Assembly: GCA_947476045.1 (NCBI GenBank)
Contig: CANJNZ010000001.1
Location: 1 to 64,000, forward strand
Reading direction: 5' to 3'
Length of the DNA: 64,000 nt
Source of the DNA: Chthoniobacteraceae bacterium
Lineage (GTDB): Bacteria > Verrucomicrobiota > Verrucomicrobiia > Chthoniobacterales > Chthoniobacteraceae
Part shown: positions 1 to 64,000 of the stretch, in pieces
Numbering within the stretch: position 1 is the stretch's first letter
How the letters are laid out: each line of letters opens with the position of its first letter
Translations under genes and position numbers: made by a program
The notes under the pieces: generated by a model
The model's input: the letters and a program-made list of their open reading frames with translations, nothing else
The model's database searches: none
What the model was told of the DNA's origin: nothing

Positions 1-2
1 CG

Positions 3-128
3 CTGCACAGAACTTTGCAACTTCTGAGTGTCCATCCATTTGAGAAAATGCCTCTCCATGAACTACTTGCAAAACATGACTTCAACCCTTTGACACCGCA
101 AGATTGCAACCAATTACTACTGTGGTAG
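3..128 (+). CDS. C-terminal end of an unidentified protein, cut by the window edge
   Basis: A reading frame is open from base 3 to a TAG at 126-128 and encodes about 41 residues, ending in NQLLLW. The start lies outside the window. The composition (Leu, His and Pro rich, ending in a short hydrophobic tail) resembles the tails of some IS transposases, and a transposase fragment lies 320 bases downstream, but I cannot assign a family from so few residues. It could also be a chance open frame. Confidence 0.3.
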   Translation: MHRTLQLLSVHPFEKMPLHELLAKHDFNPLTPQDCNQLLLW

Positions 129-306
129 TTACTGCCGGACACTCGTGATCCGACTGAATAAGCAGTTCTGGGGAATTTGCATCACGCCCCCCCAATGGCG
201 AGCACATTTATCCAGAGTTTCCAGCCCCGCACGGAGGAAAAGTGCCAGACTGATTATTTCACATCGGCCATTGGCCAAATCCCTGAAACCACCCATCCAA
301 GAAGAT

Positions 307-330
307 AGCCCAGTGCTTCAGCGCTGGGTT
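307..330. repeat. REP-like hairpin upstream of a transposase fragment
   Basis: The arms agcccagtgct and agcgctgggtt pair along 11 positions (two G-T pairs) around a very tight loop. It sits about 120 bases before the start of a REP-associated (IS200-like) transposase fragment, the usual arrangement of REP hairpins and their RAYT transposase. The 129-448 stretch around it contains no convincing gene. Confidence 0.4.
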
Positions 331-448
331 CCTGCGCATCAACGAAGCCAAAGTCCAACAGGGACGGCAGAACGGCGTTCCATCCCTCGATTTCACGCTT
401 GGAGCGTGCGATGGAAAGTGGACGATCTTTTCAAACCAAGAAACTCCC

Positions 449-587
449 ATGCACTCCCTCGCAAACATCCTCGTCCACGCCGTATTCGCGACGAAGGGCC
501 GGGAGACTCTGGCTTGATGCGGAGATTCGTGAGGCGACATGTGACGCATTGACGATTAGCGCCTCTCACGGCATGGTGCTGGCATGA
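449..587 (+). pseudogene. Fragment of a REP-associated / IS200-like (Y1) transposase
   Basis: From the ATG at 449 the translation begins MHSLANILVHAVFATKGRE, the typical first beta strand of Y1_Tnp/RAYT transposases (small tyrosine HUH nucleases, roughly 150-200 residues). A stop follows after 22 codons. A change of frame continues with LDAEIREATCDAL, which fits the next part of the same family, until a stop near 587. The HUH motif and catalytic tyrosine are absent, so this is a frameshifted and truncated remnant. No intact copy is present in the window. The assignment rests on N-terminal resemblance only. Confidence 0.6.
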
Positions 588-805
588 CAGCCATCGCACA
601 GGAATTGGATCGGCGACTGCAAACGCTGGACTCGGCGCGCGCGGCACGTTGCGAGCAGCTCGTGCGTGATTTGCTCGCGCTTTTTGATGAACAGGGGACG
701 GCGGCTGGCGGCGCGCGGAGCGGGTATCGGACACGGACGCACAGTTCCACGCTTCAACCGGGAATCGATCCGACGAAGCTCGGCCAGTTGGCTGACGAAC
801 TTTAG
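584..805 (+). CDS. Small hypothetical protein, possibly antitoxin-like
   Basis: A 73-residue frame starts at an ATG that overlaps the end of the transposase remnant. The first 40 residues look like an amphipathic helix rich in Arg, Leu and Ala (LDRRLQTLDSARAARCEQL); the C-terminus has GIDPTKLGQLADEL. Small helical proteins of this kind often precede or act as antitoxins, and a hicBA pair lies just downstream on the other strand, but no known family was recognised. The high GC also keeps open frames on the other strand, so coding status is uncertain. Confidence 0.35.
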   Translation: MTAIAQELDRRLQTLDSARAARCEQLVRDLLALFDEQGTAAGGARSGYRTRTHSSTLQPGIDPTKLGQLADEL

Positions 806-869
806 CCAGCACACCGATGGTTCTCGTGGATATGAGGCAACCGTCGCCTCCCGTCTCCTTTTTTTCCAC

Positions 870-1094
870 TCATCGGTGACTCAAGAATTCTTCAATCGTC
901 AAACCGATGTCCTTGATGATCTGGCGGAGGAGCACTGGCGAAACGTCTCTGCCGGGATGATTCGGAATAGTCGTGCAGCGCCCATCGGGATGGCGATACT
1001 GCATATGTGAACCACGCTGCCGTGCGAGAAGGAAACCCAGCGACTCCAAGACTCGGCAAATCTCGCGTGGCTTGAGAACGGGAGGCCGGGGCAT
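870..1094 (-). CDS. hicA: HicA family mRNA interferase toxin
   Basis: A 74-residue protein of the HicA/YcfA family (double-stranded-RNA-binding-like fold, usually 60-80 residues). HicA toxins cleave translated mRNA when freed from HicB. The family hallmarks are present: an N-terminal helix ending in LESLGF, the RQRGSHMQY segment with the catalytic His at residue 30, the PNHPGRDVS strand, and a C-terminal helix LLRQIIKDIGLTIEEFL. It lies 3 bases after the hicB stop codon on the same strand, so the two are surely co-transcribed in the order hicB-hicA. The protein looks full length and intact. Confidence 0.9.
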   Translation of the reverse strand: MPRPPVLKPREICRVLESLGFLLARQRGSHMQYRHPDGRCTTIPNHPGRDVSPVLLRQIIKDIGLTIEEFLSHR

Positions 1095-1097
1095 GAG

Positions 1098-1310
1098 CTA
1101 CGCGGCTACCGTGATACTCTGAGTGCCTACGAATTCGGCCTCCAATACCGGGTCGCCGTCCTCCAAAAGCATCTCGATGACCTCGCGGAGATTGCACTGA
1201 AGTTCGTCCAGAGATTCGCCCTGCGAGTGGGCTCCAGCGAAGCCGGGGACGAACCCGACATAGAAACCGGTATCGGGACACCGCTCAATGACTGCGGTAA
1301 ATGCTTTCAT
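1098..1310 (-). CDS. hicB: HicB family antitoxin
   Basis: A 70-residue protein starting at the ATG complementary to 1308-1310. It shows the HicB RNase-H-like core: MKAFTAVIERCPDTGFYVG, the PGFAGAHSQGESLDELQ turn, and the helix LREVIEMLLEDG. There is no C-terminal DNA-binding domain, as in the short single-domain HicB group, so autoregulation may rely on another factor. The frame can be extended far upstream, but that part runs antisense to sufT and contains translated repeat DNA, so the short start is preferred. It forms an operon with hicA. Confidence 0.87.
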   Translation of the reverse strand: MKAFTAVIERCPDTGFYVGFVPGFAGAHSQGESLDELQCNLREVIEMLLEDGDPVLEAEFVGTQSITVAA

Positions 1311-1415
1311 GTTCCGAACGGTATTACTGTGCTCCTTCCGAGTCAACGCATGAGAGCAGGCCCGATCTGCACTGCGCCCTTTCCTTTTGCGAAAAGGGGC
1401 GTCACTTTCAGCGGC

Positions 1416-1964
1416 ATGGAAGATAATCACAAAATACTGACGCGGGATTGCGAGGCGATCCGCATTCCGAGCGGGGAGACATTCATCCTGAAGGCGGGGT
1501 CGCAGGTGATGATCACGCAGGCGCTCGGGGGGAGTTACACGGTGGGGACGGATTTCGGGCTGGCGCGCATCACGGAGGCGAATGGCGATGCGCTCGGGCT
1601 GCCGGTCGGCGGGGCTTCGGTGCCCGCGCCAGAAGCGGCGAGCGATGAGCGCGTGGATGAAAAGGCGGTGTGGGCGCAGCTCAAGACGTGTTACGACCCG
1701 GAGATCCCGGTGAACATCGTGGACCTCGGGCTGGTGTATGATTGCGTGGTGGAGCAACCCGAGGCGCAGCCCGCGAAGGTGCTCGTGAAAATGACGCTCA
1801 CCGCGCCCGGCTGCGGCATGGGCCCGACGATTGCGGCGGAGGCGCGTGCGAAAATCGAGAGCGTGCCCGGCGTCGGCGAGGCGAGCGTGGATTTGGTGTG
1901 GGACCCGCCGTGGAATCAGGCGATGATTTCCGAAGCGGGGAAGATGAAGCTGGGACTGATTTGA
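1416..1964 (+). CDS. sufT: SufT-type iron-sulfur cluster assembly protein (DUF59/MIP18)
   Basis: A 182-residue protein. Residues 1-75 form the N-terminal beta-rich extension found in SufT proteins (RDCEAIRIPSGE). Residues 80-175 form the DUF59/MIP18 domain with DPEIPVNIVDLGLVY (94-108) and the conserved cysteine in PGCGMGP (131-137), and it ends with WDPPWNQAMISE. Such proteins help mature or transfer Fe-S clusters. The start at 1416 was chosen because the upstream extension overlaps hicB and lacks family similarity. The other Suf genes found here (sufS, sufU) are 48 kb away. Divergent from hicBA. Confidence 0.9.
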   Translation: MEDNHKILTRDCEAIRIPSGETFILKAGSQVMITQALGGSYTVGTDFGLARITEANGDALGLPVGGASVPAPEAASDERVDEKAVWAQLKTCYDPEIPVNIVDLGLVYDCVVEQPEAQPAKVLVKMTLTAPGCGMGPTIAAEARAKIESVPGVGEASVDLVWDPPWNQAMISEAGKMKLGLI

Positions 1965-2083
1965 AATGACGAATGACGGATTCCGAATGACGAATGATGG
2001 CAGCCGCCATGTTCGACGTTCATCCTTCGTCATCCGATATTCGACATTCCTTCGTCATCCGTCATTCTGCATCCGTCATTTTT
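1965..2083. repeat. Clustered AATGACG / CGTCATT repeats
   Basis: The spacer between sufT and the next gene is built from short repeats: aatgacgaatgacgga at 1965-1980 and gaatgacgaatga at 1985-1997, then the inverted forms ttcgtcatccgtcattc and catccgtcattttt at about 2050-2083. The two halves can fold on each other into an imperfect long hairpin. A related block, gaattcgtcattcgtctcc, lies near 57417-57435 before thiD. This may act as a transcript end, but no uridine-tract terminator is evident. Confidence 0.45.
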
Positions 2084-2087
2084 AATC

Positions 2088-2345
2088 ATGCGCCTTTTCT
2101 CCATCTTCTGTTTCGCGGTCGCGCTCTACTACGGCTGGAATGCTGTGGAGACGATGCGCTCGGGCGTCGCGTATGCGATGCGCGGCGACACGGGCAAGGA
2201 GCACCGGCGCGACGATCCGCAGTCGAGCTACACAAAATATCTCGCGGCGCGCTGGCTGATGGCGGGGGGATTTTTGCTGCTCGGAGGCGTGATGCGCTTT
2301 TCGGCAGGACGAATTGAAAAACTCGAAGACGATGCAAAATCATAG
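2088..2345 (+). CDS. Small two-helix membrane protein of unknown function
   Basis: An 85-residue protein with a hydrophobic N-terminal segment (FSIFCFAVALYYGW, residues 5-18) and a second one near residues 53-68 (WLMAGGFLLLGGVM), separated by a polar Arg/Asp-rich loop. The last 14 bases overlap the start of the histidine phosphatase gene, so the two are likely translationally coupled. No family was recognised. Confidence 0.6.
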   Translation: MRLFSIFCFAVALYYGWNAVETMRSGVAYAMRGDTGKEHRRDDPQSSYTKYLAARWLMAGGFLLLGGVMRFSAGRIEKLEDDAKS

Positions 2346-3018
2346 GGAGGTGTGGTTCATCCGCCACGGGGAAAGCGTGGCCAATGCAGGCGGTCGCACG
2401 ACGGAAGCGGCGACGTATCCGCTGAGCGCGCTCGGTTTTCGTCAGGCGCAACAGCTCGCGGAGGCGCTCACAGTGGTGCCGGAGTTGATCGTCGTCTCGC
2501 CCTACCTGCGCGCACGGCAGACGGCGGAGGCGACCATGGCGCGTTTTCCCGGTGTGTGCGTGGAGGAATGGCCGGTGCAGGAGGTGCAGTATCTCGAACC
2601 GGCGCTTTGCGTGGGCACGACGCAGGAAGAACGCGTGGCGATGGCGCACGCATATTGGGAGCGTTGTGACCCGCACCACACCGCGCCGAATGCGGAGTCG
2701 TTCGCGCATTTCATCCGGCGCGCAAACGATGCCATCGAGCGCTTCGCAGCGCGCACCGAGCGGCGGGCGTTTGTCTTTTGCCACGGGCATTTCATGAACG
2801 CGGTCGCATGGCTGATGCAGTTGCAACCAGCGGAGTTGGATGCCGTGGCGATGCGCGGCTACTATGATTTCATCCACCGCTTCAAAGTGAACAACTGCTC
2901 CGTGCTTCCGCTGCATTTTCACGCCGATGGCGCACGCGCGCTCGGCGAACTCTGGGTGCCGCCGGGCGTGGAAAGTGAACACGCCAAGCGCGAAGGTCTC
3001 GCAACGGCGGGAGTCTGA
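2332..3018 (+). CDS. Histidine phosphatase (phosphoglycerate mutase-like) family protein
   Basis: A 228-residue protein. The N-terminal strand ends in the phospho-acceptor motif RHGES with His12. SPYLRARQTAE (56-66) carries the arginine that binds phosphate, and FCHGHFMNAV (149-158) supplies the second catalytic histidine, His151. The substrate cannot be read from the sequence; relatives act on phospho-sugars, phosphoproteins or cofactor intermediates. The start at ATG 2332 gives the usual short lead to the RHG motif; an in-frame ATG 18 bases earlier is possible. It overlaps the small membrane protein upstream. Confidence 0.85.
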   Translation: MQNHREVWFIRHGESVANAGGRTTEAATYPLSALGFRQAQQLAEALTVVPELIVVSPYLRARQTAEATMARFPGVCVEEWPVQEVQYLEPALCVGTTQEERVAMAHAYWERCDPHHTAPNAESFAHFIRRANDAIERFAARTERRAFVFCHGHFMNAVAWLMQLQPAELDAVAMRGYYDFIHRFKVNNCSVLPLHFHADGARALGELWVPPGVESEHAKREGLATAGV

Positions 3019-3093
3019 GCTTTCCCGGAGAAAATGCGTGCCGCCTCTGGCGCGGAAGCTGCAATTGCAGCGCTGGTTTTCTACATCTGCGAC

Positions 3094-5304
3094 ATGTCAC
3101 AGCCAGCGTCAGCTCCCGAGCCGTTGCCGGATGGCTCCATCGAGTCAGCCGGGCCGATTGACGTAGTGACAGCGGCACCCATCGTCGTGCAAAAGAAAAT
3201 CGAAGCACCTATTTTTGCACCGCCACAGCCGGAAGGTCACATCGCGCGAATCGAGGAAAAAATCAGACAGTGGCTCCGCAAACACACAATCAGGCGCAAA
3301 ATCGCGCTCGTTCCCATTCTTGTCAGTGGCGCAGCGCTGGTGATTGCCGGCATCGTGCTTTTCGCATGTGAATTCGTCTCGCAATATCTCTCCGCCCGCG
3401 ACTCGCTCGCCGTGCTCGCCCGTGTGACAGCGGAAAGCGCACAAGCCCCGCTCCAACTCAATGTCGCCCCTCCGGTCATCACCACGCTCAACGCACTCGC
3501 CTCGCAGCCGGACATCACGGGAGCCGCGATCTTTTTTGCCGACGGAAGGCTTTTTGCACGTTCCCAGCGAATCAGCGAAAGCATCCCGGCACGACTGGAA
3601 GCACCTCGTAAAGGAAGCGCACCGGGCTTGTCTTTTCTCCAGCACTACGAGCCTGTTTTTGCAGGCCCGCGACTCATTGGCACCGTCGTCGTGGAAAGCA
3701 GTCTCCGTCCGGTTTTTAATCAACTGTGGAATAAAGCCATCATCACACTTTTCGCGCTCGGACTCGCTGCACTCGCCGCCAGATGGCTCGCAAAGAGACT
3801 TGAGCCGGTCGTCTCCGAACCCATCTCGGCGCTTGCGAATATCATGGATGCCACGGTGAAAGACGGTGATTACAGACAGCGCGCCACAAAGGAGAGTAAA
3901 GACGCAGTGGGACTTCTCGCAGAGTCATTCAACCATTTGCTCGAGGAAATTCAAAAACGCGACTCGACCATCCATCAGGCCCAAATCGACCTCGAGATGA
4001 ACGTGCTCGCCCGCACGAGCGTGCTGCACCAGCAAGTGCAGGATCGCAAACATTCCGAGGGGGCGCTGCGCGATTCGGAGATGCGCTATCGGAATCTTTT
4101 CGAGAACAACCCGATGCCCATGTTTGTGGTGAATCTCGAAACGCTCGACTTCGTCGCCGTGAACAACGCCGCGATGCGCCACTACGGGTATGAACAGGCG
4201 GAGTTCATTCATCTTTCCCTGCCCGCCATCACCCATGCGACCGATCCACTCGTGGTCACCCGCACCTTTCGAAGCGGCGCAAAATCACTCGATGCAGGCG
4301 AGTGGAAACATCAGAAAAAAAACGGCGAGATCATCGAAGTGCAACTAACCGCGCACGCCATCGTGTTTGCAGGGAAGGTGGCCAAGATCGTCCTGGCCAA
4401 CGACGTGACCGAGCGCAACCGCGCCCAGCGCCAACTCGAAGAGCTGCACAAAAAACTTGTCGAAACCTCCCGTCAAGCCGGCATGGCTGAAGTCGCAACG
4501 GGCGTGCTGCACAATGTCGGCAACGTGCTCAACAGCGTGAATGTGACGGCGACGCTGCTCGCGGAAAATGCGCGCCAGACCAAGACGGCCAGCGTCCGTC
4601 GAATCGCCGAACTGCTGGACGCGAACAAAGGAGATCTGCCCCGATTTTTCAGCAACAGTGGCAAGGGTGCGCTGCTACCGGGCTACCTCGCATCCCTCGC
4701 GCAGCAGCTCGATACAGAGCAAGCCACCCGGCTTTCCGAGGCCGAGCAACTCAAGAAAAACGTGGCGCACATCAAAGACATCGTCGCCATGCAGCAGTCC
4801 TATGCAAAAGTGAGCAGCGTGCTGGAACAACACACCCCGGAATCCCTCGTAAAAGAGGCATTGCGCATGGCTGAAACTGAACTCCAGCGCGACCATGTCA
4901 CTGTTCGATCCGAGTGCCCAGACACACTGCCCGAGGTCCACACCGATCGGCATAAAGTCCTCCAAATTCTGATCAACCTGATCAACAACGCCCGTCAGGC
5001 GATGAGCGAAACGCATCAACCCGAGCGCCTGCTCACCATCACCGCTGCAAAAATTGGCGATAATTTCGTCCGCATCGCCGTGCAGGATCATGGGTGCGGC
5101 ATTGCACCGGAAAATCTCACACGCATTTTCAACCACGGCTTCACCACAAAGAACAACGGCCACGGCTTTGGATTGCACGCCTCGGCAAATGCAGCCAAGG
5201 AAGTCGGTGGAAATCTCAGCGCCTCCAGCGATGGACTTGGGCTTGGGGCCGTTTTCACGTTGGATCTGCCAGCCAAAACCGCCACGAAAGAGCCGACCAA
5301 GTAA
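3094..5304 (+). CDS. Membrane sensor histidine kinase with HAMP, PAS and an HNVGN H-box
   Basis: About 736 residues. A proline-rich cytoplasmic start (1-60) leads to a transmembrane helix at 70-95, a periplasmic sensor of about 115 residues, a second helix at 214-233, HAMP (234-290), a coiled coil, and a PAS domain (325-440). The phosphoacceptor region GMAEVATGVLHNVGNVLN has His473 as likely site, followed by an HATPase (N box LINLINNARQAM, G boxes DHGCGIAP and GHGFGLH). The H-box differs from the usual HisKA form HE-x-x-x-P. It is followed after 10 bases by a receiver gene, presumably its partner. A paralogue lies at 12572-14185. The start ATG 3094 gives the natural cytoplasmic lead; one 60 bases upstream is possible. 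Confidence 0.85.
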   Translation: MSQPASAPEPLPDGSIESAGPIDVVTAAPIVVQKKIEAPIFAPPQPEGHIARIEEKIRQWLRKHTIRRKIALVPILVSGAALVIAGIVLFACEFVSQYLSARDSLAVLARVTAESAQAPLQLNVAPPVITTLNALASQPDITGAAIFFADGRLFARSQRISESIPARLEAPRKGSAPGLSFLQHYEPVFAGPRLIGTVVVESSLRPVFNQLWNKAIITLFALGLAALAARWLAKRLEPVVSEPISALANIMDATVKDGDYRQRATKESKDAVGLLAESFNHLLEEIQKRDSTIHQAQIDLEMNVLARTSVLHQQVQDRKHSEGALRDSEMRYRNLFENNPMPMFVVNLETLDFVAVNNAAMRHYGYEQAEFIHLSLPAITHATDPLVVTRTFRSGAKSLDAGEWKHQKKNGEIIEVQLTAHAIVFAGKVAKIVLANDVTERNRAQRQLEELHKKLVETSRQAGMAEVATGVLHNVGNVLNSVNVTATLLAENARQTKTASVRRIAELLDANKGDLPRFFSNSGKGALLPGYLASLAQQLDTEQATRLSEAEQLKKNVAHIKDIVAMQQSYAKVSSVLEQHTPESLVKEALRMAETELQRDHVTVRSECPDTLPEVHTDRHKVLQILINLINNARQAMSETHQPERLLTITAAKIGDNFVRIAVQDHGCGIAPENLTRIFNHGFTTKNNGHGFGLHASANAAKEVGGNLSASSDGLGLGAVFTLDLPAKTATKEPTK

Positions 5305-5314
5305 TTTCACATTA

Positions 5315-5821
5315 ATGAGCACCAACCGCCGAATTCTGATTATTGATGACAATCGCTCGATTCATGAGGATTTCCGAAAAATCCTCACGCCGACGCAAGT
5401 GCTCAATGCCGAGCTTACCGCTCTTGAGGATCAGTTGTTTGGCTCATCCACGCCCGCCCCGGCGCAACAGGATGCCTTCGAAATTTGCTCCGCATTTCAA
5501 GGCCGCGAAGGCGTGGACGCGATCCAGCAGGCGGAAACGGACGGACGTCCCTTCGCGCTGGCTTTTGTGGATGTGCGGATGCCGCCCGGCTGGGATGGTG
5601 TGGAAACCATCAGCCGCATCTGGCAGCTCGCGCCTAATCTCCAGGTCGTCATCTGCACCGCATACAGCGACTATTCGTGGGAGCAGATCGTGGAGAAGCT
5701 CGGACACAACGACCGCCTGCTTCTTCTGCGAAAGCCCTTCGATCCAGTCGAAGTCCAGCAACTCGCCAACACTCTGACCGAGAAATGGACCAAGCTGAAC
5801 GAAGTCCCGCCCCTTCATTGA
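5315..5821 (+). CDS. Stand-alone response regulator receiver protein
   Basis: A 168-residue receiver domain without an output domain. The acidic pair Asp11-Asp12 is in ILIIDDN, the phosphorylation site is Asp86 in [13 protein letters not shown], the switch Thr is in [10 protein letters not shown] (T115), and Lys140 is in LRKPFD. There is a roughly 30-residue insertion after the first helix (27-60), making it longer than a usual receiver. The same insertion and the IHEDFRKI signature occur in the receiver at the start of the hybrid kinase at 10491-12575, so the two are paralogues. It is probably phosphorylated by the kinase encoded 10 bases upstream. Confidence 0.88.
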   Translation: MSTNRRILIIDDNRSIHEDFRKILTPTQVLNAELTALEDQLFGSSTPAPAQQDAFEICSAFQGREGVDAIQQAETDGRPFALAFVDVRMPPGWDGVETISRIWQLAPNLQVVICTAYSDYSWEQIVEKLGHNDRLLLLRKPFDPVEVQQLANTLTEKWTKLNEVPPLH

Positions 5822-5846
5822 ACGCAGGCGCCGTGGCTGGGGTCTG

Positions 5847-8468
5847 ATGGAGACACCGCGCCGAGTGCGGTGTTTGAGTTTGCTTCTCATGCCTCTTCAT
5901 CCACTGCCAATTGTTACGCGACTTGGGTTGACCGCCTCCTTGCGCACCGCTACACCCCGCCGCGTGTTGCGCCAAGTCAAGATCGCCGTCATCGCCCTGT
6001 TCGCCGCCGTCCCCGGCTTCGCGCAAACTCCGCCCACCCCGCCCGAGAGCGCCGCTCCCGTGGTGCCACCGCTCCAGAAACCTGCTTCCCCTCTACCTCC
6101 AGTCGCGGCCGCGCAGCCAGTGGAACCGATGGAGAAGCTGCAATACATCAACACCGACATCCGCGATGTGCTCGCCCATTACGAACGCATCACCGGCAAG
6201 CGGCTGATCTACAGCACGCAGCTCGTCGGGCAAGTCACCATCTTCATCACCGGCAACGGCGTGCCGAAAAGCGAGGCCATCAAGCTCATGGAAATGAGCC
6301 TCGCGATCAATGGATTCTACATCATCCCGACCGAGGATGAAAAAATCATGCGCGTCACCGGCGTGGGCATTAACCCCAAGCAGGTCGGCATCCCTTTCAT
6401 CGATCGCGAAGAGCTGCTGCCCGCCAACGAGCAGGTGGTGATGTATCTTTTCAAACTCAAGTGGGCCGACCCGACCGAACTCGCGCAGACCATCCAGGCC
6501 GGCATCCTCGTTCCCAATCAGGCCGGCTTCACCAACGTCGTCCCGCTGCCGAAGGCGAACGCGCTCCTCGTCACCGAAAACACCGCCATCATCCGCACGC
6601 TCAGCCGTGTCGTCCGCGCGATTGATGTCGAACCCGCGCAGGTCATCAGCGAATTCATCACCCTCGAACACGCGCAGTCAGAGGACGTCGTTAAAAGCCT
6701 CACCGATCTTTTTGAAAAAACCCAGCAGCAGAGCGGTGCCCCGAACGCGCCGCGCACGAATCGCGGCGTAGTCACGGACGCCAACGGCCAGCCAGTCCCG
6801 AATCTCCCCGGAGCCCCGGGTGCCACAGTCAACGCGGAGGGCAACATCTCCGTCGAAATCAACGGCTCCACCGGCAGCCTCGGGCCAACCGAGGACAACA
6901 TCGTCATTGGCAAAGTGAAGATCACCTCGGACAAGCGAACCAACCGCATCCACATCGTCTCGCGTCCGATCAACATGAAGCTCATCCGCACGCTCATCAA
7001 AGAATACGACGCCGAGTCGCATTTCACCGAGCCAGCCATGCGCCCGCTGCGTTTCCGCCCCGTCGAGGAAGTCATGGACGCCGTCATCGCCGCCATCAAA
7101 GATCCCGGCGACAAGGACGCTGGCGGCGGAGCAGGTGGCACTACAGGCGGACTCAACCAGCGGCAGGGACAAACAAACCCCAACCTGAACAACAACCGGA
7201 ATACGAACAGCAATTTCGGAAGCGGCGGCGGAAGCGCTGGCAGCGACGCCGGCTCCCTCGGCGAATCCCTTTCCACCAGCGAGCGCGACACCCAGCCTGT
7301 TTCCCAGCAGGTCGGCAAAAGCACCATCATCGCCGATAAACGCTCCAACACGATCATCATCATCGGCACGCGCGACGTGAAAGAAAAAGCATTCGCGCTC
7401 ATCGACAAACTCGACACCCGGCAGGCGCAGGTAATGATCCAGGTCGTCATCGGCGAATTGAAGCTCACCAAGTCCGACTCCTTCGGTCTCGATTTCATCC
7501 TCCGCAACGGCGGAATCCTAAACAACACCAACAACCCAACTGGCGGCACAGGCACAGGCACGGGCACGGGAACGGGCACGGGAACGACAACGACCACGAA
7601 CGGCATTATTGGCTTTAACAGCTCAGGGCAGCCCACATTCAATCTCAACGGCATCATCAACCAGCAAAACATCACCCGCGCCCTCGCCGGCGGCAGCAGC
7701 GGGCTGAGCGGCGTCCTGCTGGCCGGCAACGCATTCACCTCCGTCGTCAAGTCCCTCGAAAGCACCGACCGCTTCCGCGTCATCACTTCCCCGCGCATCT
7801 TCACCACGAACAACAAGCGTGCCGTCATCACTTCCGGCGACGAAGTGCCCGTGCCCACAAGCATCAACAGCTCTTTCAACAACGGTGTCTCAGCGAACAA
7901 CAGCGGCATCGTCTCGAACTCGCAGATCCAATTCAAACCCATCGAACTCCGCCTCGAAGTCCTCCCGCTCATCAACAGCGACAAGGAAGTCTCCCTCGAA
8001 GTCGTGCAAAACGTCTCCGAACGCGCTGGCACCACGCGCATTGACAACAACGACATCCCCAACATCTCCCGCCGTGCTTTGAAAACCTACGTCACCGTTC
8101 CGAACAATGGCACCCTGATCCTCGGCGGCCTCATCAAAGACAGTCAGGACTACGCGAAGGGCGGCATCAACAAACTCGTGAACCTCCCGCTCATCGGCCC
8201 GCTCTTTGGTAAAACCAGCAGGGACAAAACACGCACCGAACTCATCGTCATCATGCGCCCCGTCGTCACCGTCGCCCCGCCCGAGACTGCCGCCCTCCGC
8301 GAAAAAACCTTCGAGTCCTTCAATATCCCGCCCGACTTCGATCAGGCGCTCGTTCCCGAGGGCATCCGCGCCAGCATCCCCAAGGCAAAAGTCGTCGCGC
8401 CAGCCGCCTCCATGCGCAGCCCCTCGCCGAAGCTCCGCAGCGAAAACTCCCCCACACGCAACAAATAA
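5847..8468 (+). CDS. gspD: Type II secretion system secretin GspD
   Basis: A roughly 873-residue outer-membrane secretin. A signal-peptide-like segment (VKIAVIALFAAVPGFAQ) is followed by a Pro-rich linker, the N0 domain (about 95-175), N1-N3 repeats, and a Gly/Asn-rich spacer. The secretin core contains VITSPRIFTTNNKRA, GDEVPVPTS, LILGGLIKD and NLPLIGPLFG. Between 7545 and 7600 a short hexanucleotide repeat encodes a Gly-Thr stretch inside the core. The start is uncertain: ATG 5847, ATG 5889 or a GTG close to the signal peptide (about 5964) are all in frame. It lies directly before gspE; gspF and gspG are 28 kb away. Confidence 0.92.
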   Translation: METPRRVRCLSLLLMPLHPLPIVTRLGLTASLRTATPRRVLRQVKIAVIALFAAVPGFAQTPPTPPESAAPVVPPLQKPASPLPPVAAAQPVEPMEKLQYINTDIRDVLAHYERITGKRLIYSTQLVGQVTIFITGNGVPKSEAIKLMEMSLAINGFYIIPTEDEKIMRVTGVGINPKQVGIPFIDREELLPANEQVVMYLFKLKWADPTELAQTIQAGILVPNQAGFTNVVPLPKANALLVTENTAIIRTLSRVVRAIDVEPAQVISEFITLEHAQSEDVVKSLTDLFEKTQQQSGAPNAPRTNRGVVTDANGQPVPNLPGAPGATVNAEGNISVEINGSTGSLGPTEDNIVIGKVKITSDKRTNRIHIVSRPINMKLIRTLIKEYDAESHFTEPAMRPLRFRPVEEVMDAVIAAIKDPGDKDAGGGAGGTTGGLNQRQGQTNPNLNNNRNTNSNFGSGGGSAGSDAGSLGESLSTSERDTQPVSQQVGKSTIIADKRSNTIIIIGTRDVKEKAFALIDKLDTRQAQVMIQVVIGELKLTKSDSFGLDFILRNGGILNNTNNPTGGTGTGTGTGTGTGTTTTTNGIIGFNSSGQPTFNLNGIINQQNITRALAGGSSGLSGVLLAGNAFTSVVKSLESTDRFRVITSPRIFTTNNKRAVITSGDEVPVPTSINSSFNNGVSANNSGIVSNSQIQFKPIELRLEVLPLINSDKEVSLEVVQNVSERAGTTRIDNNDIPNISRRALKTYVTVPNNGTLILGGLIKDSQDYAKGGINKLVNLPLIGPLFGKTSRDKTRTELIVIMRPVVTVAPPETAALREKTFESFNIPPDFDQALVPEGIRASIPKAKVVAPAASMRSPSPKLRSENSPTRNK

Positions 8469-10178
8469 ATGAGCCAGCTCCGCGCCCTGCTCGATGCGCT
8501 GCTCGCCTCCGGTTGCGACGACGCCACCGCCGCCGAACTCCTCGCCATCAAAGCCCCCGGTGGCAGCACATGGACCGTCGAAGTCCTCAACACCGGCAAG
8601 GCCGACGAAGCCAGACTCACCGCTGAGCTGGGCAAAATCTTCCGCACCCCGTGCGAGCCGATTGACACCCAGAAAATAGACCGCCTCGCGCTGCAACTCC
8701 TACCCGGTCGCTTCGTCTTCAAACACCACATCCTCCCCATCGCGCAGGAGGGCGAAACCGTCACCCTCGCCACCTACGACGTCTTCAACCAAACCGGACG
8801 CCGCCTCGCCCAGCAGCAGCTCAACGGCAAAAAAATCCGCTGGCAGCTCACCCCGCGCACCCAGCTCCTCCGCGCACTCCGCACCGCCTATGGCGTCGGC
8901 GCCGACGTCTTCGAGGAAATCCTAAAAAACAACCGCGCCTACGAAACGCTGGAGCAGGACACCGCCCTCGACATCACCAACGACGACCCCGAGGCCAGCG
9001 TCGTCAAATTCGTCAACCAAATCATCCGCGAAGCCATCGTCGAACGCGCCACCGACATCCACGTCGAACCCCTCGAAGGCGACCTCCGCATCCGCGTCCG
9101 CATTGACGGCATCCTCCACGAAGTCGCCGTCCCGCCGCAGCTCCGCGTTTTGCAAAGCGCCATCATCTCCCGCTTGAAAGTGATGGCCCACATGGACATC
9201 GCCGAGCGCCGCCTCCCGCAGGATGGCCGCATCAACCTCACCACCGCCGCCGGCTCCATTGACGTCCGCGTTTCCACCATCCCCACGGTGAACGGCGAAT
9301 CCATCTCCCTCCGCCTCCTCAGCCGCACCGAGACACTCACCTTCGGCCTCGAACGCCTCGACATGGGCGCGCGCCAGATGGCCCAGATGAAACAAATGCT
9401 CGCCCTCCCCAACGGCATCATCCTCGTCACCGGCCCCACCGGCTCCGGCAAAAGCACCAGCCTCTACAGCTTCCTCTCCAGCATCAACGCCATCTCCCGC
9501 CGCATCATCACCGTCGAAGAACCCGTCGAATACCGCCTCCCCGGCATCTCGCAGATTGACGTAAAATCCGACATCGGCCTCACCTTCGCCAACGGCCTCC
9601 GCGCCATCCTCCGTCAGGATCCCAACATCGTCATGGTCGGCGAAATTCGCGACTTCGAGACCGCCGAAATCTCCATCCGCGCCGCCATGACCGGCCACCT
9701 CGTTTTTTCCACCCTCCACACCAACGACGCCGTCAGCGGCATCACCCGTCTGCTCGATATGGGCATCGAGCCATTCCTCCTCGCCAGCGTCGTCCGCTGC
9801 TTCCTCGCCCAGCGCCTCATCCGCACCATCTGCCCGGACTGCATCGGCGAGACCACCTACGACCCGCATTACCTCAAGGAAATTGACTTCGTTGTCCCGC
9901 CCGGCGCCAAGCTCTACAAAGGACGCGGCTGCGAAAGTTGCCGCCAGACCGGCTATCGCGGACGCCGCGCCATCTTCGAAGTCGCCACCATCACCGAAGG
10001 CCTGCGCCGCATGATCATCCGCAAAGAAACCGGCAGCGCCCTCAAAGCCCGCGCCATTCAAGACGGCATGGAAAGCCTCCGCTCCGACGGCTGGCGCCGC
10101 GTCCTCAAAGGCCAGACCACCGTCGAAGAAATCGTCCGCGTCACCCAGCAGGACGAAGCGATGACCGAGACGGACTGA
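8469..10178 (+). CDS. gspE: Type II secretion system ATPase GspE
   Basis: A 569-residue traffic ATPase that powers pseudopilus assembly at the inner membrane. N-terminal GspE_N-like domain (1-150); then the catalytic domain with Walker A GPTGSGKST (322-330), the Asp box (ITVEEPVEY), Walker B IVMVGEIRD (387-395) and His box STLHTND (414-420). Two CxxC pairs (Cys455/458 and Cys488/491) form the zinc-binding loop typical of GspE/PilB. The ATG directly follows the gspD stop codon, indicating co-translation. Full length. Confidence 0.95.
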   Translation: MSQLRALLDALLASGCDDATAAELLAIKAPGGSTWTVEVLNTGKADEARLTAELGKIFRTPCEPIDTQKIDRLALQLLPGRFVFKHHILPIAQEGETVTLATYDVFNQTGRRLAQQQLNGKKIRWQLTPRTQLLRALRTAYGVGADVFEEILKNNRAYETLEQDTALDITNDDPEASVVKFVNQIIREAIVERATDIHVEPLEGDLRIRVRIDGILHEVAVPPQLRVLQSAIISRLKVMAHMDIAERRLPQDGRINLTTAAGSIDVRVSTIPTVNGESISLRLLSRTETLTFGLERLDMGARQMAQMKQMLALPNGIILVTGPTGSGKSTSLYSFLSSINAISRRIITVEEPVEYRLPGISQIDVKSDIGLTFANGLRAILRQDPNIVMVGEIRDFETAEISIRAAMTGHLVFSTLHTNDAVSGITRLLDMGIEPFLLASVVRCFLAQRLIRTICPDCIGETTYDPHYLKEIDFVVPPGAKLYKGRGCESCRQTGYRGRRAIFEVATITEGLRRMIIRKETGSALKARAIQDGMESLRSDGWRRVLKGQTTVEEIVRVTQQDEAMTETD

Positions 10179-10184
10179 CGGCCT

Positions 10185-10415
10185 TCATCGCCGCTGCTCG
10201 TCGTCGTCATCGGGGCCCCAGAGGTGTTCTTTCTGCCATTTGGTCTCGTAGAGTTTGCAAAGGCCGAGAGCGGGGGCGACGCCGCCGCTATAGGTGGCGG
10301 TGGTGGAGTATTGTTTCTCCTCGTCATACCAGCCGACGGCGACGATGGCGTGATCGAAGTGTTCGCTGAGGAGTTCGATGACTTTGTCGAGGACGTCTTG
10401 CTGTGCGGCGTTCAT
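10185..10415 (-). CDS. Small conserved-looking protein of unknown function
   Basis: A 76-residue protein from the ATG at 10415; a frame extension to 10475 exists but looks non-coding. It begins with an amphipathic helix (DVLDKVIELLSEHFDHA), continues with an aromatic beta-rich part (IVAVGWYDEEKQYSTTATYSGG), and ends very acidic (GPDDDDEQRR). No signal peptide or membrane segment. It lies 76 bases after the hybrid kinase on the same strand and converges with gspE, leaving only 6 bases between stop codons. Function unknown. Confidence 0.6.
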   Translation of the reverse strand: MNAAQQDVLDKVIELLSEHFDHAIVAVGWYDEEKQYSTTATYSGGVAPALGLCKLYETKWQKEHLWGPDDDDEQRR

Positions 10416-10490
10416 GGATGTGGAGAAAAGACCGAATTGGGTGAATGTGAAGTGGAAAAGGGCGGGACTTCCCACATGGCGAAGCGATGC

Positions 10491-12575
10491 CTATTTCAGG
10501 ATGGCCGAGACCGGGGGTAATGACTCGATGGCGTTCTGTATGATGGCTGTGAGCTTGTTGGAAAGGTAGGGTTTTGGCAGGTAATTGGAACCTTCGACCA
10601 GGTTCTTGTGGTTGGCAAAAAGTTCGCTGCTGTAGCCGCTGGTATAGATGACTTTCAAGCCGGGCTTGGTGGAGTAGCAGTGGCGGGCGACGTCGATGCC
10701 GTTCGCATTGCCGGGCATGACCATGTCGGTGAGGAGAACATCCACCTGATTCATGATTTTTGGCCACATAGCGATGGCGGTGTCTCCGTTCTCGGCCTGA
10801 ATGACTTTGTATTTATAGCTCAATAATACCTCGACCACGAGGGCGCGCACCGCCGCGTCGTCCTCGACCACAAATATGGTGTGGCTGCCATCGTCCACCA
10901 CGGGCTCGGAGACGTTGCCGCTGGCGGCGAGTTCCTTGCTGTCGGTGACCGGGAAATAGACGTGGAAGGAGGTGCCCTTGTTGGGTGCGGAGACGAAGTC
11001 AATCCAGCCCTGGTGTTGTTTGACGATGCCGTAAACGGTGGCAAGGCCCATGCCGGTGCCTTTGTCCACGTCTTTGGTGGTGAAGAAGGGCTCGAAAATG
11101 CGGCTGCGGACAAATTCGTCCATGCCGCTACCGGTGTCCGTGACGCTGAGACGGATGAATTCGCCGGTGCGTGCTTCGTGATGGGCTGCGGCGGTGGCCT
11201 CATCAATACGAACGCGCGCGGTGGTGATGGTGATGATGCCGCCATCGGCCATGGCATCACGCGAGTTGAGGGTAAGGTTCATCAGCACTTGTTCGATGCT
11301 GGTGAGGTCGGCGAAGAGATTGGGGATGTCTTTTTCCAGTTCGGTGATGAAGGTGATTTTTTCGCCGATGAGCCGGCGGAGCATTCCGCCGAGGCTGAGG
11401 ATGGCATTGTTCAGATCCATCACGCGGAGACGCATGATTCCGCGTCGTGAGAATGTGAGGAGTTTGCGTGTGATTTCCGCAGCGCGCTCTGCAGCGGAGG
11501 TAATTTGCTGGAGGGAGGCGTTGACTTCAGGCGGCACGGCTGAGGAATTCACGTGAAGACTGGCGTGGCCCTGGATGATGGTGAGGAGATTATTGAAATC
11601 ATGAGCTACACCGGCGGCGAGTTGGCCGACTGCATCCATCTTCTGCGCCTGGCGGAGCTGAGATTCCAAATGGAGCCTCTCTGAAATATCCTGCACCATG
11701 AGCAGAACGTGCATCTCCCCGCCGATGTTCAACGCTTCGAGCGAAAGAAGTGTGTGACGGAGTTCGCCGCCACGGGTGCTGATTTGTGCTTCTGCATTCC
11801 TCACAATTTTCCCCTCGGATACCAGACCGAGGAAACGGTTTTCGTAGTCAAGGCAGAGTTGGATCTCGTAGGGCGTGCGTCCGATGACTTCTTCGCGGCT
11901 GAATCCTGTCATGCGGAGAAATGCTTCGTTCACATCCACAAAACGCAGCGCCCGCAGAGTCTGGATCGCCTGCGGAATGGGACTGTGCTGAAAGGCTTGC
12001 GAGAATCGCTCCTCGGAGGAACGCAGCTCCGCCGTGCGCTCGCCGACCATGTGCTCCAATTCATCCAGCCGGAGCTGGGCCTGCCGCGTGACGAGCCATT
12101 TCTTGGTGAGCGCGTGGCTGAGCTGGAGCACCTCGACGTTGTCGAAGGGTTTTTTCAGCAGCACGAGGTTGTCGCTCACGCCGAGCTTCTCGGTCATTTT
12201 ATCCCATGAGTAGTCGGAGTAGGCAGTGCAGACGACCACTTGCAGCGCAGGGTCAGCCTGCCACAAATGCGCGATGGTCTCGATGCCGTCCCATCCCGGC
12301 GGCATGCGGACATCCACAAAAGCCATCGCAAAAGGTCTCCCCTCCACCAATGAGCGCTCCACTTTTTCCAGCGCCTCGCGGCCCTGAAAGGCGGACTCGA
12401 TGCTAAACTGCACAGGCCTTGTCCGCGTGGCGGACGGATCGTCGAAAAGCACTGCCTCCGCAGCAGAGAGCGCGGAGTTGTGGGCCTGATGGCCGAGGAT
12501 GATTTTGCGGAAGTCTTCGTGAATGGCCGGATTGTCGTCCACTACGAGGATGCGATATTGGGCATCGTGGCTCAC
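10491..12575 (-). CDS. Hybrid protein: REC-PAS-HisKA-HATPase-REC
   Basis: A 694-residue soluble hybrid kinase. The N-terminal receiver (1-160) carries Asp88 in [13 protein letters not shown] and matches the stand-alone receiver at 5315-5821. The PAS domain spans about 185-300. The kinase core has a canonical H-box [11 protein letters not shown] with His325, an N box ([13 protein letters not shown]), DTGSGM and GTGMGL. The C-terminal receiver has Asp617 in LLTDMVMPG. It overlaps the upstream membrane kinase by four bases (ATGA type). The domain order suggests a relay: membrane kinase to first receiver, then own kinase to last receiver; this is inference. No DNA-binding output is present. Confidence 0.88.
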
Positions 12576-14185
12576 GCGGCGACCTCCTTGCGTTCCTCGG
12601 CGGCGACGGGGAGATCAAAAATGAAAGTCGCGCCGCATCCCCGACCCTTGCTGTGACAGGCAAGCTTTCCTCCCATTTGCTGGGCAGCAAGCGCAGCGCT
12701 ATGGAGACCAAAACCGTGACCGTCCTTGCGTGTGGTAAATCCGTGCGAGAAAATCTTAGTCAGGTTTTCCTCGGGAATGCCCACCCCGTTGTCCTCGATG
12801 GTGATGGTGACAAATTGCGGTGAAGTCTGCCGCACGCTGAGCGTGAGAAGTTTCGCCGGAGGGCTGGCCTCATCGATGGCGTGCTTGGCGTTGCGGATCA
12901 GGTTCACGAGAATTTGGAGCGCCTTGTGACGCTCGATGGAAACTAGCGGACATGGAGAAAAGTCACGCACTACTTCGATGTGATGCCGGTGGAGACTGCC
13001 GGTGGTCATGCGCAAGGCGTCCTCGATGAGCGATTCCGCCTGGATCTGCTCCACAAAGCCGGCGAGGCGCGCGTAGTTCTGCTGCATCGAGACGATTTCC
13101 TTGATGTGCTCGATGTTCTTGGTGAGCAGCTCAAGCTCCACCAACGCTTCCTGCCTTTCGCTGACGAGATGCTTGGAAAGGTCGGCGATGTAGCCGGGAA
13201 TGAGTTTCCCTTTCGGGTCATTCGTAAAGAAGTCCGCAAGATCCCCTCCTTTTTCGCGCAGCATATCGGCGGTGCGAACAAGGTTGTTCAAACGCTGCAG
13301 TCCAAGCTTTTCTGCAACGAGTGTCGCGGAAACGTTCACGCTGTTAAGCACGTTTCCGACATTGTGCAGCACGCCCGTGGCGACCTCCGCCATGCCGGCC
13401 TGTCGCGAGGCATCGAGCAGCTGGATGTGGAGGTTTTGCAGCTCCTTTTCGGCGCGCTCGCGTTCGAGGATTTCGTGGCGCAATTCCGCGTCGCGATCCT
13501 GGATGCGCTCGATCATGCGATTGAAGGAATCGGTGAAAGCGCCCACTTCGTCTTCCGCGATTTTATTTGCACGCAGCGAGTAGTCGTTGCTGCCCGCGAT
13601 TTTTTTAACCGTGGAGGCGAGCCGGTCCAGCGGTCCCGTGACAAGCCGCGCCAGCTTGCCTGAAATCAACAGCACGATGAACGCAGACAAGGCGATGACG
13701 CCGCAAAATATCGCGAAGTAAAGGCTCAGCAGCTTCGCCGCCTGGGTGCCGTAGTCGGCATCCAGATAGAGCGTGCCAAGTCGTTCGCCTTTGTATTCGA
13801 CAGGTTGCGCGCAGACGATATCGCCTCCCAGATGGAGCATCACGGATTGCGCGGGTTGCTGTGCAGGAATACCAGTCTGGATGGTGTGATAGGTGGCGAA
13901 GGTGCGCCCGTCATTCAGCAGGATCAGAGCACCGGTAAAATGCGGCTTTACCGCGAGGCTCTGCAAAATTTCGCCCGCGCGATCCGGATTGTCGAAATCG
14001 ATGCTCGGCGGCAACCGCGACGCGAGCATTTGGGCCACAGCTTTGACATCGGCCATGAACTCTTTTCGGAAAAAGAAGAACTGCACGGTAAATAGCGCGC
14101 CGCACGCCACAAATAGCGCCACCGCGCACGTCGTCAGGATGACGAAGCGAAGTTTACTACGGAGTGGTGCGTTCCGGATATTCAT
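12572..14185 (-). CDS. Membrane sensor histidine kinase with HAMP and HNVGN H-box
   Basis: A 537-residue kinase: transmembrane helix at about 17-38, a periplasmic domain of 110 residues, second helix at 153-174, HAMP (175-230), coiled coil, the H-box GMAEVATGVLHNVGNVLN with His274, and an HATPase (NLIRNAKHAI, EDNGVGIPEENL, GHGFGLHSAA). It matches the kinase at 3094-5304 closely around the H-box and catalytic domain but lacks the PAS domain. It overlaps both neighbours by four bases: the YfiR-like gene upstream and the hybrid kinase downstream, so the three form one translationally coupled operon. Confidence 0.88.
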   Translation of the reverse strand: MNIRNAPLRSKLRFVILTTCAVALFVACGALFTVQFFFFRKEFMADVKAVAQMLASRLPPSIDFDNPDRAGEILQSLAVKPHFTGALILLNDGRTFATYHTIQTGIPAQQPAQSVMLHLGGDIVCAQPVEYKGERLGTLYLDADYGTQAAKLLSLYFAIFCGVIALSAFIVLLISGKLARLVTGPLDRLASTVKKIAGSNDYSLRANKIAEDEVGAFTDSFNRMIERIQDRDAELRHEILERERAEKELQNLHIQLLDASRQAGMAEVATGVLHNVGNVLNSVNVSATLVAEKLGLQRLNNLVRTADMLREKGGDLADFFTNDPKGKLIPGYIADLSKHLVSERQEALVELELLTKNIEHIKEIVSMQQNYARLAGFVEQIQAESLIEDALRMTTGSLHRHHIEVVRDFSPCPLVSIERHKALQILVNLIRNAKHAIDEASPPAKLLTLSVRQTSPQFVTITIEDNGVGIPEENLTKIFSHGFTTRKDGHGFGLHSAALAAQQMGGKLACHSKGRGCGATFIFDLPVAAEERKEVAA

Positions 14186-14724
14186 CGGCGTTTGAATGCG
14201 TCGAGCGTATCGGGTTCGATCCTGAGGCCGGAGCGCCCCAGATATTTATTGCTGAAATCCACATCCACTCCCACTCCGTTTGGCGTAATGACGAAGATGC
14301 CTCCCTTGTCCAGGAAGTTTGGCGTCTCGCCGATGGTTAAGATTGGCTCGCCACGGGTCTTGTAGAGCACCGGGCCCAGGCGATCCTGCTCCGAGCGGCC
14401 GACAAAGAGCACATGGCAGCCACTCACCTCCTGCACAGTTGTAATACGCTTCACGATGACTTCGCGGCCGCTGATGGTGCGCCCGGCAACTGCCTCCGAG
14501 ATTTGATTACTGATGTTGTCCTGCCCATAAACACCGATCACCAGCGGGGTCCCCGATGGCAGCTTGCTCGCCGGCCATGTCGTATATTTGGCAAGTCTCA
14601 ATAATGCCGCAGCCTTAAGCTGATACTCACCCTGCGCCCACACGCAGCAAGGCAGCACGAGCAAGAAGCACGTGAGCAGCAGCGACGGCAATCTCCGCCA
14701 GAAACTGTGGGCTGTCAGTTGCAT
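14182..14724 (-). CDS. YfiR family periplasmic protein (DUF4154)
   Basis: A 180-residue exported protein. Signal peptide about 1-31 (SLLLTCFLLVLPCCVWAQ). The mature part has the family pattern: QLKAAALLRLAKYTTWP at the start, PLVIGVYGQD, CHVLFVGRSE, and ILTIGETPNFLDKGGIFVI. In Pseudomonas YfiR is a periplasmic repressor of the diguanylate cyclase YfiN; relatives next to sensor kinases probably modulate those instead. It is the first gene of the operon with the HNVGN kinase and the hybrid kinase, so it may be the periplasmic input partner of the kinase (inference). Confidence 0.85.
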   Translation of the reverse strand: MQLTAHSFWRRLPSLLLTCFLLVLPCCVWAQGEYQLKAAALLRLAKYTTWPASKLPSGTPLVIGVYGQDNISNQISEAVAGRTISGREVIVKRITTVQEVSGCHVLFVGRSEQDRLGPVLYKTRGEPILTIGETPNFLDKGGIFVITPNGVGVDVDFSNKYLGRSGLRIEPDTLDAFKRR

Positions 14725-15000
14725 GACTTTTTATAGCCTGTTGTTCTCACATGGATGCCCGTTTGCGCACTCGAAAATCGAACGCGCGCGGGGCACTGCT
14801 GCTAAACTACAGGCCTGAATATTGGCTGGGACGGTCATGGATTGGATCTGAAAAAGCACGGCATGTGCCTTTTACGGCTCAAATTTGCAATGAAACATGG
14901 TTATGTTTTTCTCGCTAAGACCCACAATACGTGTGGTTAGGTCACTTTTTTGTTTTTTCAGCAGCGACATACCCCCCTGTTTCCCGCTAGGCCATGCGCA

Positions 15001-16569
15001 GTGGAAATCACCGACTATCAACCAGCGACCTCGCGCCGAGCGTGGACCTTCGCCATCGCACTCGTGCTCCTTGCGCTTTGCCCGACTGTGCTTTGGCCGG
15101 GTGAAGTTTCCTGGCTCATTGATGAGCCGCGCCTTGTCGCCAATGCCTGGCACTACAACAACGACCACGGCCTCGCCGACCGGGGCTTGTTCGGAAACAT
15201 GGGATTCCCCTACGGCCCGCTGCCCACGCAAATTTATCAGGCTCTCCTCATGCTCACGCACGACCCCTTTGCACTCGTGCTCCTCAGATCCATTCTCTGC
15301 GCGGGAGTGACTAGTTTTTCCCTCCTCTGGCTGGCGAGAACGCTCGGTCTGCCGGCGTGGTTTGTCGCCGGCATCCTCGTCGCACCGTTCATCAGCACCT
15401 ACCACCGCGTGCTATGGGACGCGAGTTTTACAATTCCCGTCGGTGCGCTGGCCGTCGCTTCATTTGCGAGTTTCCTACGCACGGGGCGCGCCCGCTCACT
15501 GCGAATCTGTGCGGCAGCCACGGTGATTCTCCCGATGATCCATCCACAGTCGCTGCCGCTCTGCCTGCCGCTCGGCGGCTACCTGCTGTGGCAGCATCGT
15601 GCGGATATCCGCCGCGACAGAAGCAGAATGCTCTGGACGGGAATCGGCGTCGGCGCCCTGCACGTGCTCTACCTCATCGTCGTCGCCGGCGTATTCTGCT
15701 ACCGGATCAAACATGGCGTGCAGGCCACCTATCCGGGAATAGGCTCACGCTCCGAATCCGCGCTCGCTCCATTCCTCGGCGGCAATCTCCTCACAGGCTT
15801 CGACTACGCCTACGAAATCGCCAGCCCCGGCGGCCCCGAATGGCTCACCGTCGTAACAGCATGGTCCTCGAGACTCATCTACCCGCTCATATGGATTGGA
15901 ATTCTCGTTTCCATTCCGCGCGCCAGCGCCGTCTTCCGGCTTTGGCGCAGCGCGCGTGAAAATAGAACATCCCCTTCACAGGTCGAGGCTCGCGACATCA
16001 CCGCCACCGTTCTGCTTGCAGGCCTCGCACTGCAATTACTGCTCTTCGTCGCGCTGCGCATTCCCACTGGCAAACAATACTATTTCGGCACGTTTGCCAT
16101 TCACGCCACCTTCGCGATGGTTGCAGTTGGCGCATTGCGAAAATTTCGCATGGGCACTGTGCTCGGTGCCGCTTTCACCATCGCAACCGCCTACATCACA
16201 TTCGGCGGAAGCCTCGCCATCCACCTCCACGGCTACGATGCCCCCGGCTGGCCCATGCTCCGCGACAGCGTCGCCGTCGCACAGGCGATGAACGATTTCA
16301 GCGATACCGAGGCGCTCACAGACGTGCCGCTTTTTCAGCGATACCCGCAGCCCATCCGCACGCTCCGTCTGCTCATCCCTCCCGCACACGGACAACCACA
16401 GCGTGAGAGCGGACGCCTCTTCGTCACCTATCGGAAAAAAGACGGCAAAAATACCGGGGAACTCATCCTCACCGAACTCCCGGCAGGCGAAGACCGTCCT
16501 GCAAACAGCACCTATTTTGACATCGCACCGCTCCCTCGTGACTGGATCCCAGACCCAAGCACCTGGTGA
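15001..16569 (+). CDS. Polytopic membrane protein, GT-C glycosyltransferase-like
   Basis: About 522 residues with roughly ten hydrophobic segments, starting with WTFAIALVLLALCPTVLW. The first external loop holds an acidic pair in WLIDEPRLVANAW, the position of the catalytic Asp/Glu in GT-C lipid-linked sugar transferases (ArnT/PMT type). A periplasmic-like tail follows the last helix. Two starts fit: GTG at 15001 (chosen; gives a short cytoplasmic lead) and TTG at 14950. No family assignment is secure; it could be another large membrane enzyme. It is divergent from the YfiR operon and converges with the sulfatase across a foldback repeat. Confidence 0.6.
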   Translation: MEITDYQPATSRRAWTFAIALVLLALCPTVLWPGEVSWLIDEPRLVANAWHYNNDHGLADRGLFGNMGFPYGPLPTQIYQALLMLTHDPFALVLLRSILCAGVTSFSLLWLARTLGLPAWFVAGILVAPFISTYHRVLWDASFTIPVGALAVASFASFLRTGRARSLRICAAATVILPMIHPQSLPLCLPLGGYLLWQHRADIRRDRSRMLWTGIGVGALHVLYLIVVAGVFCYRIKHGVQATYPGIGSRSESALAPFLGGNLLTGFDYAYEIASPGGPEWLTVVTAWSSRLIYPLIWIGILVSIPRASAVFRLWRSARENRTSPSQVEARDITATVLLAGLALQLLLFVALRIPTGKQYYFGTFAIHATFAMVAVGALRKFRMGTVLGAAFTIATAYITFGGSLAIHLHGYDAPGWPMLRDSVAVAQAMNDFSDTEALTDVPLFQRYPQPIRTLRLLIPPAHGQPQRESGRLFVTYRKKDGKNTGELILTELPAGEDRPANSTYFDIAPLPRDWIPDPSTW

Positions 16570-16588
16570 AAAGATCGCGACAAGCAGT

Positions 16589-16771
16589 GCACAAGGAGCG
16601 GCGACATTGCCTCGCTACGCTCGCCCTGCGGGCTGCCTATGGCAGGCTATCTCGCAAGCTCGGTTCCTGTCGCCGACTACACAACGCGAAGCGAAAATCA
16701 TCTTGGTGCGACCAGCAAAAAAGGCGTTCCGCGCAAAAGAACGGCGACAGGAATGTCGCCGCTCCTTGTGC
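16589..16771. repeat. Foldback (REP-like) element with 20-base perfect inverted ends
   Basis: The left end gcacaaggagcggcgacatt (16589-16608) is the exact reverse complement of the right end (16752-16771). Inside, ttcctgtcgccg (16664-16675) pairs exactly with cggcgacaggaa (16742-16753). The right end also folds on itself: cggcgaca (16742-16749), loop ggaa, tgtcgccg (16754-16761). No protein is encoded. It fills the gap between two convergent genes, ending 6 bases from the sulfatase stop codon, and may serve as a bidirectional transcript end. Confidence 0.7.
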
Positions 16772-16777
16772 CTGCCG

Positions 16778-18199
16778 CTACTCGGCGGCTTTGCCCTTGG
16801 CCTTACCGTGGCTGAAATCGAACTCCAGCGGTAACGGCTTGTCGCTCGTGAGTGCGCATTTGTCGCCCGCTTTTTCCCGCTCGGATTTCAAGAGCGCAGT
16901 CAGGCGTTTCACATCCTCCGCGTGCTCTGGATCGGCGGCGAGGTCGTGCATTTCGGCGGGATCGGCCCGTAAATCGAAAAGCTGCGTTTTGTTCACCTTC
17001 GGATACGCGATCAACTTCCAGCGATCCTCGCGAACTGCTCGCTGCACATCCGTGTATGCGGTGAGAAGCGCAGCGCGCGGTGACTCCGCGCGGCCCGCGA
17101 TGACTTGCGCGAGACTGCCACCTTCGTTGCCGTCGGGCGTTGTGACACCGGTGAGTTCGCCGAGCGTCGGAAAAATATCGAGTAGGTAGCAAAGTGCGTC
17201 CGCCTTTTTTCCGCGCGGGATCCCCGGCCCCGAAAATATCAGCGGCGCGTGCATGGAGTGATCGTAGAGGTTCTGTTTTCCGAAAAGCCCGTGGCTCCCG
17301 ATGGCGAGCCCGTGATCGCTCGAAAAAACAACAATCGTGCGCTCCGCCTGTCCGCTCTCCGCAAGCGCCGTGAGGATGCGCCCGATCTGCTCGTCCAAAA
17401 ACTCGATGGACGCGTAGTAGTCCGCCAGATGTTGCCGGACGACCTCCGGCGTGCGCGGCCACGGTGCGAGCGCTTCATCGCGGATCGTGAGCGCACCGTT
17501 GTTGAAGGGATGTTGCGGGAGGAAATTCGCGGGCAACCGCGGTTTCGAGGCGTTGTATCGCTCGTGAAATTGTTGCGGTGCCACGCGGGGATCGTGCGGC
17601 GCGTTGAAAGCCACATAACAAAGAAATGGCTGGGCACCTTTTTGCTGCTTCAGAAAATCCACGGCGGTATCGGCGAAAATCTTCACCGAGTGCCCGTCGC
17701 TCTGCCGCTTGTTTTCAAATGTGTGCGTGGCCGAAATATCCTGCAACGGCAGCTTGTAGGGATTCCCCATGCCGCCGAGAAAAAGCGCCTTGCCCTGCGA
17801 AAACGCCCGCAGCACAGACTCGCCGCCATTGTGCCACTTGCCGGTGATGAACGTGGTGTAGCCCGCCTTCGCAAACATCTCCGGCCACGTCGTCTGCCCG
17901 GCGAGATTTTCCTTCACGCGAAAGAGCGTGCGCCCGGTCATCAGCATCGCACGCGACGGCACGCACACCGCGCCCTGCTGCGCGCCCATGCAATACGCGC
18001 GCGTGAACGTCGTGCCCTGCGCCACGAGGCGATCCAGGTTGGGAGTGTGGATGTTCCCGTTTCCAAGCGCAGCAATGGTGTCCGCGCGCTGATCGTCGGT
18101 GAAAAGAAAAAGGATGTTCGGCTTTTCAATCTCCGCAGCGGGCAACACGACGCACAGCAGACCAAGGACTGCGATTGTGCATGTGAAGAGCCGGCGCAT
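16778..18199 (-). CDS. Secreted sulfatase (type I, formylglycine-dependent)
   Basis: A 473-residue sulfatase that hydrolyses sulfate esters, probably on polysaccharides. Signal peptide about 1-22. The metal site begins with FLFTDDQRAD. The activation motif is C-V-P-S-R at 79-83 (Cys79 is converted to formylglycine by a maturation enzyme not seen in the window). Further family motifs are ITGKWHNGG and VVFSSDHGLAIGSHG. The Lys/Ala-rich tail (GKAKGKAAE) is unusual. Last gene of a minus-strand operon, 10 bases after the beta-propeller gene. Confidence 0.92.
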   Translation of the reverse strand: MRRLFTCTIAVLGLLCVVLPAAEIEKPNILFLFTDDQRADTIAALGNGNIHTPNLDRLVAQGTTFTRAYCMGAQQGAVCVPSRAMLMTGRTLFRVKENLAGQTTWPEMFAKAGYTTFITGKWHNGGESVLRAFSQGKALFLGGMGNPYKLPLQDISATHTFENKRQSDGHSVKIFADTAVDFLKQQKGAQPFLCYVAFNAPHDPRVAPQQFHERYNASKPRLPANFLPQHPFNNGALTIRDEALAPWPRTPEVVRQHLADYYASIEFLDEQIGRILTALAESGQAERTIVVFSSDHGLAIGSHGLFGKQNLYDHSMHAPLIFSGPGIPRGKKADALCYLLDIFPTLGELTGVTTPDGNEGGSLAQVIAGRAESPRAALLTAYTDVQRAVREDRWKLIAYPKVNKTQLFDLRADPAEMHDLAADPEHAEDVKRLTALLKSEREKAGDKCALTSDKPLPLEFDFSHGKAKGKAAE

Positions 18200-18209
18200 T
18201 TCAGCCGTC

Positions 18210-19664
18210 CTACTTCGCCGGGATTTCGTTCAGCGTGTAGTAGGCGATGGGATGAAGCACGGGCTTACCGTCTGCGGATTTCACTCCATCGAAATGCAGT
18301 TCGTGGATGTGTCCCTTCGTGAGCACGTCGAACGTAAGCCGCACCGACTTGTTGTCGGGAGCAACGACCGCGCTCGTGATTTTTGGAATCACATCCGCAA
18401 TCTCGGGCCCGCCGTATTGAGCGCGATAGCTGTAGGTAAATTCGCGCCCTTTGTAGCTCGCCACATCGCCCGCGCTGGTCGGGTCCACAGGCTCGGTGAA
18501 TGTCAGTTCAAAGCCATCCGGCTTGGCGCGCATTTCGTGGACTTCAAACGGCACCTTGCCCGTCCAGTCCACGCGCTCGAAGCAAAACGGCTTACCGCCT
18601 TTGGCGCCCCATCCACGATCCGAGCCGCCTGCAAAAAGCTGACCCTCTTCCGACATGCGCCCGCCGATGAGGCCGGACTTGAAACCGCTCAAAAATGGAA
18701 ACACGGCGGCTTGTTTGATGCCGTTCACTTCCTCCACAAACAGACGCGAGACGTTCGAGAAACTTTGATCGGCGACGAAGAGTTGTTTCTGGAAAGGCCC
18801 GAATTTTCCTTTGCTCAAATCGCAGCAGATGAAGGACGTGGAGTTCCCGATTTTGCCATGCACCATGTATGCGACGGGCGGGACGAGTTCTTTGATCCGC
18901 TCGCGCTCCGTGACCATGCGGCTGTTGTCCTTTGGGTCAGGCGGGCGCTGTCCCATGTTCGGCGCCTTGGGATACCATTTATTTCCGCCGGGATGCCCCT
19001 GAAACGAGCCGGGAATCAAATGCTGAACCGTGCTGGCGCCATGCCACGGCCCCTGATTGTCCGCGTAATAAACTTCGCCGTCCGCATCGAATCCAAGTCC
19101 TGCGGGCGAGCGGATGCCGCTGCATGTCGGAACCATCGTGCCGTCGGGCTTGATGCGCATCGCCCATCCACGGAAATCAATGTTGCTGCTGAACGAACCG
19201 GTGAGGCAGAGCACCACCCACAGATCGCCGTTCTTATCAAAGCGCGAGCCGAACGCATACTCGTGGTAGTCACCGCTCACGCCCCACTGGTCCGACATCG
19301 TCGCGAACGTATCCGCGCGACCGTCACCGTCATCATCGGTAAGCTTCGCCACCTCGTAGCGATTCGTTTCGTAAAGCGCGCCGTCCTTCCACGCGAGGCC
19401 CATCACCTCGTGCTGACCGGAGGCGAAAAGCTGATACTTCACCTGCGAGGGATCGCCCTTTGCGTTGGAGACAGTCCAGATTTCGCCACGGCGTGTGCCG
19501 AGCGCGAGTTTGTCGCCGGGGAGCAGTTCGATGGAGCTGACTTCCATCGCCGTTTCCTTCGGCGTCTCGAACGTGGTGATTTTGTAAAAGTCCGATTCTT
19601 TATCCGCCGCAAACGCGAGCGAAGTCGTGAGGAATAGAACTGAGATGATGCTGAGAGTTTTCAT
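18210..19664 (-). CDS. Secreted beta-propeller protein (PQQ-dependent dehydrogenase-like)
   Basis: A 484-residue exported protein; signal peptide 1-20 (SIISVLFLTTSLAFAAD). It has the six-bladed propeller pattern of heme- or sugar-dehydrogenase-like proteins of Planctomycetes and Verrucomicrobia: LALGTRRGEIWTV, LTDDDGDGRADTF, GIRSPAGLGFDADGEVYYAD, FAGGSDRGWGAKGG. No cytochrome CxxCH motif is present, so an electron-accepting heme is not part of this chain. The C-terminal 110 residues form a separate beta domain (FELTFTEPVDPTSA). Its operon partners are a cupredoxin-PA14 protein and a sulfatase; the substrate is unknown. Confidence 0.75.
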   Translation of the reverse strand: MKTLSIISVLFLTTSLAFAADKESDFYKITTFETPKETAMEVSSIELLPGDKLALGTRRGEIWTVSNAKGDPSQVKYQLFASGQHEVMGLAWKDGALYETNRYEVAKLTDDDGDGRADTFATMSDQWGVSGDYHEYAFGSRFDKNGDLWVVLCLTGSFSSNIDFRGWAMRIKPDGTMVPTCSGIRSPAGLGFDADGEVYYADNQGPWHGASTVQHLIPGSFQGHPGGNKWYPKAPNMGQRPPDPKDNSRMVTERERIKELVPPVAYMVHGKIGNSTSFICCDLSKGKFGPFQKQLFVADQSFSNVSRLFVEEVNGIKQAAVFPFLSGFKSGLIGGRMSEEGQLFAGGSDRGWGAKGGKPFCFERVDWTGKVPFEVHEMRAKPDGFELTFTEPVDPTSAGDVASYKGREFTYSYRAQYGGPEIADVIPKITSAVVAPDNKSVRLTFDVLTKGHIHELHFDGVKSADGKPVLHPIAYYTLNEIPAK

Positions 19665-19686
19665 GGGAAATAGTGAGAGAGGTTGC

Positions 19687-21288
19687 TTAGTGCTTCACGG
19701 TGTCAGTCGGCCACGCGTAGGTGATTTTCATTTCGGCACGCGCGGGGATGAGGAGATTTTTGCCGCCGATTTGCGCGCCATCCGCAGCGATACGGAACGC
19801 ATTTTGAAAATCGCGTTTATCCAGCGACAAACGTCCGTTGCTCACGAGGAAACCGCCGCCCTCCGGCGTGATGCTCGCGCCAAACCCAAGACGCAGATAG
19901 GCGTTTGCCGGGATTTTTCCGTCGAGCTTTAGCGTGCGAATCAACTTTACCTCACCCTTCGCCGTGTCGCCCACCACATCGTAGCGGTCGCTCACTTTCA
20001 CGCCCTCCCATTCGTAGAGAAAAGTCGGGTAGCGCTTCGCATCGAGTTTGTAGCCCTTCCATTTGTAACCGTCGGCCCACTGCTTGTTCGTCCTCGGCCA
20101 TTCTTCATCCGTCGAAGCCAGCACCGCGAAGGGCTGCGACAGTCCGCTCACCGGCTGGAAAACATCGTAGCCCAGCGGCCCTTGCGCGCCGCCGCCGCGA
20201 TCAACCCAGTGCCTCGCTGTATCAATGAACCCGCCGCGCCACACCATCACGAGGTTCAGTTGCTCCGCGCTCCACGCGAGATTCACGCCGCCAGGATAGC
20301 CGACGCCAATACCGCGATTGCCCGCGCCTGAGATAAAGTTGCGGTAAATCACCGGCTCGTTTCCAACGATCAATGGCATCTTCGCACCGCCGTCCGTCTT
20401 CGCTTTTTTCACGTCTCCGCCCCACGTCGGAGGCACCCACTTCGAGAGCGGAGTCGCGGCAAAATCGCCGCCGCGCCACGCCACAAAAATCTGCGCCTCG
20501 CCCGTTCCTTGAAAATACTCCAGCCGGAAATCGTGCTCGCCCGTTTTCAAAGCGATCTTCCCATCCTTGATTTCAGCGACCGAGTGAGACCCGTCGAGTT
20601 CCACCACCTTGTTGCCATCCACCAAAAGCCGCGCGCCATCGTCCGCACCGATGGAAAACACATACTCTGCATCGCGCGGTGCGTTCAATTTGCTGGTGTA
20701 AACAACGCCGAACTGGTTTTTGTAATCGTCGAATTTGAGCTGCACCAGATTGTCCGCGATGTCGCCCTCGCGGTGCGGTTTCAGCGTCGCGAAATCCGGC
20801 AGCTTGCTCCACTCGCCGTTATACACCGCAAATTTCAACCCCGTCAGCCCCGGTCCCGGCGTGCCGACTTTCATCTTCCCCTGCATACTCTGCGTGTGCC
20901 CCGGAAACGTGCAGGCAAACGGATACAGCCCGGCTTTCGTCGGCGCTTTGAAAACCACCTCTTCCCTCGTCTTCGGCCCCGCCATCTTCGTGTGCGCAAG
21001 CACAGCCGGACTGTCCGGCAGCCAGTCGCGCTTCAACGCCTCCTCCGGCTTCTCCATGTTTTTGCTGACCACAGCGAGCACGTCCGTCCCCGCATCAAAA
21101 ATCACGAGGTTGTGCGGCAGATCGTCGCCGTTTTCCAAAATCAACTTCACCTCTGCGCCGGGGATAACCGTGAATTCCTCCACGTCGTATTTCATCTGCG
21201 CCGCGATGGTGCGGATGTTGATCGTCTGCGCCTGTGCGGCAGAAATCGCCAGCAGTGCGGCGGCAAAAAGTGAGTATTTTTGGAGCAT
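19687..21288 (-). CDS. Exported cupredoxin fused to a PA14 domain
   Basis: A 533-residue protein from the ATG at 21288, which places a clean signal peptide (SLFAAALLAISAAQAQ) at the N-terminus; longer in-frame starts are non-coding in character. Residues 25-145 are an azurin/plastocyanin-like copper domain with ligands His59 (DLPHNLVIF), Cys126, His131 and Met135 (FACTFPGHTQSM). Residues about 150-290 form a PA14 carbohydrate-binding domain (DDGARLLVDGNKVVELDG). The rest resembles the C-terminal domain of similar proteins (AWSAEQLNLVMVWRGGFID). It may pass electrons for the neighbouring propeller protein (inference). First gene of the operon. Confidence 0.82.
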   Translation of the reverse strand: MLQKYSLFAAALLAISAAQAQTINIRTIAAQMKYDVEEFTVIPGAEVKLILENGDDLPHNLVIFDAGTDVLAVVSKNMEKPEEALKRDWLPDSPAVLAHTKMAGPKTREEVVFKAPTKAGLYPFACTFPGHTQSMQGKMKVGTPGPGLTGLKFAVYNGEWSKLPDFATLKPHREGDIADNLVQLKFDDYKNQFGVVYTSKLNAPRDAEYVFSIGADDGARLLVDGNKVVELDGSHSVAEIKDGKIALKTGEHDFRLEYFQGTGEAQIFVAWRGGDFAATPLSKWVPPTWGGDVKKAKTDGGAKMPLIVGNEPVIYRNFISGAGNRGIGVGYPGGVNLAWSAEQLNLVMVWRGGFIDTARHWVDRGGGAQGPLGYDVFQPVSGLSQPFAVLASTDEEWPRTNKQWADGYKWKGYKLDAKRYPTFLYEWEGVKVSDRYDVVGDTAKGEVKLIRTLKLDGKIPANAYLRLGFGASITPEGGGFLVSNGRLSLDKRDFQNAFRIAADGAQIGGKNLLIPARAEMKITYAWPTDTVKH

Positions 21289-21430
21289 GGTAAAACAAGT
21301 GAAAATCATCGGGAGCAGTTTAGGTTTGGTTAAAGACCGGGACAGCACGTGCGGATTAGAAAGTTTGTGCAGGCCATTGGAAAAATTTGGCATTCTGCAA
21401 CGACCACGCCACTGTGTGTAGTCTTGTTCG

Positions 21431-21820
21431 TCAAACTTCAGGCGGTGCGGCCAACTCAAGCCCGTGAGGTTCAAAGAGGTTGAAATCTTCCGTGTTCAGC
21501 GTGGCGAGACGCGCCATCTGGCTGATCGCTGCGGCAGCTATCATGGCATCCACCCGCAAGTGACGGGAGCCTTCCACTGCATTGAAAAGCCGGGCGGCAA
21601 TCAGTGCCTGCGAGGCATCGGACGGGATGATTTCCTTCGAGAGAAAGGCCAGCATCGTATTGATCTGCGAGGGCGACACCGGGCCGCAGAGAAATTCATA
21701 CCAAGCGGGAGCCGCCGTGCAAAACGTCTCCCCAGCTTCTACCCAAGCGAGAAGATGACGCGATTCCGCTCAGACAACGATTACTCCGCCGATCAGGAAA
21801 TTTGCGTCGAGGCAAATCAC
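21431..21820 (-). pseudogene. VapC-type PIN domain toxin broken by an in-frame stop
   Basis: Reading from a GTG at 21820 gives VICLDANFLIGGVIVV, with the first PIN Asp at residue 5, then a TGA (21770-21772). The same frame resumes with AESRHLLAWVEAGETF and continues through WYEFLCGP and RVDAMIAAAAI to NTEDFNLFEPHGLEL, the expected PIN order with later acidic residues. One point change would restore a protein of about 129 residues. The GTG overlaps the stop codon of the upstream antitoxin remnant (GTGA). It is most likely a dead vapC-like toxin gene; an internal start at GTG 21679 would give only the C-terminal 82 residues. Confidence 0.75.
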
Positions 21821-21893
21821 TCGCCCCTCCAATGCTTCCTGTCCTCATACACTTCCGCGATGTAGGCATTGCCATTTTCCAGTTCAAGCCCCC
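21817..21893 (-). pseudogene. C-terminal remnant of an antitoxin gene
   Basis: The frame that stops at 21817-21819 encodes [20 protein letters not shown] and ends RGE, overlapping the start of the PIN gene in the coupled arrangement typical of antitoxin-toxin pairs. Upstream of about 21893 the sequence turns into the hsdR-derived frame across a G-rich run, so only about 24 codons of the presumed antitoxin remain. The family cannot be named from this piece. Confidence 0.5.
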
Positions 21894-21899
21894 CTCTGT

Positions 21900-22066
21900 G
21901 ATGCCGCACCACGCGGGGGGGCGAAGAAAAGCATGGAGAAACTCTTGCCGCTGCCTTGCGTGTGCCAGACCACGCCGGCGCGACGGTCCCCCGCCTTCCC
22001 GCCGCGCATCCGGCCCGCCCAGTAATTGCCCACGTCCTCGCGCAACACGCTACCGAGCTCGACCAT
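21900..22066 (-). pseudogene. hsdR: Fragment of type I restriction enzyme HsdR (Walker A region)
   Basis: The minus strand encodes [20 protein letters not shown], the first helicase motif of HsdR restriction subunits, normally about 250-300 residues into a protein of some 1000. Only about 55 residues are left; both sides are unrelated (a broken antitoxin on one side, the altered tail of the acylase gene on the other). There is no start codon context and no downstream helicase motifs, so it is a decayed piece. An hsdM fragment in the same orientation lies 3.5 kb upstream. Confidence 0.7.
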
Positions 22067-23201
22067 GCACGCGGCTTACTTTTTCAATTGAAGTTCGCGC
22101 ACTTCTTGATGACGCAGCGCCCTGGTTGATTGTTTGTTTCTGGACCTTCGAGAAATCAATCTTTTTGAGGTCCAGTTTTTGGATCTGGCGGTTGTCCATT
22201 GTGTGAAAATACAGCACGCGATTCTTGAGGTCTGAGGCCGTTGTGATTTGGGTGGCACTGGCGATGTCCTTAGCGATTTTGTCGCCCGCCGCCGTAGCGC
22301 CGACCGTGATGTTGAAGTTGTCGAGAATGCGGAAGGCCTCGAAGACCGCGTCCTCCGAGGTGGCCAGCGGACGGGCCGAGGCCGTCAGCGCCAGGGCGCG
22401 CACAAAGCGCGAGGGCGGCGTGAAATCGCCGGGCAGGCCCATCAACCCCGAGCCGCCCCCCAGCGGCGCAAAGGAACGGCCATCCAGCGTGACGGGCTGT
22501 TTGGTCGCACCGGCAAGCCCTAGATAGTTCCGCAGGTTCGTGAGGTGCCAGCCATACTCCGGCGAATTGGTGATCACGCCCAGCAGCGCGTCATAAACCT
22601 TCATCTGCCCGCCCTCCACGATCTCCACTACGATGCTTGCACCGGTTTCGTCAGCGATCTTCCAGTGAAACGGCAGCGGGGCGCCCCCGAAACGCTCGTC
22701 CGCCACGTTCACTACGCGCACCTTGTCCAGATTGGCCCGCACCTCGGCCACGCTCTTGAAGGACGACAGCAGCCAGCGCATGAAATCGCCCACGCTCAGG
22801 GACCGGCCGGCCTGGGCGGCATCATACGGAGCGAAGGAGGCATACCCCGGGAAATAATACACCCCCACATAAAGCCCGTTCTCGTTCACCGCATCCGGGC
22901 CGTATTCCTGCCCGTAGGCCGTGAGCGAAACAAAGCCGTAACGCCCGCTCCATTTCAGCCCATTCTCGCCGCCCGGCGTTAGCGCCGTGAAGGCATGGTT
23001 GCGCGGGAAGAGCACCAGCGTGTCGTGATGCGCATCACCAGCGGCCCACTCTACAGTCCTCGCAGCGATCACTGCGCCGTCTTCAGACTTGAGTGTAAGC
23101 CCGGTGCAGGCTCGGCCGGATGTGGGCGAAGACAGCGCGAGGCTAAGAGCAAGAGCGCAAAGAGTAAGTGGAGAGTGGTTCACGGAAGCTAGTTTTTTCA
23201 T
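22050..23201 (-). CDS. Linear amide C-N hydrolase (penicillin V acylase / choloylglycine hydrolase family)
   Basis: A 383-residue Ntn-hydrolase with a signal peptide, chosen from ATG 23201. Export and processing would expose the nucleophile Cys32 (SGRACTGL). Family patterns follow: [43 protein letters not shown], and [13 protein letters not shown]. It probably cleaves an amide such as an N-acyl homoserine lactone, penicillin V or bile-salt-like compound; the substrate is not readable. The family ending ([17 protein letters not shown]) is followed after QKQTI by about 22 residues of foreign, Arg/Ser-rich sequence, where the gene runs into the hsdR-derived DNA. Confidence 0.85.
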
Positions 23202-23247
23202 TGTCGAAGTGTGCTCAAAGATTGTCATTTTGTTACCGATGCTATTT

Positions 23248-24526
23248 TCAGAACCGGATATTTGTTCGTAAACCTAAAGCAACAAACGAGTCCCGACTGG
23301 CGGTGGCCGGATTGACGATTTGCAAGTCTGCAGAAACACTGCACCAAGGTGTAACTTCCATTCGATAAAAGATTTCGAAACCCTGCTCATCATCGATTTC
23401 GATCAGCGGCGCGACGGCGGATTGCAAGTCGTCACTAAAATCATAGAAGTAGTAGCCCAGCCCGACCGTGTCCTTTTCTCGCCCAGGAACCATGCCGTTT
23501 GCCAAAATACCCATGACAGCGGACCGCTGCACGGCATTGGGATTCCCGTCGGCAATTGCGCCTTTGAAAAACAGCCCCACGGCCCTACCCGACTCTTCAT
23601 AGACGTAGTGGGAGGCATCCAAGGCAACATTGAAGGAGCCTTTCTGTGTCGTGGTTTGGAGATCAGAGGGCAGGAGCACTTCACTAAGGTTTACCCCCTC
23701 CTTTGTCGAGTAGGTTCCGGACAACCCCATGCTTGTTCTACGCCCAAGCATACTTCCGTTCCATTTCGCTCCCAGTTGGGAAGTTACCCCGTTACCAAAC
23801 AGATCACCGGGCAGGTAATCGAGCGTGCGGTCCTCCGTATCGTAAACCATGAAGGTGAAGGTAAACGGATCGGTCCGCACGCTGAGAATGGCTCCCATCA
23901 GAACGGGTGGGGTGATGCCCGTGAGTGGCGCGGCAAATGCAAGGTTCATGAATCGAGTGTTGCCCCAGCCGCCCAAAAAGGCGTCCCCCGCGAGTAAATC
24001 GACAGCATTGATCTTGCCCAGCATGAGCGTGGCATTATCCCCGAACTGTTGCGTGAGGTAAATGGACGAAAAGACAAACTCTTCCAAATCGGCTACCGGC
24101 AGCATCATTCCCGTATTTCCGGGCAGGAACGCTCCACCACGGTTCGCAAGCAGTTGTCCATATTTCAGCTCGCCATGCGTTCTGATTCCGCCCCCCTCCC
24201 ACAGACCAAGCTTAGCGGCATCAAGGTTCAAAAAAAACATCCACGCGCCCACCCCAATCAAAATCTTGGTTCCTATCACCAGAAACGGAACCTTGGTAAA
24301 AGTGGGTGGACTCCAATCCAAGACTCACCCCGCGCTGCAGTAGTTGTGCACGCAGGCCGCCCCAGTTGCCAGTAAGTTCTTTGGGAAACAGCGCTGGTGT
24401 CTGAGCTGCGTTGAGAACCATCCCGGACCCGGTGGCGTTGTCATCGCCGGCCCATGACACAGAGCCCAGCAAGCCCAGCAGACAGATCAGCAGATGAGTT
24501 GAGATAAATAGCTTGGCAATTCCCAT
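23248..24526 (-). pseudogene. OprB-type carbohydrate porin with a frameshift in a homopolymer
   Basis: The first frame (start ATG 24526) has a signal peptide (LFISTHLLICLLGLLGSVSWAG) and the OprB opening ELTGNWGGLRAQLLQRGVSL, then ends just after GGRVDVFF. The +1 frame continues directly with LNLDAAKLGLWEGGGI and runs to a C-terminal aromatic residue (GLRTNIRF), as in outer-membrane barrels. The switch is at a run of eight T on the coding strand (24230-24237); one T fewer would restore a single protein of about 425 residues. It is either a true mutation, a phase-variable tract, or a sequencing error. Confidence 0.8.
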
Positions 24527-24705
24527 AGAAAATCGGGTTTGCATGGCGTCACTGACTTGCCCAAGGCGAAAAGCACCAAGTAATACCTTGTTTCGAGCAG
24601 GCGGTTTCATAAGTTTTCGCTCCACGGTTATTGAAACAGTCAAGATTAGCTACATCATCGGCTTTCGCGGGCTGTAGGATTCCAGTAACTGGGCTGAAAA
24701 GGTGT

Positions 24706-25545
24706 TCAAAGCTCAACATGGCAGATTAAAGACTGGCCGGCGCGTTTGTGCTCTCCCATGATGGCATCAGCGATTGCATCCCAGAGAGCAATGCGCGAAC
24801 GCAGGGCGACCACGGCAGCCGCACTGGCCTCCCGGCCTTTGTGCTGCCCGTCCTCACACAACAATTCCACCATTTGGCGGCCCAGTTCGCCGTGCTCATC
24901 GCCGTCCAGTTCGATGTGCCGGTCCAGATAATACCGCAGCGTGCCCAGCCGATCAGGAAACCGCCGCTGCAACTGTTCCACCAATTGGCTGAACAACTGC
25001 GGAATCAAATCCTCTCGGCCATAAGTGAATGCCGCCGCAATCTCATGCACTTGGCCATGGTCGATCAGCCCGAACGTTTGCTGGACAAACGCAGCCACTG
25101 GTGCAGGCACAGCCGCGCTCCGGAGAGCCGCAGAAACCGGATCGCCCGCCCGCAGCCCCGCGATAAACGTATCGATCCGGGTTGTATCCGCCCCAACCTC
25201 CCGCATGGCTTGCAGGTAAAGTTCAAAATGACTAATCGCCGGCCCGGCCGGCATGCAGTCGCTTTCCTCGCCCAGGACAATCTCGTTCACCAATCGGCGC
25301 ACCCGAGCATCCCCGATGGGCAGCCATGGCACCCCCACACAGGTCAGCCTCATCTGCAACGCCTTTAGCAGCGACATGAAATCCCATACCGCAAAAACAT
25401 GATACTCCATGAACAGCGCGAGGTGCTCCATCGTGCTGATAGAGGGATAAAGCCGATGCGCCAGCAAAGTTTGGCGGGATCCGCTTATGTCATTAGCAAT
25501 GTCTTGAGATAAATGATTCATTTTGATGATGAACTGATGAAGCAC
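24706..25545 (-). CDS. DUF3050 family protein (heme-oxygenase-like fold)
   Basis: A protein of about 279 residues. The conserved block LALFMEYHVFAVWDFMSLLK is followed by LTCVGVPWLP and the acidic EIVLGEESD, the signature of DUF3050, whose all-helical fold resembles heme oxygenase/TenA. Conserved His and Glu residues also occur in HIELDGDEHGELG, which looks like a metal-binding site as in non-heme diiron enzymes of this fold (inference). The function is not established. Start: GTG 25545 with a GGAGA ahead of it, or ATG 25521. It is bracketed by decayed restriction-modification genes. Confidence 0.82.
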   Translation of the reverse strand: MLHQFIIKMNHLSQDIANDISGSRQTLLAHRLYPSISTMEHLALFMEYHVFAVWDFMSLLKALQMRLTCVGVPWLPIGDARVRRLVNEIVLGEESDCMPAGPAISHFELYLQAMREVGADTTRIDTFIAGLRAGDPVSAALRSAAVPAPVAAFVQQTFGLIDHGQVHEIAAAFTYGREDLIPQLFSQLVEQLQRRFPDRLGTLRYYLDRHIELDGDEHGELGRQMVELLCEDGQHKGREASAAAVVALRSRIALWDAIADAIMGEHKRAGQSLICHVEL

Positions 25546-25599
25546 CGGTCTCCAAAACTAAGAAACGAATATCGGGACTGATGGGATGCAAAAGAGTGC

Positions 25600-26055
25600 C
25601 CACAGTTCTCCAAGTCGGCGTCGGCCAGCTCGCGGTGCACGCGGTGGAGGCTACCCATGAGGGTGCCGAGTTTGCGGGCATCGGTCAAGAGGGTCTGTTG
25701 GCGGCGGTCGCGGAAGCCGCGTTGGGCGGCGGCGTTTTTGTTTTTCGCGAGGAACCAGAGGCAGACGGGAATCTGCGTGATTTAGAAGACCTGGCCGGGG
25801 AGGGCGACCATGCAGTCCACGAAGTCGGCCTCGATGAGGGCGCGGCGGGTATCGCGTTGCCTTGGCAGGCTCTGCGAATTGGTTGACCGCGTTTTGGAAT
25901 GCGCTCCGCGCGGGCAGTCGCCGGACTGGTTGGATGACATGCTGCCGTTGGCGAGGACGAAGCCGGCCATACCCTGCGGCGCGAGACGGTGGATGAAGTG
26001 CTGCATCAGCGGCAGGATTTTTTTTAGCCGCTTGCTCAGCGTGTTCTCGCCTTAA
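25600..26055 (-). pseudogene. hsdM: Fragment of type I methyltransferase HsdM
   Basis: The minus strand reads [20 protein letters not shown], then [29 protein letters not shown], a TAA (25782-25784), and in the same frame ITQIPVCLWFLAKNKN, RGFRDRR and DARKLGTLM, ending in HRVHRELADADLENCG. This is the central-to-C-terminal part of HsdM in order. An extra stretch of about 24 residues (rich in Ser/Thr/Arg) interrupts it after NQSG. The NPPF catalytic motif and everything before it are missing. It is clearly dead. Confidence 0.8.
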
Positions 26056-26309
26056 TTGGTGAGAAACTTTTTCGGTGCGATAGGCGGTGTTCCATCATGA
26101 GTTTTCGGAGGGTAGAGAGCGCGGAGTGAACGTCCAGATTGAAGCTCTCTCCTGCCTGACAAATGCAGGACAAACGGCTTCACTTTTACCTGCAATTCTT
26201 CCACCCAGCTTCCACCAGCATAAAGAAAAATTCCCAGTTAAAATTCTGCACCTGCCCACCCTCGAAGTATCACCTGACTTTGGTCAAATCCATGCTATCA
26301 GCGTAACCT

Positions 26310-27101
26310 ATGAAAACGATTGCGCTGGTCTTGAGTCTGGCGGTATTCGCGTTGGCAGAGCCGCCGCCCGGCTACGAACTCAAGTGGAACGATGAGTTCG
26401 ATGGAGAGAAACTCGATTTGCAAAAATGGAACCACTGGCTTCCCGGCAAACGCCGCGATGCCGTGAACACCGCAGACGCCGTCACGGTCACCGATGGAAA
26501 ACTGACCATCACCACCTACACCGAAGGCGGGCAAAATTTCACAGGCATGGTTTCAACCGAGGGTAAATACGAGCGCGCCTTCGGATACTGGGAGGCGCGC
26601 ATCCAGTGGGGCGACGCACCGGGCACATGGTCGGCATTTTGGACGATCTCCGCGCCGATGATGCTGCCGCACATGGGCGAGCACATCGGCAACGTTGAGA
26701 AAGCCGGCAACGAAGTGGATTTCGTCGAGCATCGCAGCGTGGACGAAGAGGGAAAACCCATGGCAGGAAAAGCGAACTTCACTCTGCATTGGGACGGCTA
26801 CGCCGAGCACCGAAACGGCTCCGGCTTTCTCACTCCAAACCTCAAACTCGACGAAGGCTTCCATATCTACGGCTGCGAATGGAGCGAGACCGGCTACCGC
26901 TTTTTTATAGACGGAAAAATGCTATGGGAAACGCGCGACCCCGTGTCGAAACGCCCGCAATTCACCGTCCTCAGCACCGAGGTGGACAATCAATCTTGGG
27001 CATGGCGCATCCCGAAGGAAGGTTACGGCGACCGCGCCACGAGCAAAGTGAAGATGGTCGTGGACTACGTGCGAATCTACGAAAAGCCGCAGAAACCGTA
27101 A
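26310..27101 (+). CDS. Secreted glycoside hydrolase family 16
   Basis: A 263-residue protein with a signal peptide (1-16) and a single GH16 domain. It begins YELKWNDEFDGEKLDLQKWN, as in bacterial beta-glucanases and related enzymes. The catalytic motif is E-V-D-F-V-E with nucleophile Glu135, Asp137 and acid/base Glu140. Strands at the end (VKMVVDYVRIYEK) close the sandwich. Members act on beta-1,3/1,4-glucans, agar, carrageenan or xyloglucan; which one is not evident. It follows a 250-base spacer that holds no other gene. Complete, no extra binding domain. Confidence 0.93.
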   Translation: MKTIALVLSLAVFALAEPPPGYELKWNDEFDGEKLDLQKWNHWLPGKRRDAVNTADAVTVTDGKLTITTYTEGGQNFTGMVSTEGKYERAFGYWEARIQWGDAPGTWSAFWTISAPMMLPHMGEHIGNVEKAGNEVDFVEHRSVDEEGKPMAGKANFTLHWDGYAEHRNGSGFLTPNLKLDEGFHIYGCEWSETGYRFFIDGKMLWETRDPVSKRPQFTVLSTEVDNQSWAWRIPKEGYGDRATSKVKMVVDYVRIYEKPQKP

Positions 27102-27140
27102 CAGCGGAGGCTGCCCGTTTGCAGACTTGCTCGACATGAA

Positions 27141-28055
27141 ATGCGGAACAGCGGAGCAATGCCGGGAGCCATGAAGAAGAAAGACACTCCGATTTCTGTG
27201 CGGGCCGGGAAGATCGAGTTCGTGAAAATCAACGCCACGACGTGGGACTGGCGCGATGTGTATCACTGGATTCTTTCGCTGAGCTGGCCGCGCTTCGCCG
27301 CTCTCGTTCTTGGATTTTTCATAGCGCTGAATCTGGCTTTCGCCGTCGCCTACACTGCGCAAAGTGGCTGCATCGCTGAACTGCCGCCGGGGAATTTTCT
27401 TGAGGCCACTTTTTTCAGCGTAGAGACGCTGGCCACGGTGGGCTACGGCCACATGTATCCGGCCACGACATACGGCCACATCGTGACGACGATTGAGATC
27501 GTGATTGGTATGTTTTGGATGGCTGTGATCACGGGTTTGATCTTTGTGCGTTTCTCGCGCCCCACGGCTCGTATCGTGTTCAGTAATTCGGCGGTGATTA
27601 CGCAGTTCGATGGCAAGCCGACCTTGATGCTGCGCGTGGCAAACATGCGCCATCAGTCCATGGTGGAGGCGGAATTCCGGCTCATGCTGCTGCGCAACGA
27701 ACCTGTCCAAGAGGGCGATTTCGCCCGCCGCTTTTACACGCTGAAACTGACCTTTGACCGGCTGATCATGTTCCCCGTCGCACTCACAATGCGGCACGTG
27801 ATTGATGAGCAGAGCCCGCTCCATGGTATGACCGTGGCGGATTTGGAAAAAACAGACACGCGACTGATGGGCTCGGTGGTCTGCGTGGATGCGGTGATTC
27901 AGGCACCGGTCCAAAAACAACACGACTACGGCTGGCGCGACATCCACTTCGGCAAGCGCTTCGTGGAAATTTACACCGAAATGGAAGACGGCAGACTGGC
28001 CGTGGACTACGGTCGGCTGCACGAAGTGGAAACGGATGTTCCGAAAGCGGAATAG
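27141..28055 (+). CDS. Inward-rectifier (KirBac-type) potassium channel
   Basis: A 304-residue protein. Two transmembrane helices (about 52-72 and 112-135) flank the pore with selectivity filter TVGYGH (99-104), preceded by a slide-helix region (WRDVYHWILSLSWPRF). The C-terminal 165 residues form the cytoplasmic immunoglobulin-like Kir domain (IVFSNSAVITQFDGKPTLML, LRVANMR, FEITYEGR-like region replaced by DIHFGKRFVEIY). This is the bacterial homologue of eukaryotic Kir channels. Possible starts are 27141, 27159 and 27171; all give the same core. Downstream of GH16 by 40 bases. Confidence 0.9.
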   Translation: MRNSGAMPGAMKKKDTPISVRAGKIEFVKINATTWDWRDVYHWILSLSWPRFAALVLGFFIALNLAFAVAYTAQSGCIAELPPGNFLEATFFSVETLATVGYGHMYPATTYGHIVTTIEIVIGMFWMAVITGLIFVRFSRPTARIVFSNSAVITQFDGKPTLMLRVANMRHQSMVEAEFRLMLLRNEPVQEGDFARRFYTLKLTFDRLIMFPVALTMRHVIDEQSPLHGMTVADLEKTDTRLMGSVVCVDAVIQAPVQKQHDYGWRDIHFGKRFVEIYTEMEDGRLAVDYGRLHEVETDVPKAE

Positions 28056-28069
28056 CCGGACGAAGGCGA

Positions 28070-30019
28070 TCAGTCCTCCGCAGTCGCCAGCTTAGCGAGC
28101 ACGCTGAGGTCTTCGAGTGTCGTCGTGTCGCCTTTGATGATCTCGCCGGCGGCGACTTGCTTGAGCAGGCGGCGCATGATTTTTCCGCTGCGCGTTTTTG
28201 GCAGTGCGTCGGTGAAGCGGATTTCGTCGGGCGTGGCTACGGGGCCGATGACGGTGCGGACGTGTTTCTTCAAGTCGGCGGCGAGTTCTTTGTTCGCGAT
28301 TTTCCCGGTTTTAACAGTCACGAAACAGACTACGGCCTGTCCTTTCAGTTCGTCGGGCTTGCCGACGACGGCAGCTTCGGCGACGGACGGGTGCGAGACG
28401 AGCGCGCTCTCGACTTCGGCGGTGCCGAGGCGGTGACCGGCGACGTTCAAAACGTCGTCAATGCGACCGACGATCCAGATGTAGCCGTCCTTGTCGCGGC
28501 GAGCGCCGTCGCCTGCGAGATAGTAGCCTTTGAATTCGCTCCAATAGGTCTCTTTGTAGCGCGCTTTGTCGCCCCAGATGCCGCGGAGCATCGAGGGCCA
28601 CGGTTTGCGGATGACGAGTTTGCCGCCCTGATTTGCGCCGAGTTCCTTGCCGTTGTCGTCCACCACTGCGGCGTCCACGCCGAAAAATGGGAGCGTGGCG
28701 GTTCCGGGCTTTGTGGGAATCGCGCCGGGGATGGGAGTGATCATGTGTCCGCCGGTTTCCGTCTGCCACCACGTGTCCACGATGGGACAACGCGAGCCGC
28801 CGATGACGCGGTGATACCACATCCACGCCTCGGGATTGATGGGTTCGCCGACGGTGCCGAGCAATCGGAGCGAGCTGAGATCGTGCTTTTTCACCCACTG
28901 GTCGCCCCATTTCATAAATGCGCGAATCGCCGTCGGTGCGGTGTAGAAAACGGACACGCCGTATTCTTCGATGATGTTCCAAAAGCGATCGTTCTCGGGC
29001 CAGTTCGGTGCCCCTTCATACATGAGCGAAGTCGCGCCCATCGCGAGCGGGCCATAGACCATGTAGCTGTGCCCGGTGACCCAGCCGACATCGGCGGTGC
29101 ACCAATAAACGTCTTCGTCGCGCAGGTCGAAAACGTATTTGCACGTCATGTAGGCGTGCAGCAGGTAGCCGCCGGTCGTGTGCAAAATGCCCTTCGGCTT
29201 TCCGGTCGATCCGCTCGTGTAGAGGATGAAAAGCGGCGTCTCCGAATCAAGCGCGACGGCGGGGCAGTTCGCATCCACGTATTCGAGTTCGCGGTGCCAC
29301 CACACGTCGCGGCCTTCCTCGATGTGCACGTCCTGCCCGGTGCGTTTGAAAACGATCACGCGCTTCACCGATGTGTCCTTTGCCTTGAGCGCGTCGTCCA
29401 CGTTCTTCTTCAAAGCAACGACCGCGCCGCGACGATAACCACCGTCCGCAGTCACGATGATCGTCGCACCGCTATCCAGCGCGCGATCCTTGATGCTCTC
29501 CGCGCTGAAACCCCCGAAAATCACCGAGTGCATCGCGCCGATTCGCGCACAGGCGAGCATCGCCACCGCCGCTTCCGGCACCATCGGCATGTAGATGATG
29601 ACGCGCGTCCCTTTCTTCGCGCCGTTGCGTTTTAGCACGTTTGCAAAACGGCAAACTTCGCGATGGAGTTGCTGATAAGTGAGCACGCGTTTTTCACCCG
29701 GCTCGCCCTCCCAAATGATCGCCGCCTTCGTTTTGCGCGGCCCGTCGAGATGGCGATCCAGGCAGTTCTCAGACACGTTCAATTTCCCGCCGACAAACCA
29801 CTTTGCGTAGGGGCATTTCCAATCGAGCACCTTCGTCCATTTCTTCTGCCAGCAAAGTTCCGCCGCCTCGCGCGCGAAGAACTTCTCCGGCTTTTCCACG
29901 CTCTCCTTCCACATTTTCTGATACTGCGCCATCGAGCCGATGCGGGCCTTCTTGGAAAATTCTTTGGACGGTTTGAAGATGCGGTTTTCGACGAGGGTGG
30001 ATTCGATGTTCTTGCTCAT
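28070..30019 (-). CDS. acs: Acetyl-CoA synthetase
   Basis: A 649-residue enzyme converting acetate, ATP and CoA to acetyl-CoA via acetyl-AMP. Motif [11 protein letters not shown] (267-277) binds ATP; the region with [11 protein letters not shown] is the A5 motif typical of acetyl-CoA synthetases; [20 protein letters not shown] marks the hinge. The C-terminal [11 protein letters not shown] contains Lys613, the residue regulated by acetylation in this family. A GNAT acetyltransferase gene lies 70 bases upstream on the same strand, but it does not resemble the Pat enzymes known to modify Acs. Full length; converges with the Kir channel gene. Confidence 0.96.
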
Positions 30020-30088
30020 GACGTTGGAAAAAGTGGGGCGTGTCTAGCGGCGGCGCGCCCGCACGACAAGCACTGCATGATGGTTCGC

Positions 30089-30625
30089 CTACACCGCCTT
30101 CGCCATGAAGTAGTCGTCCATCACGAAGCCGTGACCGATGTCGGCGACGGCTTCGCTGGCGATGTGGAAGCCGGCTTTCACATATGCGGCGATGGCGCGG
30201 GCGTTGCGTTTGTTGACTTGCAGCCAGACTTCGTGTGCGCCGAGTGCGCGGGCGCGCTCGCAGACGTGGGCGAGTAGTGTGCGGCTGTGTCCGCGATGCT
30301 GGTGCTCGGGGAGGAGGTAGAGTTTGTTGAGTTTCAGACGGCTGTCTTCTTCCAGCTTGTAGGATAGAAAACCGACGGGCTCGCTGTTTTCCTCGACCAA
30401 TTCCCATGGCACGCACGTGGCGAATTCGCTGGCGAGCTGTTCGGCGGAATACATCCAGCCGAGCATGAATTCGATTTGCTCGCCGCTGATGATGCCGGGA
30501 TAGCTTTCGCGCCAGATACGCTGCGCGAGGGTGCGAATCAGCGGGATATCGGCAGCCGTGGCGGGGCGGAGATTCAAATTGGGAGCTACGCTTGTTTGCG
30601 CCCGCCCATGAGCTTTTTGATCCAC
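30089..30625 (-). CDS. GNAT family N-acetyltransferase
   Basis: A protein of up to 178 residues with one GNAT domain: LRPATAADIPLIRTLAQRIW at the start, central strands (PVGFLSYKLEE), the acetyl-CoA-binding loop PEHQHRGHSRTLLAHV, and the closing NARAIAAYVKAGFH. The substrate is unknown. The frame begins at a GTG (30625) that overlaps the end of the DUF2167 gene by 40 bases, so a later start is possible though no ATG is near. Confidence 0.82.
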   Translation of the reverse strand: MDQKAHGRAQTSVAPNLNLRPATAADIPLIRTLAQRIWRESYPGIISGEQIEFMLGWMYSAEQLASEFATCVPWELVEENSEPVGFLSYKLEEDSRLKLNKLYLLPEHQHRGHSRTLLAHVCERARALGAHEVWLQVNKRNARAIAAYVKAGFHIASEAVADIGHGFVMDDYFMAKAV

Positions 30626-31479
30626 GCGCCGATGGCGATGACGCCGATGATGACGAATTTCTTGGCCGCGATAAGAGCGGTCAAAAGCACTTTGAAGAAT
30701 CCGCTCTTGAGCAGCACGCCGCCCGCGATGAGTCCGGCGATGCCATAGGTGGCCACTTTGTCGCCCTCTTTGTAGTCCGAGTAGCGGTTGCCCTCGGTGA
30801 AATCCACCATACTAAGGATGCTTGGGGCTTTCTCTTTGATGTCATTGAGTTGCGGCACGGAGGACATGACGCTGACTTCAAGGATGCCTTCGCGACCGAG
30901 AACGCGGATGTCGTAGTTGAGCTGCTGCACGGGGGCGTCCACATCGAACGCTTTTGCCCAATAGAGCTTGTGCGTCGCGCGGTCGTAGTGCGGCTGCTCG
31001 GCCCAGCCGGTGAGTTCCAGTTTTCCGTAGCCGGCTTTCACGCGCTCATCGCTCCCGGCTTTGTGGGCCTGAATCAGCTCCTTGAGCATCTTGTCGAAAT
31101 CAGTGGAGGCAAACTCCTCGTCCTTGACGTAGCCATCGTCCTTCCACTGGAGGACTGCGACCCATGCGTCGCTGTCCAAAAAGTTCACACCTTTGGGCAC
31201 GATCATCCCCATCGTGCTGCCGACGTCGGGGGGATTGCTCCAAATATCCACGAGCACCTTGCGGGCGTTCGCCGGGTCGAGGTAGCGGAAGTCTTCGGTG
31301 AGTTTGATTTTTGCCTTCCCGCCGATGAGCGGAATCTCGCCGCTCTTGTATTCGATTTCGGCGATGGTCTTCATCACGCGCTGCATCTCGGCGATCTGTT
31401 TGGCGTCCGGTTGCGCGTCCTGTTTTTGTGCATGGAGCGTCGAGACGATGGAGAGGAGGACGAGCAGTAGTTTTTTCAT
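30586..31479 (-). CDS. DUF2167 family membrane protein
   Basis: A 297-residue protein from ATG 31479. Signal peptide 1-18 (LLLVLLSIVSTLHAQ). The mature domain has the DUF2167 pattern: GEIPLIGGKAKIKL, FRYLDPANARKVLVDIW, and LTGWAEQPHYDRATHKLYWA, an exported domain of unknown function. Two hydrophobic helices close the protein (YGIAGLIAGGVLLKS and FVIIGVIAIGAWI). Its end overlaps the GNAT gene. Confidence 0.85.
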   Translation of the reverse strand: MKKLLLVLLSIVSTLHAQKQDAQPDAKQIAEMQRVMKTIAEIEYKSGEIPLIGGKAKIKLTEDFRYLDPANARKVLVDIWSNPPDVGSTMGMIVPKGVNFLDSDAWVAVLQWKDDGYVKDEEFASTDFDKMLKELIQAHKAGSDERVKAGYGKLELTGWAEQPHYDRATHKLYWAKAFDVDAPVQQLNYDIRVLGREGILEVSVMSSVPQLNDIKEKAPSILSMVDFTEGNRYSDYKEGDKVATYGIAGLIAGGVLLKSGFFKVLLTALIAAKKFVIIGVIAIGAWIKKLMGGRKQA

Positions 31480-31542
31480 CTGTGGTAAATGAGTGGGCTG
31501 CACGCTATGCCGCAAAAGCCACAAGGGGGAAGCCCATTTTGC

Positions 31543-32268
31543 TCAACTATAATGCGCGTGGCCTTGGTAGAGCAGGTTCACGAAAAACGTGAGAATCGGG
31601 TGAAAGAATGAGCCGAACGAACGGAACGCAACCATCATGCCGATGAACTGAATGGCAGGCGTCCACATCATTTGCTGGTAGGCTTCGGCTTTGTCACCAC
31701 GGAGGAAGAGCAGCGGGATGCACGAACCATCGAGCGGAGGCAGGGGCAGCAGGTTGAAGCAGAAAAGGAGCACATTCAGCGAAAAGGTGACGCCAAGCAG
31801 CGTGGCGGCGAGTTCCAGCATTTTTTCGGGACGCGCAGGAGCGACGAAATCGGCGAATTGGAACGATGAGGAGGCGACAAACCAGCCTGCAGAAATTCCC
31901 ACGCGGATGAAAACTGCGGCAAGCACCGCGATGATGAGATTCGCCGCCGGACCGGCCATCGCCATGAGGCCAGCGTGACGTGGATTGCGGGCCGCCCACT
32001 GCGGATCGTAGGGTGCGCTGGCCCAGCCGATCATCCATGTCGCCCCTTGGGCAGCGTAGTAGAAAAAGCTGATGATGGGGGCGAGAATCATCCCTACAGG
32101 CTCGCGCTTCATATGCGGGATCGGGTCGAGGGAAACCTGTCCGCCTTCGTATGCCGTATCGTCCCCAAGCTTGTGCGCAGCCCACGCATGAGCCGCCTCA
32201 TGGCAGACGGTCGAGTAGGTATAGACAAAATACCAAAGCAGCCCGAGGGCAAAATCAATTTGCGGCAT
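31543..32268 (-). CDS. Site-2 protease family (M50) membrane metalloprotease
   Basis: A 241-residue polytopic protein. The zinc motif HEAAH is at residues 23-27 in the first helix, and the third ligand region NLLPLPPLDG (172-181, Asp180) is in a later helix, the arrangement of rhomboid-unrelated S2P proteases. About five membrane segments; no PDZ or CBS domain, so this is the minimal group like SpoIVFB-type or FbpB-like proteins. Substrates are unknown. ATG 32268 preferred to a start 36 bases upstream because it places the first helix near the N-terminus. Confidence 0.88.
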   Translation of the reverse strand: MPQIDFALGLLWYFVYTYSTVCHEAAHAWAAHKLGDDTAYEGGQVSLDPIPHMKREPVGMILAPIISFFYYAAQGATWMIGWASAPYDPQWAARNPRHAGLMAMAGPAANLIIAVLAAVFIRVGISAGWFVASSSFQFADFVAPARPEKMLELAATLLGVTFSLNVLLFCFNLLPLPPLDGSCIPLLFLRGDKAEAYQQMMWTPAIQFIGMMVAFRSFGSFFHPILTFFVNLLYQGHAHYS

Positions 32269-32524
32269 GGCGAGGGTGCTAGCGGCTTTCTCTGAATTGC
32301 ACAATGGCGACGGTAAATTTCCTGTCTTCTTTCAGCATCGAGACTTACCGCCAGAAATCGCGTTCTTTTTCCAAAAAGCCCCCCTCACACAGAACCCGTT
32401 TTTTACAATTCCTTCACGCAAAAGTGCTGGTTGATCTGTATCTCGCGTGTATTCTGCTTGAAATAGATGAAATTCCTACCAACTTTCACTTGCACGCTCT
32501 CCAAACTCACATAAATCCAAAGAT

Positions 32525-33562
32525 ATGAAGATGAAAACCCTCAGCTTAATCGCCCTTACAGCAACACTCGCGGCTTCCCTGATGGGAATAGCCCAGGCGC
32601 AGACAACAGCGACCACAACACCTGTCGGCTATATCACCGTCACCATTCCTGCTGCTACGCCGCCGACAATCCCTGAGGTAAATGTCGCCTTCGCCGTGCA
32701 ACTCTACAATTTGTCGGATTTCCAAGGCGCCGTGGCGACGTTCACCGCTCCAAACCAATTTACACTGACTGGTGCCAGCTTCACCGCAGGTGCTTTTGCA
32801 ACTGCATCCGCACCACGTGGCGTCCGTATCATGACAGGCACACAGCAAGGTTTGCTGCTCCTCGTCACAGGAAACACCACGAACCAACTGACCGTTGCTC
32901 TTCCAAGCGGTGTAGCAGACATCAACACCCTTCTAACAGTCGGAAACACAGTTCAGGTTCTGCCGATCAACACATTTGGCAGCCTTTTCGGGACAACTAC
33001 ACCGCTATTGATGCCTGGCGAAACCACTGACGATGGCGATGTGGTGTTTCTTTTGTCAAAAGACGTTTCGGGCAACGACAAATGGCTCACCTTCTGGCAC
33101 AATGGGACTAACTGGCGCCGCCTCGGAACAGGCGCAAGTCAGAACAACACCATTCTATATCCCGACGAAGGAGTATTCATCGTGCACCGCGGTGCCAGCC
33201 CAGTGACTCTTACAATGATGGGAACTGTTCCCAGCACAAACGAGCAGACTGATTTATTTGGCAACGGATCGACGTTTTTGGCGAATCGTTTCCCTGTGGA
33301 TATTCAATTCCTAAACTCTGGCATCGATACAACCGCAAATTGGGTTAAAAATGAAGACGTGAACTTAGCGGATAAAGTCTATCTCTGGAACACCACAACC
33401 CGAATTTGGCAAACCTATTGGCACAACGGAACAAATTGGCGTCGCACTGGCTCAGGAGCAAATAAGAACACCGACCTAATTAAAGCTGGAAGCGCGGTGG
33501 TTATTTCCCGCCAATCTTCTACAGGTGCGGTTCTGACCCAGACCCTGCCATACACCCCCTAA
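32525..33562 (+). CDS. Exported TIGR02597 family protein
   Basis: A 345-residue protein with a clear signal peptide ending AQA (residue 26). It has the features of the TIGR02597 group seen in Verrucomicrobia: TPVGYITVTIPA near the start, a central beta-rich part, and two repeats containing WHNGTNWRR, at about residues 190-200 and 300-310 (WLTFWHNGTNWRR and WQTYWHNGTNWRR). Function unknown; likely surface or secreted. It stands alone downstream of a 220-base spacer and precedes PEP-CTERM genes that could be unrelated. Confidence 0.8.
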   Translation: MKMKTLSLIALTATLAASLMGIAQAQTTATTTPVGYITVTIPAATPPTIPEVNVAFAVQLYNLSDFQGAVATFTAPNQFTLTGASFTAGAFATASAPRGVRIMTGTQQGLLLLVTGNTTNQLTVALPSGVADINTLLTVGNTVQVLPINTFGSLFGTTTPLLMPGETTDDGDVVFLLSKDVSGNDKWLTFWHNGTNWRRLGTGASQNNTILYPDEGVFIVHRGASPVTLTMMGTVPSTNEQTDLFGNGSTFLANRFPVDIQFLNSGIDTTANWVKNEDVNLADKVYLWNTTTRIWQTYWHNGTNWRRTGSGANKNTDLIKAGSAVVISRQSSTGAVLTQTLPYTP

Positions 33563-33679
33563 TCGAGGCGCTAAAAAGCGCGGGATGTTCCCGATAGAGG
33601 TTGCGCAAAAGCAGAACACCCGTATTGGTATATCGTTGGTATAACCTGCCGCACGCACAGCCTAAAGTGCTAAAAATTA

Positions 33680-35587
33680 ATGAAAAAAACCGCCGCCAAA
33701 CTCAGTCGCAGAGCCATAAGAATATGCGCTTTGCCATTCGCTGTGTTGGTCGCGGTCAGTGCATCAGCCGCAGCAAACTCTTGGACTCAGGCTACCGATG
33801 AAATTTGGAATACAGACATCAATTGCACGCCTTTACCATCCGTGGAGGAAGCAGCAGCCTACACCGTGATTGCGTCAGCAAAACCGAATTCTAAAAGCAA
33901 CGAATTTACGGTCTCCTCACTGGAAATACCTGCGCATTCAGGGCTGATCACCATCAGCGGGATGAACTCCCTTACACTCAGTGACGCCGGGATGAATCGT
34001 GGATCTGAAACGCAGGATTTTGCCGTCAAAGCCATTCTGGCTTGCATTAAAAACCATATAAATCCAGCGACAGCCAGTCGCCCATTGAATGCGTTGGCAA
34101 GTGAAGTGAACCTCAACAGGATCGCGGTAAATGATTTACTCCCACAAGTAGCCATCGTCGCTTTCGACACTGAAGCAAAAAACACTGGAACCGCACTTAG
34201 CGGGCGACTCAGCGGTGCCACCAATAATGGTCAGACTTTGGCTCCCATTTTGAGCGGGGGTATTCGCCCTTTACGTAGCGAAGGGCTTTCTTTCGGAGGG
34301 GGGAGTTCAGTTGGAAGTCATGCAAACCGCAGTGGCTCGAACGCTGGCAATTCCTCACGCAGGGCTGCAAGCAATTCGGATGTCGCATCCTTCCTCCCCG
34401 ATAACGAAGAAAAATTCGTAGATAACAACCTCGCGCATCTAGGTCAAAATCATAGCGCTGAGGGTGGCTCAATCAGTCGTCTAGATGGTTCTGTCTCACC
34501 GGGCACTGAACCAATCAATGCTGTTCCGAGCGAAATCTCTAACGGCGAAATGACCAACGCGGGCAATCCAGGAGGAATCGCCTCACTCATTGCGCAAATC
34601 GACCTTTTCAAAGTCGCGCAAATCAAAGCTGGGATAAATTCAGAACTCACGAACCTCGGGCTTCCAAGGCAAAATAGCAGCAATAGCAGCAGCCTAATCA
34701 CGCCAACGGGGAGCAGCCTCAGTGTTTACAATCAGGGGCTAATTACAACGCAAATAACTCCAAGTGATTCAGTTAACATATTTGCATCGACAACAATAGC
34801 CCATCTCTCCCCCAGCTCAACACCAGCCTTCAGCAACATACCAACATCTGGTGGCAATTTCAGCAATGCGACAAGCAGTAACGGCGGCGATACCGTAACG
34901 AGTATTACAATCGCGGCCAACGGGACAACCATTGAAACCAAGGTCAGTTCTGCACGAACCCTCGCAGCAAAGCGTGCCCCCTCCCTCGCAGCTGCGCCTC
35001 CTGTAGAAACAGATGTTTCTTTTGACAGTGGCAGCCTCTTTTTAAGAGATAATCTTGGTGTTCCACTCCCTGCGGGCGGCTCCGGAGATGGAGATGGTTT
35101 TGCTGTCCAATTGGGATATTATGACGGAGCCAGCGTCGCAAATAATTTTGCCGGAAACTGGATAGCTCTGACTGGGCAAAACTCCCTCAATACCGCTTTC
35201 GCAACATCTTCCATTGGCGATGGGGAAGGCTCGGACGGCCAGCTTTTCGTCCTGTATGGATTTAATAGCGCATTATCGAATACCTTCAACAATCTCCCTC
35301 CAAATGAAACCATTCCACTCTCTCTGCGCTTCTATAATGCGGTGCTGATTTCAAATGCCACACTTTTCAACGCCGTATCCAAGGACACATGGCTGTGGAA
35401 AACACCGGGGGCGACCTCTCCTTTCCCACCAACAGTTAATATGTCTCTTGCTGGCTCTGGGCATGAGTGGCAGGGAGGGCCGGCGTCTGCCTTCAACACT
35501 ACTTTAGCTGTTCCTGAGCCCACTACTTCGGCATTCCTGCTGTTTGGCGCAGCAAGCCTCCTTGCTTATCGCCGCCGCAGGGCATGA
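33680..35587 (+). CDS. Large PEP-CTERM sorted exported protein
   Basis: A 635-residue protein. Signal peptide about 1-32 (FAVLVAVSASAAA). The middle 350 residues are rich in Ser, Asn and Gly with low-complexity stretches and no recognisable domain. The last 210 residues form a beta-rich domain beginning VSFDSGSLFLRDN. It ends with the sorting signal VPEPTTSAFLLFGAASLL followed by YRRRRA, the PEP-CTERM tripartite tail processed by exosortase. No exosortase gene is in the window. The C-terminal domain is nearly the same as the whole next gene. Confidence 0.85.
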   Translation: MKKTAAKLSRRAIRICALPFAVLVAVSASAAANSWTQATDEIWNTDINCTPLPSVEEAAAYTVIASAKPNSKSNEFTVSSLEIPAHSGLITISGMNSLTLSDAGMNRGSETQDFAVKAILACIKNHINPATASRPLNALASEVNLNRIAVNDLLPQVAIVAFDTEAKNTGTALSGRLSGATNNGQTLAPILSGGIRPLRSEGLSFGGGSSVGSHANRSGSNAGNSSRRAASNSDVASFLPDNEEKFVDNNLAHLGQNHSAEGGSISRLDGSVSPGTEPINAVPSEISNGEMTNAGNPGGIASLIAQIDLFKVAQIKAGINSELTNLGLPRQNSSNSSSLITPTGSSLSVYNQGLITTQITPSDSVNIFASTTIAHLSPSSTPAFSNIPTSGGNFSNATSSNGGDTVTSITIAANGTTIETKVSSARTLAAKRAPSLAAAPPVETDVSFDSGSLFLRDNLGVPLPAGGSGDGDGFAVQLGYYDGASVANNFAGNWIALTGQNSLNTAFATSSIGDGEGSDGQLFVLYGFNSALSNTFNNLPPNETIPLSLRFYNAVLISNATLFNAVSKDTWLWKTPGATSPFPPTVNMSLAGSGHEWQGGPASAFNTTLAVPEPTTSAFLLFGAASLLAYRRRRA

Positions 35588-35691
35588 AAAACGCACTTGC
35601 ATTACTGCGCATAAATTGCATTTTAAAAAATAGACACGTAAAAAACCATAAAGTAACAAAGTCCAAATACCCCAACCCAATCCCCGAAAAT

Positions 35692-36402
35692 ATGACCTTT
35701 TTCAAAGATAAATTTCGTATCTGTTCCGCTCTACGTAAAATCAGAACTTCCACACTGATTACCCTCCTGATGGCGACAACCGTTCCAAATTCATTTGGTG
35801 CTAACCAAACAAGTGTTTCTTTTGACATTGGCGGCAGCCTGTTTTTAAGAAACGAACTTGGTGTTCCTCTTTTTTCTGGCACTGCCGCAGATGGAGACGG
35901 TTTCGCTATCCAGCTGGGATATTATGACGTGGCCACAACAGCTAATAACTTTGCCGGAAACTGGATCCCACTTACAGGACAAAACTCCCTGAATACCGCT
36001 TTCGCTACATCTTCAATCGGGGATGGCGAACTCGGTGATGGCCAGCTTTCGACACAATATGTATTTGATAGCTCGGTATCGAATACCTTCCAAAGCCTCC
36101 CAGCCAGCGACAACACCATTCCTCTTTCACTGCGTTTCTACAATGCGGTGCTGATTTCAAATGCCACACTCTTCAACACCGTATCCAAAGACACATGGTT
36201 GTGGAGAACTCCGGCTCCCTCCGCAACTGTTCCGCCACAAATTAATATGTTTGTGACCACATCAAATCAGGGAACCCTTGAATGGCAGGGTGGAGCCCCA
36301 TCTGCCTATAAAACTACCGTAGCGATTGTTCCTGAGCCCGCCACGGCTGCTTTGCTCGTGTTTGGGCTGGCGGGACTCCTTGGACGTCGTCGCCGAGCTT
36401 AA
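35692..36402 (+). CDS. PEP-CTERM protein, paralogue of the preceding gene's C-terminus
   Basis: A 236-residue exported protein from ATG 35692, which gives a signal peptide (STLITLLMATTVPNSFGA). An in-frame ATG at 35584 overlaps the upstream stop codon, but that lead is Lys/Asn-rich and not signal-like. The mature part (VSFDIGGSLFLRNELGVPL, NSLNTAFATSSIGDGE, SLRFYNAVLISNATLFN) matches the last 210 residues of the gene before it at both protein and DNA level. It ends in VPEPATAALLVFGLAGLL and GRRRRA. A strong terminator follows. Confidence 0.85.
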   Translation: MTFFKDKFRICSALRKIRTSTLITLLMATTVPNSFGANQTSVSFDIGGSLFLRNELGVPLFSGTAADGDGFAIQLGYYDVATTANNFAGNWIPLTGQNSLNTAFATSSIGDGELGDGQLSTQYVFDSSVSNTFQSLPASDNTIPLSLRFYNAVLISNATLFNTVSKDTWLWRTPAPSATVPPQINMFVTTSNQGTLEWQGGAPSAYKTTVAIVPEPATAALLVFGLAGLLGRRRRA

Positions 36403-36432
36403 ACCGAACGAAACTCACACAATTTTGTCTCA

Positions 36433-36468
36433 CGAAGGCAAGCCTGCGGGCTTGCCTTCGTTTTTTTT
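36433..36468 (+). terminator. Rho-independent terminator after the PEP-CTERM pair
   Basis: A perfect 12-base stem, cgaaggcaagcc and ggcttgccttcg, around a 4-base loop is followed by eight T. It ends the PEP-CTERM transcript and lies 21 bases before gspF, so gspF must have its own start of transcription or rely on readthrough. Confidence 0.9.
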
Positions 36469-36489
36469 GGACATAGCAATCCACACCTC

Positions 36490-37824
36490 ATGCCTCAGTT
36501 TCGCTACACCGCCCGCAATGCTTCCGGCCAAATGGTGGATGGCATCGTGACTGCGAATGATCGGAGTGGGGCAATATCCCAAGTCGAACAGCAACGATTC
36601 GTCCCAGTCAAAATACAACTCGTCAGTGACGAGCCCTCAAAATCCGTCGCACTCGCCACCAAGCCGGCAGCCACGGAAAAGTCGCCCGCGAAATCCGACT
36701 CGAACAAAGCCGCACCACCCGCACTTCGCAACCAGTCGGTAAAGACGGCTGCGACTCCTGCTGCCACTGCCCCGCAGTCGCTCAAGCTCACTCATTCCCA
36801 ACAGTATCTTTTTACCGAGCAGCTCGCCCACCTTCTCAGCGCGGGCATGACACTCGATGAATCGCTCGGCGTCCTCTGCAAGCGCCTCAAGCACGTTAAA
36901 CTCCGCGCACTCTCACAGTCCTTGCACCAATCGCTCGTTGATGGCCGCAGCCTTTCGCAGGCCATGCGCGACTTTCCGCGCATCTTCAGCCCGCTCTACG
37001 TGAACATGGTCTCCGCAGGCGAAGCGTCCGGCTCCCTCTCCACCATTCTCCACCGCCTCACCACGCATCTCTCGGAATTGAAATCGCTGCGCGACCGCGT
37101 CCAGCAAGCACTGCTCTACCCCTCCGTTCTCGTCGTAGTCGGCATGATTTTGATCATGGTTTTCATGACGACGATGGTGCCTCAGCTCATGTCTTTCTTC
37201 AAAGACACAAACGCTAAGCTCCCGGCCGCCACGAAATTCCTGATCGATCTCAATTCTACCGTCACCGCCTACTGGTGGGTCGGCGTCGCAGGAATTTTTG
37301 CCGGCTACGTGTTGTTCCGTGCCTTCGTGGCGACGCCAGCCGGACGGCTCACCTGGGATCGGTTTAAATGGAACCTCCCGGTCCTCGGCCGCATTTCACG
37401 TTTCCGCTACTACGCACAGTTCGCACGCACACTCGGCACGCTCACGCAAAACGGCGTCACGCTCCTCCGCGCGCTGGAACTCCTCGAAGACATCGCCGGC
37501 AATGAATTCATCCGCCAGCGCATGGTTGAAATTCGCGCAGCAGTATTGGACGGAACCACTCTCTCCGTCGCCGCTACTAATCAGCACATTTTTCCCGAGA
37601 TGTTTGTGGATATGATGGGCGTCGGCGAACAGACCGGGAAATTTTCGGAAACCATGTGCCTCATCGCAGACGTTCATGAGCGGGAACTCGACAAGCAAGT
37701 TCAGGTCGTGAGCACCCTCATCCCGCCACTCATCATGGTGATGATCGCAGGCATCATCGGCACCGTCATCTACGGAATTCTCATCGCTGTCTTCAATCTC
37801 ACCAGCGGCATGCACCGCCGGTGA
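36490..37824 (+). CDS. gspF: Type II secretion system inner-membrane protein GspF
   Basis: A 444-residue platform protein. The N-terminal 45 residues (PQFRYTARNASGQMVDG) are typical of GspF/PilC; an unusual Ala/Lys/Pro-rich linker (about 50-95) follows. Two T2SSF domains carry membrane segments near 215-236, 255-277 and a C-terminal one (IPPLIMVMIAGIIGTVIYG). The repeated motif GMTLDESL / GVTLLRALELL appears at each domain start. It anchors the GspE ATPase. Together with gspG downstream and gspD-gspE at 5.8-10.2 kb it makes up the system in this window. Confidence 0.93.
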   Translation: MPQFRYTARNASGQMVDGIVTANDRSGAISQVEQQRFVPVKIQLVSDEPSKSVALATKPAATEKSPAKSDSNKAAPPALRNQSVKTAATPAATAPQSLKLTHSQQYLFTEQLAHLLSAGMTLDESLGVLCKRLKHVKLRALSQSLHQSLVDGRSLSQAMRDFPRIFSPLYVNMVSAGEASGSLSTILHRLTTHLSELKSLRDRVQQALLYPSVLVVVGMILIMVFMTTMVPQLMSFFKDTNAKLPAATKFLIDLNSTVTAYWWVGVAGIFAGYVLFRAFVATPAGRLTWDRFKWNLPVLGRISRFRYYAQFARTLGTLTQNGVTLLRALELLEDIAGNEFIRQRMVEIRAAVLDGTTLSVAATNQHIFPEMFVDMMGVGEQTGKFSETMCLIADVHERELDKQVQVVSTLIPPLIMVMIAGIIGTVIYGILIAVFNLTSGMHRR

Positions 37825-37949
37825 AACGCTAACACCCATGATGCTCAGCAGCTTTTTCGAAATCGGAAAACAACCGCGCCGCAAAGTTGTTACACTTCCA
37901 GACTCGCACGCCTTGCCTTTCATCCCGTTCGCTCACTAACTTTCCACTC

Positions 37950-38996
37950 ATGCCTCGCATCATCCTCACAACCATCTGCGCTGCCGCTCTCGCGGTCTGT
38001 GCATTTGCTGCCGAGGAATCCGCACCAATCGCGGAGCAACCCGTGCCATTCAGCGTGTGGCTCGATTTCAACACCCTCGCAAAAGCCAACGCCCCGCTGC
38101 CTGCGCTCCCGATTTGGTTTCAGTCTTTGCAAAGCGAGGCAGTCCCGGCGAATGGCGACACTCCGCCGAAAACACTTTTTCGTCTACGCCTACGCCGTCT
38201 CCCCGACCTGCATCACGAAATGCTCTTCCGTGTTTTTTTCGACGACCTGCCCGTTATGCAGCCCGTCATCAGCGCATGGAGCGAAGCTGGCAAAGAGCGC
38301 TTCCGCACCACACTACCGGGCAGCGGCACCGGTCTGCCCACGCATGAAAGCATCATCCTTCCGCTCGAAGGAACGGACTACGTGGACATCGAAGTCCCCG
38401 GCGACGGCAGCAGCATCCGCGGGGCATTTGCGAGTTCATTGAAAGACGCGCCCACGCGCCAGACCACCGACTTCGCACCAACGCCTGAACTCACCGATCC
38501 CTTCGGCAATATCACCTCCGCACCCGCTGAGGATTCAGACTCAAAACTTTTCGGACGCATCAAGGCCGTCCTCGACCCCGGCGTCGTCAGCCTTTCGCTG
38601 AAAGCGAAGACAGCGGAGACTTGGGAGTTCGACCTCGCCGCCCAGCCACTCATCGCCGTCGTCAGCTTTGATGTTTTGAATGCCGACACCGGTGCCGCAC
38701 CCGTCGTCACCGTAAATGAAGGCGACCCCGCATTTGCGAGCATTCACTGGCCCGACCTCGCAGACCCCGCTTATCGCGGCGAATCGCGTTCGCTCGAACA
38801 AGGGATGCGTTTTCAATACACCGGCTGGCTCCACGCCCAGGCGATCATCTCGGGAAAAGTTCTTCGCTCCGGCTTGAACAAAATCACCATCGGCTTGTCT
38901 GAAGGAAGTAGCTCGATCGCCGTTCGTAACGTCGAACTGCAGCTCAAACACAATTGGAAACACTTCGACTACATCCTCAGTCCCACAAATCCATGA
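37950..38996 (+). CDS. Exported protein of unknown function between gspF and gspG
   Basis: A 348-residue protein with signal peptide (IILTTICAAALAVCAFAAEE). The rest is beta-rich with no recognised domain and contains short segments such as PFSVWLDFNTLAKAN and FRLRLRRLPDLHHEMLF. The ATG at 37950 was chosen for the signal peptide. Its stop overlaps the gspG start (ATGA), so the two are co-translated. The position suggests a secretion-system accessory or minor component in the periplasm; this is inference. Confidence 0.7.
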   Translation: MPRIILTTICAAALAVCAFAAEESAPIAEQPVPFSVWLDFNTLAKANAPLPALPIWFQSLQSEAVPANGDTPPKTLFRLRLRRLPDLHHEMLFRVFFDDLPVMQPVISAWSEAGKERFRTTLPGSGTGLPTHESIILPLEGTDYVDIEVPGDGSSIRGAFASSLKDAPTRQTTDFAPTPELTDPFGNITSAPAEDSDSKLFGRIKAVLDPGVVSLSLKAKTAETWEFDLAAQPLIAVVSFDVLNADTGAAPVVTVNEGDPAFASIHWPDLADPAYRGESRSLEQGMRFQYTGWLHAQAIISGKVLRSGLNKITIGLSEGSSSIAVRNVELQLKHNWKHFDYILSPTNP

Positions 38997-39418
38997 AACC
39001 GCTTCTGCGCAATAAAACAGCCGGCTTTACGCTCCTCGAAATCATGCTGGTGATCATCATCATCGTCACTCTCATGGCGGTGCTCCTGCCAAATTTGAAG
39101 AACGCGATGTCCGACTCCAAAAAAGGCGAGGCACAAATCTACATCACCACTATCGCAGGCAATCTCGCCCAATACGAACTGCTCAACGGAATGCCTCCAT
39201 CGAGCAGTCAGGGATTGAAAGCACTGATGGAAAAACCCGCAGGCGATCCCCAGCCGCGCAAATGGCGTCAGCATATGGAGAAAATCATGCCCGATCCGTG
39301 GGGTGTGGACTACCGCTACGAATTCCCGGGGCGCCATAACAAAAACAACTACGACGTCTTTAGCTGTGGCCCGGATCGCGCGCCAAACACAGAAGACGAC
39401 ATCGGAAACTGGGACTAA
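38993..39418 (+). CDS. gspG: Type II secretion system major pseudopilin GspG
   Basis: A 141-residue prepilin-like protein. The leader KPLLRNKTAG is followed by the cleavage site G11/F12 and GFTLLEIMLVIIIIVTLM with Glu at position +5. The C-terminal half shows the GspG calcium-site signature: DPWGVDYRYEFPG, then YDVFSCGPDRAPNTEDDIGNW. It forms the pseudopilus. No prepilin peptidase or other minor pseudopilins are present here. The start is overlapped by the preceding gene, and a terminator follows. Confidence 0.93.
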   Translation: MKPLLRNKTAGFTLLEIMLVIIIIVTLMAVLLPNLKNAMSDSKKGEAQIYITTIAGNLAQYELLNGMPPSSSQGLKALMEKPAGDPQPRKWRQHMEKIMPDPWGVDYRYEFPGRHNKNNYDVFSCGPDRAPNTEDDIGNWD

Positions 39419-39434
39419 ACATCTCGCCACTTTC

Positions 39435-39470
39435 AAAGAGCCACGTTCACCATAACGTGGCTCTTTTTTT
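39435..39470 (+). terminator. Rho-independent terminator after gspG
   Basis: A 13-base perfect stem (aaagagccacgtt with aacgtggctcttt), 6-base loop, and a run of T at the end. It lies 17 bases past the gspG stop codon. The A-rich 5' side would allow some function in the other direction too. Confidence 0.9.
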
Positions 39471-39532
39471 GTGTTGCAAAAACACCTCTAAAAAAAGCTG
39501 GCCTCCAAAAAAGTTTTGCACATCTTTTCTCC

Positions 39533-39856
39533 ATGCCACCCCGCATCAGAACATCTCCCAAATTCCTCGTCCTCCTCGCAGGAACTCTCTTTTTCGCAAG
39601 CATCGCCCTTGCGGCTGATTCGATTCCGCGCACGGCTGTCGAATCCGCCAGCCTCGCAAGCGTCGGCTATGATGAGCAGGGGAGCGTGCTGGAAATCGAA
39701 TTTCGCAATGGTGGCATCTACCGCTATTCAGGCGTGACGAAGGAATTTTTTGCACAGTTCATGACCGCCAATTCAAAAGGCAGGTTCTTCACCATCAAGA
39801 TTCGCGGAAAATTCCCATTCTCGAAGGTGAACACAAACTCCATCGCCGGGCAGTAA
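39533..39856 (+). CDS. KTSC domain protein with a signal peptide
   Basis: A 107-residue protein. Residues 1-28 look like a signal peptide (FLVLLAGTLFFASIALAAD). The rest is a KTSC domain: SVGYDEQGSVLEIEFRNGG, YRYSGVTKEFFAQFM, and FFTIKIRGKFPFSKV. KTSC domains bind nucleic acid or act with lysyl-tRNA synthetase-type proteins in the cytoplasm in other contexts; an exported copy is uncommon. The stop codon overlaps the start of the next small gene (TAATG). Confidence 0.8.
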   Translation: MPPRIRTSPKFLVLLAGTLFFASIALAADSIPRTAVESASLASVGYDEQGSVLEIEFRNGGIYRYSGVTKEFFAQFMTANSKGRFFTIKIRGKFPFSKVNTNSIAGQ

Positions 39857-40071
39857 TGACCCGCGACGAGATCAAGCTGGCAGCCTTCATCCTGTTCGCA
39901 CTTCTAGCGGGCGTGGGAGCGAAGCATTGGCGCACACTACAAACAGCAGACCCCTCGCAGTCAGCGCAGACGCCTATCCCGCAGAAATCGGCGAAACCGC
40001 CCTATATTTTCAAATCGCCGAAGGAAGCACGCGATGCACACACACGCAGTGCGCAAAACACTTTAGAGTGA
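39856..40071 (+). CDS. Small single-pass membrane protein of unknown function
   Basis: A 71-residue protein with one hydrophobic helix near the N-terminus (LAAFILFALLAGVGA) and a Pro/Ser/Lys-rich tail. It begins within the KTSC gene stop codon (TAATG), so translation is coupled. No family recognised. Confidence 0.55.
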   Translation: MTRDEIKLAAFILFALLAGVGAKHWRTLQTADPSQSAQTPIPQKSAKPPYIFKSPKEARDAHTRSAQNTLE

Positions 40072-40122
40072 TCCTTTTGTGCTCGCGATGGACACACGGC
40101 ACCTCGCGATGCTAAGCAGTCA

Positions 40123-43100
40123 ATGCGCATCCTGATGAGCACCCATTTTTTCCGCGACAAAACCGTGCACATCGCCCGAGGCATCGGCCGTTTCTTCAAT
40201 CGCGGATGGCGTCGCCTCGTTGGCAAACCGCGACCCGCAGAAGAGCAGAGCCTTTTTCCACTCGTCATCCAGGTGCTCGCCGCGTTTTCAAAAAGCGAAG
40301 GCGAAGTCGTCGAGGAGGAAGTGGACAACGTGCTCGGCCTTCTTCGCCACGGATTTCCCGATGGCGTTTACTCCGATTTACGCCGCCAGTTCCGCGATGC
40401 GCTGGGTCAGCAGCAGGACATCAACGCCATGGCCGACCGCCTCTCGCGCGTGCTCGGCCCCGAGCAAAAAATCATGCTCGGCGTGCAACTCTACGACATC
40501 ATCGCGCGCGTCGGTGAAGGGCAGAAGCAGATGCCCGCATTTTACGCATTCATGGATCGCCTCGGCATGGCGACGCAGGCTATCGAGATCGTTCACCAAC
40601 TGCAGGCTGGTGAAAAGGCGGACAAAGCCGTGGCGCAGTCCGGCGAGTTTCCACTCGAGGTTCTCACATTCGGACGCGATGCGCAGGCTGATGTCTGGCT
40701 GAAAGGATTTCACGCCGATGAGCGACTCGTAGCCTTCCGCTTCCATGCACTCGTGCTGGTAAAAAACGCGGCGCAGCGAACCGTCTTTGTGCGCGGGCGC
40801 CCGCTGCTACCCGGCACATTCTGCCGCATCTACCCCGGCCAGCGCGTCGTGCTCGACGAACAGGTGCTCACGTTTCAGGACATCACCTATTATTTCAACG
40901 CGAAGAAAGGCGTCTTCGCCACGCAGGTCTTTGTCGAATTGAACGACAAGGACGAAGTGGAACTTTCCCGCGTCCGCACTCGCGCCAGCGTGCTCGAAGT
41001 GCGCTTCGGATTGAAAGTGCAGGTGCGCGCACTTGCGGATGTGGATGCACTGCTCAACGGCGTCGCACTACGCAGCAGCACGATGCTGAATGCCACGCTC
41101 GAAGACCGCATCATCTTCCACCACGACGCCGAACTCACCCTCGCCGATCTCCGCCGCCGCGCCCGCGCGCTCGGCGTCCGCTTTCAACTCAAGAGCTACA
41201 AGAGCGCCTACAAAGTCTCGAACAACCCGAGCTTGCTGGAGACAGACGACATTCTGCTCTCGCCCGGCACCTCCGGCGACGTGCTGCTGCGCGTGCTTTG
41301 CGATTACGACAACAAGGTAGGTAAACTCGAAGTCAGCGCTGCGGACCGCCCTATCATCGTCGGCGATAAAGTCATCCCCGTCGGCGGAACGTGTGAGTTG
41401 AAGGACGACGATTTCATCCGCATTGATGCCGGCCAGGGGCTGCGCTGCGACTTCAGCGAACGCATCATCGAGGAGGAGCGCAACATCGTCTCCTCGCTCG
41501 AATTGCGTGACCTCACGTGCCACTTCGGCGGCAACGTTACCGCGCTCGACGGCATCAGTTTCTCACTCACGCGCGGCGACCTCGTGTGCGTGATGGGCGG
41601 CAGCGGTTCTGGAAAAAGCACACTGCTCCGCGCCATCGCAGGCCGCCTCCCGGCATCGCGCGGCCAGGTGCTTCTCAACGGCCAGGAGCTTTACGAAAAC
41701 CTCGACGAATTCAAACGCTTCATCGCCTACATCCCACAGGACGACGCATTCGACGACCATCTCACCGTGGAGGAAAATCTCGCCTACGCCGCGGCAATCC
41801 GGTCGCCACATCTCAGCGATAATGACCGCGAGCGCCGCGTGGACAGCCGCCTCGTCGAACTCGGACTCGCCGAGCGTCGAGACGTCATCGTCGGCTCCGC
41901 CGAAAAAAAGACGCTCTCCGGCGGTGAACGCAAACGGCTGAATATCGGTCTCGATATGATTTCGAGCGCCGACATTTTCCTTTTCGACGAACCCACCAGT
42001 GGCCTCAGCAGCAAGGACAGCGAGCACGTCATCGAAATCATCCGTGGCATCGCGCACAACAAGATCGTCTTCGTCGTCATCCACCAGCCGAGCGCGCGGC
42101 TGTTCTCGATGTTCACCAAAGCCATCCTCCTCGATCGTGGCGGCAAGCTCGTCTTCCACGGCAAACCAGCGGAGATGCTCGACTACTTCGCCGAAGCCGC
42201 CATCGAGGAAAAAGGCATGACGGCTGATGCAGCAAAACGCAGCGCCGACAGCGCCGAGTTCTGTTTCGATGTGCTCGAAACACCACTCCACGACCTCAGC
42301 GGCGATGTCATTCTGGAAGAGGGAAGCAACGGACAGCTCATCCCCGCGCGCCGCTTTTCGCCGGATTTCTGGCGCGACCGCTACGAAGCCCATCGCCTCA
42401 CGCAGGACGTAAAGTTGAACTTCACCCGCTCGGGAAAATCCCCCACCCCGAGCACCATCGAGCCTCCTGCTCAGATGAGCACCGTCAGCTTTGCCGGCCC
42501 GCAGACCAATGTCTCCGTGCCTGTGCCGCGCCCCGCCAAACCCAAGGCCGCGCCAGTCCCCGGCACCTTGCGCCAACTCCGCTGGCGCGCCGAGTGGCTG
42601 CAATTTCACACACTCCTGCGCCGCGCTTTCCTCTCAAAGCTCCGCAACGTCGCCAGCCTCTTCGTCACAGTCCTCGCCCCGCCCGTGCTCGGCGCGATTG
42701 TCGGCTGGGCGCTTTATTTCACCGATGACGCCGATCATCCCTACGTCTTCGCGTCCGCGTTTCACGTTCCGACTTACATCTTCATCGCGCTGCTCGTCGC
42801 ACTTTTCCTCGCACTCATGAATAGCGTCGAAGACATCATCCGCGACCGCTCCGTGCTCCAGCGCGAGCGCAATCTCGATGTCGGCATTGGCTACTACGTC
42901 ACGGCGAAATTTCTTACGCTCTGCGTTTTCTCCGCGCTCCAGTGCGCACTATTCATCATCGTCGGCAACAGTATCCTCGAAGTGCGCGGCATGTTTTGGG
43001 AATACTTCCTGTGGACCTTCCTCACCGCCGTCAGCGGCATCGCCCTCGGCCTGCTCGTCTCCGCACTCGTGCCGAACTCCAAAACCGGTGCGATGCTCGT

Positions 43101-43827
43101 CCCGCTCATCCTCATACCGCAACTCATCTTCGGCGGCGCACTCATCAAATACGAAGAGATGAACAAAGACCCCGGACTCCTGTATTCCTTCCAGCGCTGG
43201 TTCGAAAATAAACACGTCGCCAGCGACATGGAGGCCGACAAAAAACTCCGCGTCCCGCTCATCAGCCGCCTCGTCGCCACGCACTACAGCTACGAGGCCC
43301 TCGTCGTCGCGCAGGCAAAGCTCAACCCTCTCGCCACCCGGCAGCAGGAACTCCAGCGCATGATCGAAACGCTCGCCGCCAAACCCACACGCAGCGAAAC
43401 CGAGGACGACCGTCTGGATGATTTAAAAGACACCCTCGCCCAGCTCAGCGGACTCGAAGCAGGCAGTCCCCGCGAAATTGACCGCCGCCTCGCACGCGCC
43501 GACGAAATCATCGCAGGCAGCCCCACCAGCAAAGGCGACTTCCGCACCAAAGTCCTCGGCATCACCGCCAGCCAACTCTACGAAAACCAGAAAATCGCCG
43601 ACATGGTCGCCAAGGCCGAAACCGAGCAAAACGACTACCGCCGTAACTACCGCATCAACCCCTTCTTCAGCCCCGAAAAACACCACTTCTATCTCGGTAA
43701 AAACGAAGGCGGCTGGACAACGAGCGTCTGGTTTCGCAACGGAGCTATCCTCCTCCTCACCTCCCTCGTCCAACTCATCCTCCTCCGCTGGGTCCTCCGC
43801 AGACAGCTCCAAAAGACGGGAGTATAA
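40123..43827 (+). CDS. Giant ABCG-type ABC transporter with TerB-like and FHA-like N-terminal domains
   Basis: A 1234-residue fused transporter. Residues about 40-160 are helical and TerB-like (VIQVLAAFSKSEGEVVEEEV). Two beta-rich, FHA-like regions follow (about 175-260 and 360-460). The ABC domain has Walker A GGSGSGKST (near 492-500), signature LSGGERKR (near 596) and Walker B FLFDEPTSGL (near 620), in the ABCG/White order. The last 400 residues are an ABC2-type permease with about six membrane helices, interrupted by a long coiled-coil loop. Substrate unknown. Starts at ATG 40123 or 40135. Confidence 0.88.
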   Translation: MRILMSTHFFRDKTVHIARGIGRFFNRGWRRLVGKPRPAEEQSLFPLVIQVLAAFSKSEGEVVEEEVDNVLGLLRHGFPDGVYSDLRRQFRDALGQQQDINAMADRLSRVLGPEQKIMLGVQLYDIIARVGEGQKQMPAFYAFMDRLGMATQAIEIVHQLQAGEKADKAVAQSGEFPLEVLTFGRDAQADVWLKGFHADERLVAFRFHALVLVKNAAQRTVFVRGRPLLPGTFCRIYPGQRVVLDEQVLTFQDITYYFNAKKGVFATQVFVELNDKDEVELSRVRTRASVLEVRFGLKVQVRALADVDALLNGVALRSSTMLNATLEDRIIFHHDAELTLADLRRRARALGVRFQLKSYKSAYKVSNNPSLLETDDILLSPGTSGDVLLRVLCDYDNKVGKLEVSAADRPIIVGDKVIPVGGTCELKDDDFIRIDAGQGLRCDFSERIIEEERNIVSSLELRDLTCHFGGNVTALDGISFSLTRGDLVCVMGGSGSGKSTLLRAIAGRLPASRGQVLLNGQELYENLDEFKRFIAYIPQDDAFDDHLTVEENLAYAAAIRSPHLSDNDRERRVDSRLVELGLAERRDVIVGSAEKKTLSGGERKRLNIGLDMISSADIFLFDEPTSGLSSKDSEHVIEIIRGIAHNKIVFVVIHQPSARLFSMFTKAILLDRGGKLVFHGKPAEMLDYFAEAAIEEKGMTADAAKRSADSAEFCFDVLETPLHDLSGDVILEEGSNGQLIPARRFSPDFWRDRYEAHRLTQDVKLNFTRSGKSPTPSTIEPPAQMSTVSFAGPQTNVSVPVPRPAKPKAAPVPGTLRQLRWRAEWLQFHTLLRRAFLSKLRNVASLFVTVLAPPVLGAIVGWALYFTDDADHPYVFASAFHVPTYIFIALLVALFLALMNSVEDIIRDRSVLQRERNLDVGIGYYVTAKFLTLCVFSALQCALFIIVGNSILEVRGMFWEYFLWTFLTAVSGIALGLLVSALVPNSKTGAMLVPLILIPQLIFGGALIKYEEMNKDPGLLYSFQRWFENKHVASDMEADKKLRVPLISRLVATHYSYEALVVAQAKLNPLATRQQELQRMIETLAAKPTRSETEDDRLDDLKDTLAQLSGLEAGSPREIDRRLARADEIIAGSPTSKGDFRTKVLGITASQLYENQKIADMVAKAETEQNDYRRNYRINPFFSPEKHHFYLGKNEGGWTTSVWFRNGAILLLTSLVQLILLRWVLRRQLQKTGV

Positions 43828-45306
43828 TCAACGGGCAGCACTCTTTATTGCTTCGGAGACGCTTTTAACGCCAAGGGGCTTGAAGGGTCTTTGAGCGTCC
43901 ACTCCGTCCTTGGGTTGGGTGGTGGCGAATTGATCTTCATCTTTCATCTCTTTTTTCAAAGCGGCGAGCTGCGTTTTTAGTTCGGCGAGTTTGGAGGCTT
44001 GGGCGGGTTCGTTGGCGAGGTTGTGTTGTTCCTGCGGGTCGGTGGTGAGGTCGAACATCTCCCATGCGTCTATTTTCCAGTAATGGATGAGCTTGTGGGT
44101 GGCGGTGCGGATGCCGAGGTGTGCGCGGGTGTTGTGGTGGCCGGGGTCGTGGTAATAGCGGTAATACATGGCGGTGCGCCAGTCGGCGGGCGGCTCGCCG
44201 CTGAGGATCGAGAGGAGGCTGCGGCCTTGCATATCGGCGGGGATTTTTTCGCAGGCGGCGGCGAGGAAGGTGGGGGCGTAGTCTATATTGAGGGAGAAGG
44301 AGTCGGTGACGGTGCCTGCTTTCACGCCGGGGCCGCGGGCGATGAGGGGGACGCGGAGGCTGGGCTCATACATGAAGCGTTTGTCGAAGAGGCCGAGGTC
44401 GCCGAGGAAGAAGCCGTTGTCGGCGGTGTAGATGACGAGGGTGTTTTTGGCGAGGTCGTGAGCGTCGAGGTAATCGAGGACTTTGCCGACGCTGTCGTCC
44501 ACGCTCTGCACGCAGGCGAGGTAGTCCTGCATGTAGCGCTGGTATTTCCAGTGGGTGAGGGCGTCGCCGGTGATGCCATCGGGCGGGTCCATTTTGAGGT
44601 CGTTGCGGTTGAGGTCGCGGGCGATGGTCTGCCGGTTTTCGGGCAATGCTGCGGGGCGACTGTCGTATTTGTCGAAGAGCGTGGGTGGCTCGGGGATGGT
44701 TTTTTTGGAAAACTCGGCGCGATATTTTTCGCTGGGTGTCCATTCACGATGCGGGGCTTTGTGATGGAGGAGGAGGAAGAAAGGTTTGTCCTTGGGGCGT
44801 GTGTCGAGCCACTCGGTGCCCAGGTCGGTGATGATGTCGGTGACGTAACCATTCACGGTGAGGCGGCCTGCAGGGGTGAGGAAGGCGGGGTTGTTATAGA
44901 CGCCCTGGCCGGGGAGGATGATCCAGCGGTCGAAGCCGGTGGGGTCGCTGCCGAGGTGCCATTTGCCGATGACGCCGGTGTGGTAGCCGGCGCTCTGGAG
45001 GAGTTTGGCGACGTTTTGCTGGGAGCCATCGAAGTTGTTGAAGACGGGGACGCCGTTAAGGTGGGAGTATTTTCCGGTGAGGAGTGTGGCCCGACTGGGC
45101 GTGCAGATGGAATTGGTGACGAAAGCGTTGGTAAAGCGGACGCCAGATTTGGCGAGGCGGTCTAGGTTGGGCGTTTCGTTGACCTTTGAGCCGTAGCAGG
45201 AGATGGCGTGAGCGGCGTGGTCGTCCGTCATGATGAAGAGGATGTTTGGCCTGTCCGCCGCAAAGGCATTGGCAGCGAGGGCGAGGAGGACGGTGAGAAA
45301 TTTCAT
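43828..45306 (-). CDS. Secreted sulfatase (arylsulfatase A-like)
   Basis: A 492-residue sulfatase with signal peptide 1-16. Metal ligands in NILFIMTDDHAAHAISCYG, formylglycine site C-T-P-S-R at 68-72, and the catalytic strands ITGKW-type (VIGKWHLGSDPTG) and TADNGFFLGDLGLFDKR. The protein family acts on sulfated sugars; several relatives remove 6-sulfates from glycosaminoglycans, but I cannot say which here. Its stop codon abuts that of the ABC transporter (convergent, no gap). A second sulfatase is 26 kb away and only distantly related. Confidence 0.93.
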   Translation of the reverse strand: MKFLTVLLALAANAFAADRPNILFIMTDDHAAHAISCYGSKVNETPNLDRLAKSGVRFTNAFVTNSICTPSRATLLTGKYSHLNGVPVFNNFDGSQQNVAKLLQSAGYHTGVIGKWHLGSDPTGFDRWIILPGQGVYNNPAFLTPAGRLTVNGYVTDIITDLGTEWLDTRPKDKPFFLLLHHKAPHREWTPSEKYRAEFSKKTIPEPPTLFDKYDSRPAALPENRQTIARDLNRNDLKMDPPDGITGDALTHWKYQRYMQDYLACVQSVDDSVGKVLDYLDAHDLAKNTLVIYTADNGFFLGDLGLFDKRFMYEPSLRVPLIARGPGVKAGTVTDSFSLNIDYAPTFLAAACEKIPADMQGRSLLSILSGEPPADWRTAMYYRYYHDPGHHNTRAHLGIRTATHKLIHYWKIDAWEMFDLTTDPQEQHNLANEPAQASKLAELKTQLAALKKEMKDEDQFATTQPKDGVDAQRPFKPLGVKSVSEAIKSAAR

Positions 45307-45453
45307 GAACTGGGAAATTGTCGCCCCCCCGTGCGGCGTGCAAGCTAGGGCTTTTCAGTGAGCGGATTAAAAATACCCCTTGCCAAGCACCCCGGCCCGC
45401 GCTTTTCTCCCCGCCCTTTGAGTAAGCGCAACACATAAAACCGCGCTGTTGGT

Positions 45454-45497
45454 CCTCGGGCTCTGGCCGTCAGGTTATGAGCTGTATGCGCCGAGGG
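45454..45497 (+). promoter_or_regulatory. Possible hairpin in the rpoA leader
   Basis: In the 225-base spacer before rpoA, cctcgg (45454-45459) can pair with ccgagg (45491-45496), with further pairing of gctc and gagc inside. No U-tract follows. It could be a leader structure used in autoregulation of rpoA-rplQ, but pairing is modest and this is a weak call. Confidence 0.2.
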
Positions 45498-45531
45498 TAA
45501 CCCAGTGCTTCATCAAATAGAAAACACAAAT

Positions 45532-46545
45532 ATGTCTGTTCGTCTTGGCCGTTTTGAACTGCCGAAGGTGCCCGTCAAAGACGAGGCAACCGCAAATGAA
45601 AGCTACGCCAAATTCATCGCCGAGCCCTTCGAGGCTGGCTATGGCGTCACCGTTGGCAACGCACTCCGTCGCGTTCTGCTCAGCTCCATCGAGGGCGGTG
45701 CAATCACCAACGTCAAAATCACTGGAGCCAATCATGAGTTCCAGACTCTCCCGAACGTCGTCGAAGACGTGACGGACATCATCTTGAACCTCAAGGCCGT
45801 CCGCTTCAAATGCGCCGACCACGAGCCACGCACGCTGTCCATTTCCGTGAACAAGGAAGGCGACGTGACTGCGGCGGACATCGAGGAAGTCACGGGCATC
45901 GAAGTCGTGAACAAGAAGCAGCACATCTGCACGCTCGACAAGAAAACCAAATTTGAAGCCGAACTGACGGTCCGCGTGGGCCGTGGTTTCGCCACAGGCG
46001 AAGAGAACAAGTATCCCGACATGCCCATCGGCGTGATTCCGTTGGATTCGATTTTCTCGCCAGTGACTCGCGTGAAATACGCAGTCGAAGCTACCCGCGT
46101 CGGCCAGCGCACCGATTACGACAAGCTCGTTCTCGAAATCTGGACGGACGGCCGCATCGAGCCCGAAGAGGCGCTCAAGCAGGCATCGTCAATCCTCCGC
46201 AAACACATCGAGCCTTTCTACAACTACGACGAGGCTCAGGTGACGTTCGACGAAACCGCTCCGGCGCAGAATCAGGAAAACCAAAAGCTGAAGAAGCTCC
46301 TGAACATGTCCGTGAACGAAATCGAACTCTCCGTCCGCGCAGCAAACTGCCTGAACAACGCGAACATCACCAGCGTTGGCCAGCTCGCCATGAAGAGCGA
46401 GCAGGAGATGCTCAAGTATCGCAACTTCGGCAAAAAGTCGCTCAACGAAATCAAAGAAAAACTCACCGGACTCGGCTTGTCGCTGGGGATGAAATTCGAC
46501 AGCGGCCTCGTGGAAGGCCTCGCTGGCGTTGCCCCGGAGGCCTAG
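45532..46545 (+). CDS. rpoA: RNA polymerase alpha subunit
   Basis: A 337-residue alpha subunit. The N-terminal assembly domain shows FEAGYGVTVGNALRRVLLSS and GVIPLDSIFSPVTRVKYAVE; the C-terminal domain (about 250-325) has ELSVRAANCLNNANI and KSLNEIKEKL, the helix-hairpin-helix that contacts UP elements and activators. The ATG at 45532 is preferred to one 27 bases upstream by alignment to the family start. It is followed by rplQ after 26 bases, as usual, but no rpsM, rpsK or rpsD precede it; a sulfatase is divergent instead. Confidence 0.97.
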   Translation: MSVRLGRFELPKVPVKDEATANESYAKFIAEPFEAGYGVTVGNALRRVLLSSIEGGAITNVKITGANHEFQTLPNVVEDVTDIILNLKAVRFKCADHEPRTLSISVNKEGDVTAADIEEVTGIEVVNKKQHICTLDKKTKFEAELTVRVGRGFATGEENKYPDMPIGVIPLDSIFSPVTRVKYAVEATRVGQRTDYDKLVLEIWTDGRIEPEEALKQASSILRKHIEPFYNYDEAQVTFDETAPAQNQENQKLKKLLNMSVNEIELSVRAANCLNNANITSVGQLAMKSEQEMLKYRNFGKKSLNEIKEKLTGLGLSLGMKFDSGLVEGLAGVAPEA

Positions 46546-46571
46546 TCCTAATTTAGAAAGAGAACACTCCA

Positions 46572-47132
46572 ATGCGTCATCAACGTAAAACTGTAAAACT
46601 CGGCCGCCGTCAGGATCACCGGAACGCGCTGCTGTCCAACCTTGCCGTGAGTCTCATTGACCACGGCCGCATCACCACCACCGTTGCCAAGGCGAAAGCC
46701 GTGCGCCCGTTTGTGGAAAAACTCGTCACCAAGGCAAAGAATGGCTCCATCCACTCGCGCCGCATGGCCCTCGCGGACCTGCGCCACAACGTGGGCGCGG
46801 TTCACAAGCTCTTCGCTGAGATCGGTCCGATCAACGCAGCGCGCAAAGGCGGCTACACCCGCATCACGAAGCTCGGCCAGCGCCGCAGCGACGCGAGCGA
46901 AATGGCCGTCATCGAGTGGGTAGATATGCCCGCCACGAACGTGCCTGCCGAGCCGAAAGCCGAACCAAAGGCCGCAAAGAAAGCCGCCAAACCCGCCGCA
47001 AAGGCACCAGCCGCAAAGGCACCAGCCGCAAAGGCACCAGCCGCAAAGACACCGGCCGCTGACGCCCCCGCAGCGGAGGAGAAGCCAAAACGCACCCGGA
47101 AGAAAAAGACCGAGGGCGAAGCGGAAGGCTAA
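46572..47132 (+). CDS. rplQ: 50S ribosomal protein L17 with long Ala/Lys/Pro tail
   Basis: A 186-residue protein. Residues 1-120 are L17 (MRHQRKTVKLGRRQDHRNAL, NLAVSLIDHGRITTTVAKAK, GGYTRITKLGQRRSD). Typical bacterial L17 stops near 120-130; here about 65 residues follow, with a five-residue repeat (AAKAP) and a charged end (KPKRTRKKKTEGEAEG). Such Ala/Lys tails occur on ribosomal proteins of some phyla and would lie on the ribosome surface. Operon with rpoA; terminator after. Confidence 0.95.
   Translation: MRHQRKTVKLGRRQDHRNALLSNLAVSLIDHGRITTTVAKAKAVRPFVEKLVTKAKNGSIHSRRMALADLRHNVGAVHKLFAEIGPINAARKGGYTRITKLGQRRSDASEMAVIEWVDMPATNVPAEPKAEPKAAKKAAKPAAKAPAAKAPAAKAPAAKTPAADAPAAEEKPKRTRKKKTEGEAEG
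46995..47054 (+). repeat. Four tandem 15-base repeats in rplQ
   Basis: The unit gccgcaaaggcacca occurs three times exactly and a fourth time with two changes. It encodes AAKAP repeats in the L17 tail. Such in-frame repeats can expand or contract between strains without breaking the gene. Confidence 0.85.
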
Positions 47133-47154
47133 GCCGGACTCACAAATCATCATC

Positions 47155-47194
47155 AAAGGGCGGGCCCGCGCGAGCAGGCTCGCCCTTTTTTTTT
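47155..47194 (+). terminator. Rho-independent terminator after rplQ
   Basis: A 12-base stem aaagggcgggcc with ggctcgcccttt (one G-U pair) around a 10-base loop, followed by a run of nine T. It starts about 22 bases past the rplQ stop codon and ends the rpoA-rplQ transcript. Confidence 0.88.
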
Positions 47195-47223
47195 GCGTCC
47201 GGTAAAAGCTCATCATTCCAAAA

Positions 47224-48405
47224 ATGAACTCCGGCTTTCTCGACAAACTCCTCGAACGCATCGGTCGCGTGCGCCCGGAGGAAGTGCGCGACTACGTCTC
47301 ACGCCTCGCGGATGAGAAGGGATTCTTCGAGACCATCTTCCATGCGCTGCACGAAGGCGTCATCGTCACCGACCCCTCGGGCAACATCACCTACATCAAC
47401 CGCGCTGCGTGCGAATTTTTCGGCTTCGTCCGCGAAGAAGCGATGGGCCGACCGCTCGCAGAACAGTTGCGCGGGCTGGACTGGAGCGCCATCGCCGAGG
47501 CGGGGAAAACCGTGTCACGCGACATGGAAATTTTTTACCCGCAGAATCGTTTCCTCAATTTCTACGTCGCCCCGCTTCGCGTGGAAAAGCCGGGCCGCAA
47601 ATCCGGTGAACAGGAATTAGTGGGCTACGCCGTCATCCTCCGCGACATCACCGAGAGCCGCAAAAGCACCGAGGAAACCATCCAGAGCGAGCGGCTGAAT
47701 GCGCTCACGCTGCTCGCCGCCGGCGTCGCGCACGAAATCGGAAACCCACTGAACTCGCTGCACATTCACCTCCAGCTCATGGAGCGACGCCTGCGTAAAC
47801 TGCCCGAGTCACAACGCAAGGATCTCGCGAAAAGCGTGGACGTAGCGAAAGAGGAAATCTCTCGGCTCGACACCATCATCCGGCAATTTCTCGGAGCGAT
47901 CCGCCCAGCGCAACTCGAACGCCGACTCGAAAACGTGAACCATCTCGTGCAGGAAAGTGTGCGCTTTCTCGAAGCGGAAATCACCGACCGCAACATCATC
48001 GTCGAAACCGAATTGCGCGCCGACCTTCCGCTGCTCGAAGTGGATCGCGCGCAAATCAAACAGGCGTTCTTCAACGTGATCAAAAACGCGTTTCAGGCGA
48101 TGAAAGCCGGCGGCATCCTGCGCATCCGCACGGACATGGACGACCGTTTCGTTTCCATCAAATTCGCCGACACCGGCGGTGGAATCCCGGAAACCGAGAT
48201 GAGCAAAATCTTCGAGCCCTACTTCACCACAAAAGCCAGCGGCAGCGGCCTCGGCCTCCTCATCGTCCGTCGCATCCTGCGCGAACACGGCGGCGAAATG
48301 GAACTCCTCAACGACGCCGGAAAAGGCCTCGAACTCACAATGAAACTCCCGTTGCAAGACCAGCGCGTGCGAATGCTCACCAGCGGCTCACAGAGCGCAG
48401 CTTAG
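47224..48405 (+). CDS. PAS sensor histidine kinase (NtrB-like)
   Basis: A 393-residue soluble kinase. PAS domain at about 33-145 (ALHEGVIVTDPSGNITYINRA), HisKA with His170 in LAAGVAHEIGNPLNSLHI, and HATPase with N box FNVIKNAFQAMK, DTGGGIPE and GSGLGLLIVRRI. The H-box is like NtrB and ZraS. No receiver is encoded beside it, so its partner (often an NtrC-type regulator) is elsewhere. It is convergent with the next gene: the stop codons overlap by four bases. Confidence 0.9.
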   Translation: MNSGFLDKLLERIGRVRPEEVRDYVSRLADEKGFFETIFHALHEGVIVTDPSGNITYINRAACEFFGFVREEAMGRPLAEQLRGLDWSAIAEAGKTVSRDMEIFYPQNRFLNFYVAPLRVEKPGRKSGEQELVGYAVILRDITESRKSTEETIQSERLNALTLLAAGVAHEIGNPLNSLHIHLQLMERRLRKLPESQRKDLAKSVDVAKEEISRLDTIIRQFLGAIRPAQLERRLENVNHLVQESVRFLEAEITDRNIIVETELRADLPLLEVDRAQIKQAFFNVIKNAFQAMKAGGILRIRTDMDDRFVSIKFADTGGGIPETEMSKIFEPYFTTKASGSGLGLLIVRRILREHGGEMELLNDAGKGLELTMKLPLQDQRVRMLTSGSQSAA

Positions 48406-48860
48406 AATCCGAGCTTCGCGAGTTCGCGGTCGAGCTGGGCTTGGAATTTTTCGACGTCGCCCTCTGGAGGACGGTAGCCTTGCTCTTCGGGAACAACGCC
48501 GAGGCGGCCGGTTTGATCGAGATACCACGCCGCTTTTTTGCCGTCGCTGAAAATGACGCTGCCACTGACCATCGTGCCGGGACGCGCGATGGTATCCACA
48601 GTGAGCGACACACTTCCACCAGCAGGAGCTGGCTCGGCGGAAAGCGGCGAGGGCGCGGCTGGTGTTTCCGTGGGAGGCACGACCGGAGGGGCGGGCGGAT
48701 CTTTCGGCATGAGCTTGAGGTCATCCACCAGCAGGCGCACGTCCATGTAGGTCATGCGCACATCGCATTCGCTCGCGAGACGGTTTTGGATGTCGGAAAG
48801 TTTCACGCCGTCCGCGATCCAGGCGGCGACTTTGGCTTTTTGCTCGTCGGTCAATTGCAT
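48402..48860 (-). CDS. Hypothetical protein with proline-rich linker
   Basis: A 152-residue protein. Residues 1-50 are helical (QLTDEQKAKVAAWIADGVKL, then SDIQNRLASECDVRMTYMDV), perhaps a small DNA- or protein-binding helix bundle. A Pro/Ala-rich linker (about 53-80) joins a beta-rich C-terminal part (SGSVIFSDGKKAAWYLDQTG, GRLGVVPEEQGY). Verrucomicrobial genomes carry similar proteins, to my memory; function unknown. Confidence 0.7.
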   Translation of the reverse strand: MQLTDEQKAKVAAWIADGVKLSDIQNRLASECDVRMTYMDVRLLVDDLKLMPKDPPAPPVVPPTETPAAPSPLSAEPAPAGGSVSLTVDTIARPGTMVSGSVIFSDGKKAAWYLDQTGRLGVVPEEQGYRPPEGDVEKFQAQLDRELAKLGF

Positions 48861-48914
48861 GGCCTGATCGGGCGCGATCGCGGGCTAAGAGGCAAGCGCC
48901 GATTCAACTTTCCG

Positions 48915-49367
48915 CTATTCTCCCTCCGTCGTGACAGCGCCGCCCTCGCCGAGCGCCTGCTCAAATGCGCGCCACGAGAGCATCGCACATTTCACACGCT
49001 GGGGAAATTTTCGCACGCCTCGCAGCAGCACCAAATCGCCGAGACCCTTCGTGTCTGGCTCGGTGTCACTGGTGACGAGTGTGTGAAAATTGTGCATGAG
49101 CCGCTCGGCCTCAGCGCGAGGTTTGCCTTTGAGCTTGAGAGTCATCAGCGATGCGCTAGCCTGACTGATGGCGCAACCGGTGCCGGTGAACTTCATATCC
49201 GCCACGCTCCCGTCCGGGCCAAATTTTACATCGAGACGAATTTCGTCACCGCACGAAGGATTGTCACCGTGAACGTGAATCGCATCCAGCAGTTCGCCGA
49301 AATTGCGCGGCCGCTTCGAGTGATCGAGGATCACTTGCTGGTAGAGTTCTTCGAGTTCGTCGTTCAT
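48915..49367 (-). CDS. sufU: SufU-type Fe-S cluster assembly / zinc protein
   Basis: A 150-residue NifU/IscU-like protein. The three conserved cysteines are present: Cys39 (NPSCGDE), Cys65 (GTGCAIS) and Cys127 (VKCAMLSW). The insertion between the second and third, and the KGLGDLVLL segment, mark SufU rather than IscU. SufU acts with SufS, taking up sulfur via its zinc site. Its ATG overlaps the sufS stop codon (ATGA). sufB, sufC and sufD are not in the window; sufT lies at 1.4 kb. Confidence 0.93.
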   Translation of the reverse strand: MNDELEELYQQVILDHSKRPRNFGELLDAIHVHGDNPSCGDEIRLDVKFGPDGSVADMKFTGTGCAISQASASLMTLKLKGKPRAEAERLMHNFHTLVTSDTEPDTKGLGDLVLLRGVRKFPQRVKCAMLSWRAFEQALGEGGAVTTEGE

Positions 49368-50581
49368 CGGTCAAAAAATTTGCGCGCTGCACGGAGGATT
49401 TCCGCCATGCGCTCCACCTCTTCGGTGGTGTTGTAGAAATAGAAACTCGCCCGCGTGGTGCCGGGCAACCGCAGTTTTCGCATCAGCGGCTGAGTGCAGT
49501 GGTGCCCGCCGCGCAATGCGAGCCCGTGCTCGTTTGCGTAGGTGGTGAGGTCGTGCGGATGCGCCCACTCGGCGTGAAAAGCAGCAAGCGCCCCGCGCTG
49601 GCCGGATGGACCGAGGATACGGATGCCCGGGATTTCTCCGAGTCGTGTAACAGCGAGCGCGGCCAGTTCGGAATCGTGCGCGAAAATCGCAGCGCGCCCG
49701 ATGTTTTCTAAATAATCCACCGCAGCACCAAGTCCGACGGCTCCCGCGATATTCGGCGTGCCAGCCTCGAACTTGTGCGGAGGTTGTTTGTAGGTCGCGC
49801 GTTCGTAGGTGACGCTCACGATCATCTCCCCTCCCCCGTGCCACGGCGGCATTTCCTGCAAAAGCTCCATGCGACCCCACAACGCTCCGATGCCGGTGGG
49901 CGCGCACATTTTGTGGCCGGAGAATGCGTAGAAATCGCAGCCCAACTCGCGGACGTTTACGGGGAGATGTCCGGAAGACTGAGCGCCATCCACGAGCGTC
50001 ACGACGCCCGCAGCGCGTGCGGCGCGGCAGAGTTCGACGACGGGGTTGATGGTGCCGAGCGAGTTTGAAATGTGGACGAAGGAGAAAAGCTTCACGCCAT
50101 CCAGCAACGAAGGCTCGAAGGCCAGCGTGCCGTCGTCCGCAACGGGAGCGAAGCGCAGTTTCGCGCCAGTGCGTTCGGCGAGGAGTTGCCACGGAACGAG
50201 GTTGCTGTGGTGCTCCATTTCGGTGAGCAAAATCACATCGCCCGTGCGTAGGTTGCGGACGCCCCAAGTATTCGCGACGAGGTTGATTGCCTCGGTGGTT
50301 CCGCGTGTGAAGATGATTTCCTCCGCCTGCGATGCGCCGAGATATTTCGCGATTTTCGCACGTGATCCCTCGAAAGCATCGGTCGCACGCGAACTCAACT
50401 CGTGCAGCCCGCGATGCACGTTCGCGTTGTCGTGCTCGTAGTAGTGCGCGAGCGCGGCGATGACGGAGCGCGGCTTTTGCGAGCTGGCGGCATTGTCGAG
50501 ATAGACGAGCGGCTTTCCGTTCACCTGCTGGTCGAGAATCGGAAAGTCAGCACGCACTTTCATCCAATCGTTGTTTGTCAT
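49364..50581 (-). CDS. sufS: Cysteine desulfurase SufS
   Basis: A 405-residue PLP enzyme that removes sulfur from cysteine. The N-terminal VYLDNAASSQKP, NANVHRGLHELS and FTRGTTEAINLVA are typical of SufS. Lys224 in FSGHKMCAPTGIG binds PLP, and Cys362 in LRGGHHCTQPL is the persulfide-forming residue. The ATG at 50581 was preferred over the upstream extension, which is Cys/Arg rich and unlike the family. It is followed by sufU with a four-base overlap. Confidence 0.95.
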   Translation of the reverse strand: MTNNDWMKVRADFPILDQQVNGKPLVYLDNAASSQKPRSVIAALAHYYEHDNANVHRGLHELSSRATDAFEGSRAKIAKYLGASQAEEIIFTRGTTEAINLVANTWGVRNLRTGDVILLTEMEHHSNLVPWQLLAERTGAKLRFAPVADDGTLAFEPSLLDGVKLFSFVHISNSLGTINPVVELCRAARAAGVVTLVDGAQSSGHLPVNVRELGCDFYAFSGHKMCAPTGIGALWGRMELLQEMPPWHGGGEMIVSVTYERATYKQPPHKFEAGTPNIAGAVGLGAAVDYLENIGRAAIFAHDSELAALAVTRLGEIPGIRILGPSGQRGALAAFHAEWAHPHDLTTYANEHGLALRGGHHCTQPLMRKLRLPGTTRASFYFYNTTEEVERMAEILRAARKFFDR

Positions 50582-50637
50582 CGCACGCACCATGTCATCG
50601 CACCAGCACCGTGGCAACGCCGCGAACAGTCCAGCGG

Positions 50638-52026
50638 CTAAACACTCGCAGCGGCAGTCACGTGCGGGATTTCGCACAGTGGGACAGAGAAGCGGAAACA
50701 CGTCCATCCCTGCACGCTGGGTTCCAGCGAAATCTCGCCCCCGTGTGCACGAATGATTTCGCGGCAGATACTGAGGCCAAGTCCCTGCCCTCCTGTGCTG
50801 CGCTCGCGAGACCGATCTGCGCGATGAAAGCGATCGAAGATGCGTTCGCGATCATCCGGTGAAATGTTGGCACCCGTGTTGGATATAGTGAAGATGGCCT
50901 GCCCGTTTTGCCGAACCAGTTTTGCGCGGATTTCTCCATCCGGCTGATTGTATTTCACTGCGTTGTCAAAAAGGTTGAGCAACACTTGACGGAGAAACTG
51001 CGCGCTAGCTTTCACAAACACGCCGGTCTCAAAATTCGTGTTCAGCGTAATGCCGCGCGGTGCGGCGAGGATTTCCACGTCTTCCACAAGTTCTTCCATG
51101 AAAGCGCCGAGATCAACCGGGCCTAGTTCAATGTTGAATTTTCCAGCATCCGCCTGTGAGAGAATAAGCAGGCTCTCCACGATGTGAATGAGACGTCCCG
51201 TTTCCTCCAACAAATCGAGCATCGTCTTTTCCACGACGGGAGGAAGCGGACCGGAGCGGAGTGAGGCTTCGATTTCACCGCGAATTATCGTCAGTGGAGT
51301 TTTGAGTTCGTGCGAAGCATCAGCACTGAAGCGACGAGCCTGCTCAAAGCTGACGCGTATGCGGGAAATCATTTCATTGAGCACATCCGTGAGATGTCCG
51401 ATCTCATCATTCGTGCCGGGCAATGGCAGGCCGTGATCGAGTTGCTGCGCGCTGATTCTCTCTGCCGCCGCTGCGATCTGCTCGACGGGACTCAACGCTT
51501 TTTTTGAAAGCCACATGCCGCCAAATGCAATGAAAAGCAATGTGAGCGGCAGCAATGCTGCGTAGGTGAGCCACAGCGTGCGTTCTATATTCTCAATGGG
51601 ACCAAGGTCTGCCGCTACACGAACTCGGACATCATTATGGGTGACTTGAAGAACACGCACTTTGTCTCCGTCAATCGTGGTGGTGAAAGGCGTGCCGTCC
51701 GGACCATCGGGTATGGATGCGTTACCCAGGCTGCGTGTCCGGTAGACGGACGTGCCCGGTGGTTGCTCAACATTGAACGCATACAGGCTGCGCACGAGCC
51801 CGAATAGTTCGCGCACTTCATTCTGATCCTTCCAGAGATTTGGCGAGGTGTGCTCGCGCATACTCTCAAAGAAATCCTTAGCCTCATGGCGTAGTGCTTC
51901 ATCCAAATGAGAGAGTGACGAGCGCCGCATGGCCACGCCCACGACCCCACCGAAAAGCAGCAACGCCAAAGCACCGACAAGCACGGACCAAAGCGTGACT
52001 TTCAGACGCAGCGGCCAGCCTTTCAT
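50638..52026 (-). CDS. Membrane sensor histidine kinase (QseC/CusS type)
   Basis: A 462-residue kinase with two membrane helices (about 8-34 and 151-173) around a 115-residue periplasmic sensor; HAMP (175-230); HisKA with His239 in SADASHELKTPLT; HATPase with NLFDNAVKYN and GGQGLGLSICREI. The group answers metals, envelope stress or other signals. It lies 3 bases after the response regulator gene on the same strand, so they form a pair. The signal is unknown. Confidence 0.92.
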   Translation of the reverse strand: MKGWPLRLKVTLWSVLVGALALLLFGGVVGVAMRRSSLSHLDEALRHEAKDFFESMREHTSPNLWKDQNEVRELFGLVRSLYAFNVEQPPGTSVYRTRSLGNASIPDGPDGTPFTTTIDGDKVRVLQVTHNDVRVRVAADLGPIENIERTLWLTYAALLPLTLLFIAFGGMWLSKKALSPVEQIAAAAERISAQQLDHGLPLPGTNDEIGHLTDVLNEMISRIRVSFEQARRFSADASHELKTPLTIIRGEIEASLRSGPLPPVVEKTMLDLLEETGRLIHIVESLLILSQADAGKFNIELGPVDLGAFMEELVEDVEILAAPRGITLNTNFETGVFVKASAQFLRQVLLNLFDNAVKYNQPDGEIRAKLVRQNGQAIFTISNTGANISPDDRERIFDRFHRADRSRERSTGGQGLGLSICREIIRAHGGEISLEPSVQGWTCFRFSVPLCEIPHVTAAASV

Positions 52027-52029
52027 CCG

Positions 52030-52701
52030 CTACTCGGGTTTGATGGCGTAGCCTACTCCGCGCACAGTCTGAATGAGTTTTACTTCCTCGCCGTCGTCCA
52101 CTTTGCGGCGGAGGCGCTGGATATAGACATCCACGAGATTCGTGCCGGGATCAAAATGATACTCCCACACGCGCTCAATAATCTGTGTGCGGGTGAGCAC
52201 CTGCTCGGGCGAACGCATGAGATGTTCGAGAAGGCGAAATTCGCGGCCGGTAAGTTCTATTTTTCGAGTGCCTCGCATGACTTCGCGGCTGACAAGGTTC
52301 ATCGAAAGATCGGCCACTTTGTAAAAACTGATGTTTTCTCCCGTGACACGGCGCATGAGAGCGCGCAGGCGGGCGACGAGTTCATCCATCGCGAAAGGCT
52401 TTGCGAGGTAATCGTCTGCGCCGGCGTTCAGTCCTTCGACGCGTTCATTCACTTCACCGCGTGCGGTGAGAACCATCACAGGTGTGGTTACTTTGCGCTC
52501 TCGCAGCTTGCGCAAAACGCTGAGCCCGTCGCGTCCCGGCAGCATGATGTCCAGGATGATGGCTTCGTAAGGCTGAGCGCTGGCGCGTTCCAGCCCATCA
52601 TTACCATCGTGGCTGAGGTCCACGGTGTATCCGTGTTCGCGCAGACCTTTCTGCAGTAAGTTGGCGATTTTCTTTTCGTCTTCGATTACGAGGATTTTCA
52701 T
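52030..52701 (-). CDS. OmpR-family response regulator
   Basis: A 223-residue regulator. Receiver domain with IEDEKKIA, phosphorylation site Asp51 in IILDIMLPG, and Lys101 in LAKPFAMDEL. A winged-helix DNA-binding domain follows (about 125-222; ELTGREFRLLEHLMRSPEQV, VYIQRLRRKVDDG). It is the first gene of the operon with the kinase and divergent from the FadL-like gene, so the 150-base spacer between (52702-52854) probably holds both promoters. No obvious direct repeats for binding were seen there. Confidence 0.93.
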   Translation of the reverse strand: MKILVIEDEKKIANLLQKGLREHGYTVDLSHDGNDGLERASAQPYEAIILDIMLPGRDGLSVLRKLRERKVTTPVMVLTARGEVNERVEGLNAGADDYLAKPFAMDELVARLRALMRRVTGENISFYKVADLSMNLVSREVMRGTRKIELTGREFRLLEHLMRSPEQVLTRTQIIERVWEYHFDPGTNLVDVYIQRLRRKVDDGEEVKLIQTVRGVGYAIKPE

Positions 52702-52854
52702 GGGGCTAATATGAACATAAATCGCGCAGAGTGTTACTATGTTTGTAATGAATTCCCCGTCACCAACCAGCGAGGTATTTCTTTAGCGCACAGCGGACGG
52801 GGTGGAACTTTATCTGTCCTCGTGGCGTAGCCCCTGCTAAACAGCCCCCTCGTT

Positions 52855-54153
52855 ATGAAATCAGCCCAATCCTTAACGCTCGCCTGTGCCGTCGTCCTTG
52901 GCCTCACCGCCTCTTCACACGCGCTCGGCATCCGCATCGCAGACCAAGACGCCCGTGCCACGGCACGTGGTAATGCCTTCGCCGCCACGGCGGATAATCC
53001 GTCTGCGATTTACTACAACCCCGCCGGTATCACTCAGCTCTATGAGAAGCTTAACGCCCCGTCCTCCATCTCACTCGGTGGAAAAAACACCGTCCCTGTA
53101 GCGCCGGACGACAACGGTGTTCGCACCCGCATTGGCGTATATGCCATCACTTTGGAAAATCGCGTTCACCCGGCCAGCGGCGCACCCGCTTTCGACATCA
53201 AACGCGACTGGCAGTTTGCGCCCACGTTTTTCGCGACTTGGAAACCGAGTTCCTCACCTGTGGTCTTCGGTCTCGGTATCTATGCGCCCTACGGTTTCGG
53301 ATTGGAATATCCCGAGAACTCCCCGCTGCGCACGCTCTCGATCAGCGGGAGCATCCAATATATCTCCATCAATCCCGTCATCGCCTGGCAGGTTTGCGAC
53401 AGCCTCTCCATCGCCGCAGGTCCTACTTTCAACTACGCCAAAACGAGTTTGAAACGCGGAGTGCTGGCTGCGCACGACATGTTCGAGTTTGAAGGCGACG
53501 GATGGGGTATCGGCTGGAATGCCGGCATACTTTGGAAGCCACATCCGAAGCACAGCTTTGGTATCAACTACCGCAGCAAGACGGACATTGATTTCGATGG
53601 TCACGCTCACACTTTCTACAATGGCTTCTCGGTCCCCACACCATTCGGATTGTTCCCGGTGCCCGGCTCGGATACGCGCGAGAGCGCATCGGCGGGGATC
53701 AAATTCCCGCAGAACATTGTTGTTGGTTACAGCTTCCGCCCGACGCCGAAATGGAACCTCGAAGTGAACGTGGACTGGACCGATTGGGACAACCTCAACA
53801 CGGTCAATCTCCGCAAAAAGAGCGGCGATGTCTCGCTGCCATTCAACTGGGAGTCCTCGCTCTTCTACGAGTTCGGTGCGAGCTACAAATTCGACAACGG
53901 CCTCGTAGCCAGCCTCGGCTACATCTACAGCGAAAACAGCGTGCCGAACGAATCCTTCAATCCCGTCGTCCCCGACTCCAACCGTCATATTTTCAGCGCA
54001 GGCCTCGGTGGCCAGCATGATAACTGGACTTGGGACATCGCCTACCAATGGGCGCATGGCCCTGAACGCACCATTTCACAAGGCTCCGTTGCCGACGGCA
54101 CCTATCAGTTCGACAGCCACGCCATCTCCATCAGTGCCGGATACAACTTCTAA
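52855..54153 (+). CDS. FadL/OmpP1/TodX family outer-membrane transport protein
   Basis: A 432-residue beta-barrel protein that transports hydrophobic compounds such as fatty acids or aromatics. Signal peptide 1-22 (LACAVVLGLTASSHALG). The N-terminal plug has the family pattern RIADQDARATARGNAFAATA and DNPSAIYYNPAGI. Barrel strands follow, and it ends with an aromatic residue (ISISAGYNF), as usual for outer-membrane barrels. It overlaps the start of the next gene by about 20 bases. Confidence 0.92.
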   Translation: MKSAQSLTLACAVVLGLTASSHALGIRIADQDARATARGNAFAATADNPSAIYYNPAGITQLYEKLNAPSSISLGGKNTVPVAPDDNGVRTRIGVYAITLENRVHPASGAPAFDIKRDWQFAPTFFATWKPSSSPVVFGLGIYAPYGFGLEYPENSPLRTLSISGSIQYISINPVIAWQVCDSLSIAAGPTFNYAKTSLKRGVLAAHDMFEFEGDGWGIGWNAGILWKPHPKHSFGINYRSKTDIDFDGHAHTFYNGFSVPTPFGLFPVPGSDTRESASAGIKFPQNIVVGYSFRPTPKWNLEVNVDWTDWDNLNTVNLRKKSGDVSLPFNWESSLFYEFGASYKFDNGLVASLGYIYSENSVPNESFNPVVPDSNRHIFSAGLGGQHDNWTWDIAYQWAHGPERTISQGSVADGTYQFDSHAISISAGYNF

Positions 54154-55327
54154 GCCGATCCTCCTCGTCGTGGATGACGAGGAAGGTCCACGCGCTTCCC
54201 TCAAAGTCGTTTTCAAAAACGACTTTGAAGTCCTGCTCGCATCCAACGGCAAGGACGCGCTCAAGCTCGCTCGCGACCGAACGCCCGACGTCGCAATCCT
54301 CGATATCCTCATGCAAGGCATGTCCGGTGTGGATGTGTTGCGTGAATTGAAAGCCATTGATGAAGACATCGAGGTCATCATGCTCACAGCCTACGAGACG
54401 CTCGAAACTGCCCGTCAGGCTCTCCGTCACGGCGCACGCGAGTATCTCAACAAGCCCTTCGACATCCCCACCCTCCGCAGTGCTGCAAGCAAGGCCCTGG
54501 ACAAGCGCCGCGCTACGCAGGATCTCAAAACTGCACACGCACGACTGGAAGAGCTTCACAGAGAAATCGCAAAGCGCACCGATGCTGACGAAGTCGGCAA
54601 CGTGCTGCACGATCTCAACAACCCGCTCACCGTTATCAACGGGTTTGTCGAACTACTCGAACGTCAGGTCCAGACCGTAGCCAGTCTTGAAGGCGCCGAG
54701 CTGGAGAAAATGCGTGGCAATATTTCACGTGTCCACGGCCAGGTAGGGCGCTGTCTGGAAATCTCCCGCCGCTATCTCGGCGCGCGCCGCAAGGCAGATC
54801 CGGAAGAGCGGGCATCCGTCAATGAAGTGCTGATCGATTTACAGGAACTCCTCATCAAGCACCCGAGCGCAGAAGGGCACCAATTCACAATCAGCGAACT
54901 CGATGAGCCCGCCTACGCCGCCCTCCATAGCACTGATCTGCTACGCATCCTGCTCAATCTTACAATCAACGCCCTTCAAAGTGCTATATCACCGCACCGC
55001 GTCGAAGTCGTCGCCCAACTTGTGCCGCCAGAGTTCGATACCAGCGGCTTTCTCGACAACACAGAAGAACGCTTTGTAGGACGTGAAAATCTCGCAATAT
55101 CCAGCTCTATCATCGCAATCAGCGTATGCGACAATGGCCCGGGCATACCGCCGGAAGTGGTCGGTAAATTGTTCAACGAACAATTCACCACCAAGCCCGT
55201 CGGCAAAGGCACCGGCATCGGACTCGGCAGCGTAAAACAGCTCGTCATTCAATCTAAAGGCGCAGTGCGTCTCTCGACGAAAATCGGCCAAGGAACCACA
55301 TTCACCGTCTTTCTTCCGGCCCGCTAA
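54134..55327 (+). CDS. Response regulator-histidine kinase fusion (REC-HATPase)
   Basis: A protein of about 397 residues. The receiver (1-125) has VVDDEEG, Asp57 (AILDILMQG) and Lys107 (YLNKPFD), like NtrC-type receivers. The kinase part has an H-box VLHDLNNPLTVINGFV with His159, then an HATPase with DNGPGIPPEV and GTGIGLGSVKQL. No membrane segments. The start is uncertain: a GTG at 54134 lies 20 bases inside the fadL end and gives a natural receiver start; upstream ATGs (54056, 54017, 54008) would add residues translated from fadL in another frame. Confidence 0.82.
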   Translation: MPDTTSKPILLVVDDEEGPRASLKVVFKNDFEVLLASNGKDALKLARDRTPDVAILDILMQGMSGVDVLRELKAIDEDIEVIMLTAYETLETARQALRHGAREYLNKPFDIPTLRSAASKALDKRRATQDLKTAHARLEELHREIAKRTDADEVGNVLHDLNNPLTVINGFVELLERQVQTVASLEGAELEKMRGNISRVHGQVGRCLEISRRYLGARRKADPEERASVNEVLIDLQELLIKHPSAEGHQFTISELDEPAYAALHSTDLLRILLNLTINALQSAISPHRVEVVAQLVPPEFDTSGFLDNTEERFVGRENLAISSSIIAISVCDNGPGIPPEVVGKLFNEQFTTKPVGKGTGIGLGSVKQLVIQSKGAVRLSTKIGQGTTFTVFLPAR

Positions 55328-56286
55328 AACACCTGGGGCTCCCCCTCAGTCATCACTGCGATTTTTTCGCTCAGGCCCAAATGCTCGGCACAGACAAGTA
55401 ATCGCTGGAGCGGTTCGTCGAGTGGTTCGTGACTCAGCCGGAAAGTGCCATAGTGCATCGGCACCATCACTTTTGCGCCGAGATCCATGAACGCATGCAA
55501 AGCCTCCTCGGGGTTCATGTGCACATCGCGCCCGCTTGGCGGCTCGTAGGCCCCGATGGGCAACAGCGCGACATCAATGTCGAATCGTTTTCCGATTTCC
55601 TTGAACCCCGGAAAATACGCGGTATCGCCACAGTGATAAATGGTGCGTCCGCCACTCTGCACAATAAATCCACCAAACCCGCGATGCGTATCATGCAGCA
55701 CGCGCGCGCCCCAATGATGACAGGGCGTGAGCGACACGTTCAGCGGACCGTGGCGGTATGTTTCCCAATAACCCAATTCATGAACGCTGTGAAAACCGAG
55801 ATCGTGGACGAGATTCCCTACCTCAAATGGAACAACGATGGGCTGATTGCAGGCAACGCTGCGCAATGTGCGTCGGTCGAGATGATCGAAATGTGCGTGA
55901 GTCACGAGCACGAGATCGATCTCCGGCAGATGATCGAGCTTCACACCCGGATGCTTTAACCGCTTCACCACCTTCAGCCACTTGGCCCAGTTCGGATCGA
56001 TCAGGAGATTGTGATTTGGAAATTGAAGGAGAAATGATGCGTGTCCGATCCACGTCACACCAACCTGGCCACGACGAACATCGGGAAATTCCGGCACAAT
56101 CTCGCCACCTTTCCTTTTTTTAAAAAGCGAAGGCAGCCAGACGTTCGCAAGGTAGCTGCGCTTGCTCCATCCCTTTTTGGGCTTCAGCCCGACTTTGTGA
56201 GCACCAGCATCCGGGTGAGCATGATGACCATTTGCTGACTTGTTAATCCGGGCCTTCGGGGATTTTCGTGGCAAGATTTTAGGCAC
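55324..56286 (-). CDS. MBL-fold metallo-hydrolase (UlaG/NAPE-PLD type)
   Basis: A protein of about 320 residues. The metallo-beta-lactamase motif is VLVTHAHFDHLDRRTL (H-x-H-x-D-H), preceded by GVTWIGHASFLLQF, with later metal ligands in CHHWGARVLHD, HCGDTAYFPG and VPMHYGTF. This resembles NAPE-hydrolysing phospholipase D-like and L-ascorbate-6-phosphate lactonase-like proteins. No ATG lies near; GTG at 56286 (chosen) or TTG at 56322 are possible. The Lys/Pro-rich N-terminus (about 1-40) is unusual. The end overlaps the REC-kinase by four bases on the opposite strand. Confidence 0.85.
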   Translation of the reverse strand: MPKILPRKSPKARINKSANGHHAHPDAGAHKVGLKPKKGWSKRSYLANVWLPSLFKKRKGGEIVPEFPDVRRGQVGVTWIGHASFLLQFPNHNLLIDPNWAKWLKVVKRLKHPGVKLDHLPEIDLVLVTHAHFDHLDRRTLRSVACNQPIVVPFEVGNLVHDLGFHSVHELGYWETYRHGPLNVSLTPCHHWGARVLHDTHRGFGGFIVQSGGRTIYHCGDTAYFPGFKEIGKRFDIDVALLPIGAYEPPSGRDVHMNPEEALHAFMDLGAKVMVPMHYGTFRLSHEPLDEPLQRLLVCAEHLGLSEKIAVMTEGEPQVF

Positions 56287-56396
56287 AGCGTCTGAGCTTA
56301 GAGAACATGATGAGCGACGCAATTGTTTCGTTCATGGCATTGGTATGAAAAAACTGTTCCCATCACTCGGCGCTCAGTATGCGCAACACACAAGCC

Positions 56397-56933
56397 ATGT
56401 CCGCCAAAAACGAAATTCGCCGCGCAATGCGAGACCGATTGCCACTGCCTCCGGATCAGCGCGGAGCAAAAAGCGCACGCATCTGCGCAGCCATCACCGC
56501 GCTTCCGCAATGGCGCAGCGCCCGCACTGTGGCATTTTTCGCACCGCAGCAGCGGGAACCGGATGTAGAACTGCTATGGCAATACGCCATGGGTAAAGTC
56601 GTCTGCTATCCGCGAGTGGGGGCCGATGGTCTATCGCTCTACTCCGTCGAATCGCTCTACGAATTACAGCCGGGCCAATGGGGTCTGCTCGAACCCATCG
56701 CTGATCCGGCACGACTGGTCATCCCCGCCGATGTGGATCTCATTCTGGTCCCCGGCGTCGCATTTACTCGAACTGGTGCTCGGTGCGGTCGCGGCGGCGG
56801 ATACTACGATCGCCTGCTCGCCTCGTTGTCCCCACATACTTGCAAAGTCGGCGTTTGCTTCGATTTTCAAATCATAAATGAACTGCCGAATGAACCACAC
56901 GATATCGGCGTTGATTTCATAATCGCCGAGTAG
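56397..56933 (+). CDS. 5-formyltetrahydrofolate cyclo-ligase
   Basis: A 178-residue enzyme that converts 5-formyl-THF to 5,10-methenyl-THF using ATP. The family patterns are KNEIRRAMRDRL at the start, VAFFAPQQREPDVELL, PRVGADGLSLYSV, and the ATP/Mg loop LVPGVAFTRTGARCGRGGGY followed by YDRLLA. ATG 56397 is preferred to 56379. The ApaG gene is convergent, 10 bases after the stop. Full length. Confidence 0.92.
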   Translation: MSAKNEIRRAMRDRLPLPPDQRGAKSARICAAITALPQWRSARTVAFFAPQQREPDVELLWQYAMGKVVCYPRVGADGLSLYSVESLYELQPGQWGLLEPIADPARLVIPADVDLILVPGVAFTRTGARCGRGGGYYDRLLASLSPHTCKVGVCFDFQIINELPNEPHDIGVDFIIAE

Positions 56934-56943
56934 CCCGCCAGCC

Positions 56944-57330
56944 TCACTCCGCTTCGGGAGCCTTCATCTCGAAACGCGGGATGCGAACAAGCACCGGCTT
57001 CGCTTCATCTGTAAGCCCGATGAACGCACCCTCAGCAACGCTGTCGCACGCGATGACATGGTAGCTGTTGTAGGAAAAACTCTCGCCCGTGGTGAGACGC
57101 GGAAATTTTCCAACCACACCATCGCCCTCCACGACGATCTTGTCGCCTGTGGAATCCGTCACCACCCACTTGCGGCCTTTAATCGTCACCGTCTCATCCG
57201 AGTCGTTGTGGATGGTGATGAAATAGACAAACGGGAACGGCTTATCCGCCGGAGCCTCAAGGTGCGGCATGTAGGAAACGCGATCCACCGTGGCGCGGAG
57301 ACCTTCGAGTTCGGCAATTGTGGCGTGCAT
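56944..57330 (-). CDS. apaG: ApaG domain protein
   Basis: A 128-residue single ApaG domain protein (family length about 125). The ATG at 57330 gives HATIAELEGLRATVDRVSYM, then PFVYFITIHNDSDETVTIKG, WVVTDSTGDKIVVEGDGVVG, and FPRLTTGESFSYNSYHVI. The fibronectin-like fold binds pyrophosphate-like ligands and is a partner of ApaH in other bacteria; role here unknown. It is divergent from thiD. Confidence 0.9.
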   Translation of the reverse strand: MHATIAELEGLRATVDRVSYMPHLEAPADKPFPFVYFITIHNDSDETVTIKGRKWVVTDSTGDKIVVEGDGVVGKFPRLTTGESFSYNSYHVIACDSVAEGAFIGLTDEAKPVLVRIPRFEMKAPEAE

Positions 57331-57436
57331 CTGGAAACAAGCTACCGGCTTCCATGCGGCGGTGGCAAGTTGCAGGAGTAAAATCGCTGCGCGCATTGCG
57401 CTTGGTTCGCCGCTCAGAATTCGTCATTCGTCTCCG

Positions 57437-58237
57437 ATGCTTCCAGTCATCCTTACCATCGCCGGCTCCGACAACAGCGCAGGCGCAGGCGCGCAGGCCG
57501 ATCTGAAAACTATCAGCGCGCTCGGCGCCTACGGAGTCACCGCGATCACGTGTGTGGTTGCTGAGGTGCCGGGCAAGGTGAGCGCTATTCATCCCATCCC
57601 GGCAGAGATCATAGCCGAGCAAGTGCGGCTGATCTTCGGCGCATTCCCAGTCGCTGCCATAAAGACGGGGATGCTCCATTCCTCTGCAATCATTGAGAGT
57701 GTCACCGCTGTGTTGGATGAGTGTGATGCGCGAAAGACTCCCCTTGTCGTGGATCCCGTGATGGTCGCCACGAGCGGCGATGCGCTGCTCCTCGCGGACG
57801 CTGTTGCTCTTTATCGCGAAAATATTTTCCCGCGCGCCACACTGGTCACGCCGAATCTCGATGAAGTGCGTGTGCTCACCGGAAAATTCGTCACCAGCGT
57901 TGCAGAGATGCGCGAAGCCGGTCGCGAACTTGCCGCTGAACATCGCTGCGCATTTCTCATCAAGGGCGGGCATCTTCGCGAGTCGGTGTCCACCGATCTC
58001 CTTGTCACGCCTGAAGGTGAAATTGTGGAGTTCACAGCGCCATTTATCCCCGGAGTGAGCACGCACGGCACTGGCTGCACGTTGAGCGCAGCGGTTACCA
58101 CCGGTCTCGGTCGCGGACTCGGACTGCGCGAGGCTGTGGGCGAGGCGAAGCAATATGTCCACCGTGCCATCGCGGCCTCGTTACGCTGGGAGAAAGATGG
58201 ACACGCCACCAATGCACTGCATCACTTCGCACGCTGA
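57437..58237 (+). CDS. thiD: Hydroxymethylpyrimidine kinase ThiD
   Basis: A 266-residue ribokinase-fold kinase of thiamine synthesis that phosphorylates HMP and HMP-phosphate. The N-terminal VILTIAGSDNSAGAGAQADL is diagnostic, followed by KTGMLHS, VVDPVMVATSGDALL, VTPNLDEVRVLTG, FLIKGGHL and THGTGCTLSAA with the catalytic Asp/Gly loop in GTGC. The ATG at 57437 follows a short AATTCGTCATTCG repeat block that separates it from apaG. fdhD begins 2 bases after the stop. Confidence 0.95.
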   Translation: MLPVILTIAGSDNSAGAGAQADLKTISALGAYGVTAITCVVAEVPGKVSAIHPIPAEIIAEQVRLIFGAFPVAAIKTGMLHSSAIIESVTAVLDECDARKTPLVVDPVMVATSGDALLLADAVALYRENIFPRATLVTPNLDEVRVLTGKFVTSVAEMREAGRELAAEHRCAFLIKGGHLRESVSTDLLVTPEGEIVEFTAPFIPGVSTHGTGCTLSAAVTTGLGRGLGLREAVGEAKQYVHRAIAASLRWEKDGHATNALHHFAR

Positions 58238-58239
58238 AA

Positions 58240-59052
58240 ATGACGCGCACTCTCACCATCCAGCGCTACGAAGACGGCGAACCGCACGGCGCACGTGCGG
58301 ATGACGTGGCGATGGAGGAACCGTTGGAGATTCGCGTTGAGGGCGAACCGCTCGTAGTCGCGATGCGCACCCCGGGGCGGGATCGCGAACTGGCGGCGGG
58401 CTGGTTGTTGAGCGAGGGTATCGTGCGCAGCGCGGAGGAAATCGCGGATATCGTCGAGAGACCGGGCGAGGATACACGGGCGGCGATGGTGGATGTAATG
58501 TTGCGCGATGCGTCGCGTTTCGTGGCGGTAAAGCACCGGCGCAACGTGGTGACGAATTCAAGCTGTGGGCTGTGCGGCGCGGCGACGGTCGCGCAGGTGA
58601 TCCGGGATTTTCCCAAAATCGAAAACGCATTTCTGATAAATGCGAAACTCCTTTTGGAACTACCCGCGCGTCTTGCGGAAAATCAGCCAGTTTTTCAGCG
58701 CACGGGAGGGCTGCACGCCTGTGCGCTCTTCCATGGCGATGGCACGCTCGTCGCACTGCGCGAGGATGTGGGCCGTCACAATGCGCTCGATAAACTGCTG
58801 GGCTGGGCACTACTCGAAGGACGGCTGCCTCTTGCAAACTACCTTCTCCTTCTCAGTGGGCGCGTGTCATTCGAGATGATGCAAAAGGCGCTCGCGGCGG
58901 GTATCCCGTTTGTTGCCGCGATTGGGGCACCATCCTCACTCGCCGTGGAACTGGCTCGCGACAGCGGCCAGACACTCGCGGCCTTTTTGCGCGGGAGAAA
59001 TTTCAACGTATACACTGGGGGAAAAAGAATTCGCGGGGCAGGTGCAGTTTGA
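58240..59052 (+). CDS. fdhD: FdhD, formate dehydrogenase accessory sulfurtransferase
   Basis: A 270-residue protein. The CxxC pair Cys109 and Cys112 in TNSSCGLCGAA is the site where sulfur from IscS is carried to the molybdenum cofactor of formate dehydrogenase. Other patterns are LAAGWLLSEGIVRS, GGLHACALFH, EDVGRHNALDKLLG and GRVSFEMMQKAL. No formate dehydrogenase or molybdenum cofactor genes are in the window. It follows thiD by 2 bases, so it is co-transcribed with it. Confidence 0.95.
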   Translation: MTRTLTIQRYEDGEPHGARADDVAMEEPLEIRVEGEPLVVAMRTPGRDRELAAGWLLSEGIVRSAEEIADIVERPGEDTRAAMVDVMLRDASRFVAVKHRRNVVTNSSCGLCGAATVAQVIRDFPKIENAFLINAKLLLELPARLAENQPVFQRTGGLHACALFHGDGTLVALREDVGRHNALDKLLGWALLEGRLPLANYLLLLSGRVSFEMMQKALAAGIPFVAAIGAPSSLAVELARDSGQTLAAFLRGRNFNVYTGGKRIRGAGAV

Positions 59053-59150
59053 TTAGCCCAACCATTTTGCACCCGACCCCGCAAATATGAAAAACTTCAC
59101 GGAGCGGACAGACTTTGACAGCCCGACGAAGCCCGCCCGCCCCGCAAAAA

Positions 59151-59573
59151 TTATGCGATAGCAAGTCGCTCTTCGGTAAGCTTGATGACGCGTCCCTCAG
59201 GGTCGCGGAAATTGGTAAAAGGTCCGACCGATGTGACGATGATGCCGCGGCGGCGGAGTTCACCGAGCACGGCGTCCTGATTTTTCAAAGCGAGATGGAG
59301 GTGAAAGTAACTGACCAATTCACCGTGTTCCGTGGCGCGCAAGCAGAGCGGCATCCCAGCGAGTTCCAGTTCGCAAGCGCGATCCTGTTTTTCAGTGATC
59401 ACATGGGCGTTGAGTATGTCCACATAGAAGTCTCGGACCTCACGGTAGTGCTGGGTGAAGATGGTGAGCGCGTAGCACTTGGGTTGAGAGATAACAGGAC
59501 TGGCGTAGGCGACATCCTGTTCCCCGTCTGTATCTGAGACCATGCGTGTGAGACTTATCATGGGCACTGACAT
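59151..59573 (-). CDS. VOC (glyoxalase-like) family protein
   Basis: A 140-residue protein with one VOC domain (about 32-138): HYREVRDFYVDILNAHVI, FHLHLALKNQDAVLGELRRR, and the closing FRDPEGRVIKL. His/Glu metal ligands occur in the expected places (YFHLHL). The first 30 residues form a short extension. The ATG at 59573 was used; the AT-rich block at about 59596-59630 just upstream may hold its promoter. The reaction is unknown. Confidence 0.8.
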   Translation of the reverse strand: MSVPMISLTRMVSDTDGEQDVAYASPVISQPKCYALTIFTQHYREVRDFYVDILNAHVITEKQDRACELELAGMPLCLRATEHGELVSYFHLHLALKNQDAVLGELRRRGIIVTSVGPFTNFRDPEGRVIKLTEERLAIA

Positions 59574-59654
59574 AGCGGGCAGCGTGCCAGATTTATAATT
59601 TCCATATTTTATATAGAAATTTATACCTGCTTCAGAGAGAGGATTTGCCGCTCT

Positions 59655-61046
59655 TTAGCTCAGTATGTCACGAATCACGTGCCCGTGGACGTCGGTGAGG
59701 CGCATATCGCGCCCGCCGTAGCGATAGGTGAGACGCTCGTGGTCGAAACCGAGGAGATGCAGCACGGTGGCGTAAAAATCGTAGATATTCGCGACGTTCT
59801 CGACGGCGTAATAGCCGAGGTCGTCCGTCGCACCGTAGGCTGTTCCCCCGCGCACTCCACCGCCAGCCATCCACACGGAAAATCCCGTCGGATTATGGTC
59901 ACGCCCGTCGCCGCCTTGCGAAAACGGCGTGCGGCCAAACTCGCCCGCCCACAGCACGAGTGTGCTCTCCCAAAGTCCGCGCGCTTTCAAATCAAGGAGC
60001 AGCCCGGCCAGCGGCTGATCCACCTGATGTGCCATTGCAGCGTGGCCTTTCTCAATCGCGCCGTGTTGATCCCATGGATTCGGCGCACCGCCCGCGCCTA
60101 TGCCGGCAGTCAGGCAGCTCAGCTCCACAAAACGCACACCGCGCTCGATGAGCCGCCGCGCGACCAGACACTGACGCGCATAGGCAGCGGTGAGCTTGTC
60201 CGGCGAATCGAAGCCGTAGAGTTTTTTGGTGGCGTCGGTTTCGCCGCGCAGGTCGGTGAGTTCCGGCACAGCGGCCTGCATCCGGTAGGCGGTTTCGTAA
60301 TTGCGAATCGCAGCCTCCACCTGCGCATCGCCCGTGGATTGTGCGAAAGGCGCATCCATTTCGCCGATGAAAGCGAGACGGCGACGCTGGAGTTCATCGG
60401 CCTCGCGCGGGCGGATGTTTGGCATGGCATCATTGCCTTCGAGATTCAGGATGCTCGCCTGATGTTGCGCCGGTAGATACCCGCTGCCGAAAAGACTGAC
60501 CCCACCGTGCGGCGCGACAGCCCCGCCGCTTTGCAGCACGACAAACCCGGGGAGATTTTGATTCAGCGAGCCGAGTCCGTAATTCACCCACGCACCGGCG
60601 CTCGGGTGCCCCATGAACGGAAAGCCGGTGTGAAAAGCGTAATTCCCCTGCGCGTGCTCATTCGCCTTCGTCGTCATCGAGCGGATGATCGCGAGGTCGT
60701 CAACCATCTCCGCGAGACGCGGAAAAAGATCCGTGCAAACGATGCCGCTCTGCCCGCGTGGCTTCGCAGTCCACGGAGAACGCATGATGTTGCCTGGAAG
60801 GTTAAACATCGTCGGGCGCACCGGCACGGGCATCGGCTGGCCGTGTCGTTTCGCCAGTTCGGGCTTCGGATCCCACGAGTCCACATGCGAAACGCCGCCG
60901 CTCATGTAGGCGAAAATCACCTGCTTCACCTTCGGCGCGAAGTGCGCGGCAGCGGATGCTTTCTCCGCAAGAAGCCCGGCGAGCGCGACGGAACCAAAGC
61001 CGAGCGAGCATCGGCGGAGCATTTCGCGGCGGGAGAATGTGGTCAT
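59655..61046 (-). CDS. DUF1501 family protein (Tat-like signal)
   Basis: A 463-residue protein of the DUF1501/sulfatase-like group common in Planctomycetes and Verrucomicrobia. The start [20 protein letters not shown] resembles a Tat or lipoprotein signal. Body motifs are [36 protein letters not shown], and [16 protein letters not shown], which includes conserved metal-binding-like residues of the alkaline-phosphatase fold. The function is unestablished; it is always near DUF1549/DUF1553 genes, here 25 bases downstream of one. Confidence 0.92.
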
Positions 61047-61071
61047 TTTTTCTATGGTGAAACTATGGGAC

Positions 61072-64000
61072 TCATCGCAGGTAGATGAATTCTTTCAAGT
61101 TGAACAGCGACTGCGCGACATCGCGCCATGCAATCGGCGACGCACCGAGATCGGCGCGGAAGCGGCGGGCAGCAGCGAGTTCGGTATCGCCGGGCGGACG
61201 GCAGAAAGCGGATACAAACATCGAGTTCAAACGCGCATCCTCGTCAGCCACCTTGCCGCCCTGCGCCGCCCATTGCTCCGCGCATTTGATGACGAACGGA
61301 TCGTTTAAAAGCATGAGCGACTGCGCCGGGACATTCGTCGCATCGCGGCGTCCCAGTGTGCTGAACGGAACGGGCGCGTCAAACGCTGTGAGAAACGGAT
61401 TCAGTGAAGTGCGACGGACGGCGAGATAAATACTGCGGCGCTGCTGCGGTTTGTCCGATGGGAGCGACGGGCCAAACATCTTCAGGTCGAGCTGGCCCGA
61501 CAGCGCGAGCATCGTGTCGCGGATTGGCTCGGCCTCCAGCCGCCGCACGCGGAAATGGGAAAGCAACGCATCGCCCGGATCGCGCTCACGAGCCTTTGCG
61601 GAGGACTCACTCGCGATGGCAAAGGCGTGCGACGTGACAAGCGTGCGCAGCGTTTTTTTCAACGACCAGCCATCGGCGATGAAGCGCGTGGCCAGATGGT
61701 CGAGCAGTTCGGGATGCGTGGGCAGCTCACCCATTTTTCCGAAATTATCCGGCGTCGGCACGATTCCGCGACCGAAGACATGGAGCCAGATTCGGTTCAC
61801 CATCACGCGAGCGGTGAGTGGATTCTTCGGACTGGCGATGGCGTTTGCGAGTTGGAGTCGCCCGGATTGATGTTTTGCAATTTCCGCCGGTTGTGTGCTC
61901 AGAGCGGCGAGGTAGCCGCGCGGGACTGGATCGGTCGGCTTGTTCTGATCCCCACGAGTCAGCAGCGGAGCGTCGTAGCAGTCAGCATCGAAAACACCCG
62001 ATGCCCGCTGCGGGACTGGTGCGGCGGCTTCGAGGCGGCGAAATTCCGCGAGGAGTGCGCGCGACTTATCGTCCGCTGGCGCAGTGGGGAGCAATTTCTT
62101 GCGCACGAAAACATCGAGCAACGCGCGCTGCGGTTCGGTGATTTTCCCACCGCGCCACGCGGTGATCGCGGCGGTGAACATATCGCGAACGCGTTCTGCA
62201 TCATCACTATTGCCGCCGAGCAGCGCGGCAAAATCCACAACCGTTTCCGGCGGCGTGCCGCCATCGTGCGCGACGATGCGATCCACGAAAAACCAACTTT
62301 GCACATCGCGCTTTTCTCGACGGGTGAGATCCTCGGCGCAGGCGAATTCGACATAGGCCATCGAGCCTTTGCGGTATTTCACATCAATTCTGATCCACTT
62401 CGGATCTGCGGCGTTTAACTCAGTGCGAGGAAAGATTGGGTTCGTGCCAATCGGGTAACCGTCCACAATGAGGCGGCACCAAGCAGCGTGCCCGGCGGCG
62501 TGGATGCTGATGTAGTCCGTCGTGACCTTGAACCGCTCGGTCGTCGCGATCCCCCCGAACTTGCGCGTCAGCATCCCGCTCCCCGCACCCTCCGCACGCA
62601 GGCCGTCGAGGATCACATCGCCCGCTGGTTCGATGGTGAAATCACCGGCTGCCACGCTGCCAATACCCGGCCCGTTGAAAAATTTTGGCGTCAGTGTTGG
62701 TGCGGCGGCTTCGGACGCGGCTTTTTTTCCAGACGCAGTGATCTCGGCAAGTGCGTTTTTCCACGCGTTCTCGGTGTTTGCTCCCAGCGCAAGAAGTTGC
62801 TGGCTGATGCTGGCCAATTGCACGCCGAGCGCTGTGGCCTCGTTCCTCTCGGCTTCCGTCCATGCGATGTCCGGCCGTTTGTCATTCGGTCCAAAGAAAT
62901 CCGGCCCTGCGCGGAACGATGCGGCTATTTCTCCCGCATTGAGCGCGCGGTCGTAGAGCCGTGCTTCGTCCACTTCGCCACGAAGGTGCCCATTCACTTT
63001 GCCGAGCAGGTGGCGCAGGCCGAAGAGCAGATGCGAGTCGGCTGGCAACTTGCCCGGCGGGTTTGCTGGCCTCCACGATTTCCCGTAGGGCTGGCCGTTG
63101 CGAAAAACGGTGATGGTGCCATCTGCTGCGTAGGTGATGGCGACGTGGACAAAGCCGTCCGTAGTCTGCTCATCGGGCGCTTCAAGAACGCGGCCGCGCG
63201 CGAGTCCCTCGCTTCCAGCCAGCCAGCGACGCGGTGTAGTCTCTGCAAAAACAATCGAATCAAACACAACACCACCGCTGTCTTCGAGAGTGAGAACTCC
63301 ACCGCCACGCTGGTCGAGCGCCGCGAGTTTCACCCATGCCTCCAGCGTTTTTTCGGAGAGCACGCGGCCCACGGGTAACGTGCGCGCATAGCCTTTGCCG
63401 TTGAGGATGAGCCTGCCATCACGCACCACAGCATCGCCTTCGAGTTGGGCGTTGATGCCGCCAATGTCATCCAGAGTGACTTTTTTTGCGCCGCTTACGC
63501 TGTCGAAACCCCATCGCGCGATGGGAAGTGGCGGCGCGTCTGCACTGGTTTTTTTGATACCCTTCGCAGCATACGCGCGGTCCAGCACAGCAGCGCGGAG
63601 TGCGTCGCGTTTTGCAGAAACAGCATCGCGCTCCTTTTCGAGTCTGGCTTTTTCCGCTTCGCGATTGCGAGGGCCTGCCAGATGCGCTGGAATCTTCGCA
63701 GCCTCCGCAAGCCATGCTTCGGCAACAGCGGCTTTCACCTTCGCTTTCGCGGCGGCGAGCGCGGCGAGGGACGCGTCCAATTTCTCCGGAAGATCAATCG
63801 TGCGCATCGCGGGCCGGCTGCTTTCCATGACACCCGCGAGCGCCGTGTAGTCGCGCTGGGAAATGGCGTCGAATTTGTGGTCGTGGCAACGCGCGCAAGA
63901 GACGGTGAGGCCCTGAAATGCCTTGGTGAGAACGTCTATTTGCGAGTCCACGGTCTTCACCTGCTCGTCGCGTGTGTCCACGGGCTGGAAGCCGTGCTCG
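61072..64000 (-). CDS. PSD1/DUF1549-DUF1553 domain protein with LamG domain, N-terminus outside the window
   Basis: At least 975 residues; the frame is open to the last base, so the start lies beyond 64000. It begins within the DUF1549 part with a heme-like motif C-A-R-C-H ([15 protein letters not shown]), then a coiled coil, a LamG-type sugar-binding domain (about residues 160-345, e.g. [16 protein letters not shown] and [17 protein letters not shown]), and a C-terminal DUF1553 domain with [20 protein letters not shown] and [15 protein letters not shown]. Secreted proteins of this type are thought to act in polysaccharide use. Operon with the DUF1501 gene. Confidence 0.92.

Follow-up and report, generated by a model that had tools for sequence, protein, structure and literature searches.

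What is known of FHA-headed ABC pumps comes mainly from Rv1747 of Mycobacterium tuberculosis, in which the reading of phosphothreonine is tied to the function of the pump. According to the excerpted text of the two relevant papers, this protein putatively exports glycolipids of the envelope and binds phosphothreonine through its FHA I domain (PMC5549992); it is a single chain with the architecture FHA-FHA-NBD-TMD, and its FHA part is able to cluster (PMC9312465). Rv1747 is the nearest studied analogue of the protein analysed here, which is encoded in a stretch of 64,000 nucleotides of a Chthoniobacteraceae genome (contig CANJNZ010000001.1, positions 1 to 64,000; hereafter the window). In both proteins a single chain carries FHA-fold modules ahead of an ABCG-like NBD and TMD (PMC9312465, as excerpted), and both are likely to export towards the envelope. 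However, our protein has in addition a TerB-like domain, of which the excerpted text of PMC9312465 gives no description for Rv1747; its FHA folds are without the residues for reading phosphothreonine, which FHA I does (PMC5549992, as excerpted); and an extra segment precedes TM6. Two FHA domains from type VII secretion, those of EssC and SAV0287, are among the best fold matches of its last FHA module but belong to another machine without an ABCG part. Human ABCG1 and the eukaryotic ABCG half-transporters share with it the NBD-TMD order, the ABCG fold and similarity in the NBD sequence, and differ by the absence of a TerB or FHA head. Literature searches among open-licence papers, combining TerB with FHA or ABC transporter and Verrucomicrobia with ABCG, had nothing on the present architecture among the papers listed.

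The 1234-residue chain described in an earlier sequence-only reading is present with its frame intact and without internal stops (Table 1). Relatives at about 28-97% identity keep the frame at full length and it is therefore a real gene. A scan of 84,980 species with two short motifs of near relatives matched 273 loci, and the counts of relatives given here are biased to near kin. In 72 of the 80 loci listed the open frame spans at least 900 residues; of the remaining eight, seven run into the end of their contig and L075 is truncated at 832 residues. The true start may be the second in-frame ATG, because the nearest relative has a valine in place of the first methionine and several relatives start with MS near the second. 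The product is a predicted membrane export pump with what would be a regulatory front end of unusual make, built into the chain and retained in nearly all close relatives. Our reading, to which we give a probability of roughly 0.6, is that of an ABCG-type half-transporter, most likely acting as a homodimer to export a hydrophobic or lipid-like compound of the envelope, in which the TerB/FHA-fold head would work independently of phosphorylation.

Table 1. Features of the gene and its product, in positions of the window
Feature	Residues	Position	Strand	Basis
Whole gene		40123..43827	+	1234 codons and stop; true start possibly 40135
TerB-like helical domain	about 42-166	40246..40620	+	Sub-threshold Pfam match, hhalign, orthologues, L190, model helices
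FHA-fold module 1, without phosphothreonine-binding residues	about 178-262	40654..40908	+	VIA-align, hhalign, residue counts
Beta-rich middle stretch	about 263-350	40909..41172	+	Strands in model; hhalign 21-33%
Last FHA-fold module	about 351-455	41173..41487	+	VIA-align, hhalign; ends in conserved LRCxFSERIIEEERN linker
ABC nucleotide-binding domain	about 459-706	41497..42240	+	Pfam, PDB sequence matches, motifs
Permease TM1-TM5	about 821-1009	42583..43149	+	ABC2_membrane, hydropathy, ABCG1 fold match
TM5-TM6 loop with extra helical segment	1010-1201	43150..43725	+	Length compared with FHA-ABCG paralogues
TM6 and C-terminal tail	1202-1234	43726..43824	+	Hydropathy peak 1202-1220; model helix

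The assignment of the back half to an ABCG half-transporter with its permease, already made from the sequence, was borne out by Pfam domains and by fold comparison. ABC_tran (residues 475-626) and ABC2_membrane (827-1017) both match far over their cut-offs, and the five motifs of the NBD are all intact, namely Walker A (492-500), the Q-loop (536-539), the signature (598-602), Walker B (618-628) and the H-loop (653-657). Fungal PDR pumps and ABCG proteins are the top sequence matches in the PDB, and six hydropathy peaks indicate one six-helix ABC-2 TMD behind the NBD in the single chain. The best fold match of the NBD and TMD of the model is ABCG1 (7r8d; Z 25.7, rmsd 16.8, 482 residues aligned). 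The full-length model is poor, with a mean pLDDT of 66.1 and a pTM of 0.40, and the arrangement of its domains is not reliable because the rmsd is 16-19 in most of the fold-match rows. A CPACG motif with two cysteines follows the NBD in many relatives, at about residue 700, and is absent from the protein of the window (42199-42240).

The part of the protein between the end of TM5 and the C-terminus is 237 residues long, whereas five FHA-ABCG paralogues have 108-115 residues there and L190, a further paralogue, has 175, so that a helical segment of about 120 residues has been added in the TM5-TM6 loop. This loop is shorter in the eukaryotic ABCG half-transporters, human ABCG1 included. Two matches of the loop alone to armadillo-repeat proteins (best E 0.00026) were read as general helical similarity and not as homology.

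The sequence-only reading had placed TerB-like and FHA-like domains in the front half, and sensitive searches of this part found similarity to both. For TerB (PF05099) the Pfam match at residues 49-119 reaches 16.9-18.7 bits, the higher value coming from a scan of the front part alone, and stays below the gathering cut-off of 24.4; two orthologues exceed this cut-off (24.7, neighbouring stretches counted in), as does the sister paralogue L190 (27.8). The hhalign comparison with TerB proteins of relatives gives a probability of 85%, eight control segments remaining at or below 1.1%, and the predicted model of residues 1-460 has helices over this stretch. The acidic N-terminal motif of TerB is kept (of 59 rows, 55 have E66 and 57 have D68). 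Such conservation, together with the fact that TerB is named for tellurite resistance, would suit a stress exporter whose opening is triggered by a metal or other stress ligand sensed by the TerB domain. The DG-type motif, the second of TerB, is lost, however, residues 130-131 being mostly AG, and no metal-resistance gene was recognised nearby, either among the genes of the window, judged by eye, or among the scanned neighbours of relatives. Transport of metal ions is not known for ABCG pumps. We therefore regard a stress-sensing function of this kind as very unlikely.

At least two FHA-fold modules follow the TerB-like domain, as fold comparison and profile-profile alignment indicate. In VIA-align, module 1 (residues 178-256) superposes on the FHA domain of KIF13B (3fm8) with Z 8.8 and rmsd 2.3 over 74 aligned residues, and the last module (350-455) on 1wv3 (Z 10.1, rmsd 2.7, 94 aligned) and on EssC 5fwh (Z 9.4, rmsd 2.7, 89 aligned), 1wv3 being the FHA domain of SAV0287. 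With hhalign the probabilities against FHA are 83% for module 1 and 82%, over 27 columns, for the last module, five control segments lying at or below 0.8%. The stretch of residues 263-350 between them reaches 21-33%; it has no separate match in the list of the fold comparison, which by itself proves nothing, and it is possibly a further, decayed FHA-derived module. Plain Pfam searches are without an FHA match (PF00498, cut-off 20.7) in this protein up to an E value of 1, and with E values allowed up to 10 they give matches in six of 22 relatives, the best at 0.0028. Foldseek alone returned nothing at E of 0.001 or below for the front-half model, whose quality is fair (residues 1-460, pLDDT 77.7), and the front-half profiles gave chance matches only against the sequences of PDB chains, so that a solved relative does not show up at the level of sequence. 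The front half is thus a TerB-like domain followed by two or more FHA-fold modules.

It had further been proposed that the FHA-like parts could bind phosphopeptides and gate the pump. In a gated pump of the Rv1747 type, a Ser/Thr kinase would mark a partner or the pump itself, and the FHA modules would read the mark and switch transport. The order of the domains, with FHA folds preceding the ABCG half as in Rv1747, agrees with this mechanism, and the genome of the window has eight matches to Pkinase (Ser/Thr kinase), so that phosphothreonine signalling may exist in the cell. The canonical residues for such reading are nevertheless missing in nearly all relatives. By profile alignment, on which the assignment of the Ser, His and Asn positions hangs, the ligand positions of an FHA domain fall in module 1 on residues 184, 185, 197, 200 and 219, and among 59 relatives the glycine is kept in 51, the arginine in 7, Ser/Thr in 10, the histidine in 3 and the asparagine in 2. 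A looser pattern, GR..[ST]xxH, is found once in 59 when the whole of module 1 is searched and in two of 59 for the last module. As a yardstick, GR..SxxH is present in 26 of 26 ordinary FHA domains of related genomes (29 loci were taken; L136 and L156, each with a stop in its stretch, and L132, a wrong stretch, were removed). In addition, no kinase occurs among ten scanned neighbour proteins of relatives, and ordinary FHA-ABCG pumps with intact motifs form a separate branch in related genomes. Judging from these residues, the protein does not look like a phosphothreonine reader of its cell; binding of phosphopeptides and gating by phosphorylation both find no support here, and the latter we hold to be highly improbable, even though FHA folds can use other surfaces and the loss of the motif is no proof against the binding of phosphoproteins. 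R206, N215, G296, L297, C442 and F444 are invariant in all 59 relatives, which argues that selection keeps these modules for another role.

We read the family as a phosphorylation-independent variant of the FHA-headed ABCG exporters. In such a pump two half-transporter chains would pair as a homodimer and export a hydrophobic or lipid-like compound towards the envelope, the ABCG fold and the Rv1747 analogue being the reasons why we infer a lipid-like substrate. The cytoplasmic head, with TerB first and the FHA-fold modules after it, would form a fixed regulatory or docking platform, a scaffold acting by protein-protein contacts and not by phosphothreonine recognition, and the extra segment between TM5 and TM6, presumably periplasmic, might take part in the hand-over of the substrate. 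A widely kept branch that combines an FHA fold devoid of the reading residues with TerB and an extra periplasmic segment would mean that these pumps can also be controlled in a second way, independently of phosphorylation.

Members of the window's order abound in soil and fresh water, and orthologues are present in 37 of the 38 genomes of this order (a raw tally of 38 counts any ABC match), several of them split or cut by contig ends; the lone genome without one is of 0.9 Mb. Head and pump are conserved as a single chain in these 37 genomes and in 41 of 288 sampled genomes of the phylum, in which the front part is confined to the order of the window and to two families of the same class (codes f14 and f17). 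Two order-mates of 0.9 Mb are without the front part among the genomes listed. All of the 80 loci listed out of 273 carry Verrucomicrobiota titles with the exception of L104, a MAG titled Acidobacteriales, which we take as mislabelled, and a search of plasmids with the front part gave no match. The architecture of TerB, pseudo-FHA and ABCG is a conserved Verrucomicrobiota family. Seven MAGs (L094, L106, L130, L052, L055, L057 and L104) bear the titles Akkermansia muciniphila, Prosthecobacter debontii or Acidobacteriales against identities of 57-96% to the present Chthoniobacterales family, and are likely mislabelled bins.

Genomes of the same order also carry FHA-ABCG pumps with intact motifs. 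Five of them (L233, L234, L236, L237 and L244) share with our protein the order FHA, ABC ATPase and ABC-2 permease in one chain, but have intact GR and SRxH-type FHA motifs, a part from TM5 to the end that is half as long and a separate position in the tree; in L233, the only one of them scanned, Pfam TerB gave no match. In a tree of NBD and TMD with 34 rows, which is rooted arbitrarily, has long branches flagged and includes neither Rv1747 nor five f14 rows of the family that the pattern did not catch, a branch with support 100/99 sets 16 rows of the family and L190 apart from seven FHA-ABCG and ten FHA-less ABCG rows. L190 (L190:5680-8967) is a second TerB-headed ABCG protein, of 1095 residues, sister to the family; it has TerB over the Pfam cut-off, the ABCG half and a long TM5-TM6 loop, but only 35% identity over the back half, and it lies outside the single-copy set, being found in one order-mate among the 38 genomes. 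A further FHA-ABCG protein, of 940 residues (L235:220-3042), has a seemingly long insert in the permease part and a first FHA of degenerate appearance.

With regard to the neighbourhood, an ftsH-like gene lies divergently and directly upstream of the transporter in 37 of 60 distinct loci of the order and in all six loci of two f14 genera (each set of identical targets counts as one locus, and only loci with at least 2.5 kb upstream are included). It is not adjacent in the window, nor in 20 of 20 loci of genus g27, one of one of g64 and six of six of f17, and in one further genome the two genes are about 15 kb apart. Pfam confirmed FtsH in three of three tested. Ten of ten genomes tested have a single FtsH match of more than 500 residues (E 1e-40), two of them with a second, partial one, so the head-to-head gene appears to be their sole full-length FtsH. 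This pattern of adjacency suggests an ancient head-to-head pairing that several branches, including the genus of the window, have since lost. The head-to-head arrangement can be seen at L070:5657-7693, L077, L184, L185, L199-L202 and others, in two families.

An envelope-maintenance pump working with FtsH could be drawn from these data, the ancestral head-to-head genes with their common upstream region serving a joint homeostasis of membrane lipids or proteins; adjacency, however, is absent from whole groups and may equally be a retained ancestral order without common function, so that this explanation appears rather unlikely. The broader idea of a core Verrucomicrobiota envelope transporter, ancestrally head to head with a single ftsH, whose TerB and pseudo-FHA head would be a phosphorylation-independent assembly platform coupling lipid export to membrane quality control, seems to us somewhat less probable still. 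The pairing offers a testable partner for the transporter. In the window itself the neighbours, named by eye, are GspF-like, GspG-like, KTSC-like, sulfatase, rpoA and rplQ genes; as they are mostly not common to the relatives, we do not propose any of them as an operon partner. Upstream of the transporter (35584-39418) a PEP-CTERM-like protein is followed by the GspF-like and GspG-like genes, also judged by eye, which points to a cluster of type II secretion or pseudopilin genes.
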